NCBI GenBank assembly: GCA_029834535.1
Contig: JAQMWT010000334.1
Location: 124,001 to 188,000 of the forward strand
Length of the DNA stretch: 64,000 nucleotides
Source of the DNA: Chrysophaeum taylorii
Lineage: Eukaryota; Sar; Pelagophyceae; Pelagomonadales; Pelagomonadaceae
Direction: 5' to 3'
Shown here: piece by piece, positions 1-64,000 of the stretch
Position numbering within the stretch: position 1 is the first letter of the stretch
Layout of the letters: each line of letters opens with the position of its first letter
Notes under the pieces: generated by a model
What the model was told of the DNA's origin: nothing
What the model saw: only the letters and a program-made list of their open reading frames with translations
Database searches by the model: none
Made by a program: the position numbers and the translations under genes

Positions 1-190
1 TTTGTATTGCTTTCTTGCTGTCTTCTCGCTATTACCCTCATTTGATTGTCCGATTTCGTGATGGCGTGAGGTGTAACGCTGAGATCGGGCGTGTGGTGGT
101 TTCGCCCGCGGTTCGGGTTGGGAGGAAGGGTTGTTGAGGCCCCCGGTCCGGCCAGGAGGGGCGGGTATCTGAGAAAGCACTACACCGGCG
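1..190. repeat. Dispersed repeat, copy 1 (cut by window start)
   Basis: This stretch resembles 14695-14885 along most of its length, by eye roughly 70% identical. Shared blocks include the TTTGTATTGCTTTCTTG start, ATTACCCTCA, ATGGCGTGAG, CGTGTGGTGG and GAGGGGCGGGT. No open frame is shared, so it looks like a non-coding repeat, perhaps a transposon end or SINE-like piece. Its left boundary lies outside the window. Confidence 0.6.
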
Positions 191-599
191 TGCTCACGGG
201 GGTCGACGCATTCCCCTCTTAGCAGTCTTTACCTTTAAAAAACCCACCACTGCAGCGTAGCATAACGAAGCAAGCAGGAGGCGAAGAGAAGGATCTGCAC
301 AGGACAAAGAAGGGCGCGTAGGTGGCGCAGGGAGATTAGCGACGTCGAAGAAGACGTAGGCGCAGACGGAAGGATGTGGATCCAAAATGCCAGGTGAGAT
401 GGGCGTTGTTTAAAAAATCGTGGCCAGCGCAATGTGTGACGACGCCGAGCGATAGGCGTGAGTACGGTCCGGGATAGCAATAGAAGCGCTGAGTGCCACT
501 AGCCAGGGGTCCGAGAGGCTTACACCCGGAAAAGGCCCATACGGAGCCGTCGCCGACTTACCGAGTGACGATAGGGGAGAGGGATTGGGTCCGCACTGA

Positions 600-2251
600 T
601 GGAGGCCTGCCGCCGAGCATACACATTCGACGGAGTATGTCGTGTTCTCGCCGGGCGGCGGCCAGGGTTCAACTCGGGCTCCCCGACGAGGGAGGTGCGG
701 TGGTATGGAACTTTGGTTGTAGCGGGGCGTTAAAAATTGCAGCGGCGGCGATATTCGGCAACGAGGTCGTTGCCGCCGATGTCGTCGAGCTCGGTCAAGT
801 AGACCGCGTCAAAGAGTTTGGTCGTCTTGAGGTGGGAGGTGTTCCCGCCCGCTGGTCATCACTTCTATCTACGAGCGCGTCGGCGAGGTTTGGATGGTCA
901 TTCAAACGGAACGTGTACACGGGAATGCCGTTTTCCGCAAGCCTCGCGAGCGATAGTCCGTCTCTATGACGTGGCTCTCGAGTTTGCTCCCTTTCGTCTC
1001 GCGGTGCGGATCCGCGTCAGCGACGAGCAAAACGCGAGTGACATCGGAGTTTGTTTCGCGTTCAACATTCACGAGCATCTGCGCGGCCTCGGCGGCCTCT
1101 TCCTCGTCGCGGCCGCCCCGCGTCACTCGCCCACCCGGACCGCTTGATGACTGTAGTCGCGATACACGACGACGCGTTCGATCTCCAAGCGCGCGTTTTT
1201 GCCGCCGCCAATTTTGCAAATGCAAACGCGGCGGCGCGGCAGCATCTCGCTGATTTTGTCCTTTGTTTCATCCCTGATGCGGCTCATAGACCACGTCGCG
1301 TCCGATCATTGGGCATATCATGCCGCGCGCGCAACGACGGTCCGATTGCTTTCTTTGCTAGAGATCGACCCGAGTGATACCGTATACTTCGTTTCGACGT
1401 CTTGGGCTACGAGGACGTGCGCGTACGAGCCGTGCCGGCCCTGGTGCGCGGTGCGGCCCTGGATCTAGACTTCCTCGACAGCTGCTCGGACAAGAACATC
1501 TGGATGACGTGCGCACCACCCCGATACGAGGTCTTTTTGCTGTCCTTATAAAAGAAGTCTGTCCCTCGGCCTAAGACAGCCGTCGAGATCGTCCCCCGCT
1601 CTGGGTCCATTCATGGCCTTCTTGATGACGAAGTTCCTCTCATCCCGTTCATCGCCAGGATTCCTTTGGTCTTCGTCGACATCATTTTCGAGAAAGTATG
1701 CCGCCTTGGTGAACGCACGGAGCCGCGCGCCGTCTTCGAAGAACGCGGTAAAGGGTCATCGGCGCGTCGACCTCGGCTTTCACATCGTCGGCAATTTGCT
1801 GATGCGAGAGCTGTTCGCTCGCCTCGATCTTGATCCCGGCCACCACCAAGTCGAACTCACAGTTTTCTGTCCCGACGACAGGACACGTAGCAACAAGACG
1901 TGATCCAAATTGGCTCGCGATGCGATGCTTTTCTCCTTGCGATCGAGAGCGTTGAGCGTCCCGGAGTCCCCGAGCACGCACGTTGACGATATGTACGCGC
2001 ACGCAAATTGGCCGCACGACACCTTCAAACACAAGACGTTCGACAACACCTCGTCGACGTCCTATAGGCGGTGACGTTCGTTGAGGTACGCGAAGGACGT
2101 CCGGATGCCGTACGCGACGTCGTAGTGGACGCGGGTCCACGACGGTCCAGCCGATAGTCTGCGTCGCCTCATTGAACATGTACGCGGATCGGCGAAGCTC
2201 AAGCACGCGTTCCACACCTGCATCTCTCAAAGATTCCACGAGAGACGACAA
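600..2251 (-). pseudogene. Frameshifted relic of an unidentified gene
   Basis: No single long frame exists, but protein-like segments follow one another on the minus strand in changing frames. One lies at 1682-2251, the next continues it in another frame to about 1560, a third is at 1407-1610, and others lie at 1225-960 and 960-730. The pieces near 1060-880 read as a hydrophobic strand (TRVLLVADADPH) followed in another frame by ENGIPVYTFRLNDHPN. That pattern is faintly like a von Willebrand A-type fold, but I do not trust it as an assignment. At least four frame changes and internal stops make it a decayed gene or, less likely, a gene with several tiny introns. No family is assigned. Confidence 0.4.
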
Positions 2252-2355
2252 CGCATTGTCTTGCTTGACGAGTGTAGGGTAAGGGGAGTTCTCGAACGGA
2301 ACAATAGTGAAGTTGGCCCGAGAGTCAGAGTGGGTCTGCCAAAGATCGTGGGCAC

Positions 2356-3195
2356 GTGGAGATGGGACCGTCTCTGGCGTTTGTGGTCGTCGGTCTCTCG
2401 GCGGCGTTTCAGCATCCGCAACTGAGAGCAGTGCGGCGTGTCGGCGTGGCGACGGCGGCGTCCGAGGGGGGGTACACTTTGGTTGGTGCCGACGGGAAGG
2501 AAGTATCGCTCACTGTCCAGGAGAAGGAACGGATTTTTGTGGATGCGATGCAGAGCTATTACTATTCGGGGCGGCAGCTCCTGTCGGACGTCGAGTTCGA
2601 CCAGCTGAAAGAGGAGCTGATGTGGGAAGGCAGCGAGTACGCGATGCTGTCGCGCAACGAGACGATGTTCTTGTCGGCCGTGGGCGCGTACTCTCGAGGC
2701 GAACCTGCCATGAGCGACGCCGAGTTCGACGAGTTGAAGGCGTCGCTCAAAGCCCAGGGATCGATCGTCGCCACCTCCAAGGAACCCCGGTGCTTCCTCG
2801 ACACGGGCGTCTGTAGTGTCACCTTCGTCGAAGACAAGTTCAGGAAACTCGTGTTGTACGTGCCCGCTTTGCTGTTGAGCGTTGCCGCCTGGACGGGTGG
2901 CACCTACGAGCTCGTCCCGGCCTCGCGCGGCCTCAACCCCCTCATTTCCTTGCTGGTTGGCTTCCCCATCATTTCGGTCCTTACGAGTTTTGTCACAGAG
3001 CAGCTCATCTTCGTCGAACCGCTCATCGCGACGGGGCCGTGCCCCGAGTGCGGCTACAAAAACCGCATCTTCTTCGGCGACATCCTGGGTGTCCAGGGAC
3101 CCACTGATTTTGCCGAGGTCGACTGCCCCAACTGCAAAACCAAACTCACCATCCAGCGCGACACTCTCCGCGTCTCGACTCCGCCCAAGAAATAA
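2356..3195 (+). CDS. PGRL1: PGRL1-like thylakoid protein (cyclic electron flow)
   Basis: 279 residues. PGRL1 is a thylakoid membrane protein which, with PGR5, supports antimycin-sensitive cyclic electron flow around photosystem I. Seen here: an N-terminal signal-like stretch ending in SAAF at about residues 15-18, the ASAFAP-type junction of complex-plastid targeting. Two repeats of the form SD-EFD-LK follow (about 77-88 and 120-130), the first with the family signature KEELMWEGSE. Two membrane segments lie near 164-182 and 196-217. C-terminal cysteine pairs CPEC (229-232) and CPNC (257-260) flank the YKNRIFFGDIL segment. Cysteine pairs of this kind are redox or metal ligands in PGRL1. Met3 is an alternative start. 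A CCGA microsatellite begins nine bases after the stop. Confidence 0.9.
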   Translation: MEMGPSLAFVVVGLSAAFQHPQLRAVRRVGVATAASEGGYTLVGADGKEVSLTVQEKERIFVDAMQSYYYSGRQLLSDVEFDQLKEELMWEGSEYAMLSRNETMFLSAVGAYSRGEPAMSDAEFDELKASLKAQGSIVATSKEPRCFLDTGVCSVTFVEDKFRKLVLYVPALLLSVAAWTGGTYELVPASRGLNPLISLLVGFPIISVLTSFVTEQLIFVEPLIATGPCPECGYKNRIFFGDILGVQGPTDFAEVDCPNCKTKLTIQRDTLRVSTPPKK

Positions 3196-3842
3196 GGTCT
3201 CCGACCGACCGACCGACCGACCGACCGACCGACCGACCTTGGGCGTTGCCGCGCGCCCTCTCTCTTGTGACGTTTCGGCCAGACCTTGGCCGAGAGGCGC
3301 GACCAGGAAGGAGCCCGAGGGGGTCCAAAAGTATATCTTGTAACGAGGATACATACTACTACCCTCTTATCCTTTTGCTCGCTCGCTTGCTTGTGCGCGT
3401 GGGGGCTTCGGGATCATCATCACCAAGATGCTGCAGGCTGTCAGAGAGGTGTTTCTTGTCCTGCGTGGGAAACGTGGTGGCAGGCAAAAAAGACACGAGG
3501 CCCTCGAGTCTAAGGCAAGGTTGTTGCGACAACGTCGTGAGTCATTTTTAGATTAGATCCTCAGGGAGAGAGCGCGCGACCAAAAAACAATGGGGCTTCG
3601 CGAGGTTCGGGCAATTTTTAATACGCACGTAACCTCGATACTCTATCAGGACCAGGGTACCGCGAGTGGGGCCTACGGGCGGGGCCCGTCCTCTCTTCGC
3701 CTGCCCCGCGGCTCGGCGATGACCCCGACTAGGCCTCGCGCACCCATCTACGCCCTTCATCCGGCACAATCTTCTTCTTCTTCTTCTTCTTCTTCGTGCC
3801 CCCACACAACGCACCACCCCCCGCTCTTAGCAGCAGTCGACC
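3196..3842. repeat. Convergent spacer with CCGA and CTT microsatellites
   Basis: This gene-free spacer lies between two convergent genes. It holds about nine CCGA units at 3204-3237, a CTT/TTC tract at 3770-3795, and a copy of the CTCTTAGCAG..GTCGAC short repeat at 3823-3842. The stretch ATGACCCCGACTAGG at 3719 recurs at 22377, which ties this spacer to the repeat field at 22.0-22.6 kb. Confidence 0.65.
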
Positions 3843-6014
3843 TCAACCCCCCCGCCCACTGGCACTACGTTCCAGGCGCGCTTGGGACTTGGCGGCGCGC
3901 GCGCCGGCCTTGACGAACAAGCCGGGGGTGTCGTTGTTGTTGTAGAGGTGCATCTTGAAGCTTGCCTGCGCGATCGCCCGCTGCTGCGGCGAGGGTCGCG
4001 GAGATATGGGCGGTAACCCCCTTGCTCGGCGGGCGGCGTCGCGAGCTTCGCGGGTTGCCGCGTGGCGGTCGAGCGCGCGGGTCGTGTCGGCGAGGCCGCG
4101 ACCGAGGTCGCGCTTTTGCTGCGCGCCGAAACCGACGACAGCAGAGGGCTCGGGAACGCAGACAAGGATCTTGTTGTGAATATTCCGTGGATAACAGGCG
4201 GGTCGACCTCGGATCGGCGTCGCGAGCGCGAGGTGATCGAGAAGGAGGCCAGCGATTCGATGGTACTCGTAGGGCCTGATGTTGGTCGTGCGGAGCAAGC
4301 GAAGCACGGCGGTCCGGTATACGAATCCGACCGCCACCTTGGCGGCGTCCGAGAGGTCGTGGCCCACAAACTTAAAATTGAGGCCCGAGCGCGCGACGAT
4401 GAGGAGGAGATGCTCGCCCGTGGGCAAGGTGCGTCCCTCGCGGCGTACGACCTCGGGGTGGGTAGCTTGGAACTCGCGCTCGGCTCTCCCGAGTCTGGCC
4501 ACGACGGCGCGTCGGACGTGGGATTGAATAAGTACCACGGCTGCCTTGACGATCGTCGCGCGGCGTCGCGCCGCGTTGCGGCGGGTCGCCGCTTGCACGC
4601 GGGCGACGCGTCGGCCTCGTTCGAGGCGATCGAGGCGCGCGCGAGCGCGACGCGCGGCGAGGTCTGCCGCCTGCCTCTCCTTCTCGCGCAGCCGGAATAT
4701 CGTCCTCGAATAGAGAGATCTTTGTTCGAAGGCACGGTAGAGCCTTTGTATCCTCGCGGCGCGCGCGGTTTCAACGCCGGCGAGCCGAGCGCGCTTCGAA
4801 GCGCGGCGTCGCTCGAGGGCAGGAAACGCGATTTCCCAGTACCGCTCGCGAGGATCTTCTTCTTCTTCTTCAAAAAGTCTCGCGGGCCGGGACACCACAA
4901 CGAGCTGCGACAGCACGTAGTCGGCGCGGCAAAACTCGTCCTCGTGCACGACGTACTCGGGCAACCTCGCGTCGCCAGAGCCGCCGCCGCCGCCGCCGCC
5001 GCTGCAAACGAGCTTTGGGCCTGCCGCGAAAATTTCGAGTACAAACGTCTTTCCGCCGGCAACATTGCTCACGCGCCGCGTCGCGGGGAGGCGGCGCCTC
5101 GGCGCCGCGAAGAGCGCCTCGAAGACGCCGACGCACGCCCGAATTTGTGGCGTCGGATCGGCGGCCATCGCGCGCGCGAAGAGTCGTCGAACTCGGTCGC
5201 GCGGCTGCGTCGTTTGGGCGATGATGGCGAGCGCGCACAGAATTCTCGCGTCGCGCGGCCGCCACATCCGCGCCGCGACCCAGAAGTGGTCCTCCCAGTA
5301 CGAGTAATCGAGTCGCCGTTCTGTCTCGAGGGAGCGGAGCGCTCGGTCGAGCCGACGCGGGTCTTCGAGCCACGAGAGGTGCGAGGCGATCGCCGCGGCG
5401 TGCAGCGCCGCAGGCCCGCGGCACGTCGCGAGGAGATCTAGGGCGCCGCCATAGTCGTTGCGCGCCGCCGCGAGCTCGTGCGCCGCGACGATAGGATCCG
5501 TAGAAATCATTTCGCGCGCCGCCGCCGCCGCCTCGAGACGATCGATCGTTGCTCGTATCTCACTCCCGCGCTTCGCCGCGCTCCGACGCCCCACGAGCCC
5601 ACGCCACCCGCTCTGGATTTTCACGACGCGCTGCCTCGCGCTCTCTCGATTTCCCAACTCTAACGCGCGGGAGCGGTAGCACCGTTGGACGCGAGCTGCC
5701 GCGGCGTGGCTCCGCGCGACGCGCGCTTGCAGTGCGATTCCGCGTCCTCTGAACCCACGGTACAGGGCCGCGATGCGCGCCGCGGCGAGGAATTCGACGC
5801 CGCGCCACCGGCGTACGGCGACCCGCCGGCCAACAACTCCGCGCCATCGCTTCTCGATCCGTTGGGCGGCGCGGTGAGCCCCTTCGTTCTCCGCACCACC
5901 GCGCGCGTCCCAGAACCGCATCCGACGCCGATGCCCGCGCAACACACGCTGTACCTCTCGCGCGGCTGCCGTCTGCTCCGCGTTGACTATCATTTTTTTG
6001 CGTTCCGTTGGCAT
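3843..6014 (-). CDS. Large IQ-motif (calmodulin-binding) protein
   Basis: 723 residues, Arg/Ala-rich. The N-terminal 170 residues hold at least four IQ-like helices (AAREVQRVLRGHRRR, AAQRIEKRWRGVVGRR, AARIAALYRGFRGRG, VVKIQSGWRGLVGRR), the repeat that binds calmodulin or myosin-type light chains. The middle (about 190-300) is helical with paired Trp/Leu repeats, possibly TPR-like. Further IQ-like helices occur near 415-500 (AARIQRLYRAFEQR, VVLIQSHVRRAV). The C-terminal 200 residues hold a conserved-looking globular segment (LLLIVARSGLNFKFVGHDL) of unknown fold. Proteins with scattered IQ motifs are often ciliary or cytoskeletal, but nothing here settles the role. Met8 is an alternative start. 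Strong GC bias creates long shadow frames on both strands. Confidence 0.75.
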   Translation of the reverse strand: MPTERKKMIVNAEQTAAAREVQRVLRGHRRRMRFWDARGGAENEGAHRAAQRIEKRWRGVVGRRVAVRRWRGVEFLAAARIAALYRGFRGRGIALQARVARSHAAAARVQRCYRSRALELGNRESARQRVVKIQSGWRGLVGRRSAAKRGSEIRATIDRLEAAAAAREMISTDPIVAAHELAAARNDYGGALDLLATCRGPAALHAAAIASHLSWLEDPRRLDRALRSLETERRLDYSYWEDHFWVAARMWRPRDARILCALAIIAQTTQPRDRVRRLFARAMAADPTPQIRACVGVFEALFAAPRRRLPATRRVSNVAGGKTFVLEIFAAGPKLVCSGGGGGGGSGDARLPEYVVHEDEFCRADYVLSQLVVVSRPARLFEEEEEDPRERYWEIAFPALERRRASKRARLAGVETARAARIQRLYRAFEQRSLYSRTIFRLREKERQAADLAARRARARLDRLERGRRVARVQAATRRNAARRRATIVKAAVVLIQSHVRRAVVARLGRAEREFQATHPEVVRREGRTLPTGEHLLLIVARSGLNFKFVGHDLSDAAKVAVGFVYRTAVLRLLRTTNIRPYEYHRIAGLLLDHLALATPIRGRPACYPRNIHNKILVCVPEPSAVVGFGAQQKRDLGRGLADTTRALDRHAATREARDAARRARGLPPISPRPSPQQRAIAQASFKMHLYNNNDTPGLFVKAGARAAKSQARLERSASGRGG

Positions 6015-6679
6015 TATTATTATTAGACTTATTTTTGTGTCGGGATCTCTTTTTTGTTGCCGGTGTGTTCGTGCGTTCTTCGTTCATTCCAAAAACATGA
6101 TGCAGAGCCAACTAGACGCGGCTATCGAGGGCAGTCGAGACATAGCGCCACTGACCGCAGTTCTAATTATGGGATTGCAATAAACTCCGGATCAACTCCT
6201 ACCGTCCTGGGTGGCTGGAACGAGAGTTGGTCACTCGAGTCGCCCCCCTTCGAGAGGGTGCGCCGGTAGTGTCCGCTTTGTTGCGCAGCGGCGTCGCGGC
6301 ACCAGATTCGGGTCAGATCCCCCCAGCCTTGATATCGTTTGACAACAATTCCGACACGAGGGTCCCATTTTTTTTGACCTCGCTTTTACGACATGCGACG
6401 ACTGACGATGCGGTATGACGACCGTCTCTCTCAAGTTGGGGGAGGAATTAAAACAAATATCGCACGACCCAGCTCGTTCCCAGAATTGATGGCACTTGAG
6501 ATGTCGCCTAGGGGCTGTCGGAGGTGGTCAGATTGCGCGTCGAGGCCGCCGCCGCCGCCGCCGCCAATACTTATGCGGGTAGTCATTTTCTTCTTCTCGC
6601 CGCCGCCACCAATATTTATGCGGGTGGTCATTTTCTTCTTCTTGGTGGCGGCATCGCCCGTCGCGGCCACGGCTGGGTT
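6015..6679. other. Spacer, no gene recognised
   Basis: Upstream of the IQ-motif gene. It contains GCC and TTC tracts and two near-identical boxes reading AATA(C/T)TTATGCGGGT(A/G)GTCA at 6568 and 6613, a 45-bp direct duplication. No supported coding region. Confidence 0.5.
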
Positions 6680-7286
6680 GTTCTTGGCCCCGAGCTTATC
6701 GGGAAGCTTTCCTTGGTACCGCTAGCGTGAAGACCTTGTCGATGTTGCGGTGGGTGATGTTGAAATCGCTGCGGGCTTCTTTGAGGTCGGCGGCGCGTTC
6801 TTGATCGTCGTCTCAAACGCGACGAACTCGAGGCCCTCCTCCGAGTTCACCGGAACTGCGGCAGGTTGGACGAGCTCAGCCGCGCGCCGGTCTCGTCGAC
6901 GCCGGCCAGTGGCCTTAGAAGGAAAGAACATCTCGAGGTATGATCGCCGACCTTCCTCGAGATAGTTAGCGCCGGACTGGCTCCTGTCGGTCCGGCCTGG
7001 CTCCCATGCTCGGGAGAGGTCTGAAGTTAGTTAGTTAGTTAGTTAGTTAGTCCGCGGAGCACCATACAGCTTTCCGCCACGAGCTTGCCCGCCTCCCGCG
7101 CCACCAGTTTTGTCGTCCGCATGTCCCTGCGCGCCCGAAGCAGCTTGTCCGGCACCACTGGGGCAGCAGCTGGCGCTCGGACTCCGGATCCTCCAAGAAG
7201 AAGACCCGACTTCTCCCTGCCACCTCCTCGTAGACGCGCCGCAGCTCAGGACGCTGCTCGCACACCGCTTTCAAAGCCGCTGCCAT
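6680..7286 (-). pseudogene. Broken minus-strand gene, family unknown
   Basis: A start at 7286 opens a charged helical frame (AALKAVCEQRPELRRVYEEV) that loses sense near 7170. The adjacent frame then continues well as DKLLRARRDMRTTKLVAREA before a stop at a TTAG microsatellite (7023-7050). A further protein-like stretch lies at 6940-6700, again in two frames (GLEFVAFETTIKNA, then ADLKEARSDFNITHRNIDKV). The pieces may be one gene with frameshifts or short introns, divergently transcribed from the small plastid protein at 7357. I cannot name the family. Confidence 0.4.
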
Positions 7287-7356
7287 CGCCTTCCCACCAT
7301 GACCGCTCGCTTAGCTCACAAAGGATTAGGGTTCAACATTTGGGATCCGCCCTGAC

Positions 7357-7644
7357 ATGCGGCTCCTCCTACTCCTCGTCCTTACGGCATGGGCATTCGT
7401 GCCCCAGCCGCACCCGCCGACCCGCGTGCGACGAGCTTCCCCCAAGGACGGCGAAGACGACGACGCCCAGGTCCTCCGCGAGTTGTTCGTCGAGGCAACC
7501 GGGTCTCTGGTCGGCGACGACAAGACCGCGAGCCTCGACGACCTCGACGAGGCCCAGTTCAAGCTCCTCATGCTCAAGCGACTCGGCCAGGAGGACTACG
7601 ACAGGATCTTCAAGAGCCCCCGCGTCGAGCTCGAGATACGCTAG
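7357..7644 (+). CDS. Small plastid-targeted protein, function unknown
   Basis: 95 residues. The N-terminus is a hydrophobic signal peptide (MRLLLLLVLTAWAFVP) with Ala-Trp-Ala-Phe-Val-Pro at 11-16. That is the ASAFAP-type motif that sends proteins through the four plastid membranes of ochrophytes. A short basic/Pro transit-like stretch follows, then an acidic soluble domain (about 31-95) with helices EAQFKLLMLKRLGQEDYDRIF. No family recognised. It may be a stromal or lumenal accessory protein. A 24-bp tandem duplication (7629-7676) spans the stop codon, so the 3' end was recently duplicated. A GA microsatellite follows at 7729. Confidence 0.6.
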   Translation: MRLLLLLVLTAWAFVPQPHPPTRVRRASPKDGEDDDAQVLRELFVEATGSLVGDDKTASLDDLDEAQFKLLMLKRLGQEDYDRIFKSPRVELEIR

Positions 7645-8967
7645 GCGTCGTCGCTCGAGATACGCTAGGCGTCGTCGATTACGACGAAACATCACCTTCC
7701 AAAAAAAACGCTCTGTTTTCTTTCTTTAGAGAGAGAGAGAGAGAGATCATCATCGTCTTTATCTCTCGCGCCGCCGTCCGAGGCGCTCTCAAGTGTCGTC
7801 GTCGTCAAAATGCCGCTGTGTAGATAGATAGGTTTTGTGCCTTCGGGGGGGATCTCACTCACTTCTTCCTTAACCTGAGTTGGCGCTTTGACTTATTATT
7901 ACGTGGCATGAGACGGTCTCTCGCGAGTTTTTGCGAGTTTTTGCGTGGCCCCTGCGTGCGCCGTCGCTCATGCGAGCCACCAAGAAGAGCCGGATCTGCG
8001 ACCGGCGCGCAGGGAGATCCGGCTCATCCATGTCAGGCAGCTGGCCCCGACTACGACGAGACTGGTGCGCGATGGTTCTGGCTTGACCGCGAACTGAGTT
8101 CGGACGTCGCCGGCGAGACTGGCGCCGAATTCATCTACCGCGGGGCCCGCCAGGCGCTCGAGTTTCGCGGCAACACGTCGGCGCGAGCCTTTGTTGCCGA
8201 GCCTCGAAGGAGAACGAGACGTCCGCGCCCTCACGCAGCTCTTGAGCCTTTGCTGCGCCGACGAAGTCCACCACAAAGAGGACGCGAGGAGACGCCGCCT
8301 GGAGAGCGACGAGAAGGCGCCTGGCCTCATCTTCCACGCGTGGGCTTGGATTGTCCAAACCGGGTCCGCCCTCGCCGCCGAAGCGGCCCGCCGCCTTTGA
8401 GTGCGGTTCTTGCCACGCCGGCATTCGGGGGCTCGTCGGTCTCGGTGGTTGCTATGCCGCCCATTTTTATTCTATTTTGAGTTCGCGCGATTCCCCGTTG
8501 CGAAAGGCATCTTCTTCGACGCGACCCACGCGCTGCCTCTTTAACCTAGGTGTGTAGGAAGCACAGCCCGCCTTCAGTTTCATGCAATTCCGGAGTTGCA
8601 AGGCGGGCGAGCCTGAATTCGGGATAGTTCTCTTTATGCGTAACTAGACCTGGTCTTTTTGAGGGGGGGGGTCGTTGTTGAGAGTCTCGGCTCGCCACTT
8701 ATTATAATCGACTCCTTTGTCTTGGGAAAGTCGTCGGTGACCGACCGACCACCAGTGCGTCGTCGAAGACCGGATTTCACACTGAATCAGCTGCAAGACA
8801 TGGTGGTGTAGAGACCTGTTTACTCGATAGCTGACCCAAGGTGGCGTTGAGCCGTTCCCTGGCGAGGGTGGTTAGAATCGAGTCTAGGCTCGTTTTCTTT
8901 GCGCGAAGGTTTTATTTAATAACCCGCCTCTTGCCGAATTCGCCGCATTTCCAAAAGATGTAGTTCC
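7645..8967. other. Spacer with overlapping short frames, no secure gene
   Basis: Overlapping frames exist at 7908-8480 (plus) and 8131-8424 (minus). The minus frame has one protein-like strand-helix (SPRVLFVVDFVGAAKAQELR), but the surrounding frame breaks, so it may be a relic. 8500-8967 shows no coding signal. A poly-G run lies at 8663-8671. Confidence 0.35.
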
Positions 8968-8975
8968 CTTATTAA
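8968..8975. repeat. hAT target-site duplication, left copy
   Basis: The 8 bases CTTATTAA abut the left terminus of the hAT element. They are repeated exactly at 11863-11870. Eight-base duplications are characteristic of the hAT superfamily. Confidence 0.93.
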
Positions 8976-11862
8976 CAGCGTTGGGAATTCACTTCAGCAA
9001 GTGAACGTGAACCACTTCACCAGCCACGCAATAATATTGGTGAAGTGATTTGAAGTGAACACGTCACCCTACGTGGGTGGCCATCGTGAACCTTTGTGAA
9101 GTGAACGCCACTTTTTTTTTTTTTTTTTTAACGCCAGCGCCGGTCCCTGTCGCGCCCCGTCAGTTCCGTGCCCCCCGCGCGCTATTGCCTAGGTCTGGTG
9201 CTCTTAGATTCTTTCGCGTTTCGGGGCGAAGGAGGAGTTACCGTGGATGGGGTTCAGTGTTTCTTACTTTAGGCGATGTGAACGACCGACCTCGGTATCT
9301 TCGTCTGGTTCTTCCTCATCAACCTCCATCTCCGAAGAGTCTTCGGGGAATCATGGTGCTCTCGGCGTTTTTTTTGAAAAACTCGGTCTCGTGTCCGAGG
9401 TCCCTGTACTTAATCCGGGCCGCCGCAATGAAATTCTTGTTCATGCGCAGTAGGGCAACTTTGTCCGTCTCGTCCGCGCTGAGCAACGTGTTTCCCTCAG
9501 CCAGGACAAGATTTCCAATGCTCAGGCAGCGCTCACGGTAGCTCTGCGCTCCATGTGTACCAATTGAACCCTTAGAGGCTCTCGCCATGTCCGGAAGGAA
9601 CCCATACTGCTCCTTGGTGAGCGGTCGATACAGCTTTCCAACGTCGAGCACAGCCAGATCTGTGAAGCCGACTTCATCCTTCTTCTCAAGTTCAGGATAA
9701 TGCTCTTTCCAGTCGAGCGATCTCGACAGCCTGATCCATTGAGTGAAGACCTGTTCAAACTCCACATTGAAATCGGGCATCTGGTTCTCAGGCATACCAA
9801 AAGAAGGCACGTCGCCACTAATGTCGACGTCCCAAGCGTCGGGTGCGTCGAGTGCCGCCAAGAGACTGCGGGCAGGCGCAGGCTCAGAGGGCGGCGCAGA
9901 CTCGGAGGAAGTCTTTGCCTCTTCGTGGTGGAATGCAGTCCGTGCGTATATCACATATTCTTCCTTGAGCAACTTCCTGGCCTGAGCTCTCTGATTGGAC
10001 GACAGGTGCCGGCAGTTGATAGTCCTAAAGTCAAGAAGGAAGCAATCAGCTCGCGATCGTTGAATTCGTAGTCGAAGTGACGCACGTAGTTTTCATAATT
10101 CCCGCAAAACCGACGCTCACATTCGAGAATAGCCCGCTCAAGACAGATTTTGCCGGTCTCGCTGAGGTCGTCAACATCGACAGTCTTACGTGGCATGGAT
10201 TTCGCAGTTATGTTCGGGAGATGATGACTTCTAGCGTCCCAGCTCGCTGAGACTCGATCATGTTTTGCTTGATCAACGCGGCGCATGCCCCCAGGTATAA
10301 GTGTTCATGTTGCACGAAAACAACGGCCGCATCCGTTATAGCAAAAATCGCCTCGAATTCAGCCAACGCCACCCATTGCTCATCACTGATTGTCCAGGGG
10401 AGTCCAATGTTGGTAGCCGCGTACAGTTTGAGCACGTGGCGCATACGCAGCAAGGAACGAATAAGTTGGTATCGCGCCCGGAACCACGTCTTATTGAGGT
10501 CGAGCGTGAGCTTCGGCGATTTCCGCGGCTGTAATGGCAAAAGCGCATGCAGATCCTTCAAACGTATGCCGTAAGAAAAGAACTTGGCTCCATCATGGGC
10601 ACTGTTCAACAGCTCCTGGCCAGCTGGGAATGGATTGATCACCTGCTTGCCTCTGGATCGTGTCAAGTCGCCACATGCCGTTGCCGAGATTTTTGAGATA
10701 TCATGCATGCCACACGCTTCGCTTCGACCTCAACTAAAAATTCTTCGGCGACGCCAAGTGCAGCCCGGTCTTGAACAATGGTTGCGGCCGCCAAGTCGAT
10801 ATCGATTCCCGCACGCTCCGCGACCACAGAACGGAGCAGAGAAGCCGTGCCGGAATCGGTTCCATCGTCAGCTGGAACGAGGCCCATGCACACCGTCTCA
10901 ACGCCACTCCAATCGGGCCAGATGAAGGATAGGCCAATGGCCTGTCGCTTGAACTTATCCTTGAGTGTCCCGCCGTCATGCAGCACCTGGGCGAATGGAT
11001 TGCCGAAAGCCGCTTCATAAATAACACTCCGTAACGACGTGCTTCAAGATTCGAACAACAAAACAACGATATTCAGCGTCCACCCATTCAAACAGCGCCT
11101 TTCGAGTCATGAACGGGCACTTGCTTTTCCCGTCACCGCCGCGGTAATACGCCTCAATTAGGTTGCGATGATCTTCGTCGTCAAAGGTACGCTTGGAGAT
11201 CCGTTGCGACGCGTACACGTAGTGGCGAGCCGAGAACGCCATCAGGGAAGAGTGCTTTGCCTTGCTGGGCATGGCCATGAAGTATCTCGTAATATCCGAT
11301 TTACCCTTCGAGGCTGCCGCAGCGCCCACGGCCCTCATAACGCCCTCCTTTTCTTGGTCTGTCTTCTGTTTCTTGGTGAGCTGTTGACGTCCCATGTCGT
11401 CCTCCGGATGCGCAGCCTTGAAGTGGGCAAGGGGCTTGGTCGTCTGCCATATGCCTTTCTTGATGTCTCTCGTCACCTTCAGGCGCTCCCAGCACCGGAT
11501 ACGCACACGCGTCGCCTTCCCACTGACGCGGTCAGGAGGATTTTCCTTCAGTCGACGCACGCAGTCCCACACCTTGGACCTGGTTGATCGTCCACTTTTG
11601 CGGGGTGTGTTCCACGTCAGCATCGACGTCGCAATCGGCTCGTTCTTGTGCTCCTCCTTCTGTTCCGCGTATTCCTCCTCATCATCAACATTATCTTCCT
11701 ACCTCCAGGTAGGCGGCTCGACTTTGCTCATCAGACTGTTCAGGGTCAGGCCGTCAGCCGAAGTGAATGGACTTGAAGTGAACATTGGACTTAGGACGAA
11801 AAATTTTGGTGAAGTGAACCAAATTCAGTGAACCTAGTGAGCTCAGCGAATTCCTAAAGCTG
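8976..11862 (-). mobile_element. hAT superfamily DNA transposon, 2887 bp
   Basis: The left end starts CAGCGTTGGGAATTCACT and the right end, read inward, CAGCTTTAGGAATTCGCT: 15 of 18 bases match as terminal inverted repeats. Both ends carry clusters of subterminal GAAGTGAAC/GTTCACTTC boxes (8995-9110 and 11757-11835), as expected for transposase binding. CTTATTAA flanks both sides. The interior encodes a hAT transposase on the minus strand, now frameshifted. The perfect target duplication suggests fairly recent insertion. No related internal copy is seen elsewhere in the window. Confidence 0.92.
9319..11623 (-). pseudogene. hAT transposase, frameshifted
   Basis: The coding parts run 11623-11015, 10986-10663, 10708-10208, 10286-9951 and 9972-9319. 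In order: a BED-like region (KVWDCVRRLK, then LAHFKAAHPED with the His pair); the first catalytic part with an HDGGTLKDKF-type segment and a hydrophobic run ending VQDRAA; the C-x-x-H box (CGMHDISKIS); a helix segment with the conserved Trp (SDEQWVALAEFEAIF); and the C-terminal dimerisation domain (FLPDMARASKGSIGTHGAQS through LSADETDKVALLRMNKNFI). At least four frame changes separate the parts. Either these are mutations and the copy is dead, or they are short introns. Genes around it look intronless, so I favour mutation. Confidence 0.85.
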
Positions 11863-11870
11863 CTTATTAA
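11863..11870. repeat. hAT target-site duplication, right copy
   Basis: CTTATTAA, identical to 8968-8975, directly after the terminal ...CCTAAAGCTG of the element. Confidence 0.93.
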
Positions 11871-12045
11871 TCGCCCGTCTCAGCGACGTGGTCTCCACGC
11901 CACGCGCCACTGAGGCGGAGTAGTAACAAAAACCTTTCAGACTCTGGAGCAAAAGAGAAAATGCAGCGTTCACGCTAGCGCAGGCTAGCGTCATCTTACA
12001 CGCTTCACGGATAAAAACCTTAAAGACAGTGACATTAAAACATTA

Positions 12046-12139
12046 TACCCTCGGCGAGGCTTGAACTCGCGACATCCGGTTTATTAGACCGACGCTCTTG
12101 ACAGAGTGCTACGCACTTAACCAACTGAGCTACGAAGGC
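12046..12139 (-). tRNA. tRNA-Ile(AAU) with 20-nt D-loop insert, copy 1
   Basis: Read on the minus strand: acceptor GCCTTCG pairs with CGAGGGT. The D-stem is GCTC/GAGC. The anticodon arm is TCGGT-CTAATAA-ACCGG, with anticodon AAU at 12083-12085 (complement). The T-arm is GCGAG-TTCAAGC-CTCGC. Box A (TAGCTCAGTTGG) and box B (GTTCAAGCC) are intact. A 20-nt insert (12098-12117) splits the D-loop after GGTTA and begins with the hairpin AGTGC-GTA-GCACT. Without it the tRNA is a normal 74 nt. A T-run follows the 3' end (complement of AAAA at 12037-12040), a plausible Pol III stop. Confidence 0.85.
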
Positions 12140-12270
12140 TCGATCACAGAGCTCCGTGACGCGGCTCCGACTGCGACGCCGCCGACTGCCAACTGACACC
12201 AACCTGACTTCCGTACACTTCCGTAACCAAAACATTTTATAAATCTATTTTAATGTAGCGCACCTGCCCT

Positions 12271-12336
12271 ACCCACGAATTTTCTCAACGACTACCCACG
12301 AATTTTCTCAACGACTACCCACGAATTTTCTCAACG
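12271..12336. repeat. 23-bp tandem repeat, about three copies
   Basis: The unit ACCCACGAATTTTCTCAACG plus ACT is repeated at 12271, 12294 and 12317 with no mismatches apart from the truncated last copy. The rest of 12140-12745 has no supported gene. Confidence 0.85.
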
Positions 12337-12745
12337 AAGGAGCGTCACGCTGTGGGCTTTTTGATGTCCTCGCGACGTTTGGAGTGCGTGTGTAAAGTAC
12401 GAAGGTCTTTCTTTATCCTGTTGATGGAACGAAGTTCAGGGACAGCAACTTAATCCAAACGGCCGTCCGTCTACATATCTTTGCTGGTGACCGTTGAAAA
12501 TAGGAAAACAGTATAAAGTACACAAATGTGTGGTATATTCAGATATGGTCCTGACCGTTAAATGGCATGTTTGAGCAAGTTCGTTGAAGGTTCAAACCCT
12601 TCAACGGTCCAAAAATTTTAAGAGCCGAAGAAATGATGTCGACGCCTCTTAGGAACTCGCGGACCAGCGACGACGTCTCCTGCGTAAAGAGCGCCGCGAT
12701 CGCGAGAGAAAAGAGCGGTGCGATCGCGAGAGAAGCACACCAAAG

Positions 12746-13786
12746 ATGCCGACGCCGCAGGAACTCGCGCACCAAAGACGGCGTCTCCTCGAAAAAGAGC
12801 GACGCGATCGCGAGAGACACCTCGAAAAAGAGCGACGCGATCGTGAGCGACACGCGCGGCAACACCCAAGCGAAGCTGAGAAGCAGCAGAAGCACCGCGA
12901 CATCGACGCCGACCAAAAACGCCAGCATCGTGCTCACGCGGTGCCCGACGACAAGGAAATGGAGCGCGACCGAGCGCGACAGCGTCGTGATAGCGCGCAG
13001 GCGCAGGAGAAGGAAATGGAACGCGAGCGGTCGCGAGAGCGTCGGGCGGCAGACAAGCACGAGGATCCCGCGAAGAAAGGGGCGCGGTGTCGTCATGATC
13101 GCGAGGCGCAACTGGCGGAGCGACACCAACATCTTCGAGATGACCCAGCGGGCCTCGAGCATCTTTACGACTGCGATGCGACTGCCGCTCTTCGAGAAGT
13201 CGTGCGACTCCCGTATCTCGAGACCAAGCTCGAGAAGGCCAACGACCACAAAGCCGCGCGCGACGCACGGGCCGCCAAGGAGAATCGCCCTGTCGAACGT
13301 GGCGAGGTCGACGAACGCGCAGACTTTTTGCAGCAATTGGCTGACGCGTCTCTTCGAGATTGCCGGCGTGATCTTCACGATTACGTAGACGACGACGTCA
13401 GACTCGCCTTTTACGACGTCTTCAAGACCGCGCGCGAGAAATTCGTCCGAAATCATCGCGTCTGCGGATCTTGCTTCGTTAACGATCCCACAGAAACATA
13501 CGAGACGATCCACGTCGCTCGCGTTGCCAAGGGAACTTGGCTCGATTACTCGAACGAGGACCTCCTCGAAAGCCGCGAACGTCGCACTTTCGAAGTCGTG
13601 ATAGGGAAGATCGTTGATGGACATCAGCAGCACGAAATCGTGCACGTCGATGCGGCCGCCTTCTACAAATCGTTTAACGGTATGTTCGACACTAAACGGA
13701 CCGCCCACCATCAACAGCGTCCGGCGTTAGCCCTCTTGACACGGGTCGAGCGCAAAAAAGTATGGAACAACAGCCCCAGGCGTTAA
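12746..13786 (+). CDS. Charged-helix protein, possible Helitron-like N-terminal remnant
   Basis: 346 residues. Residues 1-130 are a highly charged helix of RR-R-E-RH repeats (LLEKERRDRERHLEKERRDR). A less biased domain follows (about 140-346) with a Cys pair in CGSCFVNDPTETYETIHVA and WLDYSNEDLL. Proteins with an Arg/Glu repeat helix followed by such a Cys motif occur at the start of Helitron/PIF1-type mobile-element proteins in algae. That link is an inference, and no Rep or helicase domain follows here. The 3' end lies in short repeats (GCGTTA..CGGGTCG..CGCA, three times between 13727 and 13900). A 391-residue frame on the other strand (12539-13714) is the competing model, and I judge it a shadow. 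Confidence 0.45.
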   Translation: MPTPQELAHQRRRLLEKERRDRERHLEKERRDRERHARQHPSEAEKQQKHRDIDADQKRQHRAHAVPDDKEMERDRARQRRDSAQAQEKEMERERSRERRAADKHEDPAKKGARCRHDREAQLAERHQHLRDDPAGLEHLYDCDATAALREVVRLPYLETKLEKANDHKAARDARAAKENRPVERGEVDERADFLQQLADASLRDCRRDLHDYVDDDVRLAFYDVFKTAREKFVRNHRVCGSCFVNDPTETYETIHVARVAKGTWLDYSNEDLLESRERRTFEVVIGKIVDGHQQHEIVHVDAAAFYKSFNGMFDTKRTAHHQQRPALALLTRVERKKVWNNSPRR

Positions 13787-13926
13787 CGGGTCGTGCGCAA
13801 AATTAAGAGAAAAAAAAATTAAAATAGCGAGCCATATATCCTCACAGCCACAGGCGTTAGTTAGCCCTTTTGACACGGGTCGTACGCAGAAATAAGAGAC
13901 AAAAAAATAAAAGTTATCTTCTTGTA

Positions 13927-14021
13927 TACCCTCGGCGAGGCTTGAACTCGCGACATCCGGTTTATTAGACCGACGCTCTTGACGGGATGCTTTCGCACCT
14001 AACCAACTGAGCTACGAAGGC
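13927..14021 (-). tRNA. tRNA-Ile(AAU) with 21-nt D-loop insert, copy 2
   Basis: The exon sequence is identical to copy 1 (12046-12139) outside the D-loop. The insert lies at 13979-13999 and begins with the hairpin GGTGC-GAAA-GCATC, followed by CCGTCA. Anticodon AAU is at 13964-13966 (complement). T-rich sequence 3' of the gene (complement of the A-runs at 13902-13912) could terminate Pol III. Copy 3 lies 38 bp upstream with no T-run between, so both may be on one transcript. Confidence 0.85.
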
Positions 14022-14059
14022 GCAAAGCACACGAGTACCTGTGCTGACACATTAAATCG

Positions 14060-14156
14060 TACCCTCGGCGAGGCTTGAACTCGCGACATCCGGTTTATTA
14101 GACCGACGCTCTTGACAGGCTGCGCTACGGCAGCTAACCAACTGAGCTACGAAGGC
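14060..14156 (-). tRNA. tRNA-Ile(AAU) with 23-nt D-loop insert, copy 3
   Basis: The exon sequence matches the other two copies. The insert lies at 14112-14134 and begins with GCTGC-CGTAGC-GCAGC, followed by CTGTCA. Anticodon AAU is at 14097-14099 (complement). No TTTT terminator follows before copy 2 begins 38 bp downstream on the same strand, which suggests a dicistronic precursor. Confidence 0.85.
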
Positions 14157-14254
14157 GAACACCGCGGGGCTGAACGCGCAAGCTCGAGGTGTGAAAGATG
14201 TCGTCGTGGGCCGGTATGGACCTGAGCTCGTGGACCCGCCACGTCCGTGATTCC

Positions 14255-14463
14255 AATTCGTAGCACTTGGCTTAAAATTTACTCAAGTGCTTTTCCACAT
14301 GTTCAATTGGTTGTCACAACGTGGTCTGATTGACGCATTGCGACACGCCTGGTCACACCATTCGTAATCACTTGCCTTAAATTTTACTCAAGTGTTTTTC
14401 CACATGTTCAATTGGTTGTCACAACGCGGTCTCGTTGTCGCATTGCGACAAGCCTGGTCACAC
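14255..14463. repeat. 104-bp tandem direct repeat, two copies
   Basis: Copies at about 14255-14358 and 14359-14463 share CTCAAGTG, TTTTTCCACATGTTCAATTG, GTTGTCACAAC, CGCATTGCGACA and CCTGGTCACA. No coding potential. The palindromic GACGCATTGCG-type core is kept in both. Confidence 0.85.
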
Positions 14464-14694
14464 TTTCGTCGCCCCTCGTCGGCACACCCGGTGACTCTCA
14501 TCCCGCGCGCCACGGGGCTGGGATTAGCCTATGTATGCCCCGCTCACTGGCTGTGTGGCAGTAACGCCCATTCCCCCACTTGCGTGCCTGCCACATGACT
14601 TACCCTGGTTGTTGCCCTGGTACTGACCTTGCATTTATGGGGGGGTGTCATCTTGACACCTTCACCTGCGCTTCCACTGGACCCCATGTACCGG
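14464..14694. other. Spacer, no gene recognised
   Basis: Non-coding by eye. It holds a 7-bp inverted pair GGTGTCA-TCT-TGACACC at 14644-14660. Confidence 0.4.
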
Positions 14695-14885
14695 GCATTT
14701 GTATTGCTTTCTTGTTGTTTCCTTGAAATTACCCTCAATTGAATGTTCGACAGCATGGCGTGAGCGGAGTGTGAGCGCTTGGTTGGACGTGTGGTGGAAC
14801 CACCCGTGGTTCAGGACAGTTGAGCGGTCACGTTGTGACCGACGGTTAGGCGAAGAGGGGCGGGTGAGCTGAGTTTCCACCACAG
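14695..14885. repeat. Dispersed repeat, copy 2
   Basis: Resembles 1-190 in the same orientation, with matching blocks in the same order and spacing. It ends next to the solo LTR at 14898. Confidence 0.6.
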
Positions 14886-14897
14886 CTGGCCTATAGG

Positions 14898-15211
14898 TGC
14901 AGAGTATTCCGCAAGGCACTGGTATAATAAAGTCACAGAAGAACCATCCCGTCTCACCGTGTGAGGCAGGTAGGTTAAGTTCAGGGAACAAGGTTAGGTC
15001 CCCTAGCCTCAGCACACCACAGACGATACATAGGACAACATCTCGGTCAACATGTAGTCCTACATACCTACGGGACGCGCTAGACCATGATGACGAGCGC
15101 GAGCACAAATCAGAGGACTAATTGATTGTGTAGAAGGGAAGAAGAAGGGTAAGGGAGAGATCGCGTTCTCAACGGGCGGAATAAGGGTGCGAGTCAGCAG
15201 ATTTCTCTGTA
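14898..15211 (-). repeat. Solo LTR of the Copia family (314 bp)
   Basis: The ends are TGCAGAG and (T)CTCTGTA, the latter a one-base change of the family end CTCTGCA. The sequence aligns along its length with the LTRs at 32395-32706, 32991-33305 and (reverse) 60528-60842. Shared blocks include ACCATCCCGTCTCA, GGGACGCGCTAGACCATGATG, AATCAGAGGACTAATTGA and AGCAGATTTCTCTG. The flanks ATAGG and ATAGA differ by one base, consistent with a 5-bp target duplication. No internal region is attached, so it is probably an LTR-LTR recombination product. Confidence 0.88.
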
Positions 15212-16512
15212 ATAGATACTTAGTTAGTTTTTGGGTTTGCCACTCCTAGGCTCAAAGACCAGAATGGGTGATCGCAGAGGAGGGAGAAAGAGAGGAGAAA
15301 AGGCCACAGATTACACCGCGGTGGAGCAGGAATGTGCAAATGGAAAGATGGCGGAGAGAAGGAAAAGAGGGGTAATGAAAGCAGGGTACGTAGAAAGGCA
15401 GGGGGGGGGGGGGGAGAACGATTATTGGGGAAGAGAGAGGATGGGACTACTCCGACGGGCGGTTATACCCTCCTCGCTGAACGTTTATTGATGCTCAATC
15501 CCCAGAGGTATGCTGGACTCTCAATCCTCGATCCTCGCTGGACATCAGGCGAACAGACGCATTTCGGATCCACGCACCCGCACCTGAAATACCTGCGTAG
15601 ATTCGAGTGCTACTACAGAGTGAGAACGAAAGTGGTGAATTGCACTTCGCGGGCTTTTTTCCGAGATTTTGGTTCAAATAGTGGTTCAATGGGGGAAAGA
15701 AATTTTGGACGCGCCAGGAAAGACCAGAATTGTGCGCGGCAGGGGTCACTGATCGGCGGGGGGTTCGGTGTTTTGTAGGGGATCTACGTTCTCAAGTCGT
15801 CGTCGTCGCCGCCGAGATCGCAGTAAGAGGCGGCGCTTTGAATGAAGATCGTGGCAGTCCCTCTATCTAATCTTGGCACGGCACCACTCGGGGCCAATAA
15901 TCGCGGCCAATCGCTAATGATGATTGTTCATGTCACTCGTGCCCAGTATAATATTCCAACGACAATCAGTGGGACGCATTTAGCACACCACGCATCGAGC
16001 TTGACGCGAACTGGTAGTAGGTGTGCAGACGGGCGCGGACCGGGCTTGGAGACGCGAGGTGTAGACGCAGTGTACTACGAGGCTGTTCTTTTACGTAGTA
16101 AGTACGAGTGCGCCCGGCTCGTGGCGTTTGAGACGCGAGAGTAAAATAAACCCACGCACGCGCGAAGTGCAGCAACAAATACGCAACGGTATTTATTTGT
16201 TGCTGCGGGCCCGAGGGCACTCATCACGGAGACTAATAATATTTTCATGAAGGGTGCGCCCTTCATTCTTCTTCCGAAGACTCTGGGCGCCAACCCAAAC
16301 CCCCAAGCGCCGACGTGCCGCTACCAACCACGCCCCATACATATATCATCTTTTGATGCCAGGAGTGGGATGGCGCATGGTGCATCGGAGTTGGGAAAGC
16401 GGCCCGCCGTCAAAATAACGAGATCAGGGAAGTGGGTGGGCACTCGTCGGCCAATCATCGTGTGCGTGCATGAGGCTCGGCTCGAGGATCGGGAGGGTAA
16501 GCGAGCAAATAA
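15212..16512. other. Gene-poor spacer with hairpins
   Basis: No supported gene. A G14 run lies at 15401-15414. A 13-bp inverted repeat (GCAGCAACAAATA and its complement, 12-base loop) is at 16168-16205. A short hairpin ATGAAGGG-TGCG-CCCTTCAT is at 16247-16266. Short frames here have no protein-like features. Confidence 0.5.
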
Positions 16513-17325
16513 TTAGATGGTGACAGAGGCGGGGATAGAAAAGGTGGGTTCGCGGCCGTCACGTTTGGCGAGGGCCTTGAGTTCGTCGGCAATTTCGGCT
16601 TGGGCTTCGGGGGGGAGGGGAACGTCGGTGCCTTTCATAGCGGCGGCGTTCTCGGCGCGCGACTTGAAGTAGTCCTTGAACATACTCGAGACGAGCTGCG
16701 GGGATCCGCCCGTTTGGAGGATAGAGATGGATTCGGTTAGGGCTTGGGATTTGACGTCGGGGTCGGCAAATTTCGAAGTGACGTTAGCCGCCGCCTCGGC
16801 GATGATCTTGGCAGTCATGGCGGCCCTAGCCTGGTCCTCTTTAGCGACGAGGGTATCGAGCATCTTGACGATCGAGTCGCGGGTCGTGTGCTTGAACTCC
16901 ATCGCTTTGGCGACTTTGAGGTCGGCCATCGCCTGGGCCTGGGCTTCCCCGACGGTCTTGAGGACGGTGAGCATCTCGACGCGTTTCTCGTGAGCTTCGA
17001 CCATTTCGCGCACGCCGGCGATAGCCTGGTCTTCGACCGCGTTGTGCTGTTCGGTGATCGACTTAGATTTTGCGGCGAGCATGTCGGAGACCGAGTCCGC
17101 GCCGAGCTGGTACGCCGTGCCGCAGAACAAGCAAAAACAGCCGACCAGTTGAGTCTCCTCGGAGAGTATGAGGACCTCGTTTTGGATCAAGGGAATCGCC
17201 AGGACGATGCCCAGGGGGAGCTGTCGCTTCCAGTCGTCGAGTCCCACCTTGGCGAGGTACGAATTGATCGAGATCTGCCGCGAGAGCCGGGGAGCCTGCC
17301 GCGCCAGCGTCCGAGCCGCGAGCAT
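16513..17325 (-). CDS. ATP4: Mitochondrial ATP synthase F0 subunit b
   Basis: 270 residues from the internal Met at 17325 (the frame opens at 17349). This is the peripheral stalk subunit that links F1 to the membrane part of ATP synthase. Seen: a basic, hydroxylated presequence (MLAARTLARQAPRLSRQIS), a hydrophobic hairpin at about residues 37-75 (LGIVLAIPLIQNEVLILSEE, then GCFCLFCGTAYQLG) and a long amphipathic helix without prolines. The EETQLVG segment and the long helix fit eukaryotic subunit b. The Met at 17325 is preferred because it starts a typical mitochondrial presequence. Only 69 bp separate it from the divergent gene at 17395. Confidence 0.85.
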   Translation of the reverse strand: MLAARTLARQAPRLSRQISINSYLAKVGLDDWKRQLPLGIVLAIPLIQNEVLILSEETQLVGCFCLFCGTAYQLGADSVSDMLAAKSKSITEQHNAVEDQAIAGVREMVEAHEKRVEMLTVLKTVGEAQAQAMADLKVAKAMEFKHTTRDSIVKMLDTLVAKEDQARAAMTAKIIAEAAANVTSKFADPDVKSQALTESISILQTGGSPQLVSSMFKDYFKSRAENAAAMKGTDVPLPPEAQAEIADELKALAKRDGREPTFSIPASVTI

Positions 17326-17394
17326 AGTCAGCGTCAACCTAACACACACTTACCCTTATGACCGACCGTCCCGACCTAACGCCAGAATCGTATT

Positions 17395-17814
17395 ATGGAT
17401 GAGTGGTCGGACGACGACGGCAACGCAGTTCCCCTCGACGTCGAGGTCCCCCAGCTCAACACCGAGTGGATGCGGCTGTACCCGGGCACCGGCAAGCTGT
17501 GCCTGACGCCGCGGCTGGCGATGAAGTTGAAGATCGCTGCCGACCAACTTGATGAGGTCATCGCCAAGTCCCTCGACGCGGGCGAGCTCCCGCCCGTCAA
17601 GACGACGCAGCAGAAGACGGCGATGCGGGCGGTGCTCCGGCTCGCGCGCGAGTGGGACGCCGACGGTCAATTTGAGAGGTACGCTTACGACGACGTCGAG
17701 TTGCTCCCGAAAATGGCAGCCGACAGGGACTTCGACACCGCGGAGAAGGTCTGCCTCTACCTGCGCCGCATCCGCGAGCTCGAAGAAAAGAAGAAGCTCG
17801 CGGCGGTGGCCTAG
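17395..17814 (+). CDS. Small acidic protein, function unknown
   Basis: 139 residues with no signal peptide or membrane segment. The N-terminus is acidic (MDEWSDDDGNAVPLDVEVPQ), followed by helices with conserved-looking Leu/Ala spacing (LAMKLKIAADQLDEVIAKSL, TAEKVCLYLRRIRELEEKKK). It shares a short divergent promoter with the ATP synthase b gene. Codon use matches its neighbours, so it is probably a real soluble protein. I recognise no family. Confidence 0.65.
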   Translation: MDEWSDDDGNAVPLDVEVPQLNTEWMRLYPGTGKLCLTPRLAMKLKIAADQLDEVIAKSLDAGELPPVKTTQQKTAMRAVLRLAREWDADGQFERYAYDDVELLPKMAADRDFDTAEKVCLYLRRIRELEEKKKLAAVA

Positions 17815-18535
17815 CAACAACAACACAACTGGGATTTGTTGTTTAATCATTTCGCTCGACGAGTCTTCTATACTCAAATCATAAATAATGGCATGCAAAG
17901 GGGTCGGTTGTTGGTTGGTTGGTTGGTTGGTTGGTTGTCTCTCCTGCACAAAGACGAACGAACGAACGAACGAACGAACGAACGAACGAACGAACGAACG
18001 AACGAACGTTCGTTCTTGAGAGCGAGAGGGTGTCCGTCCGTCCGTCCGTCCGTCTGTGTTTTTGTCCGTCCACAGGAAGAGGGGGGGGAGGTGGCTACAT
18101 ATTCGCACCGAGGGGGGGCGCGGCGCACGGCGCGTGCGATAGCGGATCCGCGCGAGAGAGGAAAGGTCAACCGACGACGAGACGCGGATGCCGTCGTCGT
18201 CGTCGTCGTCGTCGCAGAAAGGTCGAAGTCGTCGTTCGTCGCTGAAGGGGAGGGGAATCATTTTTTTTTTCTCGAGGTGCTGCTGGTGGTGGGTGTGCAT
18301 TTTTGTTTGTCCCCATCATCACTGATGGGGGTTCTTTTTGTTTTTGTTTCGTTTCGTTTCGTTTTTGGGGCGGCGGCGGCGGCGGCGGCGACGCAACAAC
18401 TACAACAGCAACCAAGGAGAAGAAGAAGAAGGAGAAGAAGCTTGAAGAAGAGACGAGGAGTCGCTCTCGTAGTAGTAGTCGTCGTCGTCGTCGTAGTATT
18501 CGGGCGCGCGTACCAACAAAAAAAAGCTGCTGCCC
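17815..18535. repeat. Convergent spacer rich in microsatellites
   Basis: Contains GGTT (17905-17936), AACG (17955-18008), GTCC (18031-18053), GTC (18190-18213), GTTTC (18346-18363), GGC (18369-18389), AAG (18418-18440) and GTC/GTA tracts (18470-18495). The AACG array ends in an inverted AACGTTCGTT. Frames across it are repeat artefacts. Confidence 0.8.
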
Positions 18536-21094
<2,559 letters not shown>

Positions 21095-21229
21095 TTAGTT
21101 ATTGCTTGCGTTGAAATTCCTTCGGTTGAAAAACTAGCCCTCTCTCGAACAAGAAAAAGAAGAAGAAGAAGAGACGTTTTTGATTTGCCAAAGCTCGTCG
21201 GCGGCCCTAATTTGGAACGGAACAAGTGC

Positions 21230-21572
21230 AGGCCAGTAAGTTCACCTAGTCCCAATCTCTAACCCTATTAAGTTCACCTGGTCCCAGTAAGTTCAGCTGG
21301 TCAGTTAGTTCACTTAGTCCCAATCTCTAACCCGGCGCAAACCCACTCGTGCTCACACCCATTCGCCCCACTCTCCTTTGAGCTCGTCGCTCTCACCCCC
21401 GCCAATCCAAGCTGCTTTTTTATCCGCACGCGCCGCCAACCTTTGAGTTTGAGTTTTCTAAAAACCCCAGTAATTTCACCTGGTCTCAGTAAGCTCACCT
21501 GGTCACTCAGTTCACCTAGTCCCAATGTCTAGACTCAGTAAGTTCACCTGGTCCCAGTAAGTTCACCTACAG
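21230..21572. repeat. Short interspersed array of AAGTTCACCTGGTCC units
   Basis: Two blocks (about 21230-21330 and 21470-21572) hold around ten variants of CAGTAAGTTCACCTGGTCC and the linked box TCCCAATCTCTAA. The unit's GTTCACCT core resembles, but is not the same as, the subterminal boxes of the hAT element at 8976. This may be the end region of another DNA transposon. The array abuts the helicase relic. Confidence 0.6.
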
Positions 21573-21574
21573 TG

Positions 21575-22000
21575 CGCGTGTAGGCACCGGGAGGGGACAC
21601 GATCGATGATGTATCGGGTGCCGTTGCAGCGGCCGTGCGACGGATCGAGGTTGCGAAGACTTTAAGCTCGAGATCAAAGTCAGCATGCCGTTGGTTGTCA
21701 GGGAGTTGAAAACTCGACTGTAAAGAGCGAGGCGTCGTCTTCCGACCCAACCTAGTCGGCTAAAAAGAACTCCGACGCCTCGTCTCCGGGAAAAAAAGGC
21801 CGCGGTCATGCGCGCGTTGTCAGCATCGACAACATCGTTTCGACGGGGCGTGAGAATGGCGCGCTGAAAGAGCCGCCGCGGGTCGTGGAAACAGTCTGCG
21901 AGGTCGCCGTAGACGGCTTGGAGGATCGATGTGTGCCTCGCGCGCCTACCTGATCCTTGCCCTGAATCGGGGGACAACTATGACATCCTTCATACTCTCC
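21575..22000 (-). pseudogene. PIF1-type helicase C-terminal relic (Helitron-associated)
   Basis: Pieces in shifting frames read in the expected order of PIF1/Helitron helicases: ERAILTP-like QRAILTPRRNDVVDADNARM (about 21900-21800), PGDEASEFFLAD then a stop, FNSLTTNGM (near 21700), and LRNLDPSHGRCNGTRYIIDR (21665-21600). The last string is diagnostic of the helicase C-terminus. Frameshifts and a stop show the gene is dead, and only about 430 bp survive. Helitrons carry such helicases as part of RepHel, but a host PIF1 paralogue cannot be excluded. Confidence 0.8.
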
Positions 22001-22668
22001 ACACACACCCCCCTCTTAGCAGTCGACATTTAAAGACAACGATGACCCACATCCTTCATGCCAGGGTCGGATAAGAAAGTTCGTACGAGCCGTTAACTAT
22101 GTTTCAGTTTGTACTAAGACATACTCAACGGATCGCTGAGCCATGTTCATTTGTACTCAAGCAGTATGTGCCGCCACGCCGCGAGATCGTCGCGATGGAA
22201 CTAGTCCCCATAGTGAAGTCGGCATCCTTTCGTCCCCTCACGCAAAAAAAGGAAAAAGCCCACGCGTTGTAGGACCCGTCGTTGCGGCGCGGGCTAGTCT
22301 CGTTTTCTTATCCGACCCTATAATCATGCTCCCCACACATACCCCCCCCTTTAGCAGTCGACATTTAAAGACAACGATGACCCCGACTAGGTCCCGCGTA
22401 CCTATCTCCGCCCGTCAGGCACATCCCTCCTACCCCACAAACCCACCCACTTCCCCACAAACCCACCCACATCCTTCATGCTCCCCACACACATCCCCCT
22501 CTTAGCAGTCGACATTTAAAGACACATCCTTCATGCCCCCCACACACACACCCCTCTTAGCAGTCGACATTTAAAGACAAACAAAGAAGTCGACATTTAA
22601 AGACAAACAAAGAAACAGACAGACCAACATCTGTCGATTAGTAGTAAGGAAAAGAACATTAAAGACCT
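22001..22668. repeat. Field of short repeats (TTAGCAGTCGACATTTAAAG)
   Basis: The box (C)TTAGCAGTCGACATTTAAAG followed by ACA occurs at 22017, 22351, 22502 and 22558, with a 5'-shortened copy at 22588. Each full copy is preceded by CCCCACACAC-rich sequence, and CATCCTTCATGC often lies beside it. No coding region. Confidence 0.8.
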
Positions 22669-23283
22669 CTAGGTCGAGAGGAAGACGGCCCAAATGAGGA
22701 AGCAGGCGCAGCAGCCCATGGTCGTCCCAATGATGGCGTTGTGGCGGGTCTGCTGCTTGTGCATGGCGGTGATGACGTCATTGACGGAAGGGAGGGCGTT
22801 GACCATACCCGAGAGCGAGAGGGTGGAGCCCGAGAGGGTCGCGCGCTGCCTGGCGAGGGCCTCCTTCGCCTCGAGACCCTGGGCCATCGCATCGGCAACC
22901 CCACGCGTCGCCCCCTGGACGCTCTTGCGCTCGCGCACGAGGGGATCGAGGTCCGCGTTGGGGTCGTCGCGACCTCCCCCTTCGATGTCGCTCGTGTCGG
23001 CGCCTCTGAACAAATTCTCGCGGTCCCGCTGCTCTCGGGCCCGCGCCGAGGATCGCTTGAACTCGGCCTCGAAGTCAGATAGCGCCTCGGTGTACCTCTG
23101 CAGGACCGCCGCGTTGGCCGTGGTCGGGGCCTGCTGAACGATGGAGGCCATCGCGTCCACGCAGGATCGCAGCTCCACCAGCGCCGCCTCGACGTCCTTG
23201 GGATTCTTGAGCTCGGGGAGCCGGGCCTCGAGGAGGCCCTCGATCTCGCGCGCGCGCCGCACGGTGCCCTTCCATGTCTCCAT
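22669..23283 (-). CDS. GOSR1: Golgi SNARE GOSR1/GS28-like (Qb-SNARE)
   Basis: 204 residues. This is a Qb-SNARE of ER-Golgi and intra-Golgi vesicle fusion. Seen: an N-terminal helical bundle (1-110), a linker, a SNARE motif around 120-180 (DPLVRERKSVQGATRGVADA onward, with heptads of Leu/Met/Val), and a C-terminal anchor (GTTMGCCACFLIWAVFLS) ending one residue from the stop. The pre-anchor LPSVNDVITAMHKQQTRHN corresponds to the FP.VN.L...I..RKRRD segment of GOS-28. The motif is somewhat shorter than in animals. The start codon sits within tens of bases of the divergent L2HGDH start. Confidence 0.85.
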   Translation of the reverse strand: METWKGTVRRAREIEGLLEARLPELKNPKDVEAALVELRSCVDAMASIVQQAPTTANAAVLQRYTEALSDFEAEFKRSSARAREQRDRENLFRGADTSDIEGGGRDDPNADLDPLVRERKSVQGATRGVADAMAQGLEAKEALARQRATLSGSTLSLSGMVNALPSVNDVITAMHKQQTRHNAIIGTTMGCCACFLIWAVFLST

Positions 23284-23312
23284 ATTCCCCGGATGGAGGG
23301 CTAGATTTGCGT

Positions 23313-24362
23313 ATGGATGTGTGTGTTGTTGGGGCGGGCGTCGTTGGGCTCGCCGTTGCGCGCGCCGCCGCGAAGCGCGGCCTGGAGACGCTCGTCCTCG
23401 AAGGGGAAGCCACGATTGGCCACGGCATCTCCAGCCGCAATAGCGGGGTCGTGCACGCCGGGCTGTACTACGCCGGGCTGCCTTTAAAGCAACGATGGTG
23501 CCTCGAGGGCAAGCGCCTCCTGTACGAGTACTGCGAGGCGAAAAAGATCCCGCACGCCAGGTGCGGCAAGCTCGTGGTCGCCCAAGGATCGCAGCTCGAC
23601 TGCCTCGAGGCGCTTTTGCGGTCGGCGCTGCGCGCGGGCGTCGAAGCCCGGTTGCTCTCGCGCGAAGAAACTCTTACCCTCGAGCCTCTCGTCCGATGCG
23701 ACGCCGCGCTCCTGTCGCCCACCACCGGTATCGTCGACGCCGTGGCGCTCATGGAGGCCCTCCGAAACGACGCCGAAGCCTACGGCGCGACGGTCGTAAC
23801 GCGCTCGCGCGTCTCGCGCGCGACGCCGCGGAACGGACGAGTCGACCTCGACGTCGACACCGCCGGCGAACGCGACACCCTCGCGTGCAGAAGGGTCGTC
23901 AACGCGACGGGACTCCACGCCGCAAAACTCCATGATGATGATGATGGCCCGCGACATCGCTTCGCCAAGGGGAGCTACTTCGCGTGCCGCGCGCGACCGT
24001 TTTCGCGACTCGTCTACCCCCTCCCCGAACCTGGCGGCCTCGGCATCCACGCGACCGTCGACCTCGATGGCGCCGTGCGCTTCGGTCCCGACGTCGAGTG
24101 GCTTGCCGAGACGGACCCCGAGGACCTCGACTTTGCGGTCGACGAGACGCGCGCCCCCCGCTTCTACGACGCCGTCCGCACGTACTACCCCGGCCTCCGC
24201 GACGGCGATCTCCGCCCCGACTACAGCGGCATCAGACCAAAACTCGACGGAGACTTTCGCGTCGTCCGCCGCGACGGCCTCATCAGCCTTCTGGGGATCG
24301 AGTCTCCCGGCCTTACGGCTGCCCTCGCGATTGCCGAGGCCGTTGTATCAACGGAACTATAA
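23313..24362 (+). CDS. L2HGDH: L-2-hydroxyglutarate dehydrogenase (FAD)
   Basis: 349 residues from the Met at 23313. The frame opens at 23274, but its first 13 residues are not a presequence and would overlap the divergent GOSR1 start codon. The enzyme oxidises L-2-hydroxyglutarate to 2-oxoglutarate with FAD. Seen: the Rossmann motif DVCVVGAGVVGLAVARAAA, the family segment GHGISSRNSGVVHAGLYYAG, GKLVVA, SPTTGIVD, NATGLHA, KGSYF, and the C-terminal FAD loop DYSGIRPKLDGDF with SLLGIESPGLTAALAIAE. Length is slightly below the usual 400-plus because a mitochondrial presequence is missing. Either it acts elsewhere or targeting is cryptic. Confidence 0.92.
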   Translation: MDVCVVGAGVVGLAVARAAAKRGLETLVLEGEATIGHGISSRNSGVVHAGLYYAGLPLKQRWCLEGKRLLYEYCEAKKIPHARCGKLVVAQGSQLDCLEALLRSALRAGVEARLLSREETLTLEPLVRCDAALLSPTTGIVDAVALMEALRNDAEAYGATVVTRSRVSRATPRNGRVDLDVDTAGERDTLACRRVVNATGLHAAKLHDDDDGPRHRFAKGSYFACRARPFSRLVYPLPEPGGLGIHATVDLDGAVRFGPDVEWLAETDPEDLDFAVDETRAPRFYDAVRTYYPGLRDGDLRPDYSGIRPKLDGDFRVVRRDGLISLLGIESPGLTAALAIAEAVVSTEL

Positions 24363-24430
24363 TGTGTCGAGCTGACGTCTAGTCCATACTTAAAGGATCG
24401 CGTGCGTACTCGCCACGTTGCTCTCTCTGC

Positions 24431-24733
24431 ATGACAATGGCCTCCTGCCTCTCGACGCACCATCTCAGCTGCAGCTGCCGGCCGCTCAACTTGTCGTGCC
24501 TCTGCGAATGCAGCCCCCATCAGGCGCCCGTCGAGGCGCGAGAACAAAAGCGATTGGAGAAACTTCAAGCCGTAGCCGAAGCGAGAAGTTACATCACCGC
24601 GCGACATCGTCTCCTCAAATCCGAGGAGACAAAGCTCTTCGATCCCCAGCACGACGACGAGATGCTCAGCGAGAGTATCGAGGACTCTGAGGACGGCCCT
24701 CGAAAAATCGTACACTGCGTAATATACATCTGA
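24431..24733 (+). CDS. Possible small protein, unknown
   Basis: 100 residues. The first 30 residues are Cys/Ser/Leu-rich, then a charged amphipathic helix follows (EAREQKRLEKLQAVAEARSY) and an acidic stretch. A minus-strand frame (24221-24832) overlaps. Weak support: a plausible start 69 bp after the L2HGDH stop and helix-like composition. TGGT, GTCT and GTGC microsatellites follow at 24762-24870. Confidence 0.3.
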   Translation: MTMASCLSTHHLSCSCRPLNLSCLCECSPHQAPVEAREQKRLEKLQAVAEARSYITARHRLLKSEETKLFDPQHDDEMLSESIEDSEDGPRKIVHCVIYI

Positions 24734-24965
24734 CGACGACATCGCGCCGCGACACGCGCCGTTGGTTGGGTGGTTGGTCTGTCTGTCTGTCTTCGACACT
24801 GCTGTGCGATCTCCTCCGCGGAGGCACGCCACCGTCCACGCCCCTTGTGCGTGCGTGCGTGCGTGCTTGCGCGCCGTGTGACAACAACCTCAGCTTAAGT
24901 ATGTGGGATCATGTGTTATCAAGTAGTGGGTACTTCAGGAGGAGGAGGAGGAGGAGTGGGCGGCA

Positions 24966-25946
24966 TCACGCAGTGGCGGAAGGGAAGAGGAGGAGGTCGT
25001 CGAGGTCGAAGTCGACGTGAGTCCGTCCCAGAAGGCCGTGCTTGGTCGAGAGGCGGGTGATCGGATTGCGGAGGACACCGATGTGCTCGATGTAAACGTC
25101 AACGACGTCGCCGTCCTGGAGGTAGGTGGGGGGGTCCATGGTGTCGCCGACGCCGTCGGGCGTGCCGGTGCAGACCACAGTGTGCTTGGGGATGGTTGTA
25201 CCGGAGGTCATGAAGGAAACGATCTGTTGGACGCCAAAGATGAGCGAGGACGTGGTCGAGTTCTGGCGAAGGTCGCCGTTGACGCGGGTCTGGAGCGTCA
25301 AGCCCGTCGCGTTTCCGAGCGTCTTGACGGAGACGAGTCTCGGGCCAATGGGGGCATGCGTATCAAAGCTCTTGGAGAAGGAGTACTGACCACCATTCCC
25401 GGGACAATTGTCGGCGTCGTCTTCGTTTTGGTAGCACCTCGCCGAGACGTCGTGGCATACGACGTAGCCAAGAACGCAATCCAGCGCGTCAGCCTCCGAG
25501 ATGTCCTTGCAGTCCCTGGAAAACACCAATCCGAGCTCGCCCTCGTAGTCGGGCTTGGTGGAGATTTCGGGTATGACGATCGGGGAGAGCGGGTGGTGGA
25601 CCGAGTGCGAGCCCTTGAAGAATACCGCCGGGGTCAACGGCGCCGTGCTGTTGGTGGCGATGATGTGGTCGATGTAGTTGAGGCCGATCGCGAGCACGTA
25701 TGGCGGCGACACGGGGGTTAGCAGCTGTCCGACCTCGACGACAACATCGCCGACAACCCACGACTTATCCGGGGTAGGCTCCTCCGAAGTGACGACGCGG
25801 GCGCGTCCCCCCCCGACGTACGCCCCCAAGCGCTCGACGCCCGTCGTGTCCACGAACCGAATTATCGCATCGGCAGTAGTCCTCTCCTCCTCAAAGGCGG
25901 CGGAGCCTGCAAAAGCAAACACCAAAATCCACCACATAATAATCAT
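24966..25946 (-). CDS. Fumarylacetoacetate hydrolase-family protein with signal peptide
   Basis: 326 residues. FAH-family enzymes cleave C-C bonds of acylpyruvate/oxaloacetate-type substrates or decarboxylate them, using a divalent metal. Seen: a hydrophobic N-terminus (MIIMWWILVFAFAGSAAFEE), possibly a secretory or plastid presequence with an SAAF junction. Core motifs in order are AIGLNYIDHI, VFFKGSHSVH, DYEGELGLVFSRDC (metal-binding Glu pair), GYVVCHDVSARCYQ, GPRLV, LQTRVNGDLRQNSTT, TSGTTIPKHTVVCTGTPDGVG and LQDGDVVDVYIEHIGVLRNPI. Potential N-glycosylation sites (NST, NAT, NST) fit the secretory route. The substrate cannot be read from sequence. Confidence 0.88.
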   Translation of the reverse strand: MIIMWWILVFAFAGSAAFEEERTTADAIIRFVDTTGVERLGAYVGGGRARVVTSEEPTPDKSWVVGDVVVEVGQLLTPVSPPYVLAIGLNYIDHIIATNSTAPLTPAVFFKGSHSVHHPLSPIVIPEISTKPDYEGELGLVFSRDCKDISEADALDCVLGYVVCHDVSARCYQNEDDADNCPGNGGQYSFSKSFDTHAPIGPRLVSVKTLGNATGLTLQTRVNGDLRQNSTTSSLIFGVQQIVSFMTSGTTIPKHTVVCTGTPDGVGDTMDPPTYLQDGDVVDVYIEHIGVLRNPITRLSTKHGLLGRTHVDFDLDDLLLFPSATA

Positions 25947-26020
25947 TTAGGCAAGGAAGGGCCCACACGATGATGAAATAAAATGAAATGAAATGAAAGC
26001 AAGTCCCTTAAATTCTATTC

Positions 26021-27544
26021 TTAGGAGATTGTGCAGCACTCGCGGGAGTCAGAGGCGATGCCGAATTCTGCGTCGGGGAGCTTTTCGGGGTCGAAGGCGT
26101 CCCAGGCCTTTGCGGTCCAGAGGGGCGAATACCCCGGGTCTTCGTAGGGCATTGCCGAGATGAGGGTCTTGGGCTCGGGGAGGGGGTCGACTTGCGCGGA
26201 GGGGGGCCTGTGGAAGATGGCGTTATTGAGCTGGTTGGCGCGGTCGAGGGCGCGGCGGATGAGGTCATAGGATTCGGCCAGCGGGCCCACCGGGCTATCG
26301 ACGTAGGTGATGGGTCGAGCGGTGGTAACGAAGCGCTCGGCGGCCGCTTGGGCCTCCTTGTGCTTGGCCGCGGCGAGGGCGAGGTGGGCGATCGCCGTCA
26401 CGCAGTGGTTCTCGTCGGTTTCAGCGACCGCGAGCTCGAGGGCCGCCGCACCCTGGCAGTAGAGCACCAGCGCCTCAAAGTAGAGGGTCTTCATAGCGAC
26501 GTGGGACTGAAGAAAGGCGAGAGCGACGCGCTTTCCGGCCCACTCTCTGACGTTCGCAGCCTCGGGCGCTGCCTTGGTGAGCGCTTTGACGTGGCCGTCC
26601 ACGTTCGATCCGTACCGCTCCTTCTGGTCGACGCAGAGAGCGGCGATCAGGGACCACTCGATGTGGGGCTGCGCGCAGGCTCGCCGGACCGTCGCGTGCT
26701 GAGCCTCCGCCAGCGAGAGCTGCGCCCACGCCTCGGGTAGCGCCAGCCGGAGGTCCGTAGACGCGCGGGCTGCAGCGTCCATCGTGTTGTTTTTCTTATC
26801 CTTCTTCTTCTTCGACGACCACCACGACCCTTTCTTCTTTTTCTTGTCTTCTTCTACTTCTTCCGGGACTTCCCGGTCGTCTTCGTCGGGTGGATCTAGG
26901 GCCGCGGCCGCCCGGTCCGCATCGTCGACCAAAGTGCGAGCGCGTGCCAGCATTCCCGCGACCCGCCGCAGATTCGTGTGGAGCTGAATGGCGTTTGCGT
27001 CCGACACGGCCTCGCGCGCGGCGCGAGAAAGGACCGTCTGCGCGGCCGCGAGCAGCATAGACGCCTCCTCCAACGCCACGTCCGACGCCTTCCAATCCCG
27101 ACCCTTGACGTCCAGCAGGTCGCGCCACACGAACGCCACCACGTGCCGCAGCGTCTTGGCCCGCTTCGCTTCCTCCTTCTTCTCCTTGGGGGGTTCCTTC
27201 TCGTCCTCCGCCGGGGGGTCGTCCTTAGGGGCCTCTTCGGGCTGCCCCCCCGGCGGGGCAATGAAGCCCCGTAACAGCCGACCGTACTCCACCAAACGCG
27301 ATTGGAGCTCCTCGGAGCTAACGAGGGTCCGGTCGCGGTCCAGGGCCCACAACACCATCTGCCGCGCGGACGTGAGCGCTCCAAAAAGCTCCTTCACGTC
27401 ATCCTCGCACCCTTTTCTAATCATCGGCTTGAGGGTCTCCTCAAAGTTGATCTCCTGCGTCTTCTTGATCGGGGCATCCACCGGCAAAAACGCGCACACG
27501 ACCTTGGGCTTGGCAAACTTCTCCGCACGCTTTGATGAGGACAT
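26021..27544 (-). CDS. BROX: BROX-like BRO1-domain protein with CaaX box
   Basis: 507 residues. BRO1 domains bind CHMP4-type ESCRT-III subunits. BROX is the form that ends in a farnesylation box. Seen: a helical BRO1 core (SDANAIQLHTNLRRVAGMLA, PEAWAQLSLAEAQHATVRRA, HVAMKTLYFEALVLYCQGAA, IAHLALAAAKHKEAQAAAER, IRRALDRANQLNNAIFHRPP) and the C-terminus CCTIS, in which CTIS is a CaaX box. Two insertions of low-complexity charged residues (about 105-135 and 225-255, the latter KKKK/WW-rich) are unusual. Role by homology: ESCRT-linked membrane repair or sorting. The C-terminal CaaX and the position of the domain separate it from ALIX, which has V and Pro-rich domains. Confidence 0.8.
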   Translation of the reverse strand: MSSSKRAEKFAKPKVVCAFLPVDAPIKKTQEINFEETLKPMIRKGCEDDVKELFGALTSARQMVLWALDRDRTLVSSEELQSRLVEYGRLLRGFIAPPGGQPEEAPKDDPPAEDEKEPPKEKKEEAKRAKTLRHVVAFVWRDLLDVKGRDWKASDVALEEASMLLAAAQTVLSRAAREAVSDANAIQLHTNLRRVAGMLARARTLVDDADRAAAALDPPDEDDREVPEEVEEDKKKKKGSWWSSKKKKDKKNNTMDAAARASTDLRLALPEAWAQLSLAEAQHATVRRACAQPHIEWSLIAALCVDQKERYGSNVDGHVKALTKAAPEAANVREWAGKRVALAFLQSHVAMKTLYFEALVLYCQGAAALELAVAETDENHCVTAIAHLALAAAKHKEAQAAAERFVTTARPITYVDSPVGPLAESYDLIRRALDRANQLNNAIFHRPPSAQVDPLPEPKTLISAMPYEDPGYSPLWTAKAWDAFDPEKLPDAEFGIASDSRECCTIS

Positions 27545-28058
27545 AATCCAAAACTTTTAGCCTTCTTCTGCGGCCTGTTCTCAGAGGATATAACGGACCT
27601 TTCTTGCGTTGAGGATATAACGGATACTTTTTAACGGACCTTTATTCGCGGCACAGATGTGGTAAGTTTATACATGTTTTCGCCACATGCCGTGGAGAAT
27701 GGTTGTACAATTGATTGATTGCCTTGGGTTGGTTCCTTGGCGTGCGTGCGTCGTTATTGATCTTCTTCGGGGGTCTTACGACGCTGACCTGGGACCTTCC
27801 CTCCCGAAGAGCTTGATCACGGTGGCATTCGACATCGAACTCAAGAAGACTGTGCCGCTGCGAAAAATATATTTTTAAGAAGGCCGAATAACGGCGGTCT
27901 GAAGCTCTTCATTGATGATATAATAATAAACACACCATGCATGGGCTTATCATCTTTAAGTCCGTCCGTCCGACCGTCTGTCCGTCCGTCCGGGAGGGGG
28001 GGGGAGCACAGTCCTACCCTGGACCGCTCTTCAAAAATAAAAGTGCGATTGCAGTATG
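27545..28058. other. Spacer with GTCC microsatellite
   Basis: No gene seen. A GTCC/GACC tract lies at 27960-27998, about 60 bp downstream of the stop of the minus-strand gene at 28059. GAGGATATAACGGA is duplicated at 27574 and 27611. Confidence 0.55.
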
Positions 28059-29285
28059 TTACGCAGGGCGCTCCTCGCAATGCGGCAGTGCGTTCTTCCC
28101 CCCGGCGGGGCGAATGCGAAGATCGCTCTGCGGACGGAGTTGAGCTGGAATGTCGTGCCTCGAGACTTGCGGGGCAAGCGCGATCGACCGCAGTGCGAGG
28201 GTGCCGTCCGGCTCCGTGGCGTTGGCGTTGAGGACCTCACACAAAAGGCCGAGGTCGTCAAGCCAAGTGTCCGGAGCCTGACGTAGCCAGGCATGCCATC
28301 CGTGGGAATGAAGGACATGAATCGGCCCCTGCACGACGCCCTCTAATCCCGGCGCGATGAAGCGAACGTTGAAGGTCGCCGGCAGCGCGGCGAGCGACCA
28401 CTCGCGACGAGCTCGATCGCGGTGCGAAGTCTGATTCATTCCATCGCAACGAACGCGCGAAACGTCGTCTAGAGAAGACTGGTCCGTACCAGGCGTCCCG
28501 ACTTCCAAGTCCTGTTCGGCCCAGTGGTGTAAGTACGCGGCGAGCCAATCGTCGGCGAAGGCTGCACCGGAGCTCGCCGTGACGAGGATGGCGCCGCCCT
28601 GGAGAGCGACCGGATCGAGATAGAACTGGCAGCGGCGCGCTGGTTCGCAGTGCGCGCTTTTTTCGACGAGGCGAGCGATGTCTGGCGTCGACTTGGAAAG
28701 GGCGTGCTCGACTACGCGCACCGTGGTCTGGTGCGAAGATAATCTGTGCAAGTTCAAATCGCCCGGACACACGAGCGTGTCGTCGTCGAGGAACAGCGTC
28801 GCGTCGAACGGTGAGCGGCCGAGGTTCAAGATGCGCTTGACGCGCGACTCGAATCGGTCGCGCACGCCGACCCCCTGCTTGGTGCGCTCCGTCGTTGTCT
28901 CCAGCCGAGCCGTGATCGACGCCCACAGCTCGTCGAGTCCCTTCTGCGACACGAGGCGCGCGACGGGCGCCGCGTCACTCACAACGCTGTCAAAGAGCGC
29001 GACGCCGCCGCCGCCGCCGCACAGCTCCATCGCGCGATCAACGACGTGCGGTGGTGCCTCGGTAAACAAGCACGACGAAACGTTGGTTGCCGCACGCAGA
29101 GACGACGCGCTTGCAAACAGCCGCGTCCATTGCTCCACCTCAAGCCCATAATTTTCGGCCTCAAGATCGAACCGGACCTGGTTGCGCGTGTAACACACGC
29201 CCACTGTTGTTTTGTTGCGGTCTACGTTCGTCGTCGCAAGGCACGCGACAATCAGTAGCACCAAAACAGCCGTGGAATCGAGCAT
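28059..29285 (-). CDS. Secretory-pathway glycosyltransferase-like protein (DDD motif)
   Basis: 408 residues. It has an N-terminal signal anchor (LVLLIVACLA) and several N-glycosylation sequons. The central FDATLFLDDDTLVCPGDL (DDD at about 167-169) is the metal/nucleotide-sugar motif of GT-A glycosyltransferases. Further support: LQGGAILVTASSGAAFADDW, a DQSSLDDV box and a VLHSHGW segment, the usual order in nucleotide-diphospho-sugar transferase domains. The donor and acceptor sugars cannot be deduced. It probably acts in the Golgi lumen. Cys-rich ends suggest disulfides. The DDD motif and the anchor make a cytosolic role unlikely. Confidence 0.7.
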   Translation of the reverse strand: MLDSTAVLVLLIVACLATTNVDRNKTTVGVCYTRNQVRFDLEAENYGLEVEQWTRLFASASSLRAATNVSSCLFTEAPPHVVDRAMELCGGGGGVALFDSVVSDAAPVARLVSQKGLDELWASITARLETTTERTKQGVGVRDRFESRVKRILNLGRSPFDATLFLDDDTLVCPGDLNLHRLSSHQTTVRVVEHALSKSTPDIARLVEKSAHCEPARRCQFYLDPVALQGGAILVTASSGAAFADDWLAAYLHHWAEQDLEVGTPGTDQSSLDDVSRVRCDGMNQTSHRDRARREWSLAALPATFNVRFIAPGLEGVVQGPIHVLHSHGWHAWLRQAPDTWLDDLGLLCEVLNANATEPDGTLALRSIALAPQVSRHDIPAQLRPQSDLRIRPAGGKNALPHCEERPA

Positions 29286-29783
29286 TGTGTGGAAAAAAAC
29301 GATTTTTTTTTGGCCACGAATGTTGTAATAAAACTACGCTTTGTCTGGATCAATTTTTGTCGTTCCATTACACAACACGCGCGTGGTTACTACGACGATC
29401 ACGTGGGGAGGATTTGTCTCGGCATTCAGACGAAGCGCCGACCTTGGCGTCAGGACGAGTGATTGCCTGCGACCCCATTTTTTTTCCGGGGAAAGGGCGG
29501 ACGAAACTATTCATGCACAAACATGCGTGGAGACGAAAGAACCCATACGACCCCTCGGGAGGACAAGCCGTATTGCGACATCCCCAATATGGGCGCGGCG
29601 CCGCAACGAACCCCCCACTCTAATAATGTGATGAAGATCGGCACGTTTTTGACAGTGGTGGCATCATACGCACAAAATTGCCATTTAATGCTGCTGCTGC
29701 GCGTTGGAGATTATTATTCCAGATCAACGAGATTATTATTTGCTTGTTTATTCGCGGCGCAAACTTTTTTATTAGTACAAGTC
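29286..29783. other. Spacer, no gene recognised
   Basis: Two short plus-strand frames (29463-29792 and 29087-29623) lack protein-like features. There are T and A homopolymers at 29297-29310. No repeats above 20 bp were noticed. Confidence 0.4.
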
Positions 29784-31232
29784 TCAAGCTGAGGGCTGGG
29801 CGTGAAGATCTCTTTGGAGCTGGAGGAGGGCGCGGACGAGGGTCGCGCAACGGAGGTCGGTGAGATGTGAGTCGAGGGCAGCTCGGGCGGCGGGGACGAG
29901 GTCGGCGATGGTTGTCTCCGTGGGCGGTTTGTCCTCCAACGTGGGGCGTCGGCGGAGGAGGGTGTCGAAGGCGAGGTCCCAAAACGCGGGGTCCCAGCCC
30001 CTCGGAAGCTTGTGGGGAGGATGATTTGGTGGTCGCGCGCAGGCGAGGATGTAGAGAACGACCCCGAGGGCGTAGATATCGATCTCGTGGCGCCAGGAAT
30101 GTCTCTTCCGGGCGGCGGGCGGCCACTCGAACTCGTCGACATGGGTCTTGGCACTGGCAAAGCGAGCTCTCGGAGCGTGTCGCTCGAGATCGATAGCGCG
30201 ACCAAAGTCGACCAGGACGAGACCAAAGCCGCGCAGGCGCATGGCCTCGGTCGCGTCGGTCGCATCGCCGTCGGCGTCCTTGCCAAAGCGAATCATGAGG
30301 TTGTCGGGTTTGAGATCGCAGTGGAGGATTCCGCAACGGTGGACGCGCGCCACGGCCTCGAGAGCTGCCGCGGCGAAGAAGAGCGCGACGGCCTGCGGGA
30401 GCTTGGGCGCGACGCGGAGCGCGTCTGCGAGGGAGGCGTCGTAGACGGGCATCGAGAGCGCGTGGGCGTCTCGCCAGAGCCAGAGCGCGCTAGGTTCAGC
30501 GACGTCTCCGGCGTAAATCCGTCGGCGGCGGCGCGGCGAGCGCGCGCTCGCGGGGCGCGTCCACACGACCTCATCGCAGCGCTCGGGATCGCGCGTCCAG
30601 AAGAGGTCCAGCGCGCGCGCCTCCCACGGGACGCGGCTCAGTTTCGTCTTGGCCTCGACCTTGAGCGCGAACGTCTCGCCGCCTCGCGAGACTTCGAACA
30701 CGGCACCGAACGCGCCGTGGCCCAGGTACGAGGACCGCTCGAACCACGGTTCCTTGGCTTTGAGGGTCCGTCGCTCGCCGCGGCTCCCGCACGCCTTGTG
30801 CTTGACGACAGAAAACGGTGCTGCCCGAGGTCTATCGTCGACCACGCGCGCCCGCGTCCACGTCGCCTCGCGCGACGTGGCTGCGGCCTCGAGCGACCGT
30901 CGATACTCGTCCACGAACGGGTCCGACGTGTCTTCCTCCGGAGGGGATCGCGTCCGCTTCACCGAAGAGGCTGTCTCTTCCCGATGATGATCATCCTCCT
31001 CGTTTGCGTCTGCTGCGGGGGATTTACGCTTCAAGGGCGCCGCGTTCTCCTTGTTCTTCTCCTCCTCCTCGGTCGCCGGTGTGCTCCGCCGTCCTTCGTC
31101 CACGCGGCGCCCAAACAGCACGTGCAAAGAGCACAGCGGCGCCCGCCGCGCCGAGCTGCTGCTCATCGTCCTGGATGATGATGCGAACGCCGAGTGTTGG
31201 CTGCTTCCAACCGCGCGAATCCAACGGCTCAC
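29784..31232 (-). CDS. BUB1: BUB1-type checkpoint protein kinase
   Basis: 482 residues. BUB1 kinases act at kinetochores in the spindle assembly checkpoint. Seen: a disordered N-terminus with a KEN box (KEN at 61-63, followed by AAPLKRKSP, a possible NLS). Then a kinase domain: Gly loop GHGAFG (171-176), Lys191 in FALKVE, catalytic loop HCDLKPDN (304-311), DFG (342-344) in LVLVDFGRAIDLERHAP. The DFGRAIDL segment and the following F-SAKTHVDEFEW correspond to BUB1's DFGRSIDM...F.AK..TSGF. The N-terminal TPR domain that targets animal and yeast BUB1 to KNL1 is absent. Met23 is an alternative start. It could be a shortened BUB1 or a related orphan kinase. Confidence 0.72.
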   Translation of the reverse strand: MSRWIRAVGSSQHSAFASSSRTMSSSSARRAPLCSLHVLFGRRVDEGRRSTPATEEEEKNKENAAPLKRKSPAADANEEDDHHREETASSVKRTRSPPEEDTSDPFVDEYRRSLEAAATSREATWTRARVVDDRPRAAPFSVVKHKACGSRGERRTLKAKEPWFERSSYLGHGAFGAVFEVSRGGETFALKVEAKTKLSRVPWEARALDLFWTRDPERCDEVVWTRPASARSPRRRRRIYAGDVAEPSALWLWRDAHALSMPVYDASLADALRVAPKLPQAVALFFAAAALEAVARVHRCGILHCDLKPDNLMIRFGKDADGDATDATEAMRLRGFGLVLVDFGRAIDLERHAPRARFASAKTHVDEFEWPPAARKRHSWRHEIDIYALGVVLYILACARPPNHPPHKLPRGWDPAFWDLAFDTLLRRRPTLEDKPPTETTIADLVPAARAALDSHLTDLRCATLVRALLQLQRDLHAQPSA

Positions 31233-31276
31233 TTACATGTTGACAGAAGCGGGTATCCCAACGGACCTTATATCAA

Positions 31277-32164
31277 TCAGCCCCTGTTCTTCGTTTCGTC
31301 CTTCTTGAGAACGGAGGCGATGACCTCGTAAGCCCCAAAGGCGAGCGAGGCCGACAAAATGGCCCGCCCGCTCGTCGTGACGAAGCGTCGCGCAAGGGTC
31401 GAAGCGCAGAGCGTCTGCGGGTCCACCCACCCTCGACCGCGCTTGTAGAGGGTCTGCAAGGGAAAGCGGACGGCGTGGCAGACGAGGCCTGCGGTCCCAC
31501 CTGCCGCCGCGGCGCGCAGACCGTCGTAGACATCGTCGCGCGGCTTGAAGACCCACGCAAAGGTAGCGAAAAAGCTGCTGAAAGACGCCGAATCGCGCGC
31601 GACGACGAGCGCAAAATTCCACGCCGACGGTCTCGCGGGAATGACGGCGCCGGAGCGCTGCCAGGCAACGATGGGCGACGTCGCAACGGCGTGCGCTGCG
31701 CCGCCGACGGCGCCAGCGACCCCCAAATCCCACAAGCTCATCCCCGTTTCCGCGCCGTTCGCTCGCAACGCCATATCCGTGTTTACCTCCGCGCGGTGCG
31801 CGCGGCGCGCGCGGTGTCGCAGAGTCCATTCGAACGCGCCAAACAGCACCACGCCGGCGAAAAAATGCCCAACCAGCTGCACGCTGAACGCGAGCGGCCT
31901 CGCCGCGTTGTCGTGCAGACCGACCTGTTCGTTGAGTTGCACCGCGACGCGCGTGTAGTTGAGATCAACGGGTCGATATCGACTAAGAAGCGCCTTGGTC
32001 GTCGGCACCTTTTTCAGTATGGCCATGATCATGCCGCGCGCGCCGCCGATTGCTTCACTTTGCGGGGTCGACGGCACAACCGAAGAATCATCTCCGCTCC
32101 GCGACGGAGAGCCCGTGAGCATCGTTTCCCGTCGATCGCTTACCCCTATTCCTGTGAGCATCAA
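31277..32164 (-). CDS. Mitochondrial carrier (SLC25)-like protein
   Basis: 295 residues, the usual carrier length. Two recognisable repeats: GAVGGAAHAVATSPIVAWQR (about 148-167), and AAAGGTAGLVCHAVRFPLQT with following LYKRGRGW (about 222-250). Each has the small-residue helix followed by Pro-x-(x) before a basic residue. The first repeat is more divergent (FAGVVLFGAFEWTLRHRARR). The canonical P-x-[DE]-x-x-[KR] is weakened (PIVAWQR, PLQTLYKR lack the acidic residue), so the matrix salt-bridge network is probably altered. Substrate unknown. It could alternatively be a peroxisomal or plastid member. Confidence 0.65.
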   Translation of the reverse strand: MMLTGIGVSDRRETMLTGSPSRSGDDSSVVPSTPQSEAIGGARGMIMAILKKVPTTKALLSRYRPVDLNYTRVAVQLNEQVGLHDNAARPLAFSVQLVGHFFAGVVLFGAFEWTLRHRARRAHRAEVNTDMALRANGAETGMSLWDLGVAGAVGGAAHAVATSPIVAWQRSGAVIPARPSAWNFALVVARDSASFSSFFATFAWVFKPRDDVYDGLRAAAAGGTAGLVCHAVRFPLQTLYKRGRGWVDPQTLCASTLARRFVTTSGRAILSASLAFGAYEVIASVLKKDETKNRG

Positions 32165-32394
32165 CGCCGTTGCCTAGAAGCAAAAGGGGAAAATTTTGTC
32201 GAATATGCGGGTTTGCCAATTGAGGATTTTTTTATTTTTTTTGGGGGGGGGGTGATTTGGGGGTATAGGAAGTTATAAACAAGGGGTCGTCGCAATTAGA
32301 GCAACGACATTGACTTAAATGGGTTCATTTTCGCTTAATTTGATTCGTATTGGCTTAATTCAGAAACTTAGTTAGATGTGACTTAAGTAAGAGC

Positions 32395-32706
32395 TGCAGA
32401 GCATTCAGCATGCAGTGGTAAGTCACCTGGGAAACCATCCCGTCTCATCATGAACGTCTGGAAGGTTAATTTGGGGAATGAAAGGTATGTTCCCTATATC
32501 CTCAGAACACGACAGGCGGCATCTAGAACTACACGAGAAAGGCTAAGTGTGTAATGCTACATACCTCGGGACGCGCTAGTACATCGTGATGAGCTTGAGC
32601 ACAAGACTAAGGACTATAAGTTTGTGTGAGAGGAAAGGAGAAGGGTAAGGAAGAGATCACACTCTCAACGGACGGATAAGGGTAAGAGGCATCAGATTTC
32701 TCTGCA
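32395..32706 (-). repeat. Copia-family LTR A (distal copy of duplicated 3' end)
   Basis: The ends TGCAGAG...CTCTGCA form a 7-bp inverted repeat, and the LTR is 312 bp. On the minus strand it is directly preceded by CATCTCGAGGGGG, a polypurine tract. The 284 bp between it and LTR B (32707-32990) repeat 33306-33583. 32165-32394, to its left, has no gene. Confidence 0.9.
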
Positions 32707-32990
32707 CCCCCTCGAGATGTCCTAAGCGCAAGGTGCGACCATAGAACATCTCTTGAGAAAGATGATGATGAAGAAAAAAAAAAAGGAGTATACAGTCTTG
32801 ATGGCCGCAGAGGTCACATACGAAGCATCAAGAGTATAGAAGGAGTGTCTTAAGGCTTAGATTTGGTGGAGTTAGTTAGTTAGAACTGAGAGTAGATTTG
32901 ATGCTCTTGACCAGAACGTTACGAAACACAGCAGAAGGTACAACAGATAGTGTGTTAGGATTATCTGAGGTGGTAGACATCATTACTGGT

Positions 32991-33305
32991 TGCAGAGCAT
33001 TTAGCATGCAGTGATAAGTCACCTGGGAAACCATCCCGTCTCATCATGAACGCCTGGAAGCACTTAATTCGGGGAATGGGAGGTATGTTCCCTATATCCT
33101 CAGAACACGACAGGCGGCATCTAGAACTACACGAGAAAGGTTAAGTGTATAGTGCTACATACCTCGGGACGCGCTAGACCATGATGATGAGCTTGAGCAC
33201 AAATCAGAGGACTAATTGACTGTGTAGAAAGGAAGAAGAAAGGGTAAGGAAGAGATCACGCTCTCAACGGACGGATAAGGGTAAGAGGCAGCAGATTTCT
33301 CTGCA
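32991..33305 (-). repeat. Copia-family LTR B (proximal 3' LTR)
   Basis: 315 bp, ends TGCAGAG...CTCTGCA, preceded on the minus strand by the same polypurine tract CGAGGGGG. Together with 33306-33583 it forms one unit of a tandem duplication of about 595 bp. The other unit is 32395-32990. Confidence 0.9.
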
Positions 33306-33450
33306 CCCCCTCGAGATGTCTTAAGCGCAAGGTGCGACTACAGTACATCTCTTGAGAAAGATGATGATGAAGGAAAGAAAAAAAAAAGGAGAATACAGTC
33401 TTGATGGTCGCAGAGGTCACATACGAAGCATCAAGAGTATAGAAGGGGTC

Positions 33451-34769
33451 TTAGGGCTTGGACTTGGTGGAGCTGAGAGTCGATTTGACCCTTTTGAACA
33501 GAACATTACGAAACACAGGTACAACAGACAGTGTGTTAGGATTATCTGAGGTGAGGTGGTAGATGTCGTTAGTTGTTACCGGTTCGAGAGTGTTGGAATC
33601 ATCGTCAGCTTCTGCTGTAAGGTGGTGAACACCAATAGCTGAATGATGTGGTGCCAAGTGAAATGTGAGTGCAAGTAGAGCATTCAGTATGGATGGCAAA
33701 AGAGAATCTAGTTGTAAGGTGTCCAGTTGGTTTTCCAAGAAGTTGGACTTGGCGAACGGATCCGTGAAGATAGAAGAGTTTCCTGGAGCAGGTCGACTTG
33801 TTGACGCAAGGCGTCGAAATCAGCAAACGAAGCAGAAGACGTAGGAGGTGACGATGGCGAAGATATCTCCAGAGTAGGGTCTGGCGTAGAGTGTAAGTAG
33901 TTTAACGACGTTTCGGTCAACGTTTAAAAAAAAGAGCGCAGAAAGTCTTAATGTTCTGCCTGAGTATAAGTGGGGCCGAACATTACATCCCGGAGTGATG
34001 GCGGTTTTGTATCATCAGAAAATGATACGTAGTCGTCAAGATGTTGTACCCACGATCGAGCAACAGTAGTAATCACATGCTGAATTTGGATGGCTTGCAC
34101 CTAGCCTGAGCTTTGCGACTCTGTGTTCGAACAAGAGTCACAAGGAAATTAAGATGCTCAAGGTGCATCTGTGTTATAAGCCGAAGATCCAGTGCGAATG
34201 GCAATTGTATGTATGGAAGAATCTGTTGTGGCCAGGGCGGATACGAAGAAGATCAAGTTAACAAGTGGCGGGAGTTGAGCTAGCATGTTTGTCAAAAGAG
34301 TATATAACTCCCTTGGTATATGATAGATGCGTATGAGGGTAGCGCGTATATGACCAGCTGAGCGCGCATCACAAGGGAATTGGAAGGAAGTATCATTGCG
34401 AGCATATACAGTAGGTTGTCTTCGCTCGTACACAGCATAGTCCATGCTGAGGCCATCCTGGAACGTCAGCGACTGAAGTGAGATATGCGCGGCTGGTGTC
34501 GGTGCAACCGCAGCAGCCTGTGTGGTAGCAGTAGTAGCAGTCATGGTTTGTCGCTTTTGCGACAACCTGGGAGAGGGTTCGGCCGTGGAGAGCGAGCGTG
34601 GGACTGTCCTTCGAACGATTGGGGACGATTGGGGAGATGCCGCGGCCACGGGAGTGCCAAGAAAAGGACATGAGCGACACTCACACACGTACAAAAAAAT
34701 TGTGGCAAAAGAAGGTAGGGCCAGGGCTAGTTTAACGACGTTGCGGTCACTAGGGTTAGGCATCTTCAA
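33451..34769 (-). other. Extra segment between RNase H and 3' LTR
   Basis: It holds a 203-codon frame (34769-34158, Thr/Ala-rich start MTATTATTQAAAVAPTPAAH) and gag-C-terminus-like fragments (33920-33451). Copia elements normally end soon after RNase H, so this is either an additional ORF of this family or a rearranged piece. The motif TTTAACGACGTTGCGGTC lies at 34734 and a variant at 33903. Confidence 0.5.
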
Positions 34770-34894
34770 TCCTGTAAAGGCGTGTCGTCAGAGGCATGAT
34801 GCATACCGAGTAGAGAACGAAAAGTGGAGAACTCAGCAGCAAGTGGCTTTGTAAAACCATCAGCCACATTTAGCTTGCCGGGAACATGGTGGAC

Positions 34895-36720
34895 TCAATT
34901 TTTCTGTAGCGAGATGTACTCACGGATCTTAAACCATCTGGTCGACAGTGCCTTGGAACGAGATGATCCATCTGGGTTATTAGAGGTGTGAACGGCAGCA
35001 GCATTGTCAGACAAGAGAGGTAGGCTTCTGATGAAGCGCATATCTTCAGCTATCGGGTTGTCATTGTCATCGAAATCAACAGGATCAGCGGTGTTCTCAC
35101 CATTAACATTGTTTACGTAGAAGGTGGGGTTGACGACAAAGGAGAGTTCCAACAGTAGCTTGCGTAGCCAAACAGCTTCATCAGCACAAATACTGAGGGC
35201 AATCAACTCAGCTTCGTGAGTTGAGCAGGAGACAATCGGTTGAAGCTTGCTTTTCCAACCTATAAGGCAGTTGAAAAGATAGAAGACAAACCCGGTGGTA
35301 GATTTCCTATCTTCCTGTGCTAAGGAAGGGGCGTTGTCAGCGTCAACCAAGGCAACTCAGGGATCAAACTGTCCAGTGGATACATCCTGCGGTTGGTAGT
35401 CGACCACAGTGGAGAGATCAATCGATTAGCGGAGACAGTGCGAAGGTGAGCTTCAATAGCATTACCTTTAGGATGGAACCAGAGGCGAAGTGAGCGGTTT
35501 TCCGGCTTCCTCAAGTAGCGTAGCAGGTGTTCTAGCATTTGAACGTGAACATACGTGGGTGCATGCATACCACGCGAACATCTGCCCAAGGCTTGCGAGA
35601 AGTCAGGTCTGCAGGCCGCTTGCATGAACACCAGCTTGCCAAGGAGGGTGGCAAAGTGCGAATTGATGTACAACTCTGTTTCAGAGCTGGGAGTGCCATC
35701 TTTATACTTGAAGGACGATGACATAGGATATTTAAGCGGGGTCAGTTGCCGCAAGACATGGTGATCAGCGAAGAGTTCATCAAGCTTGGCTTGCACATCC
35801 AGAGAAATGGATCCATCAGATGTGCGACACACACGCGTGCCTAGGAGGGTATGGACAGGTTCGAACTGCTCTACAGCATACCGTTTGTGGTGGGCATCCT
35901 GTAACTCAGTACGAAGAGTGTCATCATTGGACACAATAACAATGTCGTCTACAGACAGACTGCATACGACGAACTTAGCATGTGCGGATACTCGAGCATA
36001 TAGGCAAGAGTCCGAATGCAGGCGCTTGTAGCCAAGGCTACGGAAGAAGCCGTCTATCTCTTTGTTCCAAAGAGATGGTGATTGCCGAAGTCCATAAAGT
36101 GACTTCAGCAGTTTCGGTAGGCGTTGGCCCTTGTACTTAGCGTCATCAGGGTCGATAAGCTTAATGCCGTCTGGTAACTGAACATAGACGTTGGCATCAA
36201 TGTCAGACTGAACGAAGGCTTTCGGGACGTCTGCGTGGTAGACAGGCAATTGCTTGTATGCTGCAATAGCCAGTAGTACCCGGATTGCGGTCATTGTGGC
36301 CATTGGGCTGAAGGTGCCAAAGAAATCGGCGCCAAGAGATGCTAGGAAGCCACGTAGCACGAGGCGGGCCTTGTGCTTAACGTATTTGCCTGCAGAGTCT
36401 GTTTTAATCTTCAGCACCATTCTGCTGTCAATAGGGCGAGAGACACCGTCGGGTAAAGAAAGTTTGAAGCAGCCAAAGCGGATAATGTCGTGGAGTTCCT
36501 TGGCGATGGCCTTGAGGTAGGCGTGCCTGTCTTCGAGCGACATACCGTGGAGGCACTTAAGTTTGTATTCGTCGATGGACACGTCCGCTTCTTGGACCTT
36601 ATATTCGTCAGGACCAGCAGTGGCTGGTGAACAATAGTTTAACGACGTTGCGGTCGAGGCAGTGTGCGCGACTTCGGGATAAGCGGAAACAGCGTCAGTA
36701 GGAGGGGTAGAAGAAGCAGA
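34895..36720 (-). pseudogene. Copia reverse transcriptase and RNase H, broken
   Basis: Reverse transcriptase (RVT_2 type) runs from 36560 to about 35350. It includes RPIDSRMVLKIKTDSAGKYV, KHKARLVLRGFLASLGADFF, AFVQSDIDANVYVQLPDG, KLLKSLYGLRQSPSLWNKEI and the catalytic box SVDDIVIV, where Copia elements usually have YVDD. RNase H follows in another frame (35345-34895): DADNAPSLAQEDRKSTTGFV, SCSTHEAELIALS and LSDNAAAVHTSNN. One frameshift near 35340 separates them. The upstream 160 codons of the open frame are only antisense to the neighbouring gene. The Tyr-to-Ser change in the active box and the frameshift make activity unlikely. Confidence 0.9.
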
Positions 36721-36726
36721 TTCCAA

Positions 36727-37302
36727 ATGAATATGGAGATCGCGAGCGCCCAGAAGATTGCCAACGCCAAGATCAACGTCTTCCAGGAAATGGCCACCGC
36801 GGACGACGTCGACGCTATCGCTGACGCCTTGAAAGCGGGCTTCCAGTCGACCACCGACAAGCTGAACAAAAAGATTACGGCCGCCATTCCGCTTGGTGGT
36901 GTTGGTGACGCCGCCGCGCACGCGGGAGATGTCACAAAGTTGACGACGGCTGACCTGGCCCTCCAACAGCAGCAGGCGTCCCAGGACTCCAAGGGGGAGG
37001 AGGAGGAGGAAGCCCTCTTCAGCGCCCAGGTTTACCTGAATTCGTTGGAGCGGTCGACGGCGGCGCTGCTGCCCGAGCTCAAGGAGGACCTCGACGAGGA
37101 AGTCCGGGCGTCGTACTCGAAGCACGATCCCAAGCTTGAACAGCTCGTTACGCTCTGCGACGACTTCGGGTTTACGACGTCATCGCTTGGGTCGTCGCCG
37201 TGTACGACGACGGGTGAAAAGTTCGGGAACACCCTCGCGGCCGCCCAGACGACGTACGCGACCCTCGTGTCCCGGCCGATCGTCGCAGCTCTCACCAAAT
37301 AA
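36727..37302 (+). CDS. Helical soluble protein next to a truncated Copia element
   Basis: 191 residues from the Met at 36727. The open frame extends upstream into Copia sequence, which is not used here. The protein is helical with an early stretch NMEIASAQKIANAKINVFQE, a central QQQQ/EEEEE low-complexity segment and ALFSAQVYLNSLERSTAALL. No signal peptide, no membrane segment, no family recognised. The truncated retroelement ends within about 10 bp of the start codon, so the native promoter and perhaps the true N-terminus may have been lost. Confidence 0.5.
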   Translation: MNMEIASAQKIANAKINVFQEMATADDVDAIADALKAGFQSTTDKLNKKITAAIPLGGVGDAAAHAGDVTKLTTADLALQQQQASQDSKGEEEEEALFSAQVYLNSLERSTAALLPELKEDLDEEVRASYSKHDPKLEQLVTLCDDFGFTTSSLGSSPCTTTGEKFGNTLAAAQTTYATLVSRPIVAALTK

Positions 37303-38077
37303 ATCCCTCAAAGTGATCGACCCCGCGGCCAAGTTTGCGTCGTCGGTCGACACCATGTCCGATTGAGAGTTTGCTTGCAGGTGTTGGCACGTTTGGATTG
37401 CTGTGGTGCTATTCCGCTCACCATCGCGCGGGTGGTTGGTTACCTCGACATGCAGCTGACCGCCTTCAACGACCGACTGACCGCTTGGTGAACGGCGAGA
37501 TACGCGGGGTCCAATATCAAACCACGACCCCAGAATGTAAAACTTGAGCATTCAAACAAACATCTCGCACCGGCACCGTGATCCTTTCTCGACGCACGTC
37601 TTCGACTTGAGACGCGCCGTTACGCGCGGGATGTAATCCCGCGCGCACATCTCCGGCCAGCAGGAAACCACGCCATCTACTGCTGGATGAAGAGCACGAA
37701 GGGGGGCAGGCAATGGGGACTGTCTTGCCGCGCACGGCGCGCGAGCATGGTTCAGGCCATAGCGAGCGCTCGCATCTTCGCTAGGTCGTTGATGCAGCAG
37801 GGTTTTGAGAAGCCCGAACTACTATCACTCATTCATTCATTCATTCATTCATTCATTCATTCATTCATTCATTCATTCATTCATTCATTCATGAGCGGCA
37901 TTAACAGGCCAATCAGACGGCCGCCGGGCCTTTCTGCTCGCGTGTCGCGGCGCGAATATTGGGGCACGAACGCACCTGCTTTGTCGTTCGGCCGCAACTT
38001 CCCGCGTCTGCCGAGACCCCAATGCTCGCCCTGCCGGCGGCGCGGCCACTTTTTCAATCGCGGGATATGATGCACCA
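37303..38077. repeat. Convergent spacer with CATT microsatellite
   Basis: No gene. A (CATT)16 tract lies at 37829-37892, about 190 bp beyond the stop of the minus-strand sialyltransferase. A short inverted repeat GCGCGGGATGTAATCCCGCGC lies near 37624-37644. Confidence 0.7.
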
Positions 38078-39106
38078 TTATATAACAACAAAAGTCTCGG
38101 TGCTCTGGACACTCTCTAATTGCGCTGCCGGATCGATGTTGTCAGCAAGAGAATTTTCGGAAGTCGTGGTCTCCGTTGTTGCCGTCTCTGTCGTGATCTC
38201 TGTTTCGGGGTCCCTTTGGGTTGCTTGAACAGACTCAGGTTGTTGCCAGGGGACTCGGCGTCGCGATGAGGGCGGGAGGAGCAGTGCGCTGTTGAAGGCG
38301 CCGCGAGGTTCGGGCGGTCTCGGGACGCTCATTCCGGCGTAGGCAAAACGCACGCGCGTCGGGTTCTGGTTGACGATGCGGGTGAGGTAGCGGTCGTCGC
38401 AGGAGAGGTCGTGCATGGATTCGACCTTGTTGGCGTCGTAGTAGTGGTAGGAGGCACCTTTGTCGCCCATAAATCCAAAGAGCGATACGTCCCGGCACAT
38501 ATAAATCGCGGAAAGGACACCAAGGGTCCCCGCGAGTGGCGTGTGAGTGCCGTTGCAGTTGCCGCTCTGCTCGAACCCGAGATAGTCCTTCAAATCAAAG
38601 GTCTTGTCGGCCCCGCGAAATCTATCACAGACCTCTCGCGGCGCCGACCGGGCGTGGCCGGGAAACGCCGTCAAGAACAGCTCGTCCCTAAAGGTCGAAA
38701 CGTTCCGGCAAAGTCGATGCGTTTGATTTTTCGCGATCGTGCTCGTGCATACGTGGTTCGTGTAGCGGTACGTCGTGCGCGAGCCCACGTGTTGCTCGTA
38801 GCCGCGCGTCGGTGCATCGTTGAACCGAAATACCTCATCGTGTTGGTCAATCAAACGCCCAAACCTCGAATGAAGCAAGCTGCCGGAGGACGCCACAACG
38901 GCACACGTCCCGCGCGACCCGTACCGGATGCGAAGCGGGATGCACTGCCGCGCCGCGGCGACGACAAAAACACTCAGGATAAAACAACCAGATAGCATTC
39001 CAAAAATGCCGTGCTCAAATTTTTGGGAATAACTAAATGAGCGGAATTGGATACGTCCTACGAATTCCTGTGAGGCGCCAGTTCTTGAATGATTCCAGGA
39101 CCACAC
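38078..39106 (-). CDS. Sialyltransferase-like protein (GT29)
   Basis: 342 residues. It has type II membrane topology with the anchor GMLSGCFILSVFVVAAA (about 36-52). The large sialyl motif is CAVVASSGSLLHSRFGRLID and following HDEVFRFNDAPT, with VGSRTTYRYTNH (about 68-118). The small motif is PLAGTLGVLSAIYMCRDVSL (190-209). Motif III is SYHYY (219-223), and the VS motif is HDLSCDD (H232, with Asp where Glu is usual). GT29 enzymes transfer sialic acid from CMP-sialic acid. Plant and algal members have been linked to Kdo or to pectin. A Thr/Glu-rich tail follows. Donor specificity is unknown. Confidence 0.88.
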   Translation of the reverse strand: MWSWNHSRTGASQEFVGRIQFRSFSYSQKFEHGIFGMLSGCFILSVFVVAAARQCIPLRIRYGSRGTCAVVASSGSLLHSRFGRLIDQHDEVFRFNDAPTRGYEQHVGSRTTYRYTNHVCTSTIAKNQTHRLCRNVSTFRDELFLTAFPGHARSAPREVCDRFRGADKTFDLKDYLGFEQSGNCNGTHTPLAGTLGVLSAIYMCRDVSLFGFMGDKGASYHYYDANKVESMHDLSCDDRYLTRIVNQNPTRVRFAYAGMSVPRPPEPRGAFNSALLLPPSSRRRVPWQQPESVQATQRDPETEITTETATTETTTSENSLADNIDPAAQLESVQSTETFVVI

Positions 39107-39523
39107 TATAATAATATGAATTCGAGAGCTCGCAAATATAAAGTACCTTTACCTCAAGTCGAGCTTTGATAATGATCTTTATTATCAGTACAAGTCATCG
39201 AGCTTTGATTAAATATTCAATCAACGCTTGTACCACCACCACCACTGCAGCATCACGATGCTGCTACAGTGTCCTCCTGAGACCCAGAGCCTGCTCGGCG
39301 CTTCGTGGTTGCCTCCTCTCGCGGAAGGTCGTGGCTGAGTGTGCAAAAAGGAAGCTGCGACAGCGTCTGCCTCCTGGCCTCTGTGGTGATCCACGTGGTG
39401 CTCTAGGCCACAACAATCCGCTGTCCCCAGAACATTCTGGGCAGAGGGTAAGATTTACCACACTTGTAAATCCGATCGAGATCGTTCAAATTTAGGATTT
39501 GGGTGCAAAAGAAGTCTGAATGA
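39107..39523. other. Spacer, no gene recognised
   Basis: Shared upstream region of the divergent sialyltransferase and the membrane-protein gene. It contains ATCGAGCTTTGAT twice (39158 and 39198). Short frames only. Confidence 0.4.
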
Positions 39524-40200
39524 ATGCAGAGAGGCAGCAACGCGGAGAATCAAGAATGTGTGTCTTGGAAGAAGTTGTGGAACGCGGCGCTCGTGGCTCG
39601 TGGCAGGCAGGGCGAAATGATATTGGAGTCGAAAGGCGCCGGCGCTGACACTCTATCCGTCGTGACCGCGTTTTTGCTTGCGTTTTCGCTCGAGCAAGCG
39701 CTGTCGGCCCGGCGGTCCGACGTCGACGCATACTGGGTGTACGTGGCTCTGTCGATCACGACGGTGGCCACGGTGATGAGCGGCGTCGCGTGCGTGCTGA
39801 TCTTCACTTTTTTTTTTCTGTCGAGTTGCGAAGACTCGCGGGATGGCGGAGCAACTTTTATTTTGGTCAGGACACGGAGGTGTGCGTGTTGGAGGAGGTC
39901 TACGGCACCGAGCTGCGCACGATGCTCGAAGGCGAGTTCTGGGACTCCCGTTCGGGAGAGGTGCGATTTTACGCGCTTCAATGGTACTACGATTGCGAGC
40001 GCGCGAGCGGGTCGCGGCTGTACCAGAGCGGGTTGATGGGGTTCCTCGTGGTCGGCGTCGATCGCGAACTTGTACTTCAAGCTTGCCGATTCGCAGCCGA
40101 GCGGCGCGTTCTTCGTGAACGTGGCCCTCGTGGTGTTGCCAGTGATCTCTCTCGTTCTCCTCCACAAGAGCGGGGCAATCTACGATCTTATTTAGCTCGT
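39524..40200 (+). pseudogene. Multi-pass membrane protein with two frame changes
   Basis: The first frame gives membrane helices DTLSVVTAFLLAFSLEQALS and VYVALSITTVATVMSGVACV with following LIFTFFF. It then loses sense at an 11-T homopolymer (about 39808-39819). The neighbouring frame continues as SNFYFGQDTEVCVLEEVYGT, SGEVRFYALQWYYDCERASG and SGLMGFLVVGV. Near 40060 sense returns to the first frame as LYFKLADSQPSGAFFVNVAL, a last membrane helix VVLPVISLVLLHKSG and a stop near 40198. The two shifts could be base errors, short introns or real mutations. The helix-helix-loop-helix layout faintly recalls Orai-type channels, which I do not claim. Confidence 0.5.
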
Positions 40201-40312
40201 TGGTTCGATAATAAGTAGATCCAGCAATTATTATCCTGTGATAAGAGGGGTAGGTAGGCAAAGAGAGGAGCAAAAATTAATATGCCAAGAAGCTCACATC
40301 ACACATCGCGCG

Positions 40313-40363
<51 letters not shown>

Positions 40364-40381
40364 CTAGCTAGTTAGTTAGTT
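40313..40381. repeat. TTAG microsatellite
   Basis: About 17 TTAG/CTAG units between two convergent genes, about 90 bp past the stop of the NRAMP-like gene. Confidence 0.95.
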
Positions 40382-40469
40382 GAAGAGGATGTCATCCCAC
40401 CAGCACCGCAAACATAAAGGAGGCTCAAAGAAGTTTCCTTCCTCGTCGCTCCCAGTCAACGAATAGTTG

Positions 40470-41924
40470 TTAGTCGGTGGATCCGAGGAGGTGATAGCGG
40501 AGGAGGCCGCTCATGATGATCGGGACGACGGCGACGATAGAGATAGAAACAGCGGTGACGACGTGAACCCGGTATTCCGAGGCGGGGTAGGTGACCTCGT
40601 CGAGGACGGTGCGGGCGATGCGGATGCCGAGAAAGAGGGCGGGCGGGAGGAGGAGGCAGTCGAGGTCCTGGGCGGCGATCTCGAGGCTCATTTGCTTTCT
40701 GTCGGTAAGCGCGAGGACGGCGAGGTCGACAACCAGGAGCATCGACATACACAAGATGATTCCCCCTCCTTGCAAGGTTCGGGCGTCCTGGTGGTGGTCG
40801 AGGATGGGACGACGACATTCTTTCGTTTCCTCGACGAGCTTGTCCCGGACGAGGGCGATGGTCTCGCATTGGCGCGAGGCGTGTTTCGACATCGAGTCTT
40901 GGGAGGTGAGTTCGTCCCAGACCCACACGACCGTCGCCAAGGTGCAGAAGCTGGCCGTGAGCGAGGCGCCCGCCAGGCCGAGGACGAAAATGTAGGTTCC
41001 AACGCGCCCCAAGCGCGCTTCGAACGCCCGGCCGCAATCCTGGACGCTGCGGATGGGCTGGTCGCCGCGCCCCCAGAACTCAAAGGCGGCGCTCACGGTG
41101 ATCGCCGCCGCCGCAACGACCGCGAGGACGACACCAATCAAAATGTTTGTTCGCAACACGGGCAGATCCGCGACTTGATGTCTCGCTCGGACGGCGGCGG
41201 CGCACTGATAAAACAGCAAAAACGGCGTCAAGGCCGAGCCGACGGTGGCCGAGATCACCAGGAGATCGTAGTCCGAGTTGGTGATGTTGAAGGCACCCAG
41301 GTTTCCGTCGCCCCCGACGTGCGGCCGGTCGTCGACGGCCATGCCCGCCAACGCGACGAACGACGACAGCAAAGACGCCAGCGCGAGGGCGGCGTATTCC
41401 CCAAAATTCGAGACGTTGAGCTGGTACATCAAAACAAAAGAATACAACAAAATCAGGGTGTACCGCGGGACGCCGACGAGGTCGGCGATGGCTACCATGC
41501 CCGCGGCCTCGCAGAACAGCGTCGCCAAGCACAGGCACAACAGTCCGACGCCCGCGGTAATAGCCGTCTTTCGCCCGTACGTCTCGCGCACGAGGACCAA
41601 CACCCCCTTGCCGGTCGTAGCCCCGATGCGCGCCCCGAACTCTTGGAACCCGAACATGAGCGGGATGCACAACACTTGGAACTTTATCGATGCGAGCCCG
41701 AACGATGCGCCCGATTGCGTGTACGTCACCACGGCGGCCACGTCTGTGTTCGTGAGGCCCGACAGTATCCCGGGGAGCATCACCTGCAGCCGCGCGATCT
41801 CCCGCGCAATCGCCTCCGACCCCATCCTCTCTAGCCGTCGCCGCATCGTCGTCATCCAAAAAGACGAACGAAATAGGGCCGGGCCGCCCTGGGACTCCCA
41901 ACGCCAACGAAAGAACAATAACAA
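40470..41924 (-). CDS. NRAMP/SLC11-like transporter lacking the DPGN motif
   Basis: 484 residues, about eleven membrane helices. The first helix pair reads PGILSGLTNTDVAAVVTYTQ and following SGASFG, then CIPLMFGFQEFGARIGATTG. This is the NRAMP layout, including the conserved ARIG..TGKG segment. The metal-binding DPGN in helix 1 is replaced by T-N-T-D-V-A. The helix 6 counterpart is VGSALTPFLLFYQCAAAVRA, where NRAMPs have an M-P-H-type box. Known NRAMPs move Mn2+ or Fe2+ with protons. Related groups without DPGN move other ions such as Mg2+ or Al3+. Ion choice here is open. Met26 (MTTMRRR) is an alternative start. Confidence 0.72.
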   Translation of the reverse strand: MLLFFRWRWESQGGPALFRSSFWMTTMRRRLERMGSEAIAREIARLQVMLPGILSGLTNTDVAAVVTYTQSGASFGLASIKFQVLCIPLMFGFQEFGARIGATTGKGVLVLVRETYGRKTAITAGVGLLCLCLATLFCEAAGMVAIADLVGVPRYTLILLYSFVLMYQLNVSNFGEYAALALASLLSSFVALAGMAVDDRPHVGGDGNLGAFNITNSDYDLLVISATVGSALTPFLLFYQCAAAVRARHQVADLPVLRTNILIGVVLAVVAAAAITVSAAFEFWGRGDQPIRSVQDCGRAFEARLGRVGTYIFVLGLAGASLTASFCTLATVVWVWDELTSQDSMSKHASRQCETIALVRDKLVEETKECRRPILDHHQDARTLQGGGIILCMSMLLVVDLAVLALTDRKQMSLEIAAQDLDCLLLPPALFLGIRIARTVLDEVTYPASEYRVHVVTAVSISIVAVVPIIMSGLLRYHLLGSTD

Positions 41925-42353
41925 GTGCGGGTATCCTCCTCACATCCCTCATACCCCACAAACCCACCCTCCTCGTCACTCTCGACCGAGTTCAACGACG
42001 ACGCTCTCGTCTGGGGTATGATGTTTACTGCCGGAGCCCTACCTATCAATAAGCTGCTGTAAACGAATAATACGTTCGCCCCCGTGCTTGAACTATTGCC
42101 TCTCTCTTCCGACGCAGCGCTCGTGCGGCGCGGTGGATAGCCTCGTCCGTCATCGGCGCCGAGTCCAAAGGTCGCGTGCAGATGCTGCGCGACACGGATC
42201 GCCGAGTCTTCTTTCTAAAGCGGCGGCTGCCCCGGCGTCACCGAGCTCCGCCGCATCCATCTGCCTCGGGCTGGACTCCCCTCACCTTCCTCGCGACGTA
42301 GCCGCAGTCATCATCGCGCCCCCGCAACGAATCCCACATAAAATGAGGGTTTA
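41925..42353. other. Spacer with CCCACAAACCCACCC repeat trace
   Basis: CATCCCTCATACCCCACAAA at 41944 resembles the repeat block at 22430-22480. Divergent promoter region of the NRAMP-like and PRP38 genes. No gene. Confidence 0.5.
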
Positions 42354-43124
42354 GTGACTGACTTACTGACGATGGCAAACCGGACCGAGGCGTTCGCGCG
42401 AGAGATCCACGGGACCAACCCGCAGCGGATCGTGGAGAAGATCCTGCGGCTCAAAGTGTACGCGTCCCCGTATTGGAAGGAGAGCTGTTTCGGGCTCACT
42501 GCCGAAACTCTGGTCGACAGGGCTGTCGAACTGTCGCACATCGGCGGAACGTACGGCGGCATACGGAAACCGACGAAGTTCATGTGCTTGTTGCTCAAGA
42601 TGCTCCAGATCCAGCCCGACCTCGACATCGTGCTGGAGTTCATCAAGAACGACGAATACAAGTACGTGCGGTGCCTGGGAGCTTTGTATTTGAGATGTGT
42701 CGGCCGCCCCGTCGACGTCTACAATTACCTCGAAGCTCTGTACGCGGACTACTCAAAGATTCGCGTCAGGGCCTTTGATGGGTGGACTATCTCCCACGTC
42801 GACGAGTTCGTGGACGAGCTGTTGACCTCGGACTATTCCTGCGACATCGCGCTCCCGCATTTGCCGCCTAGGCACCACCTCCAGGCCCAGGGCATCCTTG
42901 GCCCTCGGCTAAACCACGCCCAGAGTCTCGCCGCCGACGACGACGACGAGGCGGCGCCGCAGAAGCCTGGTGGCGCGCCACTTCCTGGAACCCGCGCCAA
43001 AAAGCCACTTTTCAAAAAGCCGCGCCCCCCGGCAGTGGAAGGGGACCGCGACAGCCTCGACGTCGCGGCGACCAATGCCCTCCGCGAGAAGCTGGGGTTG
43101 AAGCCCCTGCGCGTTGTTGTTTAG
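42354..43124 (+). CDS. PRP38: Pre-mRNA splicing factor PRP38
   Basis: 256 residues. PRP38 joins the U4/U6.U5 tri-snRNP and is needed for spliceosome activation. Seen in order: IHGTNPQRIVEKILRLKVYA, SPYWKESCFGLTAETLVDRA, ELSHIGGTYGGIRKPTKFMC, KYVRCLGALYLRCVGRPVDV, and the C-terminal EKLGLKPLRVVV. The PRP38 domain covers residues 10-175. A short acidic/basic tail follows, without the long RS domain of animal PRP38A/B. Met7 (MANRTEAF) is the conserved start of the family and may be used. Its presence shows that this genome splices introns although the genes here seem intronless. Confidence 0.95.
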   Translation: MTDLLTMANRTEAFAREIHGTNPQRIVEKILRLKVYASPYWKESCFGLTAETLVDRAVELSHIGGTYGGIRKPTKFMCLLLKMLQIQPDLDIVLEFIKNDEYKYVRCLGALYLRCVGRPVDVYNYLEALYADYSKIRVRAFDGWTISHVDEFVDELLTSDYSCDIALPHLPPRHHLQAQGILGPRLNHAQSLAADDDDEAAPQKPGGAPLPGTRAKKPLFKKPRPPAVEGDRDSLDVAATNALREKLGLKPLRVVV

Positions 43125-43186
43125 GGAAAGAGTGTCATACTTGATCCGTTGAGATTGTTGAAGTATCCGTTGCAACAACAACAACA

Positions 43187-44677
43187 ATGAGATATTATCT
43201 CGTCGCGGTGGCGAAGGCGCTGTCGGTGGCGCAGGCGCTGTCGGTGGCCCCTCCACCGATTTCGCAGGGGTTGTCGAGGGCGTTCCGGGAGGTGATGGGG
43301 ACACTACCGGCGGCCGTCGAGGAAAACCTCGCGTCGCGCGGCGTGAGGGAACCGACGGCGATCCAGAAATGTGCGGGCGGACTCCTCCGCGCCGGGCGAT
43401 CGGCCCTCCTGTCCGCAGAGACGGGGTCCGGGAAGTCGCTGGCCTTCCTGCTCCCGACGCTCGCGCGGCTCGAGGAACCCGATGAGTGCGTCGTGATCCT
43501 CGCGCCGACGCGCGAGCTAGCGCTTCAGCTCGCGACGGAAGCGACGCCTTTACTCCGAGGATTTTTCGCGGGCAGTCGGGAGGACGGCGGGACGTCGGGG
43601 GTCGAGCTCCTGGTGGTGGGGAGCGCCACCACTTCCGGCGCCCTCAAAAGAGCGCGATGCATCGTCGCGACGCCGAAAGAAGCGCTCGAAACGTTCTCGG
43701 GAAGGCCCGGACTCCTCGAGAAACTGTCCAAAGCGACGGCTCTCGTCCTCGACGAGGTCGACGCGTTGCTTCCTCCAAAAAAGAAGGACTACAGGTCCGC
43801 GGGGTCCAAGGAGCGCGCCAAGCAGAGCGGAAAGAAAAAAATGAAGAAGCCGTCGCCGCCGTCTCCGGCCGCTCGGTTCGTCGCGCTGATGCTCAAGTCG
43901 AATCCGTCGCCCGCGTTGCAAGTGATCGGCGCCTCGGCGACCGCGAGCCGCGCGACGCGCGATGCCGTGAAGCAGGCGCTCCGCGACGACCCCTACGGCA
44001 GGTTCACCGTGCTTCAGGGTAACGACGATCCGTTGGAACTCGTGCGCCCCGGAACCTCGGACGAGACCGCGCCGCGTTCGGTCGTCGTTCCGCGCGTCGT
44101 CGACCACCGCGTCGCGACGATCGAGAAGGGCGCGACCCACGACCACGCGATGCGCGTCGTCGCCGATGTCGTCAGAACCGTCAAGCCCAAATCGGCCCTC
44201 GTCTTTCTGACCAAAGGCACCGGATACGCGGTGGCTCCTTGCTGCGACGCGCTCGGCGACAACTTGGAAGAGGACGTCGCCGCGCTCCACGACCTCCTCT
44301 TTTCGCGACAACACTCCGACGCCGAAGAAGAAGAAGATAACCGCGTTGCCACGCTCGAACGTGGCCGCCAGCAGCTGGCCGACAACGTCAAGCGGGCGAC
44401 CGCCCCCGTTCTCGTCACTTTCGAGGACTCCGCGAGGGGCCTCCACTTCGACGCCGTCGACCTCGTCGTCGTCGTCGGCCTCCCCGCCACCCCCGCCTCC
44501 TACCTCCACCTCGCCGGCCGCACCGGCCGCCGCCTCGGCGACGACATCACCCCCGGTACCGTCGTCACCGTCTGCCCCCCCAAGGCCGTTCCCGTCCTCC
44601 GCTCCTGGAGCAAGCAGCTCGGCGACCTCACCTTCCACGACCTTGTGGTGGTGGTGTCCTCCCCCGGTGATGACTAG
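43187..44677 (+). CDS. DExD-box RNA helicase, divergent
   Basis: 496 residues, starting 62 bp after the PRP38 stop. Motifs: Q-like REPTAIQ, I AETGSGKS, Ia PTRELA, II DEVD (in VLDEVDALL, where DEAD is usual), III GASAT, V-like DSARGLHFDAVDLV, VI HLAGRTGR. A Lys/Ser/Pro insertion (KKKDYRSAGSKERAKQSGKK) lies directly after motif II. The N-terminus (MRYYLVAVAKALSVAQALSV) is hydrophobic and could be an organelle presequence. RNA helicases of this type remodel RNPs. The shortened second RecA domain and odd motif II make this an outlier. The stop is 33 bp from that of the convergent gene. Confidence 0.82.
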   Translation: MRYYLVAVAKALSVAQALSVAPPPISQGLSRAFREVMGTLPAAVEENLASRGVREPTAIQKCAGGLLRAGRSALLSAETGSGKSLAFLLPTLARLEEPDECVVILAPTRELALQLATEATPLLRGFFAGSREDGGTSGVELLVVGSATTSGALKRARCIVATPKEALETFSGRPGLLEKLSKATALVLDEVDALLPPKKKDYRSAGSKERAKQSGKKKMKKPSPPSPAARFVALMLKSNPSPALQVIGASATASRATRDAVKQALRDDPYGRFTVLQGNDDPLELVRPGTSDETAPRSVVVPRVVDHRVATIEKGATHDHAMRVVADVVRTVKPKSALVFLTKGTGYAVAPCCDALGDNLEEDVAALHDLLFSRQHSDAEEEEDNRVATLERGRQQLADNVKRATAPVLVTFEDSARGLHFDAVDLVVVVGLPATPASYLHLAGRTGRRLGDDITPGTVVTVCPPKAVPVLRSWSKQLGDLTFHDLVVVVSSPGDD

Positions 44678-44710
44678 TGATAAAAATTAGAGTTTTGCAT
44701 AATGATAATA

Positions 44711-45466
44711 CTAGGACTGCTTTGCCGCTGCTGCGGACTGGTCCAGCGCGCGCACGAAGAGGGTCGCGGCGAGGGCGTTGAGCGCGTGCCACGCGCCGTG
44801 AAACAGGCGCCGCGGGTCGCGGCCGTTTTGGTGGTCGAGGCCGCGCGCGAAGCAGGCGAGGGACACAACCTGCACCCCACACGCCCACCAAAACTCGCGC
44901 GTTGCGAGGCGTCTGCGGTGGTGGCCGCGGGCCGCGTACGTCGCCGCCCACGCCGCGTATAAAACCGAGGCCGCGCAAACGGGCGCTAGCATGCAGGGGA
45001 GACTCCAGGGATTGAGCTCCTGGAAAAAGAGGCCAAACACCAACACTGCCGCGCGGAACCCGTCGACCTGGGCCTGCGTCGCGGCGCGGCCCATGAGCAG
45101 CGGCCCGAGCGACCCGAACGACAAGATCGTAAATACGTTGTCCAATCGGTGCCAGTTGCCCGCGTTCATCGACAGTATTTCCACGCGCGCCGTGTCGCAT
45201 ACGTGGTAAAGCGTCGACGTCACCGCGAGCGCCAAGCCCGTCAACACTTCGCACGCGCGCCCGCGCCGCGCGAGTTCCCAAACCGGCGCGGCGAACAACA
45301 AGTTGCTCCCCACAACAGCCACCAGCTCCACGACCGTATCAAGATCCCACACCACGGGCTCGCCACGGGACCCAACGAACACGAGGTCGTGCCGCCCGCA
45401 CTCGGGATCCCCCAGCGCATTATACCTCAACTCCGTCTTGCAGCAAAACAAGACGCGGCGGCCCAT
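44711..45466 (-). CDS. TMEM8/PGAP6-like membrane hydrolase (CREST superfamily)
   Basis: 251 residues, about six or seven membrane helices. CREST hydrolases use a conserved Ser, Asp and three His around a metal. Candidates here are Ser84 and His88 in TSTLYHVCD, Asp109 in WHRLDNVF, and two His in the last loop (LFHGAWHALNA). PGAP6/TMEM8 cleave GPI anchors and relatives include alkaline ceramidases. The YHVCD...LD spacing and HGAWH fit TMEM8 best. No EGF-like ectodomain as in animal PGAP6. Lipid substrate unknown. Confidence 0.75.
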   Translation of the reverse strand: MGRRVLFCCKTELRYNALGDPECGRHDLVFVGSRGEPVVWDLDTVVELVAVVGSNLLFAAPVWELARRGRACEVLTGLALAVTSTLYHVCDTARVEILSMNAGNWHRLDNVFTILSFGSLGPLLMGRAATQAQVDGFRAAVLVFGLFFQELNPWSLPCMLAPVCAASVLYAAWAATYAARGHHRRRLATREFWWACGVQVVSLACFARGLDHQNGRDPRRLFHGAWHALNALAATLFVRALDQSAAAAKQS

Positions 45467-46394
45467 TTTTTTCGGGGTAGTACTTATTTGACGCTCGAGT
45501 CATTATTAAAAGGTCGACTCCTAAGAGGCGGACTGTTCGTCGACGCAAGCGCCGAAGTGTTGTTCAGGGGAATAAAGCCTCGGCGCGACGACGACTCAAA
45601 TACTCAGGGAGACAACGGACCTCCTCGTCGTCGTCGTCGTTGCAGCAACCCGAGAGCGCCGATGAAGCATATCAGAGGATCGATAACCTCGGATTAGAGT
45701 CCTTGAATTTCGCGTCTTTCGATGGTCCACGATGCAGACTCCCCGCGCATCAAGTGGACCAGGATCGAGAGAGAGACGACGACGTCCCTTGGCTCCAAGC
45801 TGTCAATGAGGCTATCTATCAGGACACACGACACAGAAGATGATGACGCGCGCGGTGAGACGACGCGTCCAAGGTCTCTACGCCCGTCGCCCACTGGCGG
45901 GTGTTATTGTAGAGGATTACCAAGACCGCGTTAAGGGTTTTATTTAAAGTCGACGGCTAGGATTGGGGGATGCGAAAGACGGGAGCGTTGTTCGCGGGTT
46001 GTAAAAGGTCGACTGCCAAGAAAGCGGGGCGCGAACGGGAGCAAAAAGTGCTGCGTAGGTGTTGAGAACATAGATTTGAAAGACCAAGGCCGCCGCAGCG
46101 CGCTTGAAGATCGATCCAAGTCTTGAATCAAGCGCGGAACTCGAATGAATATGGCGTGAGAACCATCAGGACCAACGACAGCGCAAGCGATAGATAGATA
46201 GTTTTCAACGAACGTGGGAAAACGAATGCGCAATCATCTCGGCCACCACATTGTGTCTCGGATGGTTGGTGCTTCTCGATATGTCTCCGGACGCACGCCG
46301 CTAAAAGTATAGCAGATTACTTGGCCAAAGTCAACAACGACGAGATCATTCCTTACCCTTATTTCTTCGCAAACTTCAAAAAATCCTTGGTTCG
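45467..46394. other. Spacer with three copies of a GTCGAC short repeat
   Basis: Copies of the short box found at 22 kb lie at 45506-45530 (AAAAGGTCGACTCCTAAGAG), 45942-45960 (ATTTAAAGTCGACGGCTAGG) and 46002-46022 (AAAAGGTCGACTGCCAAGAA), in the opposite orientation. No gene supported. Short frames on both strands lack features. Confidence 0.55.
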
Positions 46395-47543
46395 GTGATG
46401 CGAGGCTTGGATTATATGCTGTTGTTGCTGGTGAGCGCCGAGGCCATCGTGTGCTGCAAGGTGGCGAGTTTTCGGGGGTGCGATGAGCACAAGGAAACGT
46501 ACAACAGCGAGCTGTGTTCGCTTCTGACGACAAAGTGCGAGCTCAGATGTCCGAGGCGCGAAGAGCCGATGAGCTTGGGAACGCCAATCCCAAACGTCCT
46601 CCACCAGATGTGGAAGACGACGGCGTTGCCCGGGGCGTTCCACTATACGGTGAGCACGATGCTCCGGACGCATCCGCACTGGCACTACGTCTTTTGGACA
46701 GACGAGGACTTGCCGGGTCTTTTCGTGGCCCACGCAGAGAAGGTGGGTATCAATTTTAACAAGTTTGGGCTGACTGGGATCCAAACGAGCGACGTTGCGC
46801 GGTACCTTATCATGTTCGTGTACGGCGGGTTCTACGCGGACCTCGACATGGAGTCTCTGAGGCCTTTGGACGCACTGCTCGGGTCGTCGATAGTGCTCGG
46901 GCGAGAGCCGGACGCGCACGCGTATTTCCTGTACAATGGACGCCAACGGTTGACGTGCAACGCAATTTTGGGGTCAAAACCGACCGAGGGCTTCTGGCTC
47001 GTCGTGCTTCTCAACTTGAAAGCAGTTCGCAGCACGAACGCGGTAGGCACGACCGGGCCTCTCCGATTAGACGAAATCGTGAGCGAATTCGGGTACGACC
47101 GGTACGTTCTCAACGCCTCGTTTTTCTATCCGCTGATGGGACCCTTTGCGAAAGAAAAGATGCGACACTACTGTATGATGTTCGCGAAACGGAGCGACGT
47201 TCCCGCGAGCAAGAAGGCGACCAACAATTCTTCTTCTTCTTCGAGGGTGGTCAACTTGGGGAAGCTCGGGTTTGTCGACAGGGCGCGCATGGAAAGCATG
47301 TGCTCTCAGGTCGGCACTGGCCGCCGCAAAGTGCTGAGGAACGTGATCCGAAACGACTCCTTTACAGCCCACCACTGGAGCCACACGAACTTGAACCCGG
47401 AATGCCTCAAAGCGCGAGACGCTTTCGAACTGCGACTTATGCTGACGAGTGGTCGCTGGTATGCGGACGGGGACCCTGAAAAGAGGCCGCGTCAAAAAGA
47501 CCCCCGAAATTACGACCAGCGCCTTGGCTGCGGGATTTCGTGA
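46395..47543 (+). CDS. OCH1-like glycosyltransferase (GT32 type)
   Basis: 382 residues. It has a signal anchor at the N-terminus (LDYMLLLLVSAEAIVC). Then the GT32 pattern: PIPNVLHQMWKT, HPHWHYVFWTDED, TSDVARYLIMFVYGGFYADL with DXD at 149-151 (DLDME), NAILGSKPTEGFW, TTGPL and AHHWSHTN. OCH1-type enzymes add alpha-linked mannose, and others in GT32 add galactose or glucosylceramide sugars. Cys-rich luminal part and N-sequons fit the Golgi. The stop is followed by a GAT microsatellite, and the convergent ankyrin-containing gene ends 97 bp away. Confidence 0.85.
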   Translation: MMRGLDYMLLLLVSAEAIVCCKVASFRGCDEHKETYNSELCSLLTTKCELRCPRREEPMSLGTPIPNVLHQMWKTTALPGAFHYTVSTMLRTHPHWHYVFWTDEDLPGLFVAHAEKVGINFNKFGLTGIQTSDVARYLIMFVYGGFYADLDMESLRPLDALLGSSIVLGREPDAHAYFLYNGRQRLTCNAILGSKPTEGFWLVVLLNLKAVRSTNAVGTTGPLRLDEIVSEFGYDRYVLNASFFYPLMGPFAKEKMRHYCMMFAKRSDVPASKKATNNSSSSSRVVNLGKLGFVDRARMESMCSQVGTGRRKVLRNVIRNDSFTAHHWSHTNLNPECLKARDAFELRLMLTSGRWYADGDPEKRPRQKDPRNYDQRLGCGIS

Positions 47544-47640
47544 TGATGATGATGATGATGATCCTGCTTATGATGATAATAATAGTAATAAATCGTCGTT
47601 GTTGTTGTCGTTGTTGTTGTTGTTTAAAAAGAAAGGGGAG

Positions 47641-49356
47641 CTAAAAGAGTTCTACTTGGCCCAGTTCGTAGCGGGCGAGGCGCTCGCGCTGCATGCCGGC
47701 GTAGCCCGTGTTCGAAAGGAGCTGGCGCTGGGTTGCCGCTCGGCGCATCATTTTGGTCTTGACGGCAGCCCCGATCCAGGCGCGAAGGACTGTTTCGCAG
47801 GCCGCGTGGCGTCTGACGTAGCAGACGGCGGCCGCGTGGAGGCCCACGCGATTGCGGTCGCAGACGCGAGACCGCATGCTCTCGCGTCTCAACACCATGC
47901 GACACGCGGCCGTGTCGCCGACGTTGGCGATGTAGTGGAGGATCGTGTTTCCCTCGCGCGTCTTGGTCGCGAGGTGCTTGTCGGGGACCCGCCGCAGGAT
48001 AGTTGCGAACTCGTTCTCGCGCGCCTTTGTGTCGAGGGTCGAGAGGCCGTCGAGGAGCGGGGTCCAGGGTACGCCACGTGCTGGAGGAAACGAAACGGTG
48101 GTGACGTAGTTCGCGGCGTTGTCGGCGTCTGCGACGAAATGGACGAGATCCGCAAAGTCCAGCACGTCCGTGTCAGCGGCCGGCGAATTTGCGATCGCAA
48201 AGCCCGCTCGCTCCAAAAATGCCCGAGTCTCGGAACCCGGGGCGGCGGCTTCTTCGGCGAGCGTCCGGACGCGAGCGGCGAGGCCGTCGCACGACACGAC
48301 GCCCGCGAGGTTCGCGTCGAGCGCGATGAAAAGGTCGGCGACCTGGACGAGGCGCGCGAGCTTCGCCTGCGTCGTGCACGCGCGCACGAGGCAGCTCGAT
48401 GCGGCGGGTGCCATGCGGGCGTCGTGGCACCCTGCAAGTTTCAGGAACAACAGCAGGTCTACGCGCTCTAGGTTCTCGAGTTCTCGCTCGCCCGTCGCGA
48501 CGAGAAATTTGACGAAATCTTTGACCGAGACGCGCTCGCCGAGCGCGACCAAGCCTTTCTGGGCGCGACGCAGCGTGATAGTTTTATCATCCTCGGCGAG
48601 GCGACGAAACACGGCCTTGAGAAAGGAGACGCGCCTGTGAAGCATCGAGCGTACTCTCTTCGAGACGCGCCCCGTCGCGAACCCGTACTTTCTGTCGAGC
48701 CAGTCGAAGCGGGCGTCCTCCCAGCGGAACCGCACCCCCAGCTCGTCGCAGGCCACCACCAAACGCGCCAAACACCGATTCGAAACGCGCTGCCGGTGGT
48801 TCTCCTCGACGACGGTGCCCACTCTGTTCGCGAGGTCTCGGCACGGAGCGCCGTCGCACGAGTATGCGAGGAGCGGAAGAACGTCGGCAGGTCGTACGCC
48901 GCCGGTAGCCGACGATCGGAGGAGCGAAACAAAGAGCTCGAAATTCGCCGCCGCGGCGGCTTCGCCCAGCAGTCGGAGCTCGCGCTCGACGCTCGCGTGC
49001 AGCGACGCGCCACCATCCGATCCTTTGAGCAACCAGGCCGCGCTTCGCGTCGCGATGTGCCGCACCGATAAAACCCACCGGCGTCGCTTACGACGCGACA
49101 ACACCACCACGGGGGAAGTTGGCCCGACCGAGCTCAGCCGCCGGAACGAAGGAATCAGACTCAGCGATCTTCGTCGCGACTTTTTGGCAATAAGGAGCGG
49201 CGCTTTTTGATATTTTGCATCGCTGATTGTCCACACTTCCTCCCAGTCCACGAGGCTCGGCGCCGCCACCTCATCTTTCCAAGCTTTTTTTTTGTGCTGC
49301 TGTTGCTTGTTATCGGTGGTCATCATCGTCGTCGTCATCATCATCATAGTGTACAC
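47641..49356 (-). CDS. Large helical protein with C-terminal ankyrin-like repeats
   Basis: 571 residues. The first 20 residues (Met/Thr/Gln runs) come from a microsatellite, so a later start is possible. The middle is helical and Leu-rich (RELRLLGEAAAAANFELFVS, VRSMLHRRVSFLKAVFRRLA). Segments such as LFIALDANLAGVVSCDGLAA resemble degenerate EF-hands. Near 480-540, TKTREGNTILHYIANVGDTA followed by ACRMVLRRES reads as an ankyrin-like repeat. No catalytic motif. Adaptor-type function is a guess. Confidence 0.6.
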   Translation of the reverse strand: MYTMMMMTTTMMTTDNKQQQHKKKAWKDEVAAPSLVDWEEVWTISDAKYQKAPLLIAKKSRRRSLSLIPSFRRLSSVGPTSPVVVLSRRKRRRWVLSVRHIATRSAAWLLKGSDGGASLHASVERELRLLGEAAAAANFELFVSLLRSSATGGVRPADVLPLLAYSCDGAPCRDLANRVGTVVEENHRQRVSNRCLARLVVACDELGVRFRWEDARFDWLDRKYGFATGRVSKRVRSMLHRRVSFLKAVFRRLAEDDKTITLRRAQKGLVALGERVSVKDFVKFLVATGERELENLERVDLLLFLKLAGCHDARMAPAASSCLVRACTTQAKLARLVQVADLFIALDANLAGVVSCDGLAARVRTLAEEAAAPGSETRAFLERAGFAIANSPAADTDVLDFADLVHFVADADNAANYVTTVSFPPARGVPWTPLLDGLSTLDTKARENEFATILRRVPDKHLATKTREGNTILHYIANVGDTAACRMVLRRESMRSRVCDRNRVGLHAAAVCYVRRHAACETVLRAWIGAAVKTKMMRRAATQRQLLSNTGYAGMQRERLARYELGQVELF

Positions 49357-49735
49357 TAGGATATTATCATCACCAAAACGGTTACCACGTTTTCGTAACG
49401 TTGTAGGGTCCGAGCATGGATGACGTCATTCACAGTATCCCCGAACACTCCCCCCAAACCTCCGCCTAAATCAGGGTAGGATATTCAAAGCAATAATAAT
49501 AATGAGAAGAAGAGGGGCGGGGATGCTCTCTCGGATGTTTTCTCGGATGCTCTCGAATGCTCTCGAAAAAAAATGCTCGGGGTTTTCAAGGACGCCGTGA
49601 CGTAATAGGATATTTCAAGGTTGCCCTGTTGACGCCGTGACGTAATAGGATACGTTGGATGAATGAATGAATAGTAAAGGAAGGACAACTATCGCGGCGG
49701 CGACGGAGATAATTAAAAGTGCGTGCGCGAAATAG
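49357..49735. other. Spacer with a 28-bp direct repeat
   Basis: GACGCCGTGACGTAATAGGA occurs at 49591 and 49631. Divergent promoter region of the ankyrin-like gene and the tyrosinase gene. No gene. Confidence 0.5.
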
Positions 49736-51841
49736 ATGGTTGGACGAATACGGGGCGCGGACCACGCCGCCGCCGCCGCCGCCGCCGCCGACCTGTCGGT
49801 CGTGCCGCGCCTCCTCGTCGTGGCGAGCGGGCTCGCCGCCTTGGTCCTCGTGTTGAGCACGTCAAGCGCGCGCCAGCAAGCGCTGCATCAGACAATCTTG
49901 CGGATGACAGAGGAGCCCTCCTCAGCCACTGGTGGCGGCAGCGGACCTAAAACAACCACCACCACCGAGAAGATCGAGTTTCAACGGCGACTGTCGTTCC
50001 GCGTGAGCAACGAGTACGTCGATCGCGACGGCGTCGCGATCGGCGAGGGACGGCTTCCGTGGCAGCATATCGTCGAGCCGCATCGAGAGACGCGGTTGAC
50101 GGCGCTCCTCGACGGACGGGAATGCGCCGAGAGGTGTCGGAATGGCGACTGGGAGATCGACGGCGTCGCCGGGACACCCGGAGACGCGACGACGCATACG
50201 TTCACCTCGACGGGATTTCACGTCGTTCGCTTCAAGCTCGACTCGGCGCGGCCGACGTCGAAGCGCCGCGGAGGAAACGCGATGACGCGGTGGGCCACCC
50301 GTCTCCTCAGTCCCTCGAAGGAAGAGGAGAACAACCGTGTGGCGGCGTCGGATTTCGTGGTGGTCGAGGACCGCGTGATGTGCAAGTGGGTTCGACGCGA
50401 GCTCCGATCGCTGTCAGAGGCGGATCGCGAGCTTTTCTTCGCGACCATGCACGCGTTGTGGCTCGTGCCGACAAAGGCGGGGCAGGCCAGGTGGGGCAGC
50501 AGGTATAAGGGGAGCGAGTACTTTGTGCGCAAGCATCTCTACGGCGCGGCATCGGCCGAGTGTGACCACTGGCACGACAACGCGGGACTCATGACCCACC
50601 ACATGGCCTTCACGCTAGAGCTCGAGCAAGCGTTGCAAGCGATCGACGCTCGAGTGGCGATGCCGTATTGGGAATACAGTCTCGACGCCGAATTGTACGG
50701 CCTGGCTTGGCAAGACTCGATCGTGTTCGACGACGCGTGGTTCGGCGAGGTGTCGCCGGCGGGACCCCTCCACGCCGTCGCGAACGGTCGGTGGGCGTAC
50801 ACGCCCGTCCTTAGGAACGCTCGAGGGTATTCGAACATCACCAACCAGTGGGGACTCCTGCGTTCTCCATGGAACCAAAACCCCATTCCGTTTGTCACAC
50901 GCCACGACAAGATCCTTGGAAACGGCGAGTTCCAGCCGACGTTCCCGGGCTGCGCCGACTTCGACGAAGCGATGAGCACCACGAGCTTGGCCGACATCGT
51001 CCCGTACTTGAACGGCATCACCCACGGCCCGGTCCACTTAATGATTGGTGGCCAGTGGCATCAGAACGCGTCGGCCATCGCGCGCTTCTTTGACGGCGCA
51101 GAAACGAACTTTTTGCTCATGAACAAGATCGTGTGGCGCCACGGCTTTCTTCGTTGCGACGGAACGTGCGTCGAGGGCGTCGACGACCTAGACGGCTGTA
51201 CGTGCGTGTGCCCACCCGAGTACATCGAGACTCGTTCGCCCTACGACATCCTCGTCAACGAAACCGGCATCTTGCACTGGTTGGCTACCTATTCGGCTGG
51301 GAAAATCTACTACGACGACGAGGACGACAAGTATCACGTCGTCAACTTCTCGCCGGTCGAGGAGGACGCGGCCTGGGGGTCGATCTACGAGGCCCTCTGT
51401 AACCCGGGCTGGGTGGGTGAAATGTTTACTTCGGCGGCGCCGGCGGATCCCATTTTCTACGTCATCCATACCACCGCCGAACGGTTTCTATGGGCGCGTA
51501 TCATGCTGAGTCGCGAGAACGCGACGTCTTGGCCGTTCAACGATACCTGGGGATACAGCCACGAGGTCGATACGCCCTCGGACACGGGCCAAGTCTGTCA
51601 CTGGGACGACAGCAATAATGTCAGGGGCGGCCGCGCCCTCCCCTCTTGCGTCTTCGACACCTGCCCCGGCCACCGCCTCCACGACACCATTCCCTTCGAA
51701 AATTTCCAAGGCAAAGGCGAAACTTACACCAACGAACAGTACTGGACCTTCATGCAGCCCACGAGCGAGCACCTCCCCTACACCTACGACACCTTCCAGT
51801 ACCCGTGGTGTGCCGCCTTGGGATACCACTGGGCGCCCTGA
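49736..51841 (+). CDS. Tyrosinase-domain copper oxidase, membrane-anchored
   Basis: 701 residues. Type II anchor at about 23-42 (VPRLLVVASGLAALVLVLST). The tyrosinase domain has a CuA-side segment CDHWHDNAGLMTHHMAFTLE followed by MPYWEYS. The CuB pair is HGPVH (430, 434), then the third ligand in DPIFYVIHTTAERFLW (His578), where most enzymes have HH and Asp rather than Glu. Cys-rich inserts (DGTCVEGVDDLDGCTCVC) and sequons fit a secreted or lumenal protein. Tyrosinases hydroxylate and oxidise phenols. The substrate here is unknown. A CGGA microsatellite starts at the stop codon. Confidence 0.88.
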   Translation: MVGRIRGADHAAAAAAAADLSVVPRLLVVASGLAALVLVLSTSSARQQALHQTILRMTEEPSSATGGGSGPKTTTTTEKIEFQRRLSFRVSNEYVDRDGVAIGEGRLPWQHIVEPHRETRLTALLDGRECAERCRNGDWEIDGVAGTPGDATTHTFTSTGFHVVRFKLDSARPTSKRRGGNAMTRWATRLLSPSKEEENNRVAASDFVVVEDRVMCKWVRRELRSLSEADRELFFATMHALWLVPTKAGQARWGSRYKGSEYFVRKHLYGAASAECDHWHDNAGLMTHHMAFTLELEQALQAIDARVAMPYWEYSLDAELYGLAWQDSIVFDDAWFGEVSPAGPLHAVANGRWAYTPVLRNARGYSNITNQWGLLRSPWNQNPIPFVTRHDKILGNGEFQPTFPGCADFDEAMSTTSLADIVPYLNGITHGPVHLMIGGQWHQNASAIARFFDGAETNFLLMNKIVWRHGFLRCDGTCVEGVDDLDGCTCVCPPEYIETRSPYDILVNETGILHWLATYSAGKIYYDDEDDKYHVVNFSPVEEDAAWGSIYEALCNPGWVGEMFTSAAPADPIFYVIHTTAERFLWARIMLSRENATSWPFNDTWGYSHEVDTPSDTGQVCHWDDSNNVRGGRALPSCVFDTCPGHRLHDTIPFENFQGKGETYTNEQYWTFMQPTSEHLPYTYDTFQYPWCAALGYHWAP

Positions 51842-52305
51842 CGGACGGACGGACGGACGGACGGACGGACGGATTCACTCCGGCGGAAGGGGAATTTCGC
51901 GACCTCTGCGGCTCTGTGGCTCCGGGTCCGGGGGGGACTTCCTCCCTCCCTCCCTCCCTCTATCACTCCATCCACCCACTCATCCGTCTAATTGCAATTG
52001 CTTCGCGCCCGCACGCTTTCAAACCCACAGTGCCCGCACACAAGCACCTCGCTCTCGGAGGGAGGGGGGGAGGGAGGGGGGACGGGAGGGAGGGAGGGAG
52101 TCTCGTGCCATATCATTATTAAGCATCTTGTGCTTCTGTTCTTCTTCTCCATCCCCTTCTTCTTCGGAAAAGCTCTTTCTTTTGTCGCGGGGCAAGATGC
52201 CCAAATTCGGTGCAATTTCCCCCATATTTTCATGGGGGAAATAATTCGTGTGGCCTGTTGACGGTGTGGTTGTTTCCCGAATTGATAAGGCCCTAAGTTT
52301 AAGTA
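51842..52305. repeat. Spacer with CGGA and GGGA tracts
   Basis: CGGA repeats at 51842-51873 start directly after the tyrosinase stop. Poly-purine GGGA tracts lie at 52060-52100. A CTCCCTCC tract is at 51938-51960. An inverted repeat CCCATATTTTCATGGG lies near 52220-52235. No gene. Confidence 0.75.
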
Positions 52306-53712
52306 ATGACTACGACGACGACAACGCTGCCACCGATGACGACGCTGAGCGCGGGAGAGCGGGAGACAATGGCAAACCGATTTTTGCGCCACGAGATAAA
52401 GAACGGCATCATCGGATCCCTGGCAGACTTGGAACAGGTACGCGAGTCTTTGGTGACAAAGCTTCCGCGGCGACGAAAGGCCCCCCGGCGGCCGCGCGTT
52501 CTGGGGCTTGGGAGAAAAGGGGAGGGCCGATTTGTGGACGAGGCCGACGTTGCAGCCGTGGACGCGGTCGCGGCGTACCTGCGGCAGACCCTCGACACGC
52601 TTTCGTCGGCCTCGCTGGTCGGGGACCTCCTCGCCGGCCGGTACGTCGCGGACCGCGTGCGGGTCGACTTGGCGGCGCAGTCGGCACGGCTCCACGTGCC
52701 AATGGGCCTCGATCTCAGTCCCAAACGCTTCGAGGTCCTCACTGACCCACGCCTCGTTCATTACGTTATGGAGAACAGCGTGAGCAACGCCGTCAAGTAC
52801 GGATCGCCTAAAAACAAGGTGCGCATACAGTTCAAATGCACGTCGATCGGAGAGCAAGCGTCGTCGTCGAAAGATGATTGTCCGACAAGCAACGAGCATC
52901 CTGTGGAGGTGGTCATCAAAGTGACGAACGTCCCCGGCCCCGGCCACGATCGCCTCGTGAAGCTGACTCATCCGAATTGTGTGTTCGATGCTGGCGTCCG
53001 CTTGCACAAGAGAGCCACCGATCGCGACTTGTCGGCCGGCGACGGCGCTTGGATCACGCGGCGTTGCGCTGAGGCCTTGGGCGGGTCTTGCGACATCGCT
53101 TTCGAAACGTCTCGCACCGTATTCACCGCGCGCTTCCCGGCTGTCGTCGAGGCATTGCCCGAACGAGTGTCGTCGCCCACTTTGCACGACGTCTCGCCGT
53201 TCTCTACGTCCAAGGTCCCCCCCCGTCGCCAGAGTTTCGTTCTCCCGACCGGAAGCGCGATGGTGGCTCTCGACGACGAACCCTCGCAGCGTCGACTCCT
53301 GCGTCGCTTCTTCCAACGCCTCAGCAAAGACTTTGTCATCTACGGCGAAGCCAGCGACGTCGACCGCACTTTTGTCGACGACGCGCTCGCGATCGTCCGA
53401 GCGTGCGGAGGAAGGGTTGTATTCTTGGTCGACAACCACCTTCGCCTCGAGAGGGCTGACGGCTCGATAGACGCAGCCTCGGGTGTCGACCTCGCTTGTA
53501 CGCTCAGGACGAGGCTCCTCGCGGAGAACATCGAAGACCGGGTTTTGTTGCTCGTGCGCTCGGCCGAGGAAGATCCGGAGACCCTCGCCGCCCATTGTAG
53601 CCGCCTTCACGGCCACTTTCCCAAACTTCCCATGCTCCTCGAGGACTTCAGAGCCCACCTCGCCGCGCTCTGGGACCGCAGATTCGGACACGACGATACC
53701 CGCCTTGACTAA
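52306..53712 (+). CDS. Hybrid histidine kinase-like protein
   Basis: 468 residues. His29 in RFLRHEIKNGIIGSLADLEQ is the phospho-acceptor box of HisKA. An N-box-like segment (LVHYVMENSVSNAVKYGSP) marks the ATP-binding domain. Its G boxes are weak (GDGAWITRRCAEALGGS). A C-terminal receiver follows: acidic pair in MVALDDEPSQRRLLRRFF, and VVFLVDNHLRLE with the candidate phospho-Asp. There is no sensor or membrane domain, so it is probably a cytosolic relay. The Thr-rich start is low complexity, and Met11 and Met22 are alternative starts. Confidence 0.78.
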   Translation: MTTTTTTLPPMTTLSAGERETMANRFLRHEIKNGIIGSLADLEQVRESLVTKLPRRRKAPRRPRVLGLGRKGEGRFVDEADVAAVDAVAAYLRQTLDTLSSASLVGDLLAGRYVADRVRVDLAAQSARLHVPMGLDLSPKRFEVLTDPRLVHYVMENSVSNAVKYGSPKNKVRIQFKCTSIGEQASSSKDDCPTSNEHPVEVVIKVTNVPGPGHDRLVKLTHPNCVFDAGVRLHKRATDRDLSAGDGAWITRRCAEALGGSCDIAFETSRTVFTARFPAVVEALPERVSSPTLHDVSPFSTSKVPPRRQSFVLPTGSAMVALDDEPSQRRLLRRFFQRLSKDFVIYGEASDVDRTFVDDALAIVRACGGRVVFLVDNHLRLERADGSIDAASGVDLACTLRTRLLAENIEDRVLLLVRSAEEDPETLAAHCSRLHGHFPKLPMLLEDFRAHLAALWDRRFGHDDTRLD

Positions 53713-54023
53713 GCCCCTACTCATTACATTTTGGGAGTCAGACACCATGGTCCACCACCCCCTGCGAAAAAGAGAGGGAGCGCGCCTCCGGAACACGTTC
53801 TAGCTTTTTACACACACAAAGGCGCGAATATGGACTGGTCTGGCCTGGCCTGGTCTGGTCTGGTCTGGTCGTCGTCGTTTTTTTAAAATGCAACCAGGTG
53901 CTGGTGCTGGGGCCGTGTCGGCGAGAACTTTGTCGAGCGAAAATAAATGCCTACTGTAGAACAAAAAAAAAAGTGGCAGCTAAAACAAGGTGGGTTCATT
54001 GTGGCCGCCACCACCACCGCCAC

Positions 54024-54058
<35 letters not shown>

Positions 54059-54110
54059 CTCGTTGAGTTAATAAACAAACGAACGAAGTCTTTGTCGATG
54101 TAAAGTACCT
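53713..54110. repeat. Convergent spacer with CTGGT and AGT microsatellites
   Basis: CTGGT/CTGGC units at 53835-53871, AGT units at 54027-54059. No gene. Confidence 0.75.
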
Positions 54111-55715
54111 CTACCCCCCCGTAGGAGGAGCAAAGGCGGTTTGGAGGAGGTCGGCCACCGAGGGCTTCCAGCCCCAGGCCCGCATTATCTCGGCAGCTCG
54201 GCGGGCTTTGGCGCGCTCTTGAGTCCTGTGCGTGAAGACGCGAGCAAGCGCGGCGGCGGCCTCGGCGGGGTCCGACTCGTTGCCAGCGGCGGAAATTCCG
54301 TCGGGAAGCGAGACGGTGGTCTCCGTCTGCAGGAGGAGGGGCCAACAGGCGTGGTCGCCGAGGGCGTCGAGGAGGTCGAGATGGCCCGTGTTTGCGCTAA
54401 GGATGGTCGGGACGGCCATCGCCACGGCCTCCATCGCGACGAGATTGGTGCCGCCTTCTGCTCTGTTGGGGAAGATTGCGACGTCTACCGAGCGGAGGAG
54501 CTCGGGGACGCGGTGGTGAGGGAGGGGAGGGAGCGAGACGGCGTCGGCGATGCCGTTGGCGTGGAGCCACTCCTGGATCGCGAGGGCGTCGTCGGCGGGG
54601 GTCTCGGCGGTGCGCGGCACGCCGCGCGTGTGAGTCGCCGCAGAAATGGTCTCTAGAGGTTGCCGCCACGGATTAACCCAAGCTACGACGAGCTCGGGGT
54701 CGGCCTCGGGGTGCGCCGCGCGGAAGAGCCGGAAGGCCTCGACCACGATGTCGTGGCCCTTGCGCCACTCGAGCTTGCCGCCAGAAAATATGCGGAAGCG
54801 AGGCACCGTCCTAACGACGACCGTTGGCGGCGAAAAGACGTCGGTCGCGACGCCCTGCGCGAAGGTACGGATCTCGGGGAGCCGAATTGCCGCATTTTCG
54901 GCGGCCCCCTCGATGCCCCGGGCCAGCCACCTCGAGCCCACAAACAATACATCGAAGCGCGCGAGATGCTCGAGATCGGTCGAAGGCCAGTCGAGCGTCT
55001 CGGCGAAGAGAAGGCCAAAGTTCGAACACGTGCTCCAGGCGTCGTCGTCCATGCGGCCCAACGTCCCGTTCGCACCCCAGCGGCCCAGCGCGTGCAGCAC
55101 CGGGAAGTCGAGGGGTCCTCGGGTCGTCGCCCTCACGCTCGCGAGCATCTTGGCGCGCTGCGCGGGACTCATTTCTAGGCCGTGAACGCGCCGCAACGGC
55201 ACCGCGAGAACGCCCATCTCTTCGAGCGTGAGCGCGATGTGGAGCCCCGCGACGCCCCATCCGATACCGCCTCCCAGGTCCCACGCGAGACCGAGCCGTC
55301 GCCGCGGCGGTCGTTCGGTTGGTCCCGAGACGAACACGCCGACGGCGAAGCGCGACGACGCGCCTAGAGAGACGTCGACGTAGTACCAACCCTCCGTCTC
55401 GAGCCTCAACGAAGTGCGGCTCGTCTTGATCTCGTCCTGCGGTCCGTCGACCGTCGCGTCGAAGCACGCTTTTTTGGCGCCCTCCTCACCACCACCGAGC
55501 CGCGCCGCGCCCACGCACACCGACGACGAGAGCCTCGTCCCGTTGTTGTTGTTGTTGTTGTTGTTGTTGTCTAGCTCGAGCGCGATCTCAAGCTCCTGAT
55601 CGCCGGGCGCGAGCACCGACCCGGACTGCGGCCGCACCAGCCACACCCGGCTCCCTTGGCACACGACCACGAAAAACCACCACCACCACCACCACCACCA
55701 CCACCACGACCGCAT
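54111..55715 (-). CDS. GT4-type glycosyltransferase with poly-Trp signal anchor
   Basis: 534 residues from the Met at 55713-55715. The frame opens at 55757. The GT-B C-terminal half reads RIFSGGKLEWRKGHDIVVEA, AIFPNRAEGGTNLVAMEAVA and VPTILSANTGHLDLL, the E-G-x-x-x-x-x-E nucleotide-sugar site of GT4. The N-terminal region has a beta-sandwich-like start (LVRPQSGSVLAPGDQELEIA) and then DLGGGIGWGVAGL. The signal anchor contains ten consecutive Trp codons (TGG repeat), and another triplet repeat gives nine Asn. Acceptor unknown. Luminal or cytosolic orientation depends on whether the poly-Trp stretch is a signal peptide. Confidence 0.8.
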   Translation of the reverse strand: MRSWWWWWWWWWWFFVVVCQGSRVWLVRPQSGSVLAPGDQELEIALELDNNNNNNNNNGTRLSSSVCVGAARLGGGEEGAKKACFDATVDGPQDEIKTSRTSLRLETEGWYYVDVSLGASSRFAVGVFVSGPTERPPRRRLGLAWDLGGGIGWGVAGLHIALTLEEMGVLAVPLRRVHGLEMSPAQRAKMLASVRATTRGPLDFPVLHALGRWGANGTLGRMDDDAWSTCSNFGLLFAETLDWPSTDLEHLARFDVLFVGSRWLARGIEGAAENAAIRLPEIRTFAQGVATDVFSPPTVVVRTVPRFRIFSGGKLEWRKGHDIVVEAFRLFRAAHPEADPELVVAWVNPWRQPLETISAATHTRGVPRTAETPADDALAIQEWLHANGIADAVSLPPLPHHRVPELLRSVDVAIFPNRAEGGTNLVAMEAVAMAVPTILSANTGHLDLLDALGDHACWPLLLQTETTVSLPDGISAAGNESDPAEAAAALARVFTHRTQERAKARRAAEIMRAWGWKPSVADLLQTAFAPPTGG

Positions 55716-55772
55716 GGCGGCGCTAAAACCGGAGTATGTATGTATACCCCTTACCACCAGGAAAATAATATA

Positions 55773-56483
55773 TTAGGGGCCTATCTCGCCAGCTCGAGAA
55801 ATGGCGCGCGCGAGGTATAAGAGGGACTGGGTGCGAGCGAGGTGCGGAAAGGTTTCGGCGAGGTTTCCGACGAGGATCTGGAGATCGGCGAGGGCCTGCG
55901 CGGGGGTGGCCGTCTTGACGGCGAGTTGGAGCGCGTAGTTGGCGGCGGAGTAGTCGGTTACGTGGGCCCCAAGCCAGGCTTTTACGAAGTCCAACTCCGA
56001 GGGAATCCGATGCGGTCGGCGCTCGACAACCCACAGCCGATGGGTCCAGGCCGCGTAGTTGCGGGGATACCGCTCGGCGAGGCCCGTGCAGAGGTCCAAG
56101 TCCTCGTCGATGGCGTCGCGTTCGAATCGCTCGAGGCACCACCGCCTGTGCGCCCACGCCGACGCCGCCTTCGCGTGTCGTCGAAGCGCCACGGCGTTCA
56201 AGGCGAGCTCGGCGCGTGCGTTTTTTAAGTGTCGCTTGCGCGCGTTCCAGGCCGTGTAGACGTCCCCCGACAACAGGACCACGGCTGCCGTCGCGGTCGG
56301 GGTCGACTGGCTCCTCGCCTCCCGCCACACACCGATCACGTGACTCTTGTCGAGACTCAGCCCGCGCGACGCGGCGTCGTAGTTCCAACACCGCTCGGCC
56401 TCCACCACGACGCCGAACTCGTCGATGGCCTCGAATCCCCCGCAGCTCTCGAGAAGCGACTCGAGCTCCGCAAGAAGCGCCAT
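55773..56483 (-). CDS. PTAR1: PTAR1-like protein (prenyltransferase alpha repeats)
   Basis: 236 residues from the internal Met at 56483 (the open frame continues to 56852 over the neighbouring gene and is ignored). Two PPTA-type repeats: SGDVYTAWNARKRHLKNARA, and the pair AASAWAHRRWCLERF and NYAAWTHRLWVVERR, with the W-x-H-R-x-W core. PTAR1 pairs with RabGGTB to form GGTase III, which prenylates Ykt6 and FBXL2. It is shorter than the human protein (about 400), so a short N-terminal part may be missing. It shares a 37-bp promoter with the gene at 56521. Confidence 0.78.
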   Translation of the reverse strand: MALLAELESLLESCGGFEAIDEFGVVVEAERCWNYDAASRGLSLDKSHVIGVWREARSQSTPTATAAVVLLSGDVYTAWNARKRHLKNARAELALNAVALRRHAKAASAWAHRRWCLERFERDAIDEDLDLCTGLAERYPRNYAAWTHRLWVVERRPHRIPSELDFVKAWLGAHVTDYSAANYALQLAVKTATPAQALADLQILVGNLAETFPHLARTQSLLYLARAISRAGEIGP

Positions 56484-56520
56484 AAGAAAGGGTATACGGG
56501 TAAGGTTCACTACTCGCGCG

Positions 56521-57174
56521 ATGTGGTCGTTTGTCGAGTCCGTAAACTCGGCGACGCCCGAAAAACGGTCTGCGCGAGAAGAACAGAGCCCCGAGGCGTC
56601 GGTGACGTCGTCCGAGCTAGAGGACATGTACCGGCGTCTAACTACGGACGCCGATGACGCGCGCGAGGCGTCGGAGGTCGCGGTCGAGCGGTGCCGTCGG
56701 CTCGAGGCGAGTCTCGCGAGCCGCGAGGCGACCATCGTCGAATTGGAGGCCAAAGTCGTCGGCCAGTGGAAGCACTGCCGCGAGAGCCGCGATCTCGCTG
56801 CCGAGGCTTCCGCGACGCTCGAGGCGCGACGCCGCGAGCTCGACGACTCCAAGGCGGCCGCGGCTCGCGCGGCGCTCGACCTCGCGCAGGCGCGTCGCGC
56901 CGCCGACGCCGCGCAGGCGGCCTTGTCCGCGGCGAGGGTCGACCACGCGACCCTCGAGGAGCGCGTCAGAGGTGTGCTCGAGAGACTCAGACCGTCGGAC
57001 GACCGCCGCGCTGATACCCTCCGAGCGCAGCTCGCGCGCCTCCAAGCGGCGAGACGCGAGGCCGAGATCGATGCGGCCCTCCACGAGCACGTCTACCAGG
57101 CGGCCGCCAAAGACGCCGACACTGTCGTCGCGGCCGCGAGGACGGCCATTGCCCGACTCAGGGACAGACTGTAA
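56521..57174 (+). CDS. Coiled-coil protein
   Basis: 217 residues from MWSFVESVNSATPEKRSARE at 56521. The frame begins at 56425 but would overlap the PTAR1 start. Residues 40-217 form an almost continuous Ala/Arg/Glu/Leu coiled coil (ERCRRLEASLASREATIVEL, AALHEHVYQAAAKDADTVVA). No membrane segment or known domain. A structural or tethering role is possible but not shown. An ATGT microsatellite follows at 57236. Confidence 0.65.
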   Translation: MWSFVESVNSATPEKRSAREEQSPEASVTSSELEDMYRRLTTDADDAREASEVAVERCRRLEASLASREATIVELEAKVVGQWKHCRESRDLAAEASATLEARRRELDDSKAAAARAALDLAQARRAADAAQAALSAARVDHATLEERVRGVLERLRPSDDRRADTLRAQLARLQAARREAEIDAALHEHVYQAAAKDADTVVAAARTAIARLRDRL

Positions 57175-58106
57175 ATTCTGCACGCGAACGGGGCTTCCTA
57201 CTATCCTAAGAAAAGAATAATAAAACTTGCGCCTTATGTATGTATGTATGTATTCACCATGCATGTTTTTTTTCGTGGGCAGCAGCGCGTTAGGACGCGA
57301 TCGCGTCGGCCTAGCCTTGAGACGGCCTCGAGCGCAAGCTTTATCCTCGTTTTCCCCTGCTGCCGACTCTGCACAAAATCAGCGAGCTCCGCGACGCGCA
57401 TTGTGAGTTTAAAATTGTGTAGAAAATCATTGTGTGGTCACTGCCATTCAGCTTCGTCGCACCTGCTCGCAACGGCGGCGTCCGCTTAAACTTGCGCAAA
57501 AAAGAACAGCACGCTCGCTCGGGGCGAAGTTGGCTTCTAGGCCCTGGAGGAGGCTCGATTGCACCCCTACCAGGGGGCGCTCAGACCACCAACGTAAGAA
57601 GCCGCAGCACCAGATTCAGGAGATCAAGGTCCGAGACTTCTCGCGACGTCCACCCGAGTGGTCGGATCGGCGGCGAGGTTGATCGACAGCTTCCTTCTGT
57701 CACGCACGCCGTGAAGACCTGCTGGCAGTCTGGGTGTCGACGATTATAACATCTGGAATGTTCCCGTCACGCAGAATATGCGTTGTTGTTGCTTTCGTTC
57801 GAGGCGGCCGTCGCTACGCGGAGCGGAATGGATAATTCACCGACTCGTATGGAAACGAGGCGCGAAGAAGTCAATATTCAAGAAGCTTAGAAGCACTTTC
57901 TTCCAGGATATCCACTCACTCAAAGGGCGGAGCACTGCGGCTGTAATACGTGGTCGCACGCAAGTAGTTCCAGGCAAGGCAAGGCGCTCGTCCATCGCAT
58001 AACTGTAACGGTACTTGTTCTTATTATTACCAGCCAACGGAATGATTAACACGGGCAATTTAAAAAAAAAAAAGAAGAAGACGACCGTTGCGCACGTTCT
58101 TGGAAA
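57175..58106. other. Spacer, no gene recognised
   Basis: ATGT microsatellite at 57236-57251. Frames up to 105 codons at 57432-57749 lack features. An A-rich tract at 58062-58080 lies upstream of the BTB gene. Confidence 0.45.
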
Positions 58107-58892
58107 ATGTGTCTAAACGAAAGAATTCCTCAACTCCATGGCAAACGCCTTCTACTGACTGTTTCTGTTACAAAAGCGCTGTCCTCGCAAAAGGAAGGAG
58201 CCGAGATGGTGTACGATACGTGGATCGAGTCGGTCGCTGTCGTGCGCGACGAGGAGAAGAGCCTCGCGAAGGTCGAGGCGGCGCCAAATGCCCTCGTCAC
58301 GGCGTTCGCCTCGATGCGTGTCGCGGGCGACGACCCCATAGCCGCGCGCGACCGCGCCGCCGACGTCGTCCTCAACTGCAGCGACGGCCGCCGCTTCACG
58401 CACCGCTGCGTTCTTGTAGCGCGCTTCCCGGCCCTCGCCCAAGAAGTGAAGCAAACGCGCACCATCGTCACGACGGCCAAGTGCATCGCCGCGGTTCTAC
58501 CGTTCGCCGTCGACCTCGAACTCCCGGCCGCAGCAGTCGATCTCGCGCTCGCCTTCGCGTACACGGGCGCGCTCGACGGCGCTGCGGATGCGCTGCTCAA
58601 CGCGCTCGACTTGGAAGCTTCGCCAGAATTCACCCGAGCCCTCGTCAACGAGATCCTAAAGGGAAGCCTCGACGATGCGACCTTCGACCTCGCGGTCGAC
58701 AAGCTCAGACGCCTCCAGAACCGCGTTGACTTCGACGTAGCGACGGCGCTCGATACTGTCGTGGCACGCGGGTCCGTGCCGAACACTGCCTCGCGCCACC
58801 ACCGCACGCACAGCGACGACTCTGACAACTCCGTCGCCAGCTGGCAGACCCCTCCCACCGAAAGACGTCTCTATCGCGACACCTGCCTCTGA
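58107..58892 (+). CDS. BTB/POZ domain protein
   Basis: 261 residues. The BTB fold starts at about 87 (DVVLNCSDGRRFTHRCVLVA) and continues RFPALAQEVK, then helices AVDLALAFAYTGAL and ALVNEILKGSLDD. BTB proteins of this layout serve as Cullin-3 adaptors or as dimerisation modules. No Kelch, zinc finger or MATH domain is attached, so the substrate side is not evident. The N-terminal 35 residues may be a mis-start, and Met34 (MVYDTWIESV) is an alternative. Confidence 0.75.
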   Translation: MCLNERIPQLHGKRLLLTVSVTKALSSQKEGAEMVYDTWIESVAVVRDEEKSLAKVEAAPNALVTAFASMRVAGDDPIAARDRAADVVLNCSDGRRFTHRCVLVARFPALAQEVKQTRTIVTTAKCIAAVLPFAVDLELPAAAVDLALAFAYTGALDGAADALLNALDLEASPEFTRALVNEILKGSLDDATFDLAVDKLRRLQNRVDFDVATALDTVVARGSVPNTASRHHRTHSDDSDNSVASWQTPPTERRLYRDTCL

Positions 58893-60527
58893 AAAAGTAC
58901 CCTGCCCCTCCTCCTGCGAAGAACTTTAACTGGTGCACATTGGAAGAACAAAAGTACGATGACGCCCCCCTGGGCGCCTCCTCAGCCCACCTCCCTCGTG
59001 TTGTTTGTTTCAAAATAATGGTGCATTTGCCTGCGAACGGAAAAAATTGAGGAGTCAGCATTTGGCTGCGAACGGAAAAAATTGACGAGTCAGCTCGGTG
59101 GAATCATAACAATTGAAACGGAAACCCTCCAAATCCGCGCAGGAATAATAATTGTATGATTTGAATCGCTTCAAGGATCACACAACGGACCACAAAAAGA
59201 TCTGATTTTTTTCAATGCCAGCACACTTCAAGTTTTATAACGGAACCTCAACAGATCTTCGACTCGCGCTGTCAAAGAAGTTCTTTGACATACTTCAAGT
59301 ATCACAACGGAATCTCGACAGATCTCGGACTCGGCGTTGAAGAATTCCCCGCCAGCCCACTTCAAGCATCACAACGGATCAATACAGCACAATCGAAACG
59401 TGTGGGGCTGGCATGGCAGTACGTGGTCACGTCGAAAATACAATATCCACGCCAGGTCGTTGAGCGCTCCGAGATGCGTGCAGCCCCACGCCGCACTACG
59501 GGACTCCGACTGACCGGCACGAGCTCAAGAAATCTGGGGGCAGTTGATTATATCATCTCGCGTCGCATAACTTAAAATTATTCTTAGTTGATCTTCTCGA
59601 AACTTAACTAGAGGGCACCAGCCGCGTTGAGAATGCAAGACGCACTCATTCGTGCGAAATATGAATTTATAGTGCAATGGACTGTCACGGGCGCACGCAT
59701 CGCAGACAACATTATTAAATCCGGCAAGTTTAGAGTCAACCGACCACGAAACTAAAAAACATGTGAGGCGAGGGGTCAGGAAGCGGAGTGATCGCACGCG
59801 AGATTCTTGTTGGGAAGGGAATGTGGACCGAACGAGTTTGTTGAGCCGACAACTCAATTACCCCAGCTCATTAGGTCGATGAAGGTCGACGGTTTTTTCG
59901 ACATCGCAGGTCGCTTCTAGGTAGTGGAGATCCCGTCTGGCACGCGGGCTCCACCAGCGCTGGGGGGCAATCTGAAGCATATCCACAACTTTCAGCTGGC
60001 AAAAAGCAGCTCGAAGCGCGCGTGGATGAGATTCGCAAAGTAATCGCCAAAACACACTCTATCAGAAAATAATATATGTTGGGTCCCTTTGAATTGCAAT
60101 TTGCCCCCTCATCGAGTATCATTTCGTTGTGTTTTTGTTTTGGACGAAATCCGAAAGAGCTGCCTGTGGTTACATGCTCAGGCGTCTCAACGCCGAATCT
60201 AATGCTTGTGGTTACATGCTCAGGCGTCTCAACACCGAATCCCGCGAAAAAAACAAGGCCGTCGCGATAATGGCGCGCCGTTGTCTTGAGCAGCGTAAAA
60301 AATGAAAGCCGCATTCTTTTGCAGCACATCCGCAGCAGACAGACAGACAGACACCTTCAACCCAAAGTGGCGCCTACTCTTAGCTTCTACTACGTAGAAG
60401 TAGAAGCGCCATCGAGGCCCGCGCGGGCCTGGTTGTCGTGTCGAGGTGGGCAAGGGATTTTTTCGTGGCTTAAGACTCTAATAAGAGAAAGATCCTGTTC
60501 AAAATATCCCCTGTGCCAGGCTGTGGT
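58893..60527. repeat. Gene-poor region with several short tandem duplications
   Basis: GCGAACGGAAAAAATTGA twice at 59034 and 59068. A 70-bp motif with ACTTCAAG..T.ACAACGGA three times at 59225-59380. A 37-bp unit (TGTGGTTACATGCTCAGGCG) twice at 60165-60240. A hairpin CTTCTAC-TAC-GTAGAAG at 60384-60400. No supported gene. Confidence 0.6.
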
Positions 60528-60842
60528 TGCAGAGAAATCTGCTGCCTCTTACCCTTATCCGTCCGTTGAGAACGTGATCTCTTCCTTACCCTTCTTCTTC
60601 CTTTCTACGCGATCAAATAGTCCTCTGATTAGTGCCTACGCTCATCATCATGGTCTAGCACGTCCCGAGGTATGTAGCACTATACACTTTACCTTTTCTC
60701 GTGTAGTTCTAGATGCCGCCTGTCGTGTTCCGAGGATATAGGGAACATACCTTTTCATTCCCCGAATTAAATACTTCCAGACGTTCATGATGAGACGGGA
60801 TGGTTTCCCAGGTGACTTACCACTGCTTGCTAATGCTCTGCA
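60528..60842 (+). repeat. 5' LTR of the Copia element (315 bp)
   Basis: Begins TGCAGAGAAATCTGCTGCCT and ends AATGCTCTGCA, giving TG...CA ends with a 7-bp inverted repeat. It matches the minus-strand LTRs over its length. The 5 bases before it (GTGGT) would be one half of the target duplication. Confidence 0.92.
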
Positions 60843-60856
60843 GGTTATGGGCCCAG
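60843..60856 (+). promoter_or_regulatory. Primer-binding site for initiator tRNA-Met fragment
   Basis: GGTTATGGGCCCAG directly follows the LTR. It is the complement of CTGGGCCCATAACC, the anticodon arm of eukaryotic initiator tRNA-Met, rather than of a tRNA 3' end. Drosophila copia primes from such a 5'-half tRNA fragment cut in the anticodon arm. Confidence 0.75.
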
Positions 60857-61363
60857 GTGGGTCCCTGAGAAACTATGTGTTAAAACGTGCACGTAACCTA
60901 TGGGTTTTGAACTGTTACCGCGCCGGTTCAGCCTCGCCACGTAAACACGCTTGTAAATACAACGCCATTACCATTGGGCTGTATATAATACTTTTTTGCA
61001 CGCGTGATCGTGTAACCTTGTGTGCACCTGTTCATAGCATCGTATTGTCATGCCAATGTTGATGTGTGTGTAATTGGCTAACGTGTACTCTTGCACACAT
61101 GTTGTGGAATATTTTGGGTACGTCCACTCGTACATTCCATGGCATTGCACTTAACAAGCTCCTTGAGAGCACCAAAACTAACCAGCTGCCTGAGTGACTA
61201 CGCTTAGCGACACTACTCTGGACTCACAGCTTGCACAGTCGTCAAATAGACATCTTTCCATCGAAAACGATGAGTGTACATAGACACCGATAGACAGACC
61301 CCCTTAGAATGTCTAGACAGTGTCAACTGCGTGACTGAACCCACAGGTTCCCCGTCAACTGCT

Positions 61364-62487
61364 ATGGCAGAACACGCAGCACGAGCCGCACCCAAGGCGA
61401 TCACAGGTGCGGATATATTGAAGCTCGAAGCTCCTGTAGTTGAGTTTCTTAACGATGGAAATCGATTTCAGCTTCAGACTCGCAAGGTATCCTTGCAAAT
61501 CAAGCACATTAAGCAATTGTTACGGTCCAGTCATGCCGATGCCTTCCTCGAGTACGACTCGTACGAAGCATATACTCGGTCATGCAAGGACTACGAGATC
61601 CTCCGGAATCAAATTCTCGATCGCGTTTTCCTGGAATGGAAGACCGATAGGGCTGCTGATCTCCGTTTAGCTGTTGATGAATTGCCCCCTGAGTATCAGG
61701 AATGGCATTTCACCAACGAAGCTTTCCCCACTTACCTGATGCAGAAGTAGCTCAGCTAGCTACTGTCTGTTACGACTATGAAGTCAAGGCATTACGTCCT
61801 GAAATCAATGCCCGTTTCTTAGAAGAGGAACGAATCTTAAATCGCGCGCACCCGAAGGCATTAGCTTTCGACACCCGTGTTCGTGCCCCTGTTACCATGT
61901 TTTCGTTAACTGCTGCTGACTGGCACACTTATCAGAACACGTATGCTACATTCTTGCATACTTACTTCAATCTTGAAAGTGTTGGAAAACCAGCACTTGC
62001 GGCCTGGCCCGCCATCAATGAGGTATATAACAAAAGTTATTTACCCAACAAGGCTCGAGCCATTATGCTCATCGCCTTTAGTCACTACGAGTCTGTTACG
62101 ACTACTGATGTGTCCTATTTGAAACAGCAATTTAACTCTGTTGTTTATAATCCTAACTGGTATGTCCATGTATTTATCGAAGCTGTCCTAGCATTTAGGC
62201 AAATCTCTTACCAACTTAACCAGGAAGAGACTGACCTTCAATTCGACTTTGGCACTCTTTGTAGAAAAATCTATGAAGAGATACATCGGCATTATGCCGA
62301 TAATACCAGCAACAATCGTTACGATCGTGGTTGGGTAGATTGGTGTTATATGTATGAAACCCGATCTTCATCTCGGCCTGTGCCAGAAGCTGAACGATTG
62401 TGTCACCCTACCAACCCTAGCTACATTTTAGAATACGCATTAGACCTATACAATGTAGTATCAAATGGGTCGAACAAATACGCTTAG
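61364..62487 (+). pseudogene. gag-like frames with frame changes
   Basis: Frame 1 (61364-61750) reads EHAARAAPKAITGADILKLE onward and ends just after AFPTYLMQK. Frame 2 overlaps from before 61702 and continues the same sense (LPDAEVAQLATVCYDYEVKA) to 62487. Frame 3 then takes over near 62460 (KWVEQIRLERPVSWQPYVEG). Each step is a -1 shift. These are most simply two indels. Programmed slippage is less likely because the break at 61730 lies inside gag, although TTTCCCC sits there in the right phase. Confidence 0.7.
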
Positions 62488-64000
62488 AACGCCCTGTTTC
62501 TTGGCAACCCTATGTCGAAGGTTTATCATCTCAACCAAAGCCAAAGTTACTACTTACAAACACTTTGGCCTCAGCAGACAAAAGTCTGACTCAAACTGCT
62601 AACACACTCGCCTTCATCACTTCGTCCCAACCTGGTACATCTTCCACGTTTAATGCTAGACGCTTGCGTAACTCTAATGATGCTCGCCAGCCTTTCTCTC
62701 GCAGCGATTTATCGTATTATCGTTCTGGTGATTCTTACGTCACCAAGAAAACTGCCGGACAGTCCCATGACCGTCCAATTTACCCCCGCACTTTTGACAG
62801 GTCCTCTCGGTCTAACATGAAATTATTAGATCGAACAAACCACACCTTAAACACCCTGCGAGAACAGTGTAGTGAACTTACGAAGCATGTGACAGATAAT
62901 GATACCACGGCTCAGCTACAACAGAATATCAACAAGTTATTTGAGACTCTATTACAATCAGCTGACATTCTGTCAACGACATCTACTGAGGACAACAGTA
63001 GTTTACTTCGTCTAAACGAACAGCTCATGTTTGCAGAAGACATCATTTATGATGTAGACGTTCATCTATCCTCGACCGAAAAGTCGTTAAACTACGTGGA
63101 GCCACAACACCATACTGTTGTTACTGCTCCCACCCCAAAGGCAACTCCTCCTACTACAAACACACAGGGTAATCCTTCCAATACCGTGCCTAACCTCTTT
63201 ACCGCTTCCGCCATCTCGGCTTTACCACCAGCATTATTGTCCTCGCTATCTTCACAGGTCCAATCTGCCCTCAACCTACCATCACAAGCCGAAACCAAAA
63301 GGGATGCCGATCATACTTCGCTATCGTCATTTGATGAAAAGCACGGCATGGCTGATGAGGCTGACGAACCATCACCACCTGTTCAACCGATTATTATTCC
63401 AACGAATCTGTTATTGCTGGAGAACTTCTTCACAGCCAGCCTCTCCACTACTTGCCCACATTCGGAAAACGCCTTCCTCACCAACTACATGAAGGTAAAC
63501 AGTGTCCCTCCACATTGCTCTTTTCTATATTTTGACTCTTGTGCTACCATCTCATTGATGTCCACTTACGATTTTGCAATAACCAATCATATAATTCCAC
63601 TGGACTCCAAATACGCGCCGATTGTTATTCAGACGGCGACAGGACATCAACGTGCTTCACACATGATGTTAACACGCAACATTGTTGTTCCCCTACCAGA
63701 TCATCCACAAGTTGGCTATGTTAAGATCGACTTCGCTCTATGTCTTCAGCCAGTGCATGACCGACATCTCGCTATCCTGATCATGCTCGAGTGGAACCAG
63801 ACGAACCTGACCACTGTGTTCAATGATCGAGCTGAGCCAAAGCTCAGCGCTGTCACGAGCCGCATAGACAAAGATGTACGTATACCCATACACTATGTAG
63901 CAGCTAATTTACCTGCTCTCCCTTGTCTCACTTACAACATCGCTCGCGACAAGCAACTCGAACTTCGCTCCCTCGCATTTCCCCTCAAGCGATACCATGA
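62460..64000 (+). CDS. gag C-terminus and protease part of Copia polyprotein (partial)
   Basis: More than 510 codons without a stop, continuing past the window. It contains a Ser/Pro/Thr-rich spacer and the aspartic-protease box FDSCATISLM at about 63532-63561, where Copia proteases usually have D-[ST]-G-A. The next part (ITNHIIPLDSKYAPIVIQTA and onward) is consistent with the protease fold. Integrase would follow outside the window. Confidence 0.75.
   Translation, partial: MKWVEQIRLERPVSWQPYVEGLSSQPKPKLLLTNTLASADKSLTQTANTLAFITSSQPGTSSTFNARRLRNSNDARQPFSRSDLSYYRSGDSYVTKKTAGQSHDRPIYPRTFDRSSRSNMKLLDRTNHTLNTLREQCSELTKHVTDNDTTAQLQQNINKLFETLLQSADILSTTSTEDNSSLLRLNEQLMFAEDIIYDVDVHLSSTEKSLNYVEPQHHTVVTAPTPKATPPTTNTQGNPSNTVPNLFTASAISALPPALLSSLSSQVQSALNLPSQAETKRDADHTSLSSFDEKHGMADEADEPSPPVQPIIIPTNLLLLENFFTASLSTTCPHSENAFLTNYMKVNSVPPHCSFLYFDSCATISLMSTYDFAITNHIIPLDSKYAPIVIQTATGHQRASHMMLTRNIVVPLPDHPQVGYVKIDFALCLQPVHDRHLAILIMLEWNQTNLTTVFNDRAEPKLSAVTSRIDKDVRIPIHYVAANLPALPCLTYNIARDKQLELRSLAFPLKRYH

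Follow-up and report, generated by a model that had tools for sequence, protein, structure and literature searches.

Three tRNA-Ile(AAU) genes with probable introns in the D-loop

Background

Three tRNA-Ile(AAU) genes on one contig carry a structured insert in the D-loop. The question is whether this insert is an intron that is removed, an extra arm that is kept, or a mark of decay. The window, i.e. the whole stretch of DNA analysed, is 64 kb long (positions 124001-188000 of contig C334); the contig is one of 697 in an assembly of 70.8 Mb.

Two contigs of this assembly were read as organellar from their tRNAs and open frames: C697 (103.6 kb) as plastid and C696 (58.0 kb) as mitochondrial. The best PDB chains for the plastid D2 protein are 8iwh and 6j3y, ahead of 7y5e. 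We take the first two to be diatom photosystem II and the third to be red-algal; the ranking fits a photosynthetic stramenopile.

Gene anatomy

All three genes lie on the minus strand: copy A at 12046-12139 (94 nt), copy B at 13927-14021 (95 nt) and copy C at 14060-14156 (97 nt). As a preliminary description of this locus had claimed, they share one mature sequence; minus the inserts, each is the same 74 nt, and none of the 74 exon positions differs. This sequence folds as a standard cloverleaf with the D-loop AGUUGGUUA in all three copies, and its anticodon reads AAT (AAU in RNA).

The anticodon loop, CTAATAA, is unbroken in the three genes. This rules out a canonical 37/38 intron, which would follow the anticodon at a distance of one base; the insert sits in the D-loop. 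A group I or group II self-splicing intron is also ruled out, as the insert has just 20-23 nt and no large ribozyme core. By reading, the A box (TAGCTCAGTTGG) and the B box are both present and unbroken by the insert. All copies retain G18, G19 and an intact T-loop.

Possible Pol III terminators follow two of the copies on the minus strand: TTTT at 12037-12040, which begins 6 nt 3' of copy A, and TTTTATTTTTTT at 13901-13912, 3' of copy B. The 38 nt separating copy C from copy B contain no T run of at least four; consequently, copies C and B may be on one shared transcript. All three copies are found within 2.1 kb and adjoin a dispersed repeat.

When the window was scanned with cmscan at Rfam gathering scores, these three tRNA genes were the only matches. 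Copies A and B score 53.8 and 53.7 bits. Copy C scores 39.1 bits on a misplaced start, 22 nt too late (14134 instead of 14156). ARAGORN detected none of the three tRNA-Ile(AAU) genes in the window; a standard tRNA finder may overlook such genes.

Are these the working isoleucine tRNA genes?

Matches to copy A were sought by BLAST in the whole assembly; there are three, which are these genes, all with the insert. Assembly-wide, 14 sites match an exact pattern that combines the anticodon loop and T-arm of tRNA-Ile(AAU) (reversed control, 33): the three genes and 11 other sites. At these 11 sites cmscan found no tRNA; the only tRNAs near any of them are a Gly, Trp, Gly group (L049) about 1 kb away. 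The GAU version of the pattern has seven matches (reversed control, nine). One is on the presumed mitochondrial contig, and no Rfam match was found at the six remaining sites.

Within the 70.8-Mb assembly, which may be incomplete, one BLAST search and exact patterns detected neither a further tRNA-Ile(AAU), with or without an insert, nor a nuclear tRNA-Ile(GAU); these methods would pass over a gene of divergent sequence that carries a 37/38 intron. An uninterrupted tRNA-Ile(AAU) elsewhere had been named in advance as the finding that would speak against functional genes; within the limits of the tools, BLAST, the exact pattern and cmscan of the 11 loci all returned none. In the window, seven open frames taken from stop to stop contain 124 ATC, 30 ATT and 15 ATA codons for isoleucine. 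Given this use of ATC and ATT, the tRNA-Ile(AAU) must work if it is the sole one.

The alternative is that the three are pseudogenes or silent copies, derived by local duplication from one broken gene, while a normal tRNA-Ile(AAU) is unassembled or was missed. Their closeness to one another and to a dispersed repeat would suit such an origin. According to PMC4090602, a eukaryotic tRNA gene with a short insertion in the D- or T-arm is mostly one of many synonymous genes and is taken to be a pseudogene. Here, BLAST and exact patterns found no intact synonymous gene elsewhere; the case thus passes the pseudogene test implied there. The RF00005 family search scored 63 of 1258 candidates, and BLAST and pattern alike would fail on a gene of diverged sequence interrupted at 37/38; against this, the tRNA body shows no decay (0/74 exon positions differ) while 11 of 23 aligned insert columns vary, gaps counted. 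Pseudogenes are unlikely, because the exons are identical, the inserts have diverged, the A and B boxes are intact and no other copy was found by BLAST or exact pattern. Exon identity, insert divergence, intact boxes and the T runs after copies A and B fit active genes.

Insert sequence and hairpin

The inserts are AGTGCGTAGCACTCTGTCAA (20 nt), GGTGCGAAAGCATCCCGTCAA (21 nt) and GCTGCCGTAGCGCAGCCTGTCAA (23 nt), and occupy position 20/21 of the D-loop in all three copies. The insertion point had been placed after GGTTA, i.e. after A21; this is one valid reading. Because of a repeated A, the insert can also be read as starting after U20a; both registers give an identical mature tRNA. The second register is favoured for the bulge-helix-bulge (BHB) described below. 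In it, the inserts lie between U20a and A21 on the minus strand, at 12099-12118 in copy A (AAGTGCGTAGCACTCTGTCA, 20 nt), 13980-14000 in copy B (AGGTGCGAAAGCATCCCGTCA, 21 nt) and 14113-14135 in copy C (AGCTGCCGTAGCGCAGCCTGTCA, 23 nt).

Each insert opens with a 5-bp stem: AGTGC/GCACT, GGTGC/GCATC and GCTGC/GCAGC, respectively. The lengths and stems are those given in the preliminary description. The hairpin loops have 3, 4 and 6 nt. The 3' end, previously reported as YGTCA, is present and is better given as CYGTCA(A). Folded by itself, the insert hairpin has pair probabilities above 0.9 in each of the three copies. Mononucleotide shuffling yields a 5-bp stem that begins at the first insert base in 2.0-5.3% of trials per copy, which is weak for a single copy. 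When the last five insert bases are held, the figure is 3.1-8.7% per copy; as the copies are related, these per-copy figures are not to be multiplied.

In the first two pairs of the stem both partners vary (AU/GC/GC and GC/GU/CG), as had been noticed earlier, and pairs 3-5 are invariant. All 31 pairs of the counted structure are standard in every copy; that structure included a competing UUGG/UCAA helix, and the alignment was made against a model built from copies A and B. The observed covariation score was reached by 54 of 500 shuffles of the aligned set. Covariation among three related copies is therefore suggestive and not significant. The earlier proposal that covariation argues for a selected RNA structure is sustained as regards the structure; the covariation alone is not decisive. 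The stronger argument for function is that the exons are identical while the inserts have diverged, and that BLAST and exact patterns found no synonymous gene.

Variation is distributed unevenly among the aligned insert columns: 6/6 in the loops (gaps counted), 2/5 in each stem arm and 1/7 in the tail. Variability is thus lowest in the tail, CYGUCAA; its one varying base is C or U, and pairs with G18 either way.

Splice register and bulge-helix-bulge geometry

The canonical splice-site structure consists of two 3-nt bulges and a 4-bp helix, according to PMC10539383. The inserts do not show this strict form. A relaxed BHB is possible in all three copies in the register GGUU|A...CYGUCA|AGAGC. 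At canonical tRNA splice sites, the cut as a rule follows the second base of the 3-nt bulge. In the favoured register, exon G19, G18 and U17 pair with intron C, Y and G, which provides three of four central pairs; the fourth is a U-U mismatch. The 5' site is a clean 3-nt bulge, UU|A. The 3' site, CA|A, is in a 2x3 loop, with A14-G15 unpaired opposite. The 5-bp intron hairpin stacks flush on the central helix. The preliminary description saw no obvious BHB; this is correct for the strict form and does not extend to the relaxed form, which all three copies can adopt with the intron A..CYGUCA between U20a and A21.

The register GGUUA|..GUCAA|GAGC was also considered as a strict BHB and was rejected, having one of four central pairs in each copy. 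The favoured register was picked after the structure had been inspected. BHB-like geometry is found in 0.0017, 0.0005 and 0.0016 of trials with shuffled inserts for the three copies; the test is post hoc and the copies are homologous.

In copy B, the BHB is the minimum-energy fold (-32.2, against -32.0 for the competing helix). The UUGG/UCAA helix is preferred in copy A (-30.6 vs -28.1) and in copy C (-33.6 vs -30.9). In these two copies it is better by 2.5-2.7 kcal/mol, and BHB pair probability is approximately 0.01. Since the 3' cut site is itself paired in this helix, the helix was not taken as the signal for splicing; it is retained as a competitor.

Encoded splicing machinery

The catalytic domain of tRNA-splicing endonuclease (PF01974) is found at two places in the genome. 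The first, L051, also matches the N-terminal domain PF02778 below threshold and is classed as Sen2-type. Its best PDB chains are the endonuclease chains 3p1y, 1r0v and 2gjw, and Sen2 is top among chains named as eukaryotic subunits. The second, L052, is classed as Sen34-type; its PDB ranking has the EndA-like chain 5x89 first, followed by Sen34 chains. The chains 3p1y, 1r0v, 2gjw and 5x89 are archaeal. A Sen54-type N-terminal domain (PF12928) is present at one place, and the ligase RtcB (PF01139) is present in two pieces on one contig.

Two tRNA genes at another locus (L097), left unnamed by ARAGORN, seem by eye to be tRNA-Cys(GCA) genes interrupted at the canonical 37/38 site by introns of about 13 and 11 nt. 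Their D-loops are ordinary. Because these genes seem to carry 37/38 introns, ordinary tRNA splicing is probably in use in this genome.

In human TSEN, the body of the mature tRNA is recognised by TSEN54, TSEN34 and TSEN2, D arm and elbow included (PMC10539383), so excision of a D-arm intron should need recognition of local structure. A D-arm intron would disturb the D-arm and elbow body that is read by human TSEN, which counts against BHB splicing.

Proposed explanation

It is probable (about 0.75) that the inserts are ectopic D-arm introns at 20/21 (U20a/A21), excised by the tRNA-splicing endonuclease at a relaxed BHB, with the exons joined by RtcB. The gene anatomy, exon identity, possible pairing and machinery genes are directly observed, and no further copy was found; from these, we infer transcription, cutting at the predicted bonds and ligation. 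Pol III would transcribe the genes from their internal boxes, which the intron leaves unbroken. In the precursor, exon U17-G18-G19 would form a short helix with intron C-Y-G, and the 5-bp intron hairpin would stack on that helix. The stacked structure would leave the UU|A bulge as the 5' site and CA|A as the 3' site, i.e. a relaxed BHB. The tRNA-splicing endonuclease would then cut both sites with its Sen2 and Sen34 active sites, and ligation by RtcB would yield a normal 74-nt tRNA-Ile.

Alternatively, the insert is kept, so that the mature tRNA-Ile has 94-97 nt and its enlarged D-loop bears a small additional arm. Such an arm could form, as the hairpin folds on its own in every copy and neither G18 and G19 nor the T-loop is disrupted; the strict BHB is also missing. 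However, insert length and loop differ among copies while the CYGTCA tail, which is able to pair with G18/G19, is conserved, and a retained arm has no reason to pair with bases of the D-loop/T-loop contact. The genome also encodes splicing machinery, and we know of no retained insert of such size in a cytosolic D-loop. Retention is improbable on these grounds. It is very improbable that the main isoleucine codons are translated by a cytosolic tRNA with a never-removed fifth arm of about 20 nt, its sequence drifting while its hairpin is kept. The preliminary description had put forward either an intron or retention; the intron reading is the one supported.

Removal by some other nuclease, cutting the hairpin instead of a BHB, is very improbable: a more stable fold does hide the BHB in copies A and C, many Guillardia nucleomorph introns have no defined BHB (PMC3978253) and the splicing mechanism of very short nucleomorph introns is described as unknown in PMC4090602, but a BHB-like register in all three copies leads to exactly the expected 74-nt product and the usual enzymes (PF01974 domains, Sen54-type, RtcB) are encoded.

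D-loop inserts in other tRNAs

The RF00005 search of the genome gave 65 matches with 63 of its 1258 candidates scored; copy C is the only one of the three genes among them. The pattern GTRGCTCAGTNGGTTA has three matches genome-wide, which are these genes (reversed control, 0). Further D-arm patterns were examined with cmscan, which is able to score a gene with a D-insert, as with these three. The pattern TAGCTCAG has 18 matches, three of which are these genes (reversed control, 116); no Rfam match was found at the 15 remaining sites. For TGGCTCA there are nine matches (reversed control, 69), and none of the nine loci examined has an Rfam match. For TGGCCGAG there are 32 matches (reversed control, 21), and neither of the two examined has one. 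The three D-arm patterns cover tRNA types other than Met, Trp, Val, Asp, Glu, Gly, His and Ile(UAU).

ARAGORN found 33 other tRNA genes in the contigs examined other than C696 and C697, and all 33 have ordinary D-loops; 27 of them were picked by the RF00005 search, which favours uninterrupted genes, and the other six adjoin those genes or an Ile(AAU)-pattern match. D-loop inserts may be limited to one gene family. A weak tRNA match of 29.8 bits is located at 627-695 of L088.

Relatives were sought in viral contigs and in bacterial and archaeal genome contigs; there were no matches in either. A looser scan of the viral contigs gave 30 stretches, which were rejected. In 23 the pattern skipped an ordinary D-stem and halted at a later GAGCG; six are one family and are not tRNA by eye; one is two truncated tRNAs in tandem, also by eye. 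In the literature, no stramenopile tRNA with a D-loop intron was among the matches listed, although one may be in print.

Comparison with known systems

The 37/38 position of eukaryotic tRNA introns is attributed to the endonuclease, which is held to use the body of the mature tRNA as its ruler (PMC3978253). Canonical 37/38 introns would share their presumed enzymes with the inserts described here; they differ in position, and the mature-body ruler cannot apply to the inserts in the usual way. If all the genes found for an essential tRNA carry a D-arm intron, the endonuclease of this alga would have to rely on a local BHB-type signal, in a lineage that probably gained its plastid secondarily. 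This raises the question of whether splice flexibility was inherited by host nuclei, gained with the red endosymbiont, or evolved again.

The preliminary description's statement that D-arm introns occur in Cyanidioschyzon and archaea agrees with PMC9602550, PMC4090602 and PMC3978253. Up to now, such introns are known mainly from red algae, relict algal nuclei and archaea. Archaea, especially Crenarchaeota and Nanoarchaeota, have non-canonical 20/21 introns with strict or relaxed BHB (PMC4090602, PMC3978253). These share position and, as proposed here, motif type with the present inserts; the enzymes and hosts are archaeal.

The nucleomorph of Guillardia theta has introns of 3-24 nt at non-canonical sites, with excision confirmed by RT-PCR, and introns in the D- and T-arm are on record for nucleomorph genes (PMC4090602). 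Like the inserts here, these are short insertions at non-canonical sites, and many have no defined BHB; excision was seen there and is predicted here. The Guillardia case concerns a relict endosymbiont nucleus, whereas the present genes lie on a contig of a 697-contig, 70.8-Mb assembly. Chondrus crispus tRNAs in PlantRNA 2.0 reportedly have non-canonical splice sites in the D- and T-regions. This would be another D-region intron in an algal nuclear tRNA; Chondrus is a red alga.

Cyanidioschyzon has non-canonical tRNA introns similar to the nucleomorph ones (PMC4090602, PMC9602550), including a D-arm intron in tRNA-Ile(UAU) (PMC9602550). Its permuted tRNAs use the 20/21 junction, and recognition of local structure by the endonuclease has been proposed for this alga (PMC3978253). 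The likeness would lie in a D-arm intron with a BHB-type splice site in an otherwise standard tRNA. Introns occur in more than 62% of Cyanidioschyzon nuclear tRNA genes (PMC9602550), in contrast to the one gene family with D-loop inserts found here. The present genes also differ in having the anticodon AAU, a single intron and a BHB of three pairs plus a mismatch. With splicing here predicted, the case is a probable addition to the verified non-canonical tRNA introns, and probably extends D-arm introns of the Cyanidioschyzon and Guillardia nucleomorph type to another, probably stramenopile, nucleus.

Repeats and putative mobile elements

A dispersed repeat (window 12500-12640, plus strand) and an open frame of 377 aa (12653-13786, plus strand) are found among the minus-strand tRNA-Ile(AAU) genes with D-loop inserts (copies A, B and C). 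Copy A is located on one side of the ORF and copies B and C on the other; consequently, an element may have divided a tandem tRNA array. The repeat has matches at 10 genomic places, the window copy among them, and a similar ORF start (ATGATGGCGACGCCT) lies downstream of it in six of the nine other places fetched. It contains a T-loop-like hairpin, which reads CTTCGTTGAAGGTTCAAACCCTTCAACGAAGG in the fuller copy at locus L081. The RRRLLEKERRDRERH motif recurs in the 377 aa frame of the window; this frame has no Pfam match.

Two tandem repeats are also present. A 23-nt unit occurs in three perfect copies (12269-12337) in the stretch that separates copy A from the dispersed repeat, and a 105-nt unit occurs in two copies that are 90-92% alike (14256-14463), about 100 nt upstream of copy C.

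Further along the window, an open frame on the minus strand (35323-37179) carries an RVT_2-family reverse transcriptase domain, which is of Copia type. A second reverse-transcriptase-like frame (348 aa; L018 3-1046, plus strand), on the presumed mitochondrial contig, resembles a group II intron protein when inspected by eye.

Other Pol III genes and tRNA splicing

Two minus-strand tRNA genes left unnamed by ARAGORN (L097 847-929 and 1100-1184) look by eye like tRNA-Cys(GCA) genes, each interrupted at the canonical 37/38 site by an intron (about 11 nt in one and 13 nt in the other). ARAGORN also called four tRNA-Val(GAC) genes as well as tRNA-Ala(GGC) (L100 3561-4250, L028 1501-1573 and L099 1011-1084), all outside both organellar contigs. 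A34 is the normal choice of eukaryotic nuclei for the Val and Ala boxes; here the contigs may be contaminants, the genes may be miscalled, or decoding may be unusual. A small Pol III gene cluster (L092 1018-1345, minus strand) comprises a U6 snRNA gene and a tRNA-Ala(TGC) gene, separated by 150 nt on the same strand.

The Sen2-type tRNA splicing endonuclease frame (L051 1186-1869, plus strand) is short, at 228 aa. When it is compared with PDB chains, eukaryotic Sen2 scores below 3p1y, 1r0v and 2gjw, which are archaeal.
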